This document shows positions 1-32,148 of a stretch of DNA of 32,148 nt, one piece after another. The stretch comes from an uncultured Sulfolobales archaeon. Lineage in GTDB: Archaea; Thermoproteota; Thermoprotei_A; Sulfolobales; NBVN01. The DNA is taken from contig CALIKV010000020.1 in the NCBI GenBank assembly GCA_938017505.1, positions 1 through 32,148 on the forward strand, in the 5' to 3' direction. The notes beneath the pieces are model-generated. The model did no database searches, was not told the DNA's origin, and saw only the letters and a program-made list of their open reading frames with translations. Positions within the stretch are counted from its first letter, which is position 1; every line of letters begins with the position of its first letter. A program made the position numbers and the translations under genes.

Positions 1-208
1 CGATTTATGGCGTGCTCGACGCGTGGCGGGTTAGGCGGGCTGAACGGGCACTCCTTAAAACCCTGACGCGCCGTTCTTCACCGCGTCCTCGAAACCCCTC
101 GCGAGGGGAATGGATGGTTAGAACCTCGACCACCCGAAAACGGTTGGGTCTAGTCGCTGATGTGAATGAGTATAATGTATTCGCGACGAGGGGTTTATAA
201 AGTGTTTG

Positions 209-301
<93 letters not shown>

Positions 302-400
302 TTTCCTTTACAATGACTCGGTAGGAGTTTTTAAGTATTTTCTAGGACTCATGCTTCATGCGTTCCCGCTCTCACACCCTGCGGCTTCATCACCCAACTG

Positions 401-409
401 GTTTAAATT
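401..409 (+). promoter_or_regulatory. TATA box for the gins23-mcm operon
   Basis: GTTTAAATT lies about 34-42 bases before the gins23 ATG. It fits an archaeal TATA box with transcription starting roughly 25 bases downstream. Confidence 0.6.
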
Positions 410-442
410 CTGTGTAGTAGGTAAATAATGTTTGGAGTGTAG

Positions 443-991
443 ATGATAAGGTCCTTGCTCAGTCTGGCGATGTACTACCATGAGCTGAGCCCTACTAAGG
501 TAGCAGTCTTTAGGGATTTAGGTAGTGTAAGCTTTGGCGAGGGCTACGAGATTCTTAGCAGGGGTGCTGAGGCGTCGCTCCCCTTCTGGTTAGCAGGATA
601 TCTGAGTAGGGAGGGCTTGGTCGAGGTTAAGGAGGGCTCTGTGAGCGTGCAGGACGTCGCCATGGCTCTCATAAACGAGAGGGGGGGTGGAGACTACGAA
701 TTCACCCCGCTTAAGCCTAGATTCTACTTGGAGGTGAAGAGCTTGTTAAGCAGGATGAGGGAGGCGTCAACCTCAGATCCTGAAGCCGCCTTGAGCTTGG
801 TCAAGCTCGAGAGCAACTTCGATGACTTGATTCAGTATAGGTTGAGGAAGATCATGAGGGTCGCCCTCCTCTCCAAGGAAGGCGAGCTTGAGGAGTTGAC
901 GGAGAAGATACTGCCTGAGGAGAGGGCTCTCCTGAGGCTCTTGAAGTCGTTAGTGAGTGGGTGGAGGGGTATTGTAGTTGAACGGAAGTGA
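443..991 (+). CDS. gins23: DNA replication complex GINS subunit, Gins23 type
   Basis: This is a small (182 aa) subunit of the archaeal GINS complex, which links MCM helicase to the rest of the replisome. The N-terminal part contains the segment LPFWLAGYLSREGLVEV (about residues 46-62), typical of the small B domain. The C-terminal part is helical, with the GINS-like signature SNFDDLIQYRLRKI (about residues 124-137), typical of the A domain. This B-then-A order is that of the Gins23 class. The gene overlaps the following mcm gene by 14 bases, the gins23-mcm arrangement known from Sulfolobales and relatives, so the two products are probably co-translated. The ATG start lies at a plausible distance from a TATA box at 401-409. 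The family call rests on motif recognition and neighbourhood; GINS proteins diverge strongly. Confidence 0.85.
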   Translation: MIRSLLSLAMYYHELSPTKVAVFRDLGSVSFGEGYEILSRGAEASLPFWLAGYLSREGLVEVKEGSVSVQDVAMALINERGGGDYEFTPLKPRFYLEVKSLLSRMREASTSDPEAALSLVKLESNFDDLIQYRLRKIMRVALLSKEGELEELTEKILPEERALLRLLKSLVSGWRGIVVERK

Positions 992-3122
992 GAGGGTTGA
1001 AGCGGATTTGAGCGGGCCTGTTGCCGAGCACGTGCAGAAGGTAGACGTCGGGCTGATCGAGTCATTCCTGAGCAATTTCAAGGGCGGTGACGGCTCCTTC
1101 AAGTACAAGGAGAGAATAAGGAGGATGATTAGGGAGGAGAGCAGGTCGTTGCCGATCGACTATGAGGACCTGGCCGCGTACGACGTGAATCTAGTTGACT
1201 ATATAGAGAAGAATCCTGACGACGCGTTTGAGGCGTTCAGCAGCGCTATAAGAGAGATCATAAGAGGTGAGTACCCGGAGCACGCAACCAGGTTTGAGAG
1301 ATTCTACGCCAGGCTTAACGGGTGGGTCAGGATGACGTCGATACGAGGAGTTATGAGCGACTGCCTCGGCAAGCTGACGGCTGTTGACGGTGTCATAGTT
1401 AAGGCGACCCCGCGTAAGAGCAAGCTCTATAAGGCCTTGTTCGTCCACGCGTTGCCTACTGGCGAGGAGCACGAGTTCTGGTGGCCTCCGGAGGAGAGGG
1501 AGGAGCTCAAGGATGACATGGAGAGGCCTCCCTACTGCCCCGTCTGCGTTGGGGCTGGGGTTGAGGAGGAACGGCTCAGGTATAGGGGGACGATAAAGCT
1601 GGAGCCGGATAGGTCTAAGTACAGGGACTGGCAGCACATGGTCGTTCAGGAGAGGCCTGAAGAAATACCTGCCGGTCAAATACCTAGATCCATCGACGTG
1701 GTCTTGACCGACGACTTAGTCGACGTCGCAAGGCCTGGTGACAGGGTGACCGTTATCGGGATTGTCAGGCTGGCCAGGTCGAGCAGGTTTAACAGGGTCA
1801 TATACACACCGTACATAGAGGCGAACAACGTTGTCGTCGCGCAGAGGTTACTGGAGGAGCTTAAGTTCAGCGCTGAGGATGAGGCGAAGGTCCTCGAGCT
1901 GGCTAAGGACCCGCTCATAAGACGGAAGATAATAGCCAGTATAGCCCCCACAATCTACGGTATGTGGGACGTGAAGGAGGCCATAGCTCTATCGCTCTTC
2001 GGAGGTAACCCTAAGGTAACGCGTGACGGGACTAGGTTGAGAGGGGACATACACATCCTCATGGTCGGCGACCCAGGGACTGCTAAGTCGCAACTACTTC
2101 AGTACGCGGCTAGGATAGCCCCTAGAGGCATATACACGACTGGTAAGGGTTCCAGCGCTGCAGGACTCACAGCCGCTGTAGTCAAGGATAAACAAACAGG
2201 TGAGTACTTCCTCGAGGCCGGGGCGATGGTGCTTGCCGACGGCGGGATTGTAGGAATTGACGAGATCGATAAAATGCGTGACGAGGACAGAGTGGCTATA
2301 CATGAGGCAATGGAGCAGGGCAGTGTCAGCATAGCTAAAGCCGGCATAGTGGCTAGACTTAACGCTAGAACCACTGTGATTGCGGCGGGAAACCCTAAAA
2401 GAGGTAGGTACGTGAGTAGTGAGAGCGTGGCTGAGAACATAGACCTACCGGTAACAATCCTATCCAGATTCGACCTGATATTCATTGTCAGGGACCTACC
2501 GGACCTGTCGAAGGATACATCGCTCACAAGCTACGTCCTGAAGACCCATGAGAAGGCTGGTCATGTGGAGTCGGAACTCCCCCCCGACTTACTGCGCAAG
2601 TACATAGCTTACGCGAGGAGGTACGTCAAGCCTGAACTCACTGGTGAGGCTGAGGAGATAATCAAGGAGTACTACATAGAATTGAGGAAGAAGAGCGCTG
2701 AGAAGGAGGACGCCCCACTAGCAATAACGACTAGGCAGCTAGAGGCGTTAGTCAGGCTCGCCGAGGCCCATGCCAAGATGAAGCTGAAGAGCAAGGTTGA
2801 GGCCGAGGACGCTGTGGAGGCTGTGAGACTCATGAACACCGTACTCGAACGGGTTGGACTGGACGTGGAGACAGGAACTATAGACATAGATCTCATAATG
2901 ACCGGCAAGCCAAAGAGCATGCGCGAGAAGGAAGTGATCATTATAAAGTTAATTAGAGAGGCAGTTAACTCCGGTGAGGAGTGTGTTAGGTATAAGGAGC
3001 TACGCAAGAGAGTAGTTGACTATGGGATAGACGAGGAAGCTTTAGAGAAGATACTGAGGAACCTCAGGAAGAATGGAGAGCTCTACGAGCCGAAGACATC
3101 CTGCTATGCGATAACGGATTAA
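978..3122 (+). CDS. mcm: Replicative DNA helicase MCM
   Basis: This is the hexameric 3'-5' replicative helicase (714 aa, full length). In order: an N-terminal OB/zinc region (1-290); an AAA+ core with Walker A GDPGTAKS (364-371), Walker B GIDEID (426-431), sensor-1 asparagine N472 and arginine-finger SRF (496-498); and a C-terminal winged helix (about 645-714). The start is TTG at 978, inside the end of gins23. No better in-frame ATG precedes the conserved N-terminal region. In the zinc site, H157 and the pair C187-x2-C190 are present, but the usual cysteine five residues after the histidine is glycine (G162). H165 might substitute. Operon partner: gins23. Identification is secure; zinc coordination is an inference. 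Confidence 0.98.
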   Translation: MNGSERVEADLSGPVAEHVQKVDVGLIESFLSNFKGGDGSFKYKERIRRMIREESRSLPIDYEDLAAYDVNLVDYIEKNPDDAFEAFSSAIREIIRGEYPEHATRFERFYARLNGWVRMTSIRGVMSDCLGKLTAVDGVIVKATPRKSKLYKALFVHALPTGEEHEFWWPPEEREELKDDMERPPYCPVCVGAGVEEERLRYRGTIKLEPDRSKYRDWQHMVVQERPEEIPAGQIPRSIDVVLTDDLVDVARPGDRVTVIGIVRLARSSRFNRVIYTPYIEANNVVVAQRLLEELKFSAEDEAKVLELAKDPLIRRKIIASIAPTIYGMWDVKEAIALSLFGGNPKVTRDGTRLRGDIHILMVGDPGTAKSQLLQYAARIAPRGIYTTGKGSSAAGLTAAVVKDKQTGEYFLEAGAMVLADGGIVGIDEIDKMRDEDRVAIHEAMEQGSVSIAKAGIVARLNARTTVIAAGNPKRGRYVSSESVAENIDLPVTILSRFDLIFIVRDLPDLSKDTSLTSYVLKTHEKAGHVESELPPDLLRKYIAYARRYVKPELTGEAEEIIKEYYIELRKKSAEKEDAPLAITTRQLEALVRLAEAHAKMKLKSKVEAEDAVEAVRLMNTVLERVGLDVETGTIDIDLIMTGKPKSMREKEVIIIKLIREAVNSGEECVRYKELRKRVVDYGIDEEALEKILRNLRKNGELYEPKTSCYAITD

Positions 3123-3130
3123 ATAGTATA

Positions 3131-3140
3131 TTTATAAGCC
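3131..3140 (+). promoter_or_regulatory. TATA box upstream of the small gene at 3173
   Basis: TTTATAAGCC follows the mcm stop directly and lies 33-42 bases before the ATG at 3173. It suggests a separate transcription unit for the two genes downstream of mcm. Confidence 0.55.
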
Positions 3141-3172
3141 TTGCGTGTTAATGTGGTTGTGGGCTCGGTGGT

Positions 3173-3412
3173 ATGTGCGAGCTGACGGTGAAGCTGAGTA
3201 GCGGTAAGGAGGTCTTAATCACTAATGAGGTTCTCGACATCATGTACAAGTACGTAAGGTTCTCACTGACCTTGGAGGAGTTGGCTCGGGAGCTGGGTCT
3301 TGAGAGTTGGGAGGAGGCATATGACTTCGTTAAGAGGTTCCCGGCTTGGGCGGCTTGGACGCCGCCGTCTTTCTTCAAGTACGTTAAGGAGACTCTCTGT
3401 GCCGGGATCTGA
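3173..3412 (+). CDS. Small protein of unknown function (79 aa)
   Basis: I do not recognise a family with confidence. The protein is compact and slightly acidic. It starts with a beta-rich stretch (about 1-16) followed by helices. The segment LTLEELARELGLESWEEAYDF (about 33-53) resembles a short helix-turn-helix or other helical module, and a W/F-rich C-terminal part follows (FPAWAAWTPPSFF, about 56-68). The ATG is preceded by GGTGG at a ribosome-binding distance and by a TATA box. The gene overlaps the following THUMP-like gene by 14 bases (its TGA at 3410-3412 lies inside that gene), which argues for coupled translation. Codon use (AGG, GAG, AAG) matches the neighbouring genes, supporting a real gene. 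Confidence 0.7.
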   Translation: MCELTVKLSSGKEVLITNEVLDIMYKYVRFSLTLEELARELGLESWEEAYDFVKRFPAWAAWTPPSFFKYVKETLCAGI

Positions 3413-3890
3413 GGAGTGTTGGCCTCCGACGTACATAGCCACTGTTGAGTACGGTAGGGAGGAGTTCGCTGAGAATGAATTAGGCGATTCACTCTTCCCA
3501 TTGGATCCAGGTATTAGTATCTGTAGAACCTCTTACGGGGGTGTCCTCCTAGTGAGGACCGCGGTGACGGATGAGGAACTTGTCGTTAGAACGCTTTCGA
3601 CGGCATCGCCCTCCTCGCTTCGCAGACTGTTGAAGGTGATTTTCTGCTGTAATACCGGCACTCTCGAGCAATGCATCAATGCAAATCTAGGTAGGTTTTT
3701 AACTCAGCCAATAAGAGCTCTCAGGGTTAGCAGGAGGTCAGGCATTGCTCGCAAGCTCATCGATCACGTGCTCACTAAGGAACTCTGCGTGGTTGCCGGA
3801 GGGGATTCAGGTAGTGTCTTGAGCGTTGAGCCTTTAGGGAGTGAGGTGTGCTTTACCTACCAGGTCTTCACTAAACGGTCTCACAGGTGA
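3399..3890 (+). CDS. THUMP-domain-like RNA-binding protein
   Basis: The protein is about 163 aa from a GTG start at 3399. The open frame extends upstream to 3300, but that part is Arg/Ser-rich, overlaps the upstream gene in another frame and does not look like protein. The segment ATVEYGREEFAENELGDSLF, followed by YGGVLLVRT, fits the start of THUMP domains seen in tRNA-modifying enzymes and stand-alone archaeal proteins of the Tan1/COG1818 kind. The THUMP fold binds tRNA acceptor stems. No methyltransferase or deaminase domain follows, so it may be an RNA-binding partner of another enzyme. It overlaps the preceding small gene by 14 bases. The family call is moderate, from pattern only. Confidence 0.6.
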   Translation: MPGSEECWPPTYIATVEYGREEFAENELGDSLFPLDPGISICRTSYGGVLLVRTAVTDEELVVRTLSTASPSSLRRLLKVIFCCNTGTLEQCINANLGRFLTQPIRALRVSRRSGIARKLIDHVLTKELCVVAGGDSGSVLSVEPLGSEVCFTYQVFTKRSHR

Positions 3891-3906
3891 GTCCCCGCAC
3901 GCTCAG

Positions 3907-3915
3907 CTTTAAAGC
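3907..3915 (+). promoter_or_regulatory. TATA box for the adenosine-specific kinase family gene
   Basis: CTTTAAAGC lies 29-37 bases before the ATG at 3944. Initiation about 25 bases downstream would give an almost leaderless mRNA. Confidence 0.55.
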
Positions 3916-3943
3916 CGCAGTACGATATTTCTGAGGGGTCATA

Positions 3944-4438
3944 ATGGGGGAGTTGAAGAGGATTGAGGTGATCGACGTCCCCGTCCCGCAGGGAACTAAC
4001 GTGATTCTAGGGCACACGCACTTCATTAAGTCCATTGAAGACCTTTACGAGGCGCTCGTGACTTCCTCCACGTCAATTAAGTTCGGCGTCGCGTTCAACG
4101 AAGCCAGTGGCGAGAGACTGGTCAGGAGCGACGGGAATGACGCGGATTTAATAAAGCTTGCTGAGGAGGTGGCTCTCAAGATAGGGGCCGGGCACACGTT
4201 CATCGTGTACCTAAAGAACGCGTGGCCTATAAACGTCTTGAACGCCATCAAGAACACTCAGGAGGTCTGCAGAATCTACACAGCCACGGCCAACCCTGTC
4301 CAGGTCCTGGTGGGGGAGACCGAGCAAGGGAGGGGGGTAGTTGGTGTTGTTGACGGCTATTCCGTAATAGGCGTTGAGGACGAGGAGCATAAGAAGCGTC
4401 GCCGTGAATTCCTCAGGATGATCGGATACAAGAGGTAG
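3944..4438 (+). CDS. Adenosine-specific kinase family protein (DUF355/PF04008)
   Basis: The 164-aa protein has the usual length of this archaeal family. Recognisable segments are [25 protein letters not shown] near the N-terminus, [22 protein letters not shown] (about 45-66), [10 protein letters not shown] and the region [22 protein letters not shown] near the C-terminus. Members of the family were named from a structure with adenosine-binding and kinase activity, but the physiological role is not firmly settled. The gene is monocistronic or forms a unit with the downstream gene, which starts 22 bases after its stop. The fit across the whole length makes the family call strong; the enzymatic role is inherited from the family name only. 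Confidence 0.88.
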
Positions 4439-4460
4439 CCACCGGGCATGTTGGTGAGCG

Positions 4461-5168
4461 GTGTTACTGGGAATGGATCGTGACGACTCTAAAACCGTTA
4501 TCAAGTGCCTGAAGAGGCGGGAGATTCCGTTAATCAACGACGTCAGGGTAACCCTATATAAGGTAGTTAGGGAGTTAGACGCCCGGATGCCTAACGTCAA
4601 AGTAATTGATATTCACCGGTTGAGGGCTGCCGATTTAATTAGACACAGCGGATTAAGGAGAGTCTGCAGGGACTCAGATGCGGCGACCTTAAGTAAGAAC
4701 GGCTTATCTATCTTCACCATGCTCAGGAAGCCCCCAGTAGCAAGCGTGCAGTTGCTCAATAAACCATCGGTCGTGAGGGAGATATGTGTTTTAAGGGAGA
4801 TTAGCAGCTCTGGTGAGCGTGAGGGCGGTGAAGGCCCTCACGTTGAAGGAGCTGGGGATATGGGGGTCTTCGGCGTTAGGTTGGCGCTGGAGAGTATTCA
4901 ATTAGGTGAGGAGTTAATAGCGTATGATTCGATCCTGAGGGGCGACTTAAGTACGGAGGTCGTTGCCCTGAAGATCGTGGGCCAGGAGTTTGAGAGGGTT
5001 ATTAGTAGGGACGAGTTAATCGCTTACCTTAATAAGGTCAGGAGAGTCACGTCCTTAACAGGCTTACACAGGACCTCACGTGGAAGGAGGAAGAGGCTTA
5101 AGAGCGTCCGCGCACGAGTGGATGGAAAGAGAAAGAAGAGGGGGAAGAGGAAAAGGGGTCGGAGGTAG
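4461..5168 (+). CDS. Unknown protein with strongly basic C-terminal tail
   Basis: I recognise no family in this 235-aa protein. The N-terminal part (1-120) is mixed alpha/beta. A glycine/glutamate-rich low-complexity linker (SGEREGGEGPHVEGAGDMG, about 116-134) follows. A second ordered region (FGVRLALESIQLGEELIAYDSI, then GDLSTEVVALKIVGQEFERVIS) spans about 135-195. The last 30 residues are almost only Arg, Lys and Gly (for example KRKKRGKRKRGRR), as in nucleic-acid- or ribosome-binding tails. The start is GTG at 4461, with GGTGAG just upstream (4453-4458). ATG at 4473 is an alternative at a worse spacing. It lies 22 bases downstream of the kinase-family gene and probably shares its transcript. 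It converges on argF, with 38 bases between the stops. Confidence 0.75.
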   Translation: MLLGMDRDDSKTVIKCLKRREIPLINDVRVTLYKVVRELDARMPNVKVIDIHRLRAADLIRHSGLRRVCRDSDAATLSKNGLSIFTMLRKPPVASVQLLNKPSVVREICVLREISSSGEREGGEGPHVEGAGDMGVFGVRLALESIQLGEELIAYDSILRGDLSTEVVALKIVGQEFERVISRDELIAYLNKVRRVTSLTGLHRTSRGRRKRLKSVRARVDGKRKKRGKRKRGRR

Positions 5169-5206
5169 TTTTTCAAAGCAGGTCTTTAGAACGTCTCCCC
5201 ACGGTT

Positions 5207-6154
5207 TTACTGGATAAGCAGAGCGAGTATCGCTTTCTGTGCGTGAAGCCTGTTCTCAGCTTGATCCCATACTACAGACCACGGCCCGTCGATCACGTCG
5301 TCAACAACCTCCATACCTCTAAGCGCTGGCAGGCAGTGCATGAAGATCGCATCCCTCTTGGCCAGCTTCATCAACTCAGGTGTGACTCTGAACTTGCCCA
5401 GATCCTTGACTCGTCTTTCCCTCTCCGCTTCCTGCCCCATACTAACCCACACGTCCGTGTAGACGACGTCAGCCGCTTTCACAGCGTCTTCAGGGGTTCT
5501 GACTATCTCTATTAGGGCGCCTGAGTTCGTTGCCTCCTCCTCAGCAAGCCTGAGGACCTCCGGGTTCGGGTCATAACCCTCTGCAGTCCCTATCCTCACG
5601 TTAAGCCCTAGCTTACCTGCCGCCAGTAGGAGTGAGTGCGCTACGTTGTTGCCCCCATCACCCACGTACGCTAGAGTCACTCCCTCAAGCCTCCCTCTCT
5701 TCTCGTATATGGTCAGCATATCACCGACCGCTTGGCAAGGATGTTCCCTATCGCTTAAGGCGTTTATAACGGGCACGTTAGCATGTTTAGCCAGCTCCTC
5801 CAAGTCATTGTGCTTATAGACCCTGGCAACGATCCCGTCAACGTACCTCTCCAGGACCCTAGCCGTATCAGCTACTGACTCACCCCTTCCCAATTGTAAT
5901 TCCTGCCAGTTAACCGTTATCGGGTGACCGCCCAGCTGTGTTATAGCTTGCTCGAAGCTGATCCTCGTCCTAGTGCTTGGTTTCTGGAAGATCATCATAA
6001 TAGACCTCCCACTGAGTACTGGTATTACTCTCTCACCGCTGTAGAACCTCTGCTTAAGGCCGTACGCCGTATCTAACACGAACCTCAACTCCTCCGACGT
6101 GAGATCCGCGACCGATATGAAATCCCTCCCCTGCAACCTCTTCAAGCAACTCAC
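5207..6154 (-). CDS. argF: Ornithine carbamoyltransferase
   Basis: Catalyses carbamoyl phosphate + L-ornithine to L-citrulline + phosphate in arginine biosynthesis (cytosolic trimer). The 315-aa length is standard. The carbamoyl-phosphate loop STRTR is at 60-64 and the HPCQ motif at 138-141. The ornithine-binding loop D234...SMG (238-240) and the HCLP motif (273-276) identify it as an ornithine rather than an aspartate transcarbamoylase. The start is GTG at 6154. It is divergent from the DUF4443 gene, with 65 bases between the starts that hold the promoters of both. No other arginine gene is in the window. Very confident. Confidence 0.97.
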   Translation of the reverse strand: MSCLKRLQGRDFISVADLTSEELRFVLDTAYGLKQRFYSGERVIPVLSGRSIMMIFQKPSTRTRISFEQAITQLGGHPITVNWQELQLGRGESVADTARVLERYVDGIVARVYKHNDLEELAKHANVPVINALSDREHPCQAVGDMLTIYEKRGRLEGVTLAYVGDGGNNVAHSLLLAAGKLGLNVRIGTAEGYDPNPEVLRLAEEEATNSGALIEIVRTPEDAVKAADVVYTDVWVSMGQEAERERRVKDLGKFRVTPELMKLAKRDAIFMHCLPALRGMEVVDDVIDGPWSVVWDQAENRLHAQKAILALLIQ

Positions 6155-6182
6155 CTAGATCTCCTTAATTACGTGTTTTTAA

Positions 6183-6190
6183 AATTTATA
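6183..6190. promoter_or_regulatory. AT-rich shared promoter between argF and the DUF4443 gene
   Basis: A run of T and A (about 6174-6190) ends in AATTTATA. Read forward it lies 30-37 bases before the ATG at 6220. Read backward, TATAAATTTTAAA lies about 20-35 bases before the argF start. The two genes are probably served by overlapping promoters. Confidence 0.5.
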
Positions 6191-6219
6191 GTCTCGGGCT
6201 CGTAACGTATCCTGAGACG

Positions 6220-6870
6220 ATGAATGAGGCGGAGATACTGCTTAGGGTAGCTGAGGAGAGGGGGGGTGTTAAACCAGGCTTCACTCCGTATCACGTTCTT
6301 AGAGCGCTTGACACCCTTCATCTCCAGGCCTTGACGGGCAGGCACGCGTTGATGAGGCAATTGAAGCTGGGTGAGGCCAGCGTCAAGACCCTCATCAACA
6401 GGCTGAGGGAGGCTGGTTTAGTGGAGACTTCAAGGCCTCACGGAACCAGGTTGACCGAGGCTGGCAGGGGGTTAGTCACCAGGCTTAGGGAATTCATTAA
6501 ACTGATCCCTAACCTCGAGTTGGGCGAGATCTGCAGGGACTGCAGGGTCTCCGGGGTGATCTTCAGCGACGGCTACTCCTACCTAGTTGAGGTCGGGGGT
6601 GTGGTGGTCTTCAGGGACTTAGTGGTTAAGGAGGGTGCCGACGGCGCGTTAATAGTCGTGTGCTTGAGCGGAGATCTATACCTGCCGACGCCCATCGGGA
6701 TTGAGGAGGTGCATTTGGAGGTGCTGGATCGACTGGTTGAGAGCTACGGTGTTAAGAACGGCGACCTCCTACTTCTAGGCATGTGTTACGGAGCTGATGG
6801 GGATAGATGCCTCTCCGCGGTAGTCAACACGATCGTCAAGATTGCAGGGAGGTCGAGGAGGGTCAAGTGA
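6220..6870 (+). CDS. DUF4443 family protein with N-terminal winged helix-turn-helix
   Basis: The 216-aa protein begins with a winged helix (about 20-90) typical of archaeal regulators: HALMRQLKLGEASVKTLINRLREAGLVET is the recognition-helix region, followed by the wing. A CxxC pair (EICRDCRVSG, about 106-115) sits in the middle and could bind metal. The C-terminal part is beta-rich (VVVFRDLVVKEGADGALIVVCLSGDLYLP). This architecture matches the archaeal DUF4443 family, whose function is not established. The stop (TGA 6868-6870) overlaps the GTG start of the diphthine-ammonia ligase gene at 6867, so the two are translated as a coupled pair. A regulatory role is inferred from the HTH only. Confidence 0.8.
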   Translation: MNEAEILLRVAEERGGVKPGFTPYHVLRALDTLHLQALTGRHALMRQLKLGEASVKTLINRLREAGLVETSRPHGTRLTEAGRGLVTRLREFIKLIPNLELGEICRDCRVSGVIFSDGYSYLVEVGGVVVFRDLVVKEGADGALIVVCLSGDLYLPTPIGIEEVHLEVLDRLVESYGVKNGDLLLLGMCYGADGDRCLSAVVNTIVKIAGRSRRVK

Positions 6871-7604
6871 AGAAGGGGGTAGCATTATACACAGGCGGTA
6901 AGGACTCCCACTTCGCGTTAATTGAATCGCTGAAGCAGGGGACATACGTAGACTTGCTGATCATTGTCGTCCCTAAGCTGAGCGATTCGTGGCTCTTCCA
7001 CACAGTTAATATAGGGTTGTCCCAAATCCACGCTGACTTAATCGGTGCTAAGAAGGTGGTTGTTGAGGTTAGCGGTGTTAAGGAGCGTGAGGTGGTCGAG
7101 GCCATCTCCTTCCTGCAGCGTCTTAACCTGGACTCGAAGTACGATCACCTAGTCTCAGGTGCAGTGGCTTCCAAGTATCAGAAGGAGAGAGTTGATTTAA
7201 TCGCTGAGGAGCTAGGGCTGAAGCACGTGACACCGCTTTGGGGTCGTGATCAAGAGACTCTCCTTGTCGAGGAGGTGGGGGAGCTGAGTTTCATCATCAC
7301 AGCAATCCAGGCTTACGGTCTGGACCTTAATTGGTTGGGTTCCCTAGTCTCCCGAGGACGCGTTAAAGCCTTCTTAAACGACGTTAAGAAGGCCTCCGTT
7401 AGCGTTGTTGGTGAGGGCGGTGAGTTCGAGACGTTCGTCGTCTCGTCAAAGCTCTTCAGGGCTGGGGGTATTTACATTAACGCAGCTGATTTAGTGAGGT
7501 ACCCACAGCACGGCTCCGGCTACTACTTCCTGAAGAGCGTGACCGTCATCCAACCTCCCCGCCTTGAAGCGCAAGAGCTTCACACGCGACAAGTTATCTC
7601 TTGA
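6867..7604 (+). CDS. dph6: Diphthine-ammonia ligase (ATP-pyrophosphatase, DUF71/Dph6 family)
   Basis: Dph6 amidates diphthine to diphthamide on elongation factor 2, using ATP and ammonium. The protein (245 aa) opens with VALYTGGKDSHFAL, the PP-loop of N-type ATP pyrophosphatases (GGKDS, about 9-13). It carries the family segments TPLWGRDQETLLVEEV (about 127-142) and GEGGEFETFV (about 186-195). I chose the GTG at 6867, which places the PP-loop at the N-terminus as in homologues; upstream codons in the same frame lie inside the DUF4443 gene and are not protein-like. The 3' end overlaps the convergent FEN1 gene by 11 bases. Confidence 0.9.
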   Translation: MKKGVALYTGGKDSHFALIESLKQGTYVDLLIIVVPKLSDSWLFHTVNIGLSQIHADLIGAKKVVVEVSGVKEREVVEAISFLQRLNLDSKYDHLVSGAVASKYQKERVDLIAEELGLKHVTPLWGRDQETLLVEEVGELSFIITAIQAYGLDLNWLGSLVSRGRVKAFLNDVKKASVSVVGEGGEFETFVVSSKLFRAGGIYINAADLVRYPQHGSGYYFLKSVTVIQPPRLEAQELHTRQVIS

Positions 7605-8664
7605 ACCAAGCGTCAAGCCCTCTAGACGGGGTTTTCACGCCCTCCTTATAGGCCTTCCTCAACCTCTCCACAGCGCTACTTACTCTCTCTTCCGAGAAGT
7701 CGTACTCGTCGACCAATATCCTCCTCACAGCTTCAACGTTTGGCTCCCTCCACGTGACTATGTAGGCGTCCGTGACTGGCGGGTTAATGAATATCCTCCT
7801 AATATCCTCGTAATTGAAGTCTACCTTAGCGTTAGGTAGAGTCTTGAGAGCATTCTCCAGGTTGCCATGTGTTTTTATTAACCTAAGAGCAGTTTTAGGA
7901 CCTACACCCTTAACCCCCTCAGGGTTAAAGTCCGTTCCCAGCAATATGGCTATGTCTATAAGTTGCTCACGTGTTATACCTAGGAACTTAAGAAGCTGCT
8001 CTAGCTCTACTAGCTCGGGCTTTATGTCAACGTAGACGTCTTTGCCTGGTAGCTTGCGCTTACCGCTGACGGTCACGTTCCTTAAGAGCCTGGGCGTGTT
8101 GAAGAGAAGCGAGTCGTAGTCTTGGGAGACTGAAGCCCACACGTCGCCTTTCCTCGCCATGTACGCCGCCTGAGCCTCACCCTCCGACGGCGCGTTAACG
8201 TACGGCACCCCCATTGCGTCCAACAACTTCTTAGACGTGTCGACCATTTCAGTGGTCAGTCTTCCTGTGGCTTGCGCGTACTTCCGCGCCTCCTCAATCC
8301 TGCCCTCAACTATAGCGGCCTCGTACTTCCTAAGGGACTCCTCCCTTAAAGCAGCCCTCTCGGCTATCTCCCTGGCCTTTAACTCTGGCGGCTTCCCGTC
8401 GAAGACGTAGACGGGTCTAAGCCCCGATTCAACCAAATTAATGGTCCTGTAGAAGAGCCCGCTTAAATGACTCGTCACACGACCCCTACCGTCCATTAAC
8501 GGCGTCCCGTCAGGTTGCCTTATCGCAGCAAGGAATTGGTAAAGCGCGTTGTACCCATCGATGGCTACCGTCCTGCCTCTCAACTCCCTCAAATCACTAA
8601 TTACTCTAACGGCGGGGGACTCCTCGATCAACTCCCTCAAATTAACGCCCAAACCCGGTCCCAT
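7594..8664 (-). CDS. fen1: Flap endonuclease 1
   Basis: Structure-specific 5' nuclease that removes flaps during Okazaki-fragment maturation and base excision repair. The 356-aa length is typical. Active-site acidic residues are visible: D36 (AIDGYN), D89 (VFDGK), E161 and E163 (SEGEAQA), D182 and D184 (QDYDS) and D245 (LGTDFN). The helix-hairpin-helix GVKGVGPKTAL is near 250-260. The C-terminus, SRGLDAWFKR, is a PCNA-interacting peptide that keeps the hydrophobic and aromatic anchors but has Ser where the PIP consensus has Gln. The gene is divergent from leuS and convergent with dph6 (11-base overlap). A minus-strand TATA-like ATATTTTAG lies about 25 bases upstream of the ATG. Confidence 0.96.
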   Translation of the reverse strand: MGPGLGVNLRELIEESPAVRVISDLRELRGRTVAIDGYNALYQFLAAIRQPDGTPLMDGRGRVTSHLSGLFYRTINLVESGLRPVYVFDGKPPELKAREIAERAALREESLRKYEAAIVEGRIEEARKYAQATGRLTTEMVDTSKKLLDAMGVPYVNAPSEGEAQAAYMARKGDVWASVSQDYDSLLFNTPRLLRNVTVSGKRKLPGKDVYVDIKPELVELEQLLKFLGITREQLIDIAILLGTDFNPEGVKGVGPKTALRLIKTHGNLENALKTLPNAKVDFNYEDIRRIFINPPVTDAYIVTWREPNVEAVRRILVDEYDFSEERVSSAVERLRKAYKEGVKTPSRGLDAWFKR

Positions 8665-8715
8665 GTAATTTAACTACTTAGAAGAGCTAAAATATGTCGG
8701 GATTGAGTCCTAGAT

Positions 8716-8725
8716 TCATTTATAA
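8716..8725 (+). promoter_or_regulatory. TATA box for leuS
   Basis: ATTTATAAC in the 140-base divergent gap. Initiation about 25 bases downstream (near 8745) would place GGTGAGG (8748-8754) at the very start of the mRNA. Confidence 0.55.
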
Positions 8726-8759
8726 CTCGGCGTCCTAGTTAGTTATAGGTGAGGAAAAC

Positions 8760-11705
8760 ACGAGTAGGGGGGAGCTGGAGGACTTCACTAAGTACCTCGT
8801 TGACGTGGCCCGTAAGTGGTCCGCAATATGGTTTGAGAGGGAGGTCTACAAAGCCGACCCGAGGGATGGGGTTCCTAAGTACTTCCTAACAGGCGCTTTC
8901 ATGTACCCTAACGGACCTGCTCATGTAGGGCATGCGAGGACCTACCTGATCCCAGACATCCTAGCTAGGTTTATGAGGGGGTTGGGGTATAATGTGTTGT
9001 TCCCCATGGGTTTCCACTACACGGGAACCCCTATCCTGGCCCTCGCAGAGGGACTGGCTACAGGTGGCGAGGAGTACATAGGTAACCTGGCCAGGGTCTT
9101 TCAGGTTGACAGGGAGGGGCTCTCTAAGCTGAGGGATCCAGTGTCCGTGGCCAAGTTCTTCCACGAGATCTCCAAGGAGGCCATGAGATTGTACGGCCTT
9201 TCCATAGACTGGAGGAGGGAGTTCACCACGATAGACCCGGAGTTTAAATCGTTCATCCACTGGCAGTTCAGGAAGCTTCTCGAGTCTGGATACCTTACCA
9301 GGGGTTCCCACCCGGTTGGCTGGTGCCCTCATCATAATATGCCTGTAGGCATGCACGACACGAAGGACGACGTAGAGCCTGAGATAGACGAGCTCTATAT
9401 AATAAAGTTTAAGGGTCTTGACGGCCTGAATTACGTTGTCGCCACCTTAAGACCTGAGACCGTTCCTGGCGTGACTAACCTGTGGGTGAATCCGGACGTC
9501 AGATACTGTGTGTCTCATGTAATGACCTCCGGCGGGGAGGAGACGTGGGTCACCTCATGTGAGGCGGCCAGGAAGCTGGGGTTCCAGAGGAGTGTTAAGG
9601 TGTTTCAGGAGATAGGAGGGGCCGAGCTGATCGGTAAACATGTTGTGAATCCCATCACCGGGCGTGTAGTCCCGGTCCTCAAGGCCTCGTTCGTGAGTCC
9701 TAAGTTCGGAACAGGGGTCGTCATGAGCGTGCCGGCACACGCCCCCTACGACTACGTGGCGTTAAGGGACTACGTGTTCAGCGATCTGCAAGGGTCTTGG
9801 GGGTCTTTAGAACCAATACCATTAATAACCGTGGAGGGCTACAGCGACATACCTGCTAGGGACGTCGTGGAGAGGCTAGGAGTTAAGTCTCAGGAGGATC
9901 GTGATCTCCTTGACGAAGCCACTAAAGAGATCTACAGGGCTGAGTATGAGTCAGGAGTTATGCGTCCAGACCTCGACAGGCTTGTGGAATCTGAGGTCGT
10001 GGAAGGCGTTAAGGGGTTCATAGTCGGTGAGGTCTCCCGTGCCTCTGTGAGGGATGCCCGCGAGATGATTAAGAGCTTCCTCACGAGCAAGGGGTTCGGT
10101 GACTTAATGTATGAGGTCATGAACGCTCCTGTCTACTGCAGGTGCGGTACCGAGGTAGTTGTCAAGGTCGTTAAGGATCAGTGGTTCATTAACTACGGCG
10201 ACCCGGGTTGGAAAGAGTTAGCGCTTAAGGCGTTGGCCAGGATTAGGATAGTTCCTGAGGAGGCAAGGACCCAGTTCGTAAACACCGTTCAATGGCTTAA
10301 GGAGAAGGCATGCACGAGAAGCAGGGGTTTGGGAACAGAGTTGCCTTGGTCCCCCGGCTGGATAATTGAGTCCTTAAGCGACTCAACGATATACATGGCG
10401 TTCTACACGGTCATCCACAAGATAAGAGAACACGGGATACCTCCTGAGAAGCTGACGTATGAGTTCTGGGATTACGTGCTGCTGGGTTCGGGTGACGCGG
10501 GGGGATTGAGCGAGCGACTGGGGATCGAACCCGAGGTACTGGAGGGCTTGAGAAGCGAGTTCCTCTACTGGTACCCTCTCGACTCACGTCATAGCGGTAA
10601 GGATTTAATACCGAATCACCTGACTTTCTTCTTATTCAATCACACAGCCATATTCCCCGAGGGGTTGTGGCCCAGGCAGATCGTGGCTAATGGATGGGTC
10701 CTCATACAGGGGGAGAAGATGGCTAAGTCCAGGGGGAATATATTCCCGCTTCACTGGTTAATCAGCAATTACTCGCCAGACGTGATAAGGCTTGCCATAG
10801 CCTCCGGAGCTGAGGTCGAGAGCGATTTAAACCTAGACGTCGAAACCCTCGACGCGTTGAGGGATAAGCTGAAGGCTATTCACGACCTAGTGCTCGAGGT
10901 TCTCACGTCAGGGGAGTTAAGCGATGGGGTTGGGTTGCCTGAGAGATGGCTTCTTTCAAGGTTTGCCGGCAACGCGTTAGGGGCGTACGAGGACTTGGGC
11001 AACGTTAAAGTTAGGGCGGCAAGCCTCAAGATCTTCTACAACATACATCAAGACATAACAAGGTATTTGAGGATGGTTGATAGGCCTTCCAAAGTGCTGA
11101 GGGATTTAATCGCCTCATGGCTTAAATTAATGCATTTGATAACACCCTTCATAACCGAGGAGCTATGGCATAAGACAGGCGGGGAAGGACTCCTGACCGT
11201 TAAGACGTTGCCGTCAAGCAGTGAATTGAGGTCGTTGATTAACGAGGCCGTGGAGCTGGACTACGTGTTCTTGGAGAGATTCCTAGAGGACTTGAAGAAC
11301 TTGTTGAAGGTTGTCAAAGGCAGTGAGGTAATCGTCTACGTGGCGCCTGAATCAAGCTACACACACTTGATCGAGGTCCTCAGGATCTTACGCGAGGGTG
11401 GCAGGATAGGTGACATCGTAAAGTACCTGATAACTAACAAGGTTACTGAACCGAGGCAAGCGCTCAAGGTCGCTAAAACCATGGTTGATCTAATCATGTC
11501 CCTACCTTCGGGGTTGCTGGACGCCATAACCAGGATCGGATCCGTGGACGAGTATGAGGTCCTCACACGCTCTAGGAAATACATCGAGGAGGAGGTGGGG
11601 GTAAGAATAAGAGACGTGTATAGGGCGGACGACGAGAGCGCTCCAGATTTCAATGGAAAAAAGAAGAGCGCCTTACCTCTAAGACCCAGCATCCAAATAC
11701 TCTAG
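8760..11705 (+). CDS. leuS: Leucyl-tRNA synthetase, archaeal type
   Basis: Class I synthetase charging tRNA-Leu. Numbering from the GTG at 8805 (966 aa): HVGH signature 40-43, CP1 editing domain inserted in the catalytic core, KMAKS loop 638-642, anticodon-binding domain, and a C-terminal end (KKSALPLRPSIQIL) like that of other archaeal LeuRS. Start problem: GTG 8805 begins at ARKW, about 8-13 residues later than homologues, and has no ribosome-binding site. The frame stays open upstream to 8739 without ATG, GTG or TTG. The ACG at 8760 is in frame, seven bases after GGTGA, and would add an N-terminus (SRGELEDFTKYLVDV) of the expected length. I therefore extend to 8760 as likely, with 8805 as the conventional fallback. 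Confidence 0.9.
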   Translation, partial: TSRGELEDFTKYLVDVARKWSAIWFEREVYKADPRDGVPKYFLTGAFMYPNGPAHVGHARTYLIPDILARFMRGLGYNVLFPMGFHYTGTPILALAEGLATGGEEYIGNLARVFQVDREGLSKLRDPVSVAKFFHEISKEAMRLYGLSIDWRREFTTIDPEFKSFIHWQFRKLLESGYLTRGSHPVGWCPHHNMPVGMHDTKDDVEPEIDELYIIKFKGLDGLNYVVATLRPETVPGVTNLWVNPDVRYCVSHVMTSGGEETWVTSCEAARKLGFQRSVKVFQEIGGAELIGKHVVNPITGRVVPVLKASFVSPKFGTGVVMSVPAHAPYDYVALRDYVFSDLQGSWGSLEPIPLITVEGYSDIPARDVVERLGVKSQEDRDLLDEATKEIYRAEYESGVMRPDLDRLVESEVVEGVKGFIVGEVSRASVRDAREMIKSFLTSKGFGDLMYEVMNAPVYCRCGTEVVVKVVKDQWFINYGDPGWKELALKALARIRIVPEEARTQFVNTVQWLKEKACTRSRGLGTELPWSPGWIIESLSDSTIYMAFYTVIHKIREHGIPPEKLTYEFWDYVLLGSGDAGGLSERLGIEPEVLEGLRSEFLYWYPLDSRHSGKDLIPNHLTFFLFNHTAIFPEGLWPRQIVANGWVLIQGEKMAKSRGNIFPLHWLISNYSPDVIRLAIASGAEVESDLNLDVETLDALRDKLKAIHDLVLEVLTSGELSDGVGLPERWLLSRFAGNALGAYEDLGNVKVRAASLKIFYNIHQDITRYLRMVDRPSKVLRDLIASWLKLMHLITPFITEELWHKTGGEGLLTVKTLPSSSELRSLINEAVELDYVFLERFLEDLKNLLKVVKGSEVIVYVAPESSYTHLIEVLRILREGGRIGDIVKYLITNKVTEPRQALKVAKTMVDLIMSLPSGLLDAITRIGSVDEYEVLTRSRKYIEEEVGVRIRDVYRADDESAPDFNGKKKSALPLRPSIQIL

Positions 11706-11810
11706 CCCACTTCATTCCCCGAGGAGTTAATCACGCAGAGGTAAACGGGAACGCGAGTGGCTGCGGTGAGGGCACCTTAATATCTCGGTAACGCCCTAGA
11801 GTATAAGGGG

Positions 11811-11865
11811 CTGTGAGGTTGACGACGGGCGGACTGAAGGGTGATGTCCCACTGTAGCGCTGAGC
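11811..11865 (+). ncRNA. Candidate C/D box guide RNA between leuS and tRNA-Ser
   Basis: D' box CTGA (11834-11837), three-base spacer, C' box GTGATGT (11841-11847), exactly 12 bases, then D box CTGA (11860-11863). This is the C'-guide-D geometry of archaeal methylation-guide sRNAs. The first C box is weak (GTGAGGT at 11813-11819, 14 bases before D'). A TATA-like TTAATATC lies near 11778-11785. By the D+5 rule, the second guide (CCCACTGTAGCG) would pair with a CGCTACAGTGGG target and direct methylation at its fifth base. The target RNA was not identified. Confidence 0.45.
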
Positions 11866-11930
11866 TCCTAACGCTTCCTTCTATAGTTGTTGCGAAATCG
11901 CAGCTTAAGGTCTCTTTAGGGCAAGCGAGG

Positions 11931-12015
11931 CGCCGGGGGCGGGATTCGAACCCGCGCGCGGAAGCACCGCACTGGCTCTCAAGGCCAGCCCCTTAGACCG
12001 CTCGGGCACCCCGGC
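11931..12015 (-). tRNA. tRNA-Ser (anticodon TGA)
   Basis: On the minus strand, the acceptor stem GCCGGGG/CCCCGGC, the anticodon stem CTGGC/GCCAG with loop CTTGAGA (anticodon TGA), a long variable arm (TGCGGTGCTTCCGCGC region) as in class II tRNAs, and a TTCGAAT T loop are all present. The discriminator is G. CCA is not encoded (CCT follows) and there is no intron. An AT-rich box (CATTTAAAAT near 12036-12045) lies at promoter distance upstream. Confidence 0.95.
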
Positions 12016-12092
12016 CATCTAAAATAGTGTTTGTAGAATTTTAAATGAATCAAGGACGTTGCGAGCAAAACGATTCGTGCCTAGCAACGCTT

Positions 12093-12404
12093 CTATCTAA
12101 GTAACTCTACTTCTATGTAGACGTCATCCGGTATTCTTATCCTCATTATCTGGCGCATCACTCTCTCATCCACATCCACATCAACCATTCTCTTATGTAT
12201 CCTCATCTCCCACTTCTCACTAACTTTCGTTCCCTCACCGTGAGGTAGTCTCAGTAAGGGGACTACTAAGTGCTTCGTGGGGAGTGGAACCGGGCCTTTT
12301 ATCTTAACACCTGCCTTCTTAGCTATGTCGACTAGGTTTCTGGTCACGTCGTCTAGGTGCCCGACGTTAGTGCTCCAGAGCCTTATCCTCACTTTCGAGG
12401 TCAA
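12093..12404 (-). CDS. rps10: 30S ribosomal protein S10
   Basis: The 103-aa universal small-subunit protein of the 30S head. It is recognised by VRIRLWSTNVGHLDDV at the N-terminus, the loop KIKGPVPLPTKHLVVPLLRLPHG (about 34-56) and WEMRIHKRMVDV (about 65-76). It lies 21 bases downstream of the EF-1alpha gene, the usual archaeal order (S12-S7-EF1A-S10), and probably shares its transcript. The ATG at 12404 gives the standard length. Confidence 0.96.
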   Translation of the reverse strand: MTSKVRIRLWSTNVGHLDDVTRNLVDIAKKAGVKIKGPVPLPTKHLVVPLLRLPHGEGTKVSEKWEMRIHKRMVDVDVDERVMRQIMRIRIPDDVYIEVELLR

Positions 12405-12425
12405 CTAAGATACCCTTCGTGCGTT

Positions 12426-13736
12426 TTACTTCTTTGCCTCAGCCGGAACCACGTCCATTATGACACCGATACCTACCGTCTTACCCATGTCCCTCATGGC
12501 AAATCTCCCCAGTTGCTGTATGTCGCTGAACTTCTCAACAACCATAGGTCTGATTGGCTGGAATCTCATGATGGCGGACTCGCCGACCTTAATGAATTGC
12601 GGATTCCTCTCGGCTATCTGGCCTGTCTTAGGGTCTAGCTTCCCTACTATCTCGGTGATCCTAGCTGCTACGGACGCTGTGTGGGCGTGAACCACAGGCG
12701 TGTAGCCGACGTGAATCGCCGTAGGATGATAAACTACATAGACCCTCGCTGTGAACTCCTTAGCGACTGTTGGTGGGTTCTGCGGGTGACCGGCAACATC
12801 GCCTCTCTTTATATCCGTCTTAGAAATGCCTCTAACGTTGAAACCTATATTATCGCCGGGCAACGCCTCATCTATCTTCTCGTGATGCATCTCTATCGAT
12901 TTAACCTCTCCTGAAGCCCCAGCAGGCATGAAGATAATCACGTCCCCTACTTTCAACCTCCCTGTCTCCACCCTACCAACAGGCACCGTACCCACGCCAG
13001 TTATTGAGTAGACCTCCTGAACCGGCACTCTTAAGGGCTTATCGATGGGCTTAGGCGGCGGTTGTGCGGAGTCAAGGGCCTCGATGAGGGTTGGGCCAGT
13101 GTACCATGGCATGTTAGGCGACCTATCAATTATGTTCTCGCCAAACCATCCGGACACCGGGACGAACGGTATGGCCTCCACCTTAAAGCCAAGCCCTCTC
13201 ATGAACTTCTTCAGACCGTCCACCATCTTATTGTACCTGTCCTTACTGTATGGGGGCTCAGCTATATCCATCTTAGTTATCGCAACGACTACCTGATCGA
13301 TGCCCATGGTCCTAGCCAGGACTATGTGCTCCATAGTCTGTCCCTCCCTACTCATGCCGGCCTCGAACTCGCCGGTCTTAGCCGAAACCACCAGGAGCGC
13401 AACGTCGGCCTGACTAGCCCCGGTGATCATGTTCTTGACGAAATCCCTATGTCCCGGCGCGTCTATGATCGTCCAGTAGTACTTAGGGGTTTCGAACTTC
13501 ATGAAGCTAAGCGCTATTGTTAGTCCCCTATCCCTCTCCTCCTTGAGTTTGTCCAGGAACCACGCGAATTTCTCCGACTCCTTACCAGCCTTCTTAGCCG
13601 CCTCCTCAACGTCCTTGACCAACTTAGGGTCTAGGGCACCTAACTTAAGTAACGTGTGTCCTACTAACGTGCTCTTGCCATGGTCTACGTGCCCAATTAC
13701 CACCAAATTCATGTGCTCCTTCTTCGGTCTGCTCAT
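12426..13736 (-). CDS. tef1a: Translation elongation factor 1-alpha
   Basis: GTPase that delivers aminoacyl-tRNA to the ribosome (436 aa). P-loop GHVDHGKS (15-22), DAPGH (92-96), and the segment GEFEAGMSREGQT (122-134), an insertion shared by eukaryotes and crenarchaea. The guanine-specificity motif is TKMD (154-157) where NKMD is the rule, an Asn-to-Thr change. Domains II and III follow with normal sequence. It has its own strong minus-strand TATA box (about 13776-13784) and a short leader with GGTGATGG just before the ATG. The gene precedes S10 in the str cluster. Confidence 0.98.
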   Translation of the reverse strand: MSRPKKEHMNLVVIGHVDHGKSTLVGHTLLKLGALDPKLVKDVEEAAKKAGKESEKFAWFLDKLKEERDRGLTIALSFMKFETPKYYWTIIDAPGHRDFVKNMITGASQADVALLVVSAKTGEFEAGMSREGQTMEHIVLARTMGIDQVVVAITKMDIAEPPYSKDRYNKMVDGLKKFMRGLGFKVEAIPFVPVSGWFGENIIDRSPNMPWYTGPTLIEALDSAQPPPKPIDKPLRVPVQEVYSITGVGTVPVGRVETGRLKVGDVIIFMPAGASGEVKSIEMHHEKIDEALPGDNIGFNVRGISKTDIKRGDVAGHPQNPPTVAKEFTARVYVVYHPTAIHVGYTPVVHAHTASVAARITEIVGKLDPKTGQIAERNPQFIKVGESAIMRFQPIRPMVVEKFSDIQQLGRFAMRDMGKTVGIGVIMDVVPAEAKK

Positions 13737-13774
13737 GTCTCCATCACCTTACACTAAATAGTGTCGCACCACCT

Positions 13775-13785
13775 TATAAAATTTA
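13775..13785 (-). promoter_or_regulatory. TATA box for tef1a
   Basis: On the minus strand, AAATTTTATAAGG lies about 40-50 bases before the ATG at 13736. It implies that tef1a-rps10 is transcribed separately from rps7. Confidence 0.55.
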
Positions 13786-13809
13786 CTTACACATTTAAAA
13801 ATACGCTCA

Positions 13810-14403
13810 CTACCTAGAGCTCAGAGCTATCCTCTCGGTCTCCTCCTTCTTCGCTATCGCATAGCTCTTAGGGTCATTACTAGCCGCTGCGATCACTTCG
13901 TCAGCGAGGCACTCAGCTATGGATCTCGCCGATTTAAACGCGGCCAGTCTAGCACCGTCAGTCATGTACCTTAAGGCGAGGTCAACCCTTCTTAAGGGAG
14001 CCACGTCGACGGCCACGTGATAGACTATACCACCGTACATTATCCTGGTAGTCTCCTCACGAGGTCCCGCGTTCTCTATAGCTCGAACGAGAACCTGGAG
14101 AGGGTTCTCCTTAGTTCTGAGGTGGATGAGCTCGAAAGCCCTCTTGACGATGTTATACGCTAGGTGCTTCTTACCGGCATTCCTGCCGTGCTTCATCAAG
14201 TGATTGATCAATCTCTCAGCTATAGGAACCCCGGCCTTACCGAATCTCCTGTGCTCGTGTCTCCCGCCAGTGTGCGGGACGTGGGTAGGCCTCAAAGAAA
14301 TGTATTTCTTAAGGCTCGGGTCCCTAACCACTATGTTCCCGAAATCCCACTTACCGAAGAGCCTTACCTCCAAAGGCCTTACACCTAGTTCCTCCGGGTT
14401 CAT
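13810..14403 (-). CDS. rps7: 30S ribosomal protein S7
   Basis: Primary 16S rRNA-binding protein of the 30S head. At 197 aa it has the archaeal/eukaryotic (S5e-like) length. The N-terminal extension ends in the segment [14 protein letters not shown]. The core includes [33 protein letters not shown] (about 47-79), [13 protein letters not shown] (about 112-124) and the basic C-terminal [12 protein letters not shown] minus-strand TATA box (CTTTTTAAG, about 14436-14445) precedes it, so it starts its own transcription unit after the interrupting plus-strand gene. The ATG at 14403 gives the standard length. Confidence 0.96.
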
Positions 14404-14480
14404 CGCGTTCAGCCTACCCTAAAAATTACACCAGGACTTAAAAAGGGTTTAGCGAGTTCTTGACTCCTGAATAAGGTAAA

Positions 14481-14490
14481 AGTTTATAAT
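14481..14490 (+). promoter_or_regulatory. TATA box for the DUF151 gene transcript
   Basis: AGTTTATAAT is a good archaeal TATA box. Transcription from about 14508 would give a leader of about 155 bases before the GTG at 14664. Confidence 0.5.
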
Positions 14491-14507
14491 TTCTGTGACT
14501 CTAGAGA

Positions 14508-14663
14508 CACGAGAACCGGTGAGGAGGATTCACACGCGATGGGGGAAAGGTGCACAGGCCTTGAAGATGAGTTGCGTTGAGGTTAAAGCAGACGTGCTGA
14601 CGCTTCGACCAAGAGAGACGGACTCACAGCCCCCCAGAGACCACGTAACTTCTGATAGAGGAC
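14508..14663 (+). other. Long 5' leader of the DUF151 gene with a possible 13-codon upstream reading frame
   Basis: Between the TATA box and the GTG at 14664 lie about 155 bases. GGTGAGGAGG (about 14519-14528) is a strong ribosome-binding sequence. Eleven bases after it, ATG at 14539 opens a 13-codon frame (MGERCTGLEDELR) ending at 14580. I see no tRNA, C/D or H/ACA features here. The leader may be regulatory or the short frame may be accidental. Confidence 0.3.
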
Positions 14664-15182
14664 GTGGTGTGGCAGTTGAGTGAGGACACACGAGACAACC
14701 TGGTGAGGGTTGTAGGGGTTGAGGTGGTTTTAATGAACGACTTAGAGGACTTCGTAGATCTAGCTGCGTTAAGTTGCTACCTAGAGAACAACGAGGTCTT
14801 CACACTGTATAATGTGCCCCGTGAGGTAGCCCTAACCATAGAGAAGCTGAACAACTCGATGAGGGAGGGGGAATTCATAGAGCCCTCGGAGGACAGAGAG
14901 ACTATATTTGACGTACTTCTACTCTTAACCCCTAAACTCAAAGAACTCAGAAGAACCGTGATAAAGACCGTGATAAACTCATACGACGTGGATAGAGGCG
15001 TATACAGCGCATCACTACATATGAGGGTGGACGGGGTAACTATTCAGAAGAACATGATACCGAGCCACGCAATATTCCTCTCCCTGTTGCTCAACAGACC
15101 CATATATGTGACTAAGGAGGTCCTGGAAGTCTCAAGGAGGTTTAATCCGCCTGACGAAGAACGTCCATACGAGGATGAATAG
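14664..15182 (+). CDS. DUF151 (bifunctional nuclease domain-like) protein
   Basis: The 172-aa protein resembles archaeal DUF151/BFN proteins. The first half has VEVVLMNDLEDFVDLAALSCYLENNEVFTLYNVP (about 20-53). The second half contains VDGVTIQKNMIPSHAIFLSLLLNRPIYVTKEVLE (about 125-158), the counterpart of the family motif around RPSDAIxLAL..PIyV. The conserved Asp of the bacterial motif is replaced by His (PSHAI), as I expect for crenarchaeal members. The tail is acidic. The start is GTG 14664 (or GTG 14667), since a stop lies in frame at 14646. The gene runs against the ribosomal genes and splits S12 from S7. Its stop is only 16 bases from the S12 stop. Nuclease activity is not shown for this type. 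Confidence 0.75.
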   Translation: MVWQLSEDTRDNLVRVVGVEVVLMNDLEDFVDLAALSCYLENNEVFTLYNVPREVALTIEKLNNSMREGEFIEPSEDRETIFDVLLLLTPKLKELRRTVIKTVINSYDVDRGVYSASLHMRVDGVTIQKNMIPSHAIFLSLLLNRPIYVTKEVLEVSRRFNPPDEERPYEDE

Positions 15183-15198
15183 ACGTAGTAATGCGAGC

Positions 15199-15639
15199 TT
15201 ACCTTAGGGGCTTCTGTTTCTTGCCCTTCAACAGAGCGTCTAGGGATACGCCGTTAACCATTGTCACCTTATATCTGACCCCCGGTAAATCTCCCATCGA
15301 CCTTCCTAGAGTACCACCTATCCCGGCGACCACCACCTCGTCGTGCTCGTCTATGAAAGTAATCCCACCGTCTTGAGGCACGAAAGCCGTGATGACTTTC
15401 CCGTTCTTAACTAACTGAACTCTAACGCATTTCCTCAGGGCGGAGTTAGGCTGGCGTGACTCTATGCCGACTTTCTCGAGGACTATCCCCCTGGCCATTG
15501 GAGCTCCTTCAAGAGGGTCATGCCTCTTGAGTTTCAGTATGCGTATTCTGAAGTCTCGCTGACTCCACCTGAATTTAAGTTTCTTAAGCCTCAGCTTCCT
15601 AGCGGCGTAGAGGCCCTTAGGCCCCTTACTCCCCGGCAC
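15199..15639 (-). CDS. rps12: 30S ribosomal protein S12
   Basis: The 146-aa decoding-centre protein. The S12 signature [17 protein letters not shown] lies at about 60-76. The region [19 protein letters not shown] (about 90-108) and a basic C-terminus (KGKKQKPLR) follow. It is the last gene of the run rpoH-rpoB-rpoA1-rpoA2-L30e-nusA-S12, 64 bases downstream of nusA. In most relatives S7 follows directly; here a plus-strand gene intervenes. Confidence 0.97.
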
Positions 15640-15703
15640 TCACCCATCACCTAGAATAGGTAGTTCCATTACTTTTAAGCGTTTCCTCACGTAGGTTTAA
15701 CTA

Positions 15704-16135
15704 CTAAGACACTGAAACCGAGTCTATCTCGTAGTACCTATTGAGTATCTTCCTAGCCTTAGCGACGTTCTTCCCGTTCTTGCCTATAGCCACCCCTCTA
15801 TCTTCAGGCACTACCTTAACCATAAGGACCTTCTTGCCGTCCTTGAGTTTGTTCAACCTAACGCTAACCACCCTAGCAGGGAGGAACAGATTCTTAACGA
15901 AGTCTTCAAGGTTCTCAGCCCACTCTACTATCTCTACACGCCTTCCAAGTATTTTCGTAAGTTGCTTGACGTTCCTGCCCTTAAAACCGACAACAACCCC
16001 CGCAGTGCCTGGAGGCACTATGAATATTATCGTGTTCGTCTCGTCATCAACTACACAGTCTCTAGCGGTGATGCTGGTGATGTCGCCTAGTAGGGCGATG
16101 TACTTTAGCTCGTCGCCAGTCAGTTTAACAGGCAA
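15704..16135 (-). CDS. nusA: NusA-like KH-domain protein
   Basis: Archaeal NusA-family RNA-binding protein (143 aa) with two KH domains and no N-terminal polymerase-binding domain, as usual in archaea. First KH GxxG: GFKG (about 48-51, in GVVVGFKGRNVKQL). Second: GKNG (about 117-120, in GVAIGKNGKNVAKA). It presumably acts in transcription elongation or termination or in rRNA processing. It directly abuts the L30e gene (stop 16136, start 16135), and the operon position between L30e and S12 is the conserved archaeal one. Confidence 0.93.
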   Translation of the reverse strand: MPVKLTGDELKYIALLGDITSITARDCVVDDETNTIIFIVPPGTAGVVVGFKGRNVKQLTKILGRRVEIVEWAENLEDFVKNLFLPARVVSVRLNKLKDGKKVLMVKVVPEDRGVAIGKNGKNVAKARKILNRYYEIDSVSVS

Positions 16136-16456
16136 CTATTGCTCACCTACCTCCAAGATCCTGGATTCGCCCGGATCAAGGACGGCGATCACAGACACTG
16201 GGAATGGCTTGCCTAGAATCGCGCCGAGGTCGTAACTACTGCCAGAATACTTAATGACTTTGACGTTGCCCATCCCAGCGTAATAGGTGATGTCCTCGAT
16301 TAGATGCTTAGGTACGTTGCTAGCTACGATGACGGCAAGCACCTTACCTGACTTAACGATCTTCACAGCCCTCCTAGATCCAAGGATCACCTTACCTGTT
16401 TTGTAGAGCAGCTTTATAGGCATTTCAAGCATTACTTCCTGTCCTCCCTTAGACAT
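16136..16456 (-). CDS. rpl30e: 50S ribosomal protein L30e
   Basis: RNA-binding protein of the L7Ae/L30e fold (106 aa from ATG 16456). Family segments: GKVILGSRRAVKIVKSGKVLAVIVASNVP (about 22-50), the L7Ae-like alternation, and a C-terminal region ending SVIAVLDPGESRILE. A GTG at 16465 overlapping the rpoA'' stop would add three residues. I prefer ATG 16456 because GGTGAGG, which overlaps the rpoA'' stop, sits just before it. It stands between rpoA'' and nusA as in other archaea. Confidence 0.93.
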   Translation of the reverse strand: MSKGGQEVMLEMPIKLLYKTGKVILGSRRAVKIVKSGKVLAVIVASNVPKHLIEDITYYAGMGNVKVIKYSGSSYDLGAILGKPFPVSVIAVLDPGESRILEVGEQ

Positions 16457-16461
16457 GCTCC

Positions 16462-17958
16462 TCACCTACCCTCCCTTTCCACCAATGATTTAATCTTCGT
16501 AGGATTCATTTTAAGCTCTACTAAAGCAGTGCCTATCGGTGCAAGCTGCCCGATTATTATGTTCTCAGCGACGCCCACAACTTGGTCGGTCTCACCCCTT
16601 ATGCTCGCATCAAATAAATTCTTGACAGTGACCTCGAAGGCCGCCCTCGCTAAGACGCTTGGTTTCTCACCGACCACGCCATGCCTCCCTATAGGCCTCA
16701 CAGCCCCCGACCTCGTCATCATATCAGCGACCAGCATCACATGTCTTAAGTCAACGTCTAGTCCCTGTTCGTTCAGCGTGTTCTTGATCTCCCGTATCAA
16801 GGCCTCTCTAGCCGCCTCTATGCCTAAGACGCTCTCGATCTCGTGGACGCTGTTAGTTCTCACTTTCCCGGGATCAACCCCCTCGATCTTGAGGACCACG
16901 TCTAGGTTCGAGCCGGATGTTATTAAGACGTAATACTCCTTGCCCGACTCCTGATCCCTCCTCCTCTGAAGTATCACCTTCTTAATCCCCTTAACCCCCT
17001 TAATCCTGAGCCTCAGGAGCCTGTCCCTGAACTTCTGCGCCTTTATTATGTCGCTGTAGTTCTTGGGTATGTCTATGAGGACTGTGTTTGGATCGTCAGC
17101 TGAGAGAGCCACCCTACCAGCGAGAGACTTGCTCTTAGAGAGCGTTTTAAGTATGTCGTCTTGAGTGAGTCCTTTATCGTAGAGCATCTCTGGATCCAGC
17201 TCTATAGCGAGCTTCATCTCGGAGAGATCTATGTCCGCTGTTTTAGTCACGTTCTCCAGGACCGTCAACTCTATCCTCCTAGCCACCTCCCTAGCCCTCA
17301 TCTCGTCGTACCTATGCCTCTCATCCAGGTGTATCTCCATTATCGGGGTCTCCGGAACCCTCTTAGCGTCAACGAGCTCGATAAGCCTAGGCAACCCCAA
17401 CGTAACGTTCAACTCCCTAACGCCTGCGAAATGGAACGTCCTCAAAGTCATCTGAGTACCGGGCTCGCCTATGGACTGAGCGGCCACCGTTCCCACGGGC
17501 TCTCCAGGATCCACTATGGAATCCAGGTAAATCCTGACGCAGTCGTCCACTATAGACGCTAGCTCAGATTCGCTTAGTCCATGCCTAATGTAAGTCCTGA
17601 AGAGCGACGTCAGGATCTCATTATATATTGACTCAGGCACGTAATCCTTAACGACTTCCGCAGCTTCTTTGATCCTCGAAGAAACCTCCCTAAACCTCAG
17701 GGCCTCCCTAACGAGGATATCCCTCTGCGTGACCCCCTGAAAGACGTATAGGTTCAGTAATTGTCTTTTAGCCTCGTCAACAAGCTCTGAGTGGATCTTA
17801 ACCTCGCTTAGGACCTCGCTCACGACCTTGTAAGGCTCTGAAATCTTCTCTAGGATCTCCCCCGCCTTCGAGACGGCTGTTTTCACCCTAACAGTGCTGA
17901 CCTCCTTTTCACCAGTAGGTCTCTTCGCTTTACCCTTCTTAGACCCCTCGCCCTTCAT
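16462..17958 (-). CDS. rpoA2: DNA-directed RNA polymerase subunit A'' (Rpo1C)
   Basis: C-terminal part of the split largest subunit, carrying the trigger loop. [25 protein letters not shown] lies at about 156-180, and the jaw and C-terminal region ([24 protein letters not shown]) near 425-450. At 498 aa it is about 100 residues longer than the roughly 390-400 typical of Sulfolobus. The excess is a Lys-rich N-terminal stretch before the conserved core (about 1-80). Its ATG overlaps the rpoA' stop (ATGA, 17955-17958), so translation is coupled. Identity is certain; the role of the extension is unknown. Confidence 0.98.
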
Positions 17959-20597
17959 TCAATCCTCCACCCCACATGCTTCCTAACAACCCTGTCAACA
18001 CTTACCGCCTTACCGAAGGAAGCGTTCTTAGGATCGACACCGTCCTCGCCGTAGCGGAACTGAATCAGATCTCCGTACGTGCTCCTCACACTCCCATCGT
18101 ACTCAACGATCACGTCTAGCATCGAGTTTATGAGCCTGCGTTGCATGTAACCACTCTGGGAAGTCCTAACAGCCGTGTCGACTAGACCCTCCCTACCCCC
18201 GGCGGCGTGGAAGAACATCTCAACGGGCGTGATTCCCTTAACGAAGGAGTTCAGCACGAAGCCCCTTGCCTCAGGCCCTATGTCACCCTTCCCGAAGAAA
18301 GGAAGCGTCCTGAACGTGTATCCCCTGTGGATCCTCTCACCCCTCACCGACTGCTGACCGAGCATGGCGGCCATCTGAGTCACGTTTAGGGCGCTACCCC
18401 TAGCACCGGTTTTAGCCATTATGAAGACGTTGTTAAAGGGATCTAAGTACTTCACAGCTAGATCACCGGCTTCATCCCTGGCCTTAGAGAGTATTTCGAG
18501 GATCTTCAGCTCGAGGGACTCCTCAAGAGTCCGGCCGGGAGTGATCTCGAGCTTTCCTTCCTTATAGAGGGTGATAGTCCTGCTTATCTCATCCAACGCC
18601 CTCCTGAAGACCTCCTTTATCTCCTCGTAAGCGTGGGGTGGGATCAGTATATCGTCGATGGTCATTGTGAACCCCCTCATTTCAATGAACCTTAGGAAGA
18701 GCCTGAAAGCCTTATCCATGAAGGATCTGCCGAAGCTGGGACCGTATTCCCTGACTATGTAGTGAAGCATGGACTCAGGCTGTTGCGCGCCTATCGCGTT
18801 CTTGTCTATGACGCCCATCAGGAACTTCCCTTTCTTTACAACAATGTAAGAATCCCAGAAGCACTCCTCGTTAACGCATTTAAGAGCACCGCTAGAGATC
18901 TTAGCCTCCTTAGCGAAGTTGAAGTCCTCCGGCAGGAGTAGGCTTATGAGTTGCTTACCGAGCCATGCCCGCTTAGGTGCGAGAATGGCGGGCTCCGGTA
19001 TCTCCCCCTCATAGTTTATGCTTGCAAGGAGGTCTGAAACCCTATCCTTCGTCAGGAGGGCGACCTTAGAAGACAATAGGTAACCACCGCTTATGTAGTC
19101 CTGAATACCTCCTATTATAGGGCCCCCGTACCTCGGGGACAGTATGTGCTCCTGAACCAGGAGCAGCGTAAGTGCCTCGGCCTGGGCCTCAGGGGTTTGA
19201 GGCACGTGAAGGTTCATCTCATCCCCGTCGAAATCAGCGTTATACGGGGGACACACGGCTAGGTGAAGCCTGAAAGTCCTTCCCGGTAGGACCTTCACCA
19301 CATGGCCCATTATGGACATCCTGTGGAGGGACGGCTGCCTATTAAATAGGACTATATCGCCGTCCAACAGATGGCGTTCTACTATGAAGCCTGGCTTCAG
19401 CCCCTCGGCAACCGCCTTTAGATCCTTGTTATACCTTAAGTCAAGTCTACGTCCGTTAGGCTCTATGATGTAGTTGGCCCCGGGATATCTGAAGGGGCCG
19501 TTAAGGACGTACTTCCGCATCTCGTCTATATTCCACGAGGTCACCCTGAGCGGCACCGTCAAGTTCATAGCCACATCAACTGGAACGCCTACCTCGTTGA
19601 TGCTCAGGTAAGGATCCGGTGACACAACAGTCCTGGCCGAGAAGTCAACGCGCTTGCCTGAGAGGTTGTTCCTGAAACGACCCTCTTTGCCCTTAAGCCT
19701 CTGTGCCAGGGTTCTGAGAGGAGATCCCGACCTCCTCTTGGCCGGGGGTACACCGGGCACCTCATTATCTATGTACGTCGTTACGTGATACTGAAGTAAG
19801 TCCCAGAGGTCCTCTATTATGATCTCTGGCGACCCGACGTTGATCGCTTCCTTAAGCCTCTCGTTAGTCCTTATTATATCAACTAGTTTGTGGGTCAAGT
19901 CGTCCTCAGCACGAATGCCGGTCTCAAGAAGTATTGAGGGCCTGACCGTTATAGGCGGTATGGGTAGAACTGTTATGACCGCCCATGACGGGTGCGCGAT
20001 CTCAGGGTCGTAACCCATCACTCTTAAGTGCCTGTCGGGGATCCTTGAAAGCCAGTCCCTGATGAATGTCGGAGGTAACTTACCCAAAGGCCCTTCCTCA
20101 ATGAAGGTCGTCGGCTTCTCGTAACGTATCCTGTACTGCTTCTCACCGCAGTGAGGGCATTCAAAGACCTTCATAGCCCTCCTCTTGACGTACTCGGAGA
20201 GGGACTCAGCTAGCTGAGGCCACCTGTCCTTCAACCTATTCAGCAGCTCTAAGTACTTGTCTATCTCCTCCTCACGGAGCTTAAGCCTGCCGCACTTCCT
20301 ACACGTCGACCTTAGGATCTCGTGGATGTGCCTGACAAACCCTATGTGTATGACCGGCCTGGCTAGCTCAAGACTGCCGAAGTGCCCAGGACATGCCGCG
20401 AGCTTATTACCGCAGGTCTCACACTTCTGGTCAGGCTCGATAACGCCTAACTTAGGGTCCATAACACCTCCCTTAACTGGCATGCCGTTCTCATCGTAAA
20501 CGTCCGGCGTCACTATAGCCGTCACGGACATCTTCCTTATCATGTCGGGGGACAGCATCCCGAACTTAATACTTCTTACCTCCTTCTCCCCAGGCAT
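17955..20597 (-). CDS. rpoA1: DNA-directed RNA polymerase subunit A' (Rpo1N)
   Basis: Catalytic N-terminal part of the largest subunit (880 aa). Zinc sites: C59, C62, C69, H72, then the pairs C99/C102 and C147/C150. The active-site metal loop NADFDGD is around residue 455 and binds the catalytic Mg2+. The bridge-helix region follows ([21 protein letters not shown], about 745-765). It lies 3 bases downstream of rpoB and overlaps rpoA'' by 4 bases. Length and motifs are standard for a split archaeal A' subunit. Confidence 0.98.
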
Positions 20598-20600
20598 GCC

Positions 20601-23600
20601 TCACTCACCCGTGAATCTGTCTCTAAGCACTAGCCTCGGGTAAATCAGCATGCTCATCATCTCCTGAATTAACAGTTTGAAGGCGTATGAAACCTCGACA
20701 GGCACGAGCTTGCCCTCGCTCCCGTGCACCGGGCACACATACTTACCCTTATTCCTGTCGAACCACCCTAGCAAACCACACTTCTCGCAAACATATACGA
20801 TGTACTTGTCCGAGCTATCCAGGAGCCTCTCCTTAAGTATGGCAGGCGCTCCATGACTTATTATGGCGTCCCTCTCCATCTCGCCGAACCTGAGGCCTCC
20901 CTCCCTAGCCCTACCTTCAGTGGGTTGCCTAGTAAGTAGCTGCACAGGCCCTCTAGACCTGGAGTGGAGCTTGTCAGCGACCATGTGATGAAGCCTTTGA
21001 TAGTACACAACTCCTATGAAGACAGGCGTTGAGATAAGCTCGCCAGTCCTGCCGTCATACATCGGTTCAGTGCCGTCCTGCGGATAACCATACAGTATTA
21101 ACTCCCTCCTTAACTCCTCAAGCTTCTCGCCGAAGAACGGAGTTCCATCAACCAGCCTGCCCCTAAGCGACCCAGCCTTACCGGCTATAGACTCTATCAG
21201 CTGACCCACTGTCATCCTAGAAGGAAACGCGTGTGGGTTAACTATGAGATCCGGCGTCACGCCATCGAACGTGTACGGCATATCGTATTGAGGCACTAAC
21301 AGACCTACCACGCCCTTCTGCCCGTGTCTGGACGCGAACTTATCCCCTATCTCAGGCACTCTTAAGTCCCTCACCCTAACCCTTATGAACTTGTTCCCCT
21401 CCCCGTCAACCGTCACCACCACAGCGTCCACCACCCCTTTATCACCGTGTCTAAGGCTGATTGAAGAGTCCCTCCTCACCTCGCCTACTAAGCCGAATTC
21501 CTTATACTCCTCTAAGAACCTGGGAGGCGACGTCTTACCCACTAAAACCATACCTGACGACACGTCAACTTCAGGAGTTATTATGCCGTCGTCGTCAAGG
21601 AACTCGTAATTCTCCTTACCTCTGTATCCCTTCACCTTAATGTCTGGGATACCTACCGCGTCACGCTGCCCGCCTGGATACCGGAGCTCTTCAGTGCTGT
21701 ACTCCCTGAAGAAAATGGATCTAGCGAGACCCCTCTCAACAGAGGACTTATTCATGATTATGGCATCCTCCATATTATACCCAGTGTAGGAGAGGATGGC
21801 AACTACGAAGTTCTGTCCCGCAGGTCTTGAGTTAAACCCGATGAGGTCTAGGAACCTGGTCTGCACAACGGGTTTCTGCGGGTAATGGAGGAAGTGAGCC
21901 CTGCTATCGAACCTTAAGTGGAAATTCGCGGCGTTTAAGCCAACAGCCTGCTTAGCCATGGCGGCCTCATACACGTTTCGAGGCGATTGGTTATGATTAG
22001 CGTAAGGGATCAGGACTGCTGTAACCCCCAAGATCGAAGGCGGGTATAGCTCTAAGTGGGTATGCTCCTCCTTCACGCTCTCGGGGTCTAGTGCTACGAA
22101 CGAGTTGTCCTCCTCCTCAGCGTCCAGGTATTCAATCACCCCCATATCAACTAAATCGCTGAACGTCAGCTTACCAGCACGAAGCAGCTCAACCACCTCC
22201 CCGTCGATTTTAACCCGGCCGTTCTCCACCACAAGTAACGGCCTCCTAACCCTACCGCTATCACAGTTGATGTGGACCTCGTTAACGTACTCAGTCCTCA
22301 CGTAGTTCACGTTGACTTCGTGGTGTAACTTCCCGCCCCTCCTTAATCTCCTCAGGCTATTAACGAATTCCTGCGCACCCTCCCCGAGGTAATAACCTAT
22401 CAACGTGCCGTTGAGGAAGACTTTAGCACAGCCGCGTATCTTCTCTATCAGCTCCTCGTCACCCTTCCTAAGCCTCTCATACACCTCGTGTAGGGGCACT
22501 ACGCCGAGTTCATGCAGGTACGGGAGAACTAAAGACTCGTCAATTCCTGCCGTGACATAGGCTGAGAGGGCTAGGTTCTTAACTAAGCCGCAGTTAGGAC
22601 CTTCAGGAGTCTCGAAAGGACATATCCTACCCCATTGGGTTGGGTGGAGATCACGGGCCTCGAAGTGTGGTTGCCCTCTACTCAGCGGCGCTACAGTCCT
22701 TCTCAGATGACTAAGCATTGAAATCCAGTTAGTCCTGTCGAGTATCTGACTCACGCCAGTCCTGTTGCCAACCCAATTACCAGTGGCTAGAGCGTAGTTG
22801 AGTCTCTCGGTCACTATGTCCGGTCTCGCCAGGGCCTTCAGCGAGAGCTTCCTGCCCTTAGTGAGTCTATACCTTTCTACCTGGTACCTCAGGTCCTTCA
22901 CGTAGGCCTTGAAAGCGACTCTGAAGAGCTGAGCCAGTAAATCGCCAGCCAACCTCAACCTTCTGTTAGCGTAATGGTCTTTATCGTCAGGCTTCCTCCT
23001 ATCAAGCACGAGTTCTATCAGCCTACACGCCATCTGACCTAAGTAAAGCGCCTTAAGAATTCTCGTGTTCGGCACGTTACCTAAGTGAGGCATGAAGTAG
23101 AGGTCAAGGATCTGGAGCACTCTATTACGCCTCGCTTCAGGATCCGTTATCCCTATCGTAACCCTTGAAGCCAGGTAGTCTAGCGCCTCTACCTGCGTCT
23201 TGATCTCCCTAGCCGCGTAGAGTGAAGGAATTAACTCCTTCTGAATCTCAGGGTCTGACGAGACGGCGAGAGCTATCTCCATATCCGTCTCAAGCCCCAG
23301 CGCCCTCATCATCACAGCGAACGGCACTTTCTGAGGTATTGAAGGGAAGTTAATGACAAAGGTCCCCTCTTTCAATCGATCGAGTATTATAGGAACCCTG
23401 TAACCGGCTGATGCCGAAATCACCTTAGCCGTGTGTGTTATTGAGGAGGCCTCCTTGCCGTAGTCGACGAACACCCTGTTTGGCGCTAGGTCCTCCTGCC
23501 CAACGACGACCCTCTCGGAGCCGTTAATTATGAAGTAACCGCCCGGGTCCCTCCAGTCCTCCTCGTACTTAATTAAGTCCTCTACGCTTAACCTGCTCGT

Positions 23601-24008
23601 GGGGTCTAGAGTCGACCTCACCATGACTGGTAAGTAGCCTAGCGGGACGTTCTCCTCAACGTACTCGAACCCGTCCTCGTGAATCACCACCTTAAGGTAC
23701 ATGGGCGCGCTGTACGTCAAGTTGCGGATCTTAGCTATAGTCGGGTTTAGGTTCTCAAGCCCTCGAATCACGGCGCCCTCGATTTCCCTGATCTCCGGCT
23801 CGCCTATCTTAATGTCGAGAACCTCCAGGTATATCTTCTGGTGAGCTATGTCTATCCTCCCTAACTCCTTAACGATCTTCTTAATCCCTGAAGTCACGAA
23901 CTCGTTGTAGGAATCGAGGTGTTGCTTGACTAGACCTTTCTCCCTAAGGAATGATTCTATGAGCATCCATCGAACTTCGGGATCCAACCCGCTTGGGACC
24001 TCCATCAC
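20601..24008 (-). CDS. rpoB: DNA-directed RNA polymerase subunit B (Rpo2), unsplit
   Basis: Second-largest catalytic subunit (1135 aa) encoded as a single protein, unlike the split B'/B'' of many methanogens. The N-terminus has the typical GLVKQHLDSYNEFV. GYNMEDAIIMN is near residue 740 and GDKFASRHGQKGV near 887; both belong to the catalytic core. The C-terminal zinc ribbon (about 1070-1093) reads C-x2-C...C-x2-H, with histidine where the fourth cysteine usually is. It begins 4 bases downstream of rpoH and ends 3 bases before rpoA1. Confidence 0.98.
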   Translation of the reverse strand: MMEVPSGLDPEVRWMLIESFLREKGLVKQHLDSYNEFVTSGIKKIVKELGRIDIAHQKIYLEVLDIKIGEPEIREIEGAVIRGLENLNPTIAKIRNLTYSAPMYLKVVIHEDGFEYVEENVPLGYLPVMVRSTLDPTSRLSVEDLIKYEEDWRDPGGYFIINGSERVVVGQEDLAPNRVFVDYGKEASSITHTAKVISASAGYRVPIILDRLKEGTFVINFPSIPQKVPFAVMMRALGLETDMEIALAVSSDPEIQKELIPSLYAAREIKTQVEALDYLASRVTIGITDPEARRNRVLQILDLYFMPHLGNVPNTRILKALYLGQMACRLIELVLDRRKPDDKDHYANRRLRLAGDLLAQLFRVAFKAYVKDLRYQVERYRLTKGRKLSLKALARPDIVTERLNYALATGNWVGNRTGVSQILDRTNWISMLSHLRRTVAPLSRGQPHFEARDLHPTQWGRICPFETPEGPNCGLVKNLALSAYVTAGIDESLVLPYLHELGVVPLHEVYERLRKGDEELIEKIRGCAKVFLNGTLIGYYLGEGAQEFVNSLRRLRRGGKLHHEVNVNYVRTEYVNEVHINCDSGRVRRPLLVVENGRVKIDGEVVELLRAGKLTFSDLVDMGVIEYLDAEEEDNSFVALDPESVKEEHTHLELYPPSILGVTAVLIPYANHNQSPRNVYEAAMAKQAVGLNAANFHLRFDSRAHFLHYPQKPVVQTRFLDLIGFNSRPAGQNFVVAILSYTGYNMEDAIIMNKSSVERGLARSIFFREYSTEELRYPGGQRDAVGIPDIKVKGYRGKENYEFLDDDGIITPEVDVSSGMVLVGKTSPPRFLEEYKEFGLVGEVRRDSSISLRHGDKGVVDAVVVTVDGEGNKFIRVRVRDLRVPEIGDKFASRHGQKGVVGLLVPQYDMPYTFDGVTPDLIVNPHAFPSRMTVGQLIESIAGKAGSLRGRLVDGTPFFGEKLEELRRELILYGYPQDGTEPMYDGRTGELISTPVFIGVVYYQRLHHMVADKLHSRSRGPVQLLTRQPTEGRAREGGLRFGEMERDAIISHGAPAILKERLLDSSDKYIVYVCEKCGLLGWFDRNKGKYVCPVHGSEGKLVPVEVSYAFKLLIQEMMSMLIYPRLVLRDRFTGE

Positions 24009-24011
24009 ACA

Positions 24012-24257
24012 TCACCCAGCTATAACGAACCTGTACACGATCACCCTACCGGCAGTAGGTGACCTACGTGTAATCCTCACTACATCACCAGGCTTAGCCC
24101 CTATAGCTCTCGCAACAGGGTCGGAAGCCCTCAGGTAGGGGAGTTGCTCAGGCCTAACGCCGAGAGACCTTAAAACCTCAACAGCCTCCTCAGGCTTCAA
24201 GACCTCATGCCTAGGCACTAACTCGTGCTTCAATATATCAAACTTCTCACTCGCCAT
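24012..24257 (-). CDS. rpoH: DNA-directed RNA polymerase subunit H (Rpo5)
   Basis: Small (81 aa) assembly subunit homologous to the C-terminal domain of eukaryotic RPB5. [20 protein letters not shown] (about 5-24), [32 protein letters not shown] and the terminal YRFVIAG are diagnostic. The frame is open further upstream, but the ATG at 24257 gives the family length and N-terminus. It is the first gene of the rpo operon. A minus-strand TATA-like box (GTTTAAAGC, about 24309-24317) lies upstream. Confidence 0.95.
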
Positions 24258-24308
24258 ATCCACCAACCATCCTCCTGCTAAACAAGAAAAGTAGAACACA
24301 CATTTTAA

Positions 24309-24317
24309 GCTTTAAAC
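24309..24317 (-). promoter_or_regulatory. Probable promoter of the rpoH-rpoB-rpoA1-rpoA2-L30e-nusA-S12 operon
   Basis: On the minus strand, GTTTAAAGC stands about 50-60 bases before the rpoH ATG. It is the only AT-rich box before the first gene of the operon. Confidence 0.45.
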
Positions 24318-24340
24318 CCCACACGTTATCAAAACAAAAG

Positions 24341-24348
24341 TTTTAAAG
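24341..24348 (+). promoter_or_regulatory. TATA box for tRNA-Lys(TTT)
   Basis: TTTTAAAG is centred about 29 bases before the tRNA 5' end. The divergent rpo operon promoter lies just to the left. Confidence 0.5.
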
Positions 24349-24373
24349 GAGTTAATAAGTATAACTGTTGGAC

Positions 24374-24447
<74 letters not shown>

Positions 24448-24477
24448 CCTCAAGCAAAACATACAAGGCGGGAGTAC

Positions 24478-25152
24478 CTAAGGTATTAGGTAGTGGATCT
24501 TTGATCGGAGGGACTCCGAGACCTCGTTCTCGTCCATTAAGACCACCGTTAGGGCGGCAACGTGCTTAAGGTCGTAGATCTCCGCAACGTATTTAAAGTA
24601 ATCAGCGATCTCCTTGTTCAGGATGGCGTGGACGGAGATCACGTAGTCGCTCTTCTGGAGCGCCATGTAGGGCTTGCTGCCGGTCTCCAGCCCTATGACA
24701 GACCCCTCCTCGGTGGTCACTATTAAGGGGACTTCAAGGGACGTGGATAGGTAGGATGCGATGCTCAGTGAGTAGTCAGGCAGCGACAGCAGTTTGTCGA
24801 TGAACAACCCGGGTTGACCCCCCAATAGCTTGTACTTGAAATACAGCGCGACGAAGCTCGTGAAAAGGGGTTCCGCGAAGGCCTTCCTCAAATCCCACCC
24901 GGTCTTATTCATGAACCTACCCACGCATTTCCTAGCGAACTCATCACTAAGCAGAGTCCTCAGCAGGTGCTCGGCCGTAGGAGTCGCTGGGATTGTAATC
25001 CCGTGGTAGTATTTACTCAGGGTAGCCTCACTGGAGTTGAGGATGTGGGAGAGCTCAGCGTTTTTAAATACTCTCCTGGCAGAAGATAGGGCGGTCAGGA
25101 AATCCACCCTAATAACTAGGTCGCGTGCCTTCCTGCTCAGATATCGCTTCAC
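24478..25152 (-). CDS. HTH regulator with degenerate phosphoribosyltransferase-like domain
   Basis: The 224-aa protein has a helix-turn-helix N-terminal part (about 1-70): SARRVFKNAELSHILNSSEATLSKYYHGITIPATPTAEHLL resembles Cro/C1-type HTH domains found in archaeal HTH-phosphoribosyltransferase regulators. The rest follows the order of such a fold: FIDKLLSLPDYSLSIASYLSTSLEVPLIVTT (about 120-150), then a DYVISVHAILNKEI strand. The PRPP-binding motif (hydrophobic stretch, two acidic residues, then small residues) is absent, so catalysis is unlikely. A purine- or nucleotide-sensing regulator is possible but not shown. A minus-strand TATA-like AAATTAATA (about 25187-25195) precedes it. The gene ends 30 bases after tRNA-Lys, facing it. 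Confidence 0.55.
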   Translation of the reverse strand: MKRYLSRKARDLVIRVDFLTALSSARRVFKNAELSHILNSSEATLSKYYHGITIPATPTAEHLLRTLLSDEFARKCVGRFMNKTGWDLRKAFAEPLFTSFVALYFKYKLLGGQPGLFIDKLLSLPDYSLSIASYLSTSLEVPLIVTTEEGSVIGLETGSKPYMALQKSDYVISVHAILNKEIADYFKYVAEIYDLKHVAALTVVLMDENEVSESLRSKIHYLIP

Positions 25153-25379
25153 TCGTCATCACCAAATAAGAGAGACCTTCAAAGGTATTAATTTCGAGCT
25201 TCATTGCGGTGGGCCCTCCGGCACCGCTCACTTCGCCCCTACCCCAAAGGCATCGGAGCCTCGTTTCATCACGACCCGCGTCGCCGCGGGCTAACCCCGT
25301 ACCCTGACTTACACACCATCGACACGTATAAACCCCCTGAATCCTGAAACAGTTTCACTACGCGTTGAAGCCCTCCGCT

Positions 25380-25432
25380 CCTCAGACAAATGCCTTCTCA
25401 TCAAGCCTCAGTTCCGGAGGTAGACATCATCG
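25380..25432 (-). ncRNA. C/D box guide sRNA
   Basis: Read 5'-3' on the minus strand: C box ATGATGT (25430-25424), 12-base guide CTACCTCCGGAA, D' box CTGA (25411-25408), spacer GGC, C' box TTGATGA (25404-25398), 12-base guide GAAGGCATTTGT, D box CTGA (25385-25382). Both guide lengths and the short D'-C' spacer are those of archaeal 2'-O-methylation guide RNAs. A TATA-like GTTATTTAC (about 25450-25458) lies at the right distance upstream. By the D+5 rule, predicted targets are UUCCGGAGGUAG (fifth base, G) and ACAAAUGCCUUC (fifth base, A). Which rRNA or tRNA carries them was not determined. Confidence 0.82.
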
Positions 25433-25576
25433 ATTAGGAATCGATCTCAGAGTAAATAACCTTGATCCTGCTTGAGCCGATAAATGTCCTTCATCCCCAT
25501 GAGCCTTCCAACAGGGGCCTCACCCTCCGCCATGAAATGAGGTCAAACCCAGTCTAAAGAAGGGGTCCTGCGTCTC

Positions 25577-25633
25577 CGTCATCGCGTGGGTTTCTCATCA
25601 TATGAGGTCAGCGCTTATAGACCCAAATCACCG
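25577..25633 (-). ncRNA. Second C/D box guide sRNA candidate
   Basis: On the minus strand: C-like GTGATTT (25631-25625), 13 bases (GGGTCTATAAGCG), D' CTGA (25611-25608), six-base spacer, perfect C' box ATGATGA (25601-25595), 12 bases (GAAACCCACGCG), then ATGA (25582-25579) in place of the D box CTGA. A TATA-like AATTATTAA (about 25655-25663) lies 25-30 bases upstream of the C box. The geometry is right, but two boxes are imperfect. Predicted targets: CGCUUAUAGACCC and CGCGUGGGUUUC. Confidence 0.5.
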
Positions 25634-25734
25634 TTATTATCATTGATTAGGGGGTTAATAATTGCTTTCACGCACGGCCTAGTAAATATTGCGTTAACGA
25701 CGATGATGTGGAAGAGCCGGTCAGTTTTTGTAGG

Positions 25735-25743
25735 ATTATAAAA
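25735..25743 (+). promoter_or_regulatory. TATA box for the small membrane protein gene
   Basis: ATTATAAAA lies 28-36 bases before the GTG at 25771, implying a nearly leaderless transcript. Confidence 0.55.
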
Positions 25744-25770
25744 GGCCGGCTACGTTAAACCTGGTGGGAG

Positions 25771-26016
25771 GTGTTGTGTTTGGGGGGCTTCACACGGGCT
25801 CTAATAATACCGCTTGCCCTCGTACTCTACGGATCTCTGTTAATCGCTATACAGCCACTGTTAATCAGACTCCTAACGCATTTAATGGTTCTAGGCAGTA
25901 ACTCGCTGGCAATCCAAGCACTCAGCTTCATTCTTTACATCGCACTTAACGCTCTCCTGCTGTACACATGGTTTAGACTAACCAGGTTTGCAAGGAGTTC
26001 GGGTTTGAAAGCTTGA
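25771..26016 (+). CDS. Small membrane protein of unknown function (81 aa)
   Basis: Two hydrophobic segments, about residues 9-33 (RALIIPLALVLYGSLLIAI...) and 45-66 (LAIQALSFILYIALNALLLY), make this a two-pass membrane protein with a short basic C-terminus (RLTRFARSSGLKA). I recognise no family. The start is GTG at 25771, preceded by GGTGGGAGG. A TATA box at 25735-25743 supports independent expression. It ends 26 bases before the elp3 start and may be co-transcribed with it. The hydrophobicity pattern and promoter support a real gene. Confidence 0.65.
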   Translation: MLCLGGFTRALIIPLALVLYGSLLIAIQPLLIRLLTHLMVLGSNSLAIQALSFILYIALNALLLYTWFRLTRFARSSGLKA

Positions 26017-26042
26017 ATTCAGCCTGAACGTGGGGGAGTCGG

Positions 26043-27563
26043 TTGCAAAGCTATTTAAACTCTTTATGCAATAACCCTCCTGTAGTGAGCACGTTAATGC
26101 GCGCTGACGTCAGAACTAGGAAGTTGACGAGGGTTTTGTCCGGCGTTGCTCCCGTGGCCGTTATGGCTAAGCCTCATCCATGCCCTCACGGGAGATGCGT
26201 CTACTGCCCAGGCGGGCCGGACTTTAACACACCGCAGTCATACGTAGGCGACGAGCCGGCTCTAATGAGGGCTAGAGGGGTTAACTACGACCCATACCTT
26301 CAAGTCCGTCTCAGACTAGGTCATTACAGGGATTACATAGGCTGGTACCCGTCGAAAGTGGAGTTGATAGTCATGGGCGGCACCTTCGTCGCGTATCCTC
26401 AAGACTATCAAGAATGGTTCGTCACTGAGGCCTTCAGAGCCATGAATGACTTCCCAGGCTTAAGGAGTAATGCGGTGACAACCCTTGAAGCGGAGCACGA
26501 GAGGAACGAGCGTGCCTCAGTGAGGTGTGTGGGTCTCACCATAGAGACTAGGCCTGACTGGGGTATGGAGAAGCACGCGGACTTAATGCTCAAGCTAGGA
26601 GCCACTAAAGTCGAGCTCGGCGTGCAGAGCATCTACGACGACGTCCTATCGCGTGTTAAGAGAGGACACAGCGTCTCAGACGTCGTCAAGTCGACACGGA
26701 TCCTCAAGGATTCGGGGTTTAAGGTCGCTTATCATATAATGCCCGGCCTCCCCGGCAGCGACCCGGGCAGAGACTTAGAAGCGGTCAAGGCCCTCTTCGA
26801 GAACCCAGATTATAGACCCGACTACTTGAAGATATACCCGACTTTAGTAATTGAAGGTGCTGAGCTGTACGAGATTTGGAAGAGAGGTGATTACAGGGCA
26901 TTGAGGGATGAAGATGCCGTGGACATAATATCGGAGATGTTTAGATACATACCCAAGTACGTGAGGGTTCAGAGGGTGCAGAGGGACGTGCCCGCACCGT
27001 TAATAGTCGACGGGCCGAGGAGAGGGGACTTAAGGGAATTGGTTGAGGAAGCATGTCTGAGGAAAGGCATAAAGATAAATGAAATCAGGTGGAGGGAGGC
27101 TAGCAGGGCATTACTGAAGAGGGGTATCCTGACCAGGCCTGAGGACTTAAAGCTAACGAGAACGACCTACAAAGCCAGTGAGGGCATTGAGGAGTTTCTG
27201 GCTATAGAGGATCCGGTGAACGACACCGTGGTCGGCATCCTTAGGATGAGGATACCGTCCCCCCACGCACATAGGCCTGAAGTAGCAGGTGGCGGGAAAG
27301 CGCTGATTCGCGAGCTACACGTCTACGGCGCACCAGTACCCCCAGGCGGGTTACCCGCATCCCATCTAGAGTGGCAACATAGGGGTTTTGGAAGGAGACT
27401 GCTTGCCGAAGCTGAGAGGATAGCTCTCGAGGAGTACGATGTTGGCGAGGTCTTAGTTCTCTCAGGCGTCGGGGTTAGGGATTACTACAGAACGTTAGGA
27501 TATGTGAGAACGGCGGGCTCGCCCTACATGCGTAAGGGCCTCGAATGCAGCAACTTAATTTAA
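26043..27563 (+). CDS. elp3: tRNA uridine(34) acetyltransferase/radical SAM enzyme Elp3
   Basis: Elp3 uses a radical-SAM [4Fe-4S] cluster and acetyl-CoA to put a carboxymethyl group on C5 of wobble uridine in tRNA. The cluster motif C47-x4-C52-x2-C55 lies in HPCPHGRCVYC. The SAM core follows (TLEAEHERN, LTIETRPDWG, VELGVQSIYDDVL). The C-terminal GNAT domain has the acetyl-CoA loop QHRGFGRRLL and VGVRDYYRTLGY. The N-terminus is short: only about 40 residues precede the radical-SAM core, where homologues have roughly 80-100. The start is uncertain: TTG 26043 behind GGGGGAG, or ATG 26097 behind a TATA-like TATTTAAAC (26052-26060). The gene converges on a Trm9-like methyltransferase gene with a 9-base overlap. 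Confidence 0.95.
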   Translation: MQSYLNSLCNNPPVVSTLMRADVRTRKLTRVLSGVAPVAVMAKPHPCPHGRCVYCPGGPDFNTPQSYVGDEPALMRARGVNYDPYLQVRLRLGHYRDYIGWYPSKVELIVMGGTFVAYPQDYQEWFVTEAFRAMNDFPGLRSNAVTTLEAEHERNERASVRCVGLTIETRPDWGMEKHADLMLKLGATKVELGVQSIYDDVLSRVKRGHSVSDVVKSTRILKDSGFKVAYHIMPGLPGSDPGRDLEAVKALFENPDYRPDYLKIYPTLVIEGAELYEIWKRGDYRALRDEDAVDIISEMFRYIPKYVRVQRVQRDVPAPLIVDGPRRGDLRELVEEACLRKGIKINEIRWREASRALLKRGILTRPEDLKLTRTTYKASEGIEEFLAIEDPVNDTVVGILRMRIPSPHAHRPEVAGGGKALIRELHVYGAPVPPGGLPASHLEWQHRGFGRRLLAEAERIALEEYDVGEVLVLSGVGVRDYYRTLGYVRTAGSPYMRKGLECSNLI

Positions 27564-28235
27564 CGGTTTGATTGATAAGCAGTAGTAGTTCTTCGCCGGA
27601 GCCCTTCCGCTGCTTTGAGGCACGTAGATCCCCTTCTCCAAAGTCTTGAAGCCTGACACGCGCAGGTCTTTCACAAGCTCCCGCAGGCTGTAGAGATGAT
27701 ACTCTCTACAGGCGATCCGTGAGCATTTAGTGAAGTCCCAGAGACTCTCCTTCCTGCGGAACACGAAGGAAGGGAAGTCTCTTAAAACTTCGAGGATTAG
27801 GCTCAGTTGCCACCTACTCCATACTACAGCAAGCGCCATACCCCCACACTTTAAGACCCTGTAACACTCTCTCAACACTTGTAGCCTACCACTACGCGAC
27901 GTCACGTGATGGAGTGAGGCGATGAGAAGGACACCGTCTAACGAGTCACTCCTAAGCGGGAGGTATTCCATATCAGCGAGAACGGGATACAATCTGCAGG
28001 AGAGTTCCCAAGGAACCTCCTTAAGAAATCTCAATAGCATCTCCTCGGAAATGTCCACTATAACTCCTCTTAACTCGCTCCTCAAGCTGATGAGGTATAC
28101 GGCGTTCTGCCCGGGTCCTGAGCCGAGGTCGCCAAACCATAAGGCGTCACTCCCTAGGACCTTAGTGACTATTGGCCAGGGTTTCCTCCTGTAGCCGTTT
28201 GCTATAAAGTCATACCCGGCAGTCAGCCGCACCAC
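27555..28235 (-). CDS. Trm9-like SAM-dependent tRNA methyltransferase
   Basis: Class I methyltransferase (226 aa). Motif I is DLGSGPGQN (36-44); the later motif LIASLHHVTSRSGRLQVLRECYRVLKCGG follows the pattern of Trm9/ALKBH8. The N-terminus YDFIANGYRRKPWPIVTKVL (8-27) matches the Trm9 hallmark in which IA...PWP.V..FL precedes the SAM fold, and REYHLYSLRELVKDLRVSGF near the C-terminus fits as well. Trm9 methyl-esterifies the carboxymethyl group made by Elp3 (cm5U to mcm5U), so the neighbourhood agrees with the motif. Family members need the small zinc protein Trm112, which is not in this window. The start is GTG 28235, preceded by GAGGTG. Confidence 0.75.
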   Translation of the reverse strand: MVRLTAGYDFIANGYRRKPWPIVTKVLGSDALWFGDLGSGPGQNAVYLISLRSELRGVIVDISEEMLLRFLKEVPWELSCRLYPVLADMEYLPLRSDSLDGVLLIASLHHVTSRSGRLQVLRECYRVLKCGGMALAVVWSRWQLSLILEVLRDFPSFVFRRKESLWDFTKCSRIACREYHLYSLRELVKDLRVSGFKTLEKGIYVPQSSGRAPAKNYYCLSIKPLN

Positions 28236-28269
28236 CTCTAACGCTCCTAACCTCTAGACTGGGATAAGT

Positions 28270-28283
28270 GTATATTAATTAAT
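28270..28283. promoter_or_regulatory. AT-rich promoter region between the trm9-like gene and the membrane-protein gene
   Basis: GTATATTAATTAAT lies 51-64 bases before the ATG at 28334 and, in reverse, about 35-48 bases before the GTG at 28235. It can serve both divergent genes. Confidence 0.45.
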
Positions 28284-28333
28284 TTTAGTGATTGTTATGT
28301 CGGAATGATGAGAAGAGGGTCTAGTGATCAAAG

Positions 28334-28843
28334 ATGACCGATGCCGGAAATGCTGAGTCCCCGCTTAAGGTAGGTGAGCGCTTCAGACACGTGCTCCTCT
28401 TCACCGTTATTCTCTCAAGCTCATTCACTGTAACGAGTCTGGTGTTTTCATTAATGAACAGTTATATGGGACTCGCTCAATTGGCGTTAGTATCCTTTAA
28501 CACCTCCTCGTTCATCACGCTCATAATCTCTCTAACGTTACACGTAGTGTTTCAGAACAAGACCTCATTAAGGGTCCTCCTTATGAGTTGTGCTTCCTTC
28601 ATAATTGCTTACTACCTATACCTAGGGAGTAAGGTGCTCTCAAACAGCCTGACAGTTATCCCCTATCCATTACTTATAGAACTTAGGAACGGCAGTCATT
28701 CAACCTACGTGCTGGACCTTCCGCAGGCCATCTTAATAACGCTCCTGGTTTATCGCCTCTTCCAGAGGAGGCGGAGACCTATCCCCGCGTCTGAGAGGGC
28801 TCTTGCCGTCGAGAAGCCTTCAGCGCCCAGGACAAGCTCTTGA
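28334..28843 (+). CDS. Integral membrane protein of unknown function (four predicted helices)
   Basis: Hydrophobic segments lie at about residues 20-43, 47-69, 78-98 and 119-137, with a basic cytoplasmic-type tail (RLFQRRRRPIPASERALAVEKPSAP). A short polar loop with GSHSTYV (about 110-116) separates helices three and four. I recognise no family or catalytic motif. The ATG at 28334 follows a leader of about 35 bases. The gene is followed 42 bases later by tRNA-Glu, which has its own TATA box. Codon use is slightly less AGG-rich than in the housekeeping genes, as is common for membrane proteins. Confidence 0.7.
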   Translation: MTDAGNAESPLKVGERFRHVLLFTVILSSSFTVTSLVFSLMNSYMGLAQLALVSFNTSSFITLIISLTLHVVFQNKTSLRVLLMSCASFIIAYYLYLGSKVLSNSLTVIPYPLLIELRNGSHSTYVLDLPQAILITLLVYRLFQRRRRPIPASERALAVEKPSAPRTSS

Positions 28844-28852
28844 GACTCTAAT

Positions 28853-28861
28853 ACTTATAAG
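28853..28861 (+). promoter_or_regulatory. TATA box for tRNA-Glu
   Basis: ACTTATAAG lies 25-33 bases before the tRNA 5' end. Confidence 0.55.
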
Positions 28862-28885
28862 CTTTTGTTTTGATTTTGTTTTAGT

Positions 28886-28981
28886 GCCGCGGTAGTATAG
28901 CCCGGTCAAGTATGCGGGCCTCTCGAGCCGCGTCAGCGAGGATAGCCCGTGACCCGGGTTCAAATCCCGGCCGCGGCACCA
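28886..28981 (+). tRNA. tRNA-Glu (anticodon CTC) with an 18-nt intron at 37/38
   Basis: Acceptor GCCGCGG/CCGCGGC, anticodon stem CGGGC (28915-28919) pairing with GCCCG (28945-28949), loop CTCTCGA with anticodon CTC (28922-28924), T arm CCGGG-TTCAAAT-CCCGG, discriminator A (28978) and an encoded CCA (28979-28981). The 18 bases 28926-28943 must be removed. AGCC is repeated at both intron ends, so the exact cut can shift by up to four bases, but 37/38 is the canonical archaeal site. Confidence 0.92.
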
Positions 28982-29042
28982 GTCTCGGCTTCACAGCCAA
29001 AAGCCCCTTCTCTTTAGGGTTGGAAAGTCGGTGAATCTTCGA

Positions 29043-31364
29043 TTAGTGGCGGCTACGTTTCCAAGCCGCTATGAGTATGGCTGTTACGATAGCTGCCAGA
29101 ACCACTAACGTCGTGGCCACAAGCCATGTACTTGTGGCTGTAACGGGTCGCTCAGACTCCACTATTCTGATCGTGAGCAGCGCCTCCTTCACAATCTCTC
29201 CACATACGGCTTTAACTCTTAGGATATGTGATCCCGTCGGCGCTTCCTCAGACGCTGTGATTGTCAGCGTCGTGTAGATCGGCGGGGTATCCGCCTCCAC
29301 AACGAAGCTGCCTGAAACGCCTTTAGGCATGTCCGAAATTGAAAGGAATACCTTCTGACGTGCTTCACCGGCCACGCGCTCAACATACACGCTTACAAGC
29401 CCCGATTCTCCTCTCCGTATAGTGACTATGTTTGGGTTTAATGAGATAGCGTAGTCGAACGCCTCTGTGAACTCGGCGACTAGGCTTATTGGGCCGTTTA
29501 TCCAAACAGTTGTGGGGTTGTTGAAGCGCTCGTACGTTGAGCTAACCGCGTAGAGTGCCCTCCACATCTTAAACTCGTACTTGTTCCCTGGAATAGCCGT
29601 TACATTCACACGCGACCCCGCATCGAACCAGTACACGCCTGGACTTGGATCAGTTGTTCCCTTACCTGCCTCAGCGCCGATCTCAAGCTTGTACTGCACT
29701 TTATAGGAGGCATCAACGAAGCCCCCTTCAGGCGGAATCACTATTACGCCGCTCACAGAATCTGAAAGGCCGCTTGCTGAAGCCCACCTATACCGCACGT
29801 CCCCAGTGATGGACTCAACGACTTGAATCCACGCGTACGTATGTGTTGAGCCGACTTCCCAAACGAATTGCCTTGGCAGGTCAGACAGTGAATAGCTTTC
29901 CCCGTCAACTATTAAAACTCTTCCGGAGGCGTCGGATCCCAAGCCGCTTGCAGAGAACGTTACCATGGCTACACGTTGAAGCCTCATAGTTATCGAGCCT
30001 GAACCGCTGACTGTAGCTAAGGCTGAAGGCGAGGATCGCGGCACCACGCTTACGTTGCCGCTCGTTTCCCATCTCAAGAACCTATACTCGCTTGGAATGA
30101 TTCCAGCGGATAGCGGGTATGAGCCAGCTACGGCTTCCGTTGATTCGTGATGGGAATAGGTTGAACCTGTGAAGTTTATTGTTGCATCACCGACGGAATT
30201 GTCATCATGGTCGAGGACTTGGAAGTTAATAGTGTGTGTTGCGGCCGTAACTGTTAAAGCGTACTGTGCTGTCCTCGAGAGTCCTCCTCCAAAACCAGTA
30301 ATCGCTACTTCATACGTGCCTGTAGGGGTGATGGCCGAAGTCGTAATGATCATCGTGCTTGAGGCAGACGGCGAGCCTGAGCTGATCGTGACGTTGCTCG
30401 GATCGAATGCGGCTGATGCTCCTTGAGGGAGGCCTGAGACCGAGAGGTTAACTAATACGGGAGAACTGTATTCACCTGTTAGAGTGACTGTTACCATTGT
30501 GTAGACGTTTCCCCCTTGTATTACCGAGCCGCTTGCAGGGTCGACGCTCACCGAGAAATTTAAGAGGGACTCGCTTTGGGATGCTTGAGCAGCATATACT
30601 GTGTAAAGCGTGTATAGAGCGTCTGCGACGTAATTTGCTGCGAGGTTTAGGGATTCACCAGCCCTGCCCCTGAATATCGGGTCGTTCCAGTTATAGTTCC
30701 TGTCCATCCAGGTGCATGTCAAGCCCCTCCAAGACCTGTCGAACGTCGTGTCATACGCTAGCTCAACAGCTGCATCGTAGGCCATGATGAACCTCAATTC
30801 CCCATCAAACCTTAGGAAAGCGTTGAACTCCGAGCTGTAACTTGAGGTCCTCGAGTTCACGTAATTCTCGTAGTCACTGTGATGTACCTCAGCACCCCAA
30901 TCGGTGTTAGCGCCCATAACGTGACCGAAAACAGCCATGTCCGCTATATAGTGGGACATAACTCCAGCGTACTTAGCAGCTGAAGGGAGATCCCCTGAGA
31001 GCATGAACATCAGTGCCTTGTTGAACGTCGCGTTAGCCCGCCGTGCAGCCGAATCATCCGTTAAGACCCCGCCTGAGCTGAAGTATATGTGGTGGAGGCC
31101 TGTATCGCCTATCCCGTCCGGAGCCCTACCATTATCCGGGAGCTCCGTTCCGTAAAGATACCAGTTCAAATTCGCGAGGATCCAATCCCTAGCCTCGCTT
31201 GGAAGCCAGTCAAGAGCGTGCTCAGCAATCCAGTCATGGGTTCCGTATTCCGGACTAGAGAAGTCGGAGCTGAAGCCTCCATTACTCCAGCTATAAACAA
31301 CCTCCGGAGACATAGCTAGCATGAAGATCGGCACAAGGCAGAGAAAGAGCGTCAGTCTCCCCAA
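29043..31364 (-). CDS. Membrane-anchored surface protein with zinc-dependent phospholipase C-like domain
   Basis: Secreted 773-aa protein. A signal peptide (about 1-25, ending VVYS) is followed by W26. Residues 26-260 form a zinc-dependent phospholipase C/S1-P1-like domain with the full ligand set: W26 as mature N-terminus, H43, D77, H92, H138, D142, H148 (D142-H148 spacing as in the Bacillus cereus enzyme), H162 and E166 (HSDYE, compare HSKYE). Then come beta-sandwich domains: one Ig-like (about 270-375), thermopsin/S-layer-like modules (RYRWASASGL, ASYKVQYKLEI, about 450-640) and another Ig-like (about 640-735). A single transmembrane helix (about 746-767) and a KRSRH tail anchor it. The substrate is unknown: archaeal ether lipids, nucleic acid or exogenous phospholipids. 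Minus-strand TATA near 31395-31405. Confidence 0.85.
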   Translation of the reverse strand: MGRLTLFLCLVPIFMLAMSPEVVYSWSNGGFSSDFSSPEYGTHDWIAEHALDWLPSEARDWILANLNWYLYGTELPDNGRAPDGIGDTGLHHIYFSSGGVLTDDSAARRANATFNKALMFMLSGDLPSAAKYAGVMSHYIADMAVFGHVMGANTDWGAEVHHSDYENYVNSRTSSYSSEFNAFLRFDGELRFIMAYDAAVELAYDTTFDRSWRGLTCTWMDRNYNWNDPIFRGRAGESLNLAANYVADALYTLYTVYAAQASQSESLLNFSVSVDPASGSVIQGGNVYTMVTVTLTGEYSSPVLVNLSVSGLPQGASAAFDPSNVTISSGSPSASSTMIITTSAITPTGTYEVAITGFGGGLSRTAQYALTVTAATHTINFQVLDHDDNSVGDATINFTGSTYSHHESTEAVAGSYPLSAGIIPSEYRFLRWETSGNVSVVPRSSPSALATVSGSGSITMRLQRVAMVTFSASGLGSDASGRVLIVDGESYSLSDLPRQFVWEVGSTHTYAWIQVVESITGDVRYRWASASGLSDSVSGVIVIPPEGGFVDASYKVQYKLEIGAEAGKGTTDPSPGVYWFDAGSRVNVTAIPGNKYEFKMWRALYAVSSTYERFNNPTTVWINGPISLVAEFTEAFDYAISLNPNIVTIRRGESGLVSVYVERVAGEARQKVFLSISDMPKGVSGSFVVEADTPPIYTTLTITASEEAPTGSHILRVKAVCGEIVKEALLTIRIVESERPVTATSTWLVATTLVVLAAIVTAILIAAWKRSRH

Positions 31365-31604
31365 GCGAGATACCTAAGGTCATATGCTAACAAAGCATAT
31401 AAGGTAAGGGATAAGATCCTCAAGAGCTTAAAATCCGTAAGGAGGGACGTCGAGTGACGCCAGTCAACCAGCTCTTAACCACATCTGCTCCGAGTACGAG
31501 GGATTGTCCTGAGCCCAGAGCGTGGGGAACAAGATCGACAACCCCGTAAAGGATGAGGGGGTTGAACCCGAAGCGGCGAGTTGACGCAACCAAGTTCTAT
31601 ACCG

Positions 31605-31880
31605 TTATAACTTCCTACCCCTCTTGCGTCTTATGATGAAGACGTGTCCTCTAACATCGATTAATTCGGCGTTCAGAGTCCTTGACACCTCGGAGGCCAG
31701 AGCCTTCACGTCGATCTGCCTAGCCAAGGACTTCAACACCTTAACCTTGACAAGGCCCTCCCTCTCCAGGCTTCTCCGTATCTCTTCAACGATGTTCTCA
31801 TTCACACCTCCCTTACCTATTCTAACTCGCGCCGACCCACTCAACACCTCTCTAAGAACCCTCACCTTCTTCTCACGCAT
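31605..31880 (-). CDS. YhbY/CRM-domain RNA-binding protein
   Basis: The protein is 91 aa from the ATG at 31880. The segment ARVRIGKGGVNENIVEEIRRSLEREGLVKVKVL contains the GxxG-like loop (GKGG) of the CRM/YhbY domain, a KH-like fold found in pre-ribosomal RNA-binding proteins. VSRTLNAELIDVRGHVFIIRRKRGRK completes it. The frame is open to 31913, but the ATG at 31880 is the natural start, overlapping the end of the RNase P gene by 19 bases. A role in ribosome or RNA maturation is inferred from the family and from its RNase P neighbour. Confidence 0.87.
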   Translation of the reverse strand: MREKKVRVLREVLSGSARVRIGKGGVNENIVEEIRRSLEREGLVKVKVLKSLARQIDVKALASEVSRTLNAELIDVRGHVFIIRRKRGRKL

Positions 31881-32148
31881 GGCTGTCGCGTCACCCAACC
31901 ACAATGTAAGCACGTGAGAGTTATTATAACTTGCTTCCTGTTACCTCTCAACCTGACTCTGGCCGTTGCCCCGGGGATCAGGGGGGTGAAGCACGACCTG
32001 CAGACATACCTCCTGTAGGGGAGCGGTCTCCGAACCCCAGCCTTACGCAGTAAGGCCAGGCCCAGCCTTATCTGCTTCCGTGCGATATCAAGTCTCCCCT
32101 CACGAACCATCTCAACGGAAGTGTTGTAGAGTATCATAGCCCTCTGGA
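31862..32148 (-). CDS. rnp4: Ribonuclease P protein component 4 (Rpp21-like), 5' end outside window
   Basis: Subunit of the archaeal RNase P holoenzyme that removes 5' leaders from tRNA precursors. ARKQIRLGLALLRKAGVRRPLPYRRYVCRSCFTPLIPGATARVRL, with the CxxC pair (CRSC) and a second CxxC (CLHC in TCLHCGWVTRQP), is the zinc ribbon of the Rpr2/Rpp21 family. The first ATG in view is at 32137, but the frame stays open to the window edge (QRA before the Met), and homologues have more N-terminal residues. The true start is probably outside, so this is partial. Confidence 0.9.
   Translation of the reverse strand, partial: QRAMILYNTSVEMVREGRLDIARKQIRLGLALLRKAGVRRPLPYRRYVCRSCFTPLIPGATARVRLRGNRKQVIITLTCLHCGWVTRQPCVRRR

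Follow-up and report, generated by a model that had tools for sequence, protein, structure and literature searches.

A trm9 homologue beside elp3 recurs across Thermoproteota and predicts wobble-uridine mcm5U34

We analyzed a 32,148-nucleotide stretch of DNA from an uncultured Sulfolobales archaeon (the whole stretch is referred to here as the window), in which elp3 overlaps the gene of a Trm9-type methyltransferase. The two products very probably act one after the other at C5 of the wobble uridine, with mcm5U34, and probably mcm5s2U34, as the predicted outcome. The evidence consists of family membership, Trm112 and NcsA homologues in the same genome, the co-occurrence of the two genes, their recurrent adjacency, and matching gene trees. 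The features of the locus are as follows.

26043..27563 (+): elp3, encoding Elp3 (506 aa), a radical SAM and GNAT enzyme of the kind that forms cm5U34 in tRNA
27555..28235 (-): trm9-like gene of a class I SAM methyltransferase (226 aa), predicted to methylate the cm5U34 carboxyl together with Trm112
27555..27563 (no strand): 9 bp shared by the 3' ends of the two convergent genes (ORF coordinates)
24374..24449 (+): tRNA-Lys(TTT) (ARAGORN), a possible substrate tRNA, excluded from the module on account of its unconserved position

The elp3 locus and its genome

The window represents contig C20 of a genome (G000) of 1.46 Mb in 46 contigs, with an estimated completeness of 82%. An earlier note, written from the sequence alone, had spoken of a crenarchaeon; this label is correct, since Zestosphaera tikiterensis (L092; 69% Elp3 identity) is the closest named relative among the fetched loci with an Elp3 alignment. 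The family codes used below (f1 to f11) are labels of this analysis, f1 being the window's family.

On its sequence, the product of 26043-27563 (+) is Elp3 beyond doubt, as the earlier note had proposed. The protein scored 637 bits against TIGR01211 (curated cut-off, 350), it matched a solved Elp3 in the PDB (6iad; E, 7.6e-144), and Pfam returned PF16199 and PF04055 (Radical_SAM above the cut-off and GNAT just below it). The cluster cysteines (CPHGRCVYC, residues 47 to 55) aligned over 14 Elp3 rows. The listed start codon is TTG, and the true start is unsure because most relatives in the same 14-row alignment begin ~10 to 30 residues later. The Elp3 proteins of f9 (L069:2625-4094 and L070:1169-2599) read CPFN-C versus CPHGRC elsewhere, i.e., the first two cluster cysteines are one residue closer (CX3CX2C versus CX4CX2C in the other rows).

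The convergent, tail-to-tail arrangement described in the earlier note was confirmed by the ORF coordinates. The tRNA-Lys(TTT) was likewise where the note had placed it (1.59 kb upstream of elp3); however, its value as evidence did not hold, because ARAGORN found a tRNA-Lys near elp3 in none of 14 related loci, and we rejected this neighbour as support for the pathway. Between this tRNA and elp3 lies a 224-aa ORF (24478-25152) with a weak match (20 bits) to NF006328 that covers the N-terminal part of this adenine phosphoribosyltransferase model. Beyond trm9, ARAGORN predicted a tRNA-Glu(CTC) of 96 bp (28886-28981), possibly intron containing, which recurs in five loci (L053, L054, L056, L057, and L092, the last two probably from one genome) and which, as a C34 tRNA, cannot be a U34 substrate. 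Elsewhere in the window, the ORF at 6807-7604 resembles a Dph6-type diphthine-ammonia ligase in its YTGGKDSHFA motif.

Trm112, which the earlier note had marked as worth looking for, was found in the genome as a single PF03966 match over the cut-off (G000:C3:27506-27763; 56.4 bits versus 22). This protein is of the crenarchaeal type (128 aa), with CPMC and CEKC zinc motifs and four more cysteines, and its gene lies immediately downstream of a phosphoglucosamine mutase-like gene (L073; read by eye). An NcsA homologue is encoded on contig C26 (L172:898-1872), and its best PDB match was the U34 thiolase 6scy (1.5e-41), ahead of TtuA (1.1e-33). Thus, Elp3, the Trm9-like protein, Trm112, and NcsA provide a homologue of each main protein in the formation of cm5U, mcm5U, and mcm5s2U. 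The suggestion of a complete eukaryote-like pathway stands at the gene level, given the Trm9 homologue, Trm112, and the recurring adjacency described below; the words "complete eukaryote-like" go too far, since Elp3 is the one Elongator subunit in view. Elp3 is described as the sole one of the six Elongator subunits to have homologues in archaea (PMC2584109, cited, like the other papers here, from excerpts).

Sequence and predicted fold of the methyltransferase

Judged by its sequence, the METHYLTRANSFERASE at 27555-28235 (-) is a Trm9 homologue, as the earlier note had supposed from an N-terminal and a C-terminal motif, IANGYRRKPWPIVTKVL and YHLYSLRELVKDLRVSGF, both of which are present as quoted. 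Pfam and NCBIfam returned generic families alone (Methyltransf_11 and UbiE-type models). When the protein was compared with all PDB chains by phmmer, Yarrowia Trm9 (5cm2) ranked first (4.1e-6), and it was again the top match (2.3e-23; profile positions 25 to 214) of a family profile built from 25 methyltransferase homologues of the order. The profile alignment with 5cm2 extends from the R.KPW motif through RYYHLY..EL..G; that of the runner-up, 1ve3 (3.6e-21), is confined to the SAM core. A profile of the C-terminal third provides a fair test because this region lies outside the common SAM core; built from 22 of the 25 rows (L031, L032, and L046, which have the shortest C termini, were omitted), it matched 5cm2 (8.8e-7) and nothing else among 177,635 distinct PDB sequences (E <= 10). 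Four residues (R16, W139, R177, and N216 in window numbering) are the same in all 25 homologues, and three more (Y179, Y182, and K223) are almost constant; we take these seven residues to match yeast Trm9 as well, beyond the displayed 5cm2 alignments.

Comparison of predicted structures was less discriminating. With an AlphaFold2 model of the methyltransferase (13-row alignment; mean pLDDT, 89.9), Foldseek placed 3sm3 and human METTL6 ahead of 5cm2 (rank 6; 4.0e-14). VIA-align placed METTL6 first (Z, 24.8) and 5cm2 at rank 26 (Z, 20.5); among the 50 rows, it was 5cm2 that superposed most closely (rmsd, 1.9 A across 168 residues) and that was most similar in sequence (identity, 29%); the length of 5cm2 chain Z (184 residues) may lower its Z score. 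All 1000 of the 1000 aligned chains reached a Z of >= 8. The predicted fold is thus consistent with Trm9 without singling it out, and fold comparison alone is unspecific.

Co-occurrence and adjacency of elp3 and trm9

Among 117 genomes of the order, 53 carry elp3. With a methyltransferase threshold of >= 30 bits and all listed rows used, 47 genomes had both genes, 6 had elp3 alone, 1 had the methyltransferase alone, and 63 had neither (Fisher p ~1e-24, a statistic that ignores relatedness). The six genomes with elp3 alone are a mixed set: G034 has a broken methyltransferase gene (28.7 bits), which is split in two frames in L097, apparently the same contig; G077 scored 138 bits with the methyltransferase profile; in G098 and G116 (81% and 70% complete), elp3 lies at a contig end; and G101 and G113 have just weak methyltransferase matches. 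The genome with trm9 in two frames near elp3 (G034:C70/L043 and L097) is that of an Ignisphaera, and the gene is either decaying or misassembled. Presence and absence of the two genes covary within f1, f2, f4, f9, and f11; therefore, several independent gains or losses agree. Five genomes of f11 genus g25 (G022, G072, G084, G102, and G108) had no listed match to either gene at the thresholds used; naturally devoid of both, they would be suitable controls in an analysis of nucleosides.

In a phylum sample of 250 genomes, a methyltransferase match of >= 85 bits was present in 79 and elp3 in 209 (G200, G275, and G280 were counted as elp3 bearing). Five of the 79 (G171, G183, G195, G270, and G315, which are 77, 77, 90, 75, and 62% complete, respectively) show no elp3 match at 1e-80. 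According to these matches, many genomes of the phylum carry Elp3 without Trm9.

The adjacency also recurs in related genomes, as the earlier note had thought worth checking. The two genes lie within 3 kb of each other in 28 of the 53 elp3 genomes of the order, spread over four families (18 convergent, 4 trm9-elp3, 4 elp3-trm9, and 2 divergent). This exceeds chance, since ~0.4% of random placements would fall within 3 kb of elp3 (simple arithmetic for a 1.6-Mb genome). In the phylum sample, the same distance applied to at least 40 of the 79 genomes with a match of >= 85 bits; 32 of the 40 listed are same-strand trm9-elp3 pairs, 5 are convergent, 2 are divergent, and 1 is elp3-trm9. Five shorter methyltransferase matches from f20 (67 to 72 bits) were considered as well, all within 1.3 kb of elp3; this count excludes weaker matches, most of which cover the core alone. 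The same-strand trm9-elp3 form is the usual one outside the window's order, and the tail-to-tail form is common to the window's relatives. Named loci (the best 80 of the 584 that were confirmed) gave 13 cases in which the methyltransferase gene is no more than 3 kb from elp3, including those of Zestosphaera, Ignisphaera, several Thermoprotei MAGs, and "Candidatus Methanomethylicus mesodigestus"; this set overlaps the order sample, i.e., some genomes are in both. No Trm9-like gene adjoined elp3 in the euryarchaeal loci retrieved.

A second trm112 gene linked to elp3

Five of the 53 elp3 genomes of the order, from two families, have a same-strand trm112 gene 33 to 51 bp upstream of elp3 (G002, G052, and G068 in f2; G045 and G053 in f4). 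Four of these five encode another Trm112 elsewhere; in G053 (63% complete), the linked copy was the sole one found. In a tree of 55 Trm112 proteins, the five linked copies formed one group (95/79) with 13 of the 16 f1 rows, including the window's, and inner nodes of this group were recovered at 96/88 and 97/90. This odd grouping recurs in the trees of Elp3 and of Trm9, where f2 and f4 join f1 genus g4 (SH-aLRT, 88 each). Subject to the caveat that p-AU values are optimistic here because the groups were named post hoc, with the trees already seen, an origin of the linked copy (Trm112b) by local duplication of the f2 resident was rejected (p-AU, 0.0006), as was separation of the 13 f1 Trm112 rows from the linked copies (p-AU, 0.019), and f1 (without G079) as a single clade was rejected by the Elp3 and Trm9 trees (p-AU, 0.0097 and 0.0013, respectively).

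Since Trm112b is not a local duplicate and clusters with f1 Trm112, and since the Elp3 and Trm9 trees agree, trm112, elp3, and trm9 probably moved as one module. The simplest reading of these trees would be that a trm112-elp3-trm9 block was transferred from an f1-like lineage to f2 and f4 and that most of f2 later lost the extra Trm112. Two observations run contrary to a clean transfer: extant g4 genomes keep elp3 and trm9 apart, and one f1 genome (G079) has a Trm112 of the general type. Each of the nine elp3-bearing f1 genomes that are >= 92% complete has a single full-length Trm112; thus, the f1-type protein presumably serves all methyltransferase partners there. We tentatively put forward a broader scenario, which we consider possible but rather doubtful, in which Trm112, normally a shared activator, exists as a Trm9-dedicated paralogue that forms an mcm5U module of three genes with elp3 and trm9 and moves with them between families; in the window's family, that form would have displaced, or would simply be, the only Trm112, now serving all partners.

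A dedicated Trm112 beyond the f2 and f4 families was considered and dropped. Six phylum genomes with tandem trm9-elp3 have two PF03966 matches (G182, G215, G297, G312, G325, and G327), and the second matches lie elsewhere in the genome; no Trm112 adjoined the trm9/elp3 pair in 32 phylum-sample regions around these genes. The G325 pair resembles two copies of one gene (9% contamination), and two of the second matches lie in frames of 316 to 319 aa. The latter (L254 and L256; G297 and G182) probably represent Trm112-methyltransferase fusions in Thermoproteota, judging from frame length and domain match; such fusions are stated to be absent from Crenarchaeota in the part of PMC5372719 available.

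Proposed pathway and alternative explanations

In the pathway that we favor, Elp3 would use acetyl-CoA or acetate and a 5'-deoxyadenosyl radical to convert U34 of tRNAs such as tRNA-Lys(UUU) to cm5U34. The Trm9-type methyltransferase, with the Trm112 from contig C3 as its activator, would then esterify the cm5U34 carboxyl with SAM, yielding mcm5U34, and 2-thiolation by the NcsA homologue would probably give mcm5s2U34 as the final product. We propose this chemistry, the contact with Trm112, and the choice of tRNA substrates by analogy with characterized relatives. Formation of cm5U34 by archaeal Elp3 is described as established (PMC13315578), and Trm9-Trm112 is reported to esterify cm5U34 to mcm5U34 in archaea and eukaryotes (PMC7694415, citing van Tran 2018). 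An opposing review, in the passages available, confines mcm5U-type marks to eukaryotes (PMC6382703).

The enzyme could belong to the Trm9 line and still lead to a different U34 product: the cm5U ester might be just a transient, activated form that is converted to ncm5U or some other archaeal derivative (or, after hydroxylation, to mchm5U), so that mcm5U does not accumulate. Several reports fit this idea, i.e., ncm5U and cnm5U are reported from archaea (PMC5372719 and PMC7694415), ncm5U builds up in a yeast trm9 mutant (PMC3110198), and a mass-spectrometry study that includes Sulfolobus acidocaldarius tRNAs names mchm5U and mchm5Um among the U34 modifications of the archaea studied, the term "mcm5" being absent from its main text as available (PMC7668247). 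However, elp3 is far more widespread in the phylum sample than the methyltransferase, and most elp3 genomes have no full-length Trm9-like match; thus, cm5U-derived amides and nitriles must be possible without Trm9. The Trm9 hallmark residues are also retained, and we regard a different end product as improbable.

Still less probable, to a degree that we would hardly entertain it, is a chance neighborhood of elp3 and an unrelated methyltransferase of class I (METTL6-like, UbiE-like, or active on small molecules). The precedence of 3sm3 and METTL6 in Foldseek, that of METTL6 in VIA-align, and the generic Pfam and NCBIfam families would all suit such an enzyme, but the high fold scores are explained by the class I fold, which is shared by every aligned chain. 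The family and C-terminal profiles instead pick Trm9, and over many families the two genes occur together and side by side far more often than expected by chance. The two-step modification by Elp3 and a Trm9-type methyltransferase thus remains our preferred reading.

Relation to earlier work and known systems

The pathway itself has precedents. Grosjean et al. reported elp3/trm9 clustering in Sulfolobus solfataricus in 2008, and an mcm5s2U-like U34 was predicted in Haloferax in the same year from Trm9, Elp3, and Tuc1 homologues (PMC2584109); a 2017 paper repeats this, and its BLAST survey confines good Trm9 candidates to Sulfolobales and Halobacteriales (PMC5372719). What is new here is the consistency of the elp3/trm9 linkage, at times with Trm112; in the openly licensed literature, as far as available, we found no earlier description of the breadth of the adjacency or of a cluster with its own Trm112. 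At the gene level, the results support a eukaryote-type mcm5U34 pathway far outside Sulfolobales and Halobacteriales, deep Thermoproteota lineages with tandem trm9-elp3 included. A sharp prediction follows: genomes with trm9 next to elp3 should have mcm5(s2)U, and those with a solitary elp3 should lack it. Together with the linked Trm112, the pair would make a minimal three-protein system for in vitro reconstitution of the two C5 steps. The predicted mark is one that occurs in human and yeast cells, as a transfer RNA modification that serves accurate protein synthesis.

Compared with eukaryotic Trm9-Trm112 (yeast; Yarrowia 5cm2) and the methyltransferase domain of ALKBH8, the window protein shares the N-terminal R.KPW, the class I SAM core, the C-terminal W.....Q and RYYHLY..EL..G motifs, and a Trm112 in the genome. 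It differs in being a single-domain protein of 226 aa without AlkB or RRM domains, in the linkage of its gene to elp3, and in its predicted partner, a crenarchaeal Trm112 of ~128 aa with extra cysteines. Elp3 of Methanocaldococcus infernus, which forms cm5U34 in vitro (Selvadurai 2014, cited in PMC5372719 and PMC13315578), is likewise a stand-alone archaeal Elp3 without other Elongator subunits, whereas the euryarchaeal loci retrieved have no Trm9-like gene beside elp3. The closest counterparts are the Elp3/Trm9 pairs of S. solfataricus and Haloferax volcanii (PMC2584109; van Tran 2018, cited in PMC7694415), which belong to the same two families and the same predicted mcm5(s2)U34 pathway, with elp3 and trm9 clustered in S. 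solfataricus, too. In contrast to these pairs, the window's genes are convergent and overlapping, its family has a distinct Trm112 clade, and five of its relatives have a second trm112 within the cluster.

Follow-up and report, generated by a model that had tools for sequence, protein, structure and literature searches.

A surface-anchored protein with a predicted phospholipase C-type zinc centre in a Sulfolobales archaeon, and its relatives in archaea and tailed viruses

In this study, we analysed a stretch of 32,148 nucleotides from an uncultured Sulfolobales archaeon (contig CALIKV010000020.1, positions 1 to 32,148), hereafter the window, which contains a gene for a large phospholipase C (PLC)-like protein. 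The gene, its parts and its surroundings are laid out as follows.

28886..28981, plus strand: tRNA-Glu(CTC), flanking the insertion
28982..31604, no strand assigned: inserted segment from tRNA-Glu to a YhbY-like gene, missing in three same-genus genomes (genome comparison)
29043..31364, minus strand: gene for the surface-anchored zinc PLC-like protein, 773 amino acids, TTG start, single open frame (open reading frame and Pfam)
31396..31402, minus strand: putative TATA-like box TTATATG, ~35 bp upstream of the start (read from the letters)
31290..31364, minus strand: signal peptide, residues 1-25, predicted cleavage S25|W26 (hydropathy; -1/-3 rule and conservation step in 61 relatives)
31287..31289, minus strand: Trp26 codon, predicted mature N-terminus and main-chain zinc ligand (W in 59/61, Y in 2/61)
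30579..31289, minus strand: catalytic head, residues 26-262, predicted all-alpha with a PLC fold (model pLDDT 87, pTM 0.90)
31236..31238, minus strand: His43 (mature 18), proposed zinc ligand, equivalent of His14 (sequence and conservation)
31134..31136, minus strand: Asp77 (mature 52), equivalent of Asp55 (spacing and conservation)
31089..31094, minus strand: His91-His92 (mature 66-67), His91 being the equivalent of His69 by spacing, His92 the one paired in the HMM alignment; both invariant
30921..30953, minus strand: HxxxDxxxxxH with His138, Asp142 and His148 (mature 113, 117 and 123), equivalents of 118, 122 and 128 (spacing and conservation)
30867..30881, minus strand: HxxxE with His162 and Glu166 (mature 137 and 141), equivalents of 142 and 146 (spacing and conservation)
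29145..30578, minus strand: beta-rich stalk, residues 263-740, with Ig-like modules at residues ~263-378 and ~630-739 and an InlB-like repeat at ~572-634 (below Pfam cut-off) (Pfam scan, clade comparison, full-length model)
29049..29135, minus strand: C-terminal membrane helix and basic tail, residues 744-772 (hydropathy and full-length model)

The open reading frame at 29043-31364 is a real gene and a member of PF00882, which scores 34.8 bits over residues 42-175 (cut-off 26.8, E 1.9e-8, Pfam); a PF00882 search of the archaeon's own genome, 82% complete, found a single such gene, at 38.5 bits. From the full-length structural model (pLDDT 69.5, pTM 0.44), no more can be read than that the head is all-alpha, the stalk all-beta and the C-terminus a membrane helix. 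A large surface protein with the same Ig-like stalk module is encoded on contig 35 of this genome (L004/L005, a frame of 1294 amino acids), the module sharing 34-36% identity with window residues 263-383.

In three genomes of the same genus, ~2-12 bases separate tRNA-Glu(CTC) from the end of the YhbY-like gene that comes next, and the order methyltransferase, small membrane protein, tRNA-Glu, YhbY and Rpr2-like gene is kept; in the window, 2,623 bases (~2.6 kb) lie between tRNA-Glu and the YhbY-like gene. Given this empty site in the three relatives, the PLC gene is most simply explained as a gain at the tRNA 3' end. A repeat search and an alignment with tRNA fragments gave nothing above shuffles as att sites at the insertion, and no integrase was found at the locus. 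The GC content of the PLC gene (0.523) is like that of its neighbours and its GC3 is slightly lower (0.561 vs 0.576-0.661); base composition gives no foreign mark. In the tree, the window gene groups with Brockarchaeota and two other Thermoproteota families (support 100/94). The stalk shares 57% identity with the stalks of PLC members of this clade, which argues that head and stalk were inherited together, and a domestic fusion of the stalk to the head was rejected for this reason. The initial annotation had described an isolated gene for a membrane-anchored protein, and both points hold: the PLC gene is the sole content of the inserted segment, with no pathway neighbours seen and no lipid genes linked to it, and hydropathy and the full-length model confirm the C-terminal membrane helix.

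In mature numbering (W26 = 1), the proposed ligand set consists of W1, H18, D52, H66 (with H67 adjoining), H113, D117, H123, H137 and E141. The mature chain of Bacillus cereus PLC has 245 residues and binds its metals through Asp55, His69, His118, Asp122, His128, His142 and Glu146 (PMC10420013), and the spacings D-14-H, H-4-D, H-10-H, H-24-H and H-28-E are the same in the two proteins. Across the fetched loci, 86 six-frame open reading frames matched this exact-spacing pattern, all of them PLC relatives, with 0 matches among the ~2,600 other open reading frames. His14 of the B. cereus enzyme is presumably a further Zn3 ligand; the distance from W1 to the corresponding His is 17 in the window protein vs 13 in B. 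cereus PLC. The proposed ligands are essentially invariant across 63 non-redundant related domains: D52, H66, H67, H113, H123, H137 and E141 are each present in 63/63, H18 is kept in 62/62 and D117 in 62/63, one sequence being without it.

A signal peptidase cut exactly before W26, exposing an N-terminal Trp, is well supported by comparison with relatives. Upstream of W1 these carry divergent hydrophobic leaders, while from W1 onward a WSNGGYS motif is nearly fixed, and column conservation, at 0.16-0.48 ahead of position 1, rises abruptly to 0.80-1.00 past it. Position -1 is A, G, S or C in 61/61 relatives, and position -3 is V, A, S, C or T in 60/61. Residue 1 itself is Trp in 59 of the 61 and Tyr in two; since two members do with Tyr, a Trp side chain is not indispensable, and the main-chain ligand role seems to be what matters.

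The AF2 model of the head (residues 26-262; pLDDT 87, pTM 0.90) was compared with the PDB by Foldseek, where B. cereus PLC came first (E 5.2e-5, TM 0.64, probability 1.00), followed by clostridial and Listeria PLCs, and S1/P1-type nucleases, S1 and SmNuc1 among those listed, appeared at E values of at least 0.06. The predicted head thus matches the PLC fold best, while identity to B. cereus PLC is ~17% and the rmsd of ~7 Å over 261 columns indicates that the two are related only distantly. A convergence of the ligands around three metals is predicted from this global alignment with B. cereus PLC. A single-sequence search of the PDB gave nothing useful and a family profile was needed, with which B. 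cereus PLC variants came out on top (E 0.004). An intact PLC-type zinc centre with Trp26 as mature N-terminus had been proposed at the outset, together with a structure prediction as a check: the centre is supported by the B. cereus spacing and near-invariance of the ligands in 63 relatives, the -1/-3 rule and the conservation step at W1 agree with the predicted N-terminus, and the modelled head is closest to B. cereus PLC, with S1/P1 enzymes trailing.

The choline pocket of the phosphatidylcholine-preferring PLC we take to be formed by Glu4, Tyr56 and Phe66. By ungapped spacing from D52 and W1, the matching positions of the family are Asn53 (58/63), Thr63 (50/63) and Gly4 (59/63), and with Asn and Thr at the sites of Tyr56 and Phe66 a preference for phosphatidylcholine is not expected. 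In S1 nuclease, a Lys/Arg position (Lys68) lies three residues past the catalytic Asp, and Phe81 and Asp83 are further residues to compare (PMC5201275). At +3 from the catalytic Asp, R is found in 14/63 relatives and Q, N, A or others in the rest, and the equivalents of Phe81 and Asp83 by spacing are an invariant His and Tyr in the PLC-like family. On this basis, we favour as substrate a phosphodiester of lipid or lipid-like nature rather than nucleic acid.

Scanning GTDB genome contigs with the catalytic domain identified 18 archaeal loci with 57-76% identity, from Brockarchaeota, a 'Crenarchaeota' MAG, Bathyarchaeota, Methanomethylicales, Thorarchaeota, Methanosarcinales including ANME-2c, and Thermoplasmata, and a profile built from these 18 loci (A1) detected the family in 39 of the 398 genomes sampled from the phylum. 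The PLC-like family covers several archaeal phyla; the window genome is not alone in having such a gene. A surface anchor is present in every member with a complete C-terminus, in the form of a membrane helix, a [V/I/T]PEF motif plus helix, a dockerin type I domain or a PGF tail. The tails with [V/I/T]PEF and helix resemble the sorting domain PEF-CTERM, with TIGR03024 scoring under its cut-off. Dockerin type I domains are found in Methanosarcinales members (PF00404, 1.1e-8, tested in L041), with a dockerin-like end in the copies L041, L044, L045, L046 and L048 from ANME-2c and others, and suggest attachment to a cohesin-bearing surface scaffold. That the head is conserved while its anchor has been exchanged repeatedly points to a need for the enzyme to remain surface-bound.

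Relatives were also found in tailed viruses. The family profile identified 12 contigs in IMG/VR, 11 of which have a common tailed-virus module with the order scaffold/decoration, HK97-type major capsid (PF05065, 7e-9), portal, PLC, connector-like, head-type and tail-tube gene (PF18906, 4.5e-17), L084 starting after the portal; in the twelfth, L093, which belongs to another lineage, the PLC adjoins a tail module as judged by gene order alone. A capsid-based contig scan yielded 64 contigs, 43 of them with both portal and connector, and among these 43 the PLC occurs in 14, always in the portal-connector interval and in the same orientation, the remainder having other genes or nothing there. This interval is a variable cargo site (IMG/VR contigs L083-L099 and L107). 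Other cargo of the interval includes propeller-like proteins with a signal peptide and a C-terminal membrane helix (L086:5196-6842, L096:5217-7676 and L133:4904-6133), that of L086 having WD40-like repeats. The viral PLC at L094:6537-7568 lies in two reading frames, through either a sequencing error or a real frameshift. Fusions of PLC to a C39-type peptidase with a membrane tail are encoded by viral contigs (L086:7899-10061, L089:4204-6357 and L096:7714-9846) and by one genome (L073:139-2385). In genomes of family f14, assigned to Bathyarchaeota since L009 coincides with L042 from that group, the PLC adjoins a viral connector gene (L010/L078, L019 and L075), which indicates proviruses. The viral clade is distinct from that of the window in the tree. 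No relative of the PLC-like protein was found among INPHARED phages or in the BFVD structure library, and open-licence papers on archaeal PLCs, on Bathyarchaeia viruses with phospholipase and on PLC-based lysis by archaeal viruses yielded no account of such an association; phospholipase is unmentioned in those archaeal virus papers covering Bathyarchaeia that were examined.

Our best reading, which we regard as reasonably probable as a whole, is that the window protein is a surface-anchored zinc phosphodiesterase of the PLC fold that cuts polar lipid head groups and whose gene was gained horizontally. We infer its zinc binding, catalysis, substrate and biological role, and the metal in the predicted zinc centre could be other than zinc. 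The protein would be exported and cut by signal peptidase before Trp26, and the new N-terminus would form a three-zinc centre with His, Asp and Glu side chains, which may activate a water molecule for splitting of a phosphodiester. The catalytic head would project from the cell on its beta stalk, with the C-terminal helix anchoring the protein in the membrane. Archaeal membranes have glycerol-1-phosphate ether lipids, and the most likely substrate is not phosphatidylcholine but the polar head group of archaeal ether lipids, phospholipids or phosphoglycolipids, whether these belong to the cell itself or to its neighbours. The gene was putatively acquired as an insertion beside tRNA-Glu from a donor lineage related to Brockarchaeota and neighbouring Thermoproteota. 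Since close relatives manage without the gene and no pathway neighbours were seen, a role in scavenging or antagonism is more probable for the window host than one in housekeeping.

An S1/P1-like nuclease or 3'-nucleotidase scavenging extracellular nucleic acid, an option already raised in the initial annotation, would have the same superfamily fold and a trinuclear zinc site with an N-terminal Trp, and S1 and SmNuc1 do occur in the Foldseek list. However, these enzymes rank far under the PLCs there, the last ligand is Glu in 63/63 domains, the H-14-H spacing is of PLC type in most rows, the equivalent of S1 Lys68 is unconserved, and Phe81 and Asp83 are replaced by other, invariant residues; the nuclease option is weakened accordingly, and we consider it quite improbable. 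It is somewhat less doubtful, though still unlikely, that the protein cuts a non-lipid surface phosphodiester or frees lipid-anchored surface molecules in the manner of animal GPI-specific phospholipase D (GPI-PLD): the anchoring of all members at the surface via stalks or tails, the loss of the choline pocket and the related N-terminal domain generally known from GPI-PLD are in keeping with such a role, but we know of no glycan-phosphate substrate in these archaea and no gene cluster is linked to the gene.

The viral relatives raise the further question of whether the enzyme serves viruses in the first place, for lysis or egress, with the window gene as a domesticated provirus remnant. While the restriction of PLC to one interval in 14 tailed-virus contigs, some with C39-type peptidase fusions, and the position of the window gene at a tRNA 3' end, in an insertion missing from sister genomes, would agree with this, the window copy falls outside the viral clade and groups with copies not seen beside viral genes, the viral connector was not found in the window genome (one query), the locus has neither att repeat nor integrase, and its GC is neighbour-like; such an origin is therefore very improbable. 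For the viruses themselves, the late-module position and the peptidase fusions suggest a function in egress, and surface modification fits equally well in view of the nearby surface-type cargo. We tentatively propose, as a hypothesis with a rather small chance of being correct, that tailed viruses of Bathyarchaeota-like archaea use a PLC anchored at the host surface, in some cases fused to C39, either for egress, by breaching the ether-lipid membrane and S-layer, or for changing the surface of the infected cell, and that the cellular copies, including that of the window, form an exchangeable pool.

With a conserved, always surface-anchored family in many archaeal phyla at hand, the target that is cut can be tested directly, and a common means of cleaving polar lipids on the cell surface may exist in archaea and the viruses that infect them. 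To our knowledge, no archaeal enzyme of this PLC type has been characterised. Most of the interest lies in the viral association: virus exit from archaea without a pseudomurein wall has been argued in a review to need a fundamentally different, still unidentified lysis mechanism (PMC4456609), and the fixed position in tailed viruses and the fusions to C39 peptidases bear on this problem. If the egress proposal is true, it would constitute a lysis route without holin or endolysin in archaea that lack pseudomurein.

Among known systems, the phosphatidylcholine-preferring PLC of B. cereus (PF00882; PDB 1ah7) shares with the window protein the predicted all-alpha fold, the identities and spacing of the ligands and the exposed N-terminal Trp. 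It is a soluble enzyme, whereas the window protein, at the low identity given above, has a stalk and a membrane anchor and is without choline-pocket residues at the matching positions. S1/P1 nucleases (S1, SmNuc1 and AtBFN2) share the superfamily fold and a zinc cluster that uses the main chain of an N-terminal Trp, but differ in the last ligand and the spacings, give a weaker fold match, and have nucleotide-site residues that are unconserved in the window family. GPI-PLD is an extracellular enzyme with an N-terminal PF00882 domain plus a beta domain, and its combination of PLC-like head and beta-rich domains resembles the general layout of the window protein, the beta part of the latter consisting of Ig-like modules with a membrane helix. 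On the viral side, C39-like peptidases have been proposed as lysins of archaeal viruses such as Methanophagales virus GBV302, in a paper whose main text does not name phospholipase (PMC12596118). A C39-like domain in an archaeal virus is likewise present in L086, L089 and L096, where, unlike in the GBV302 peptidase, it is fused to a PLC head.
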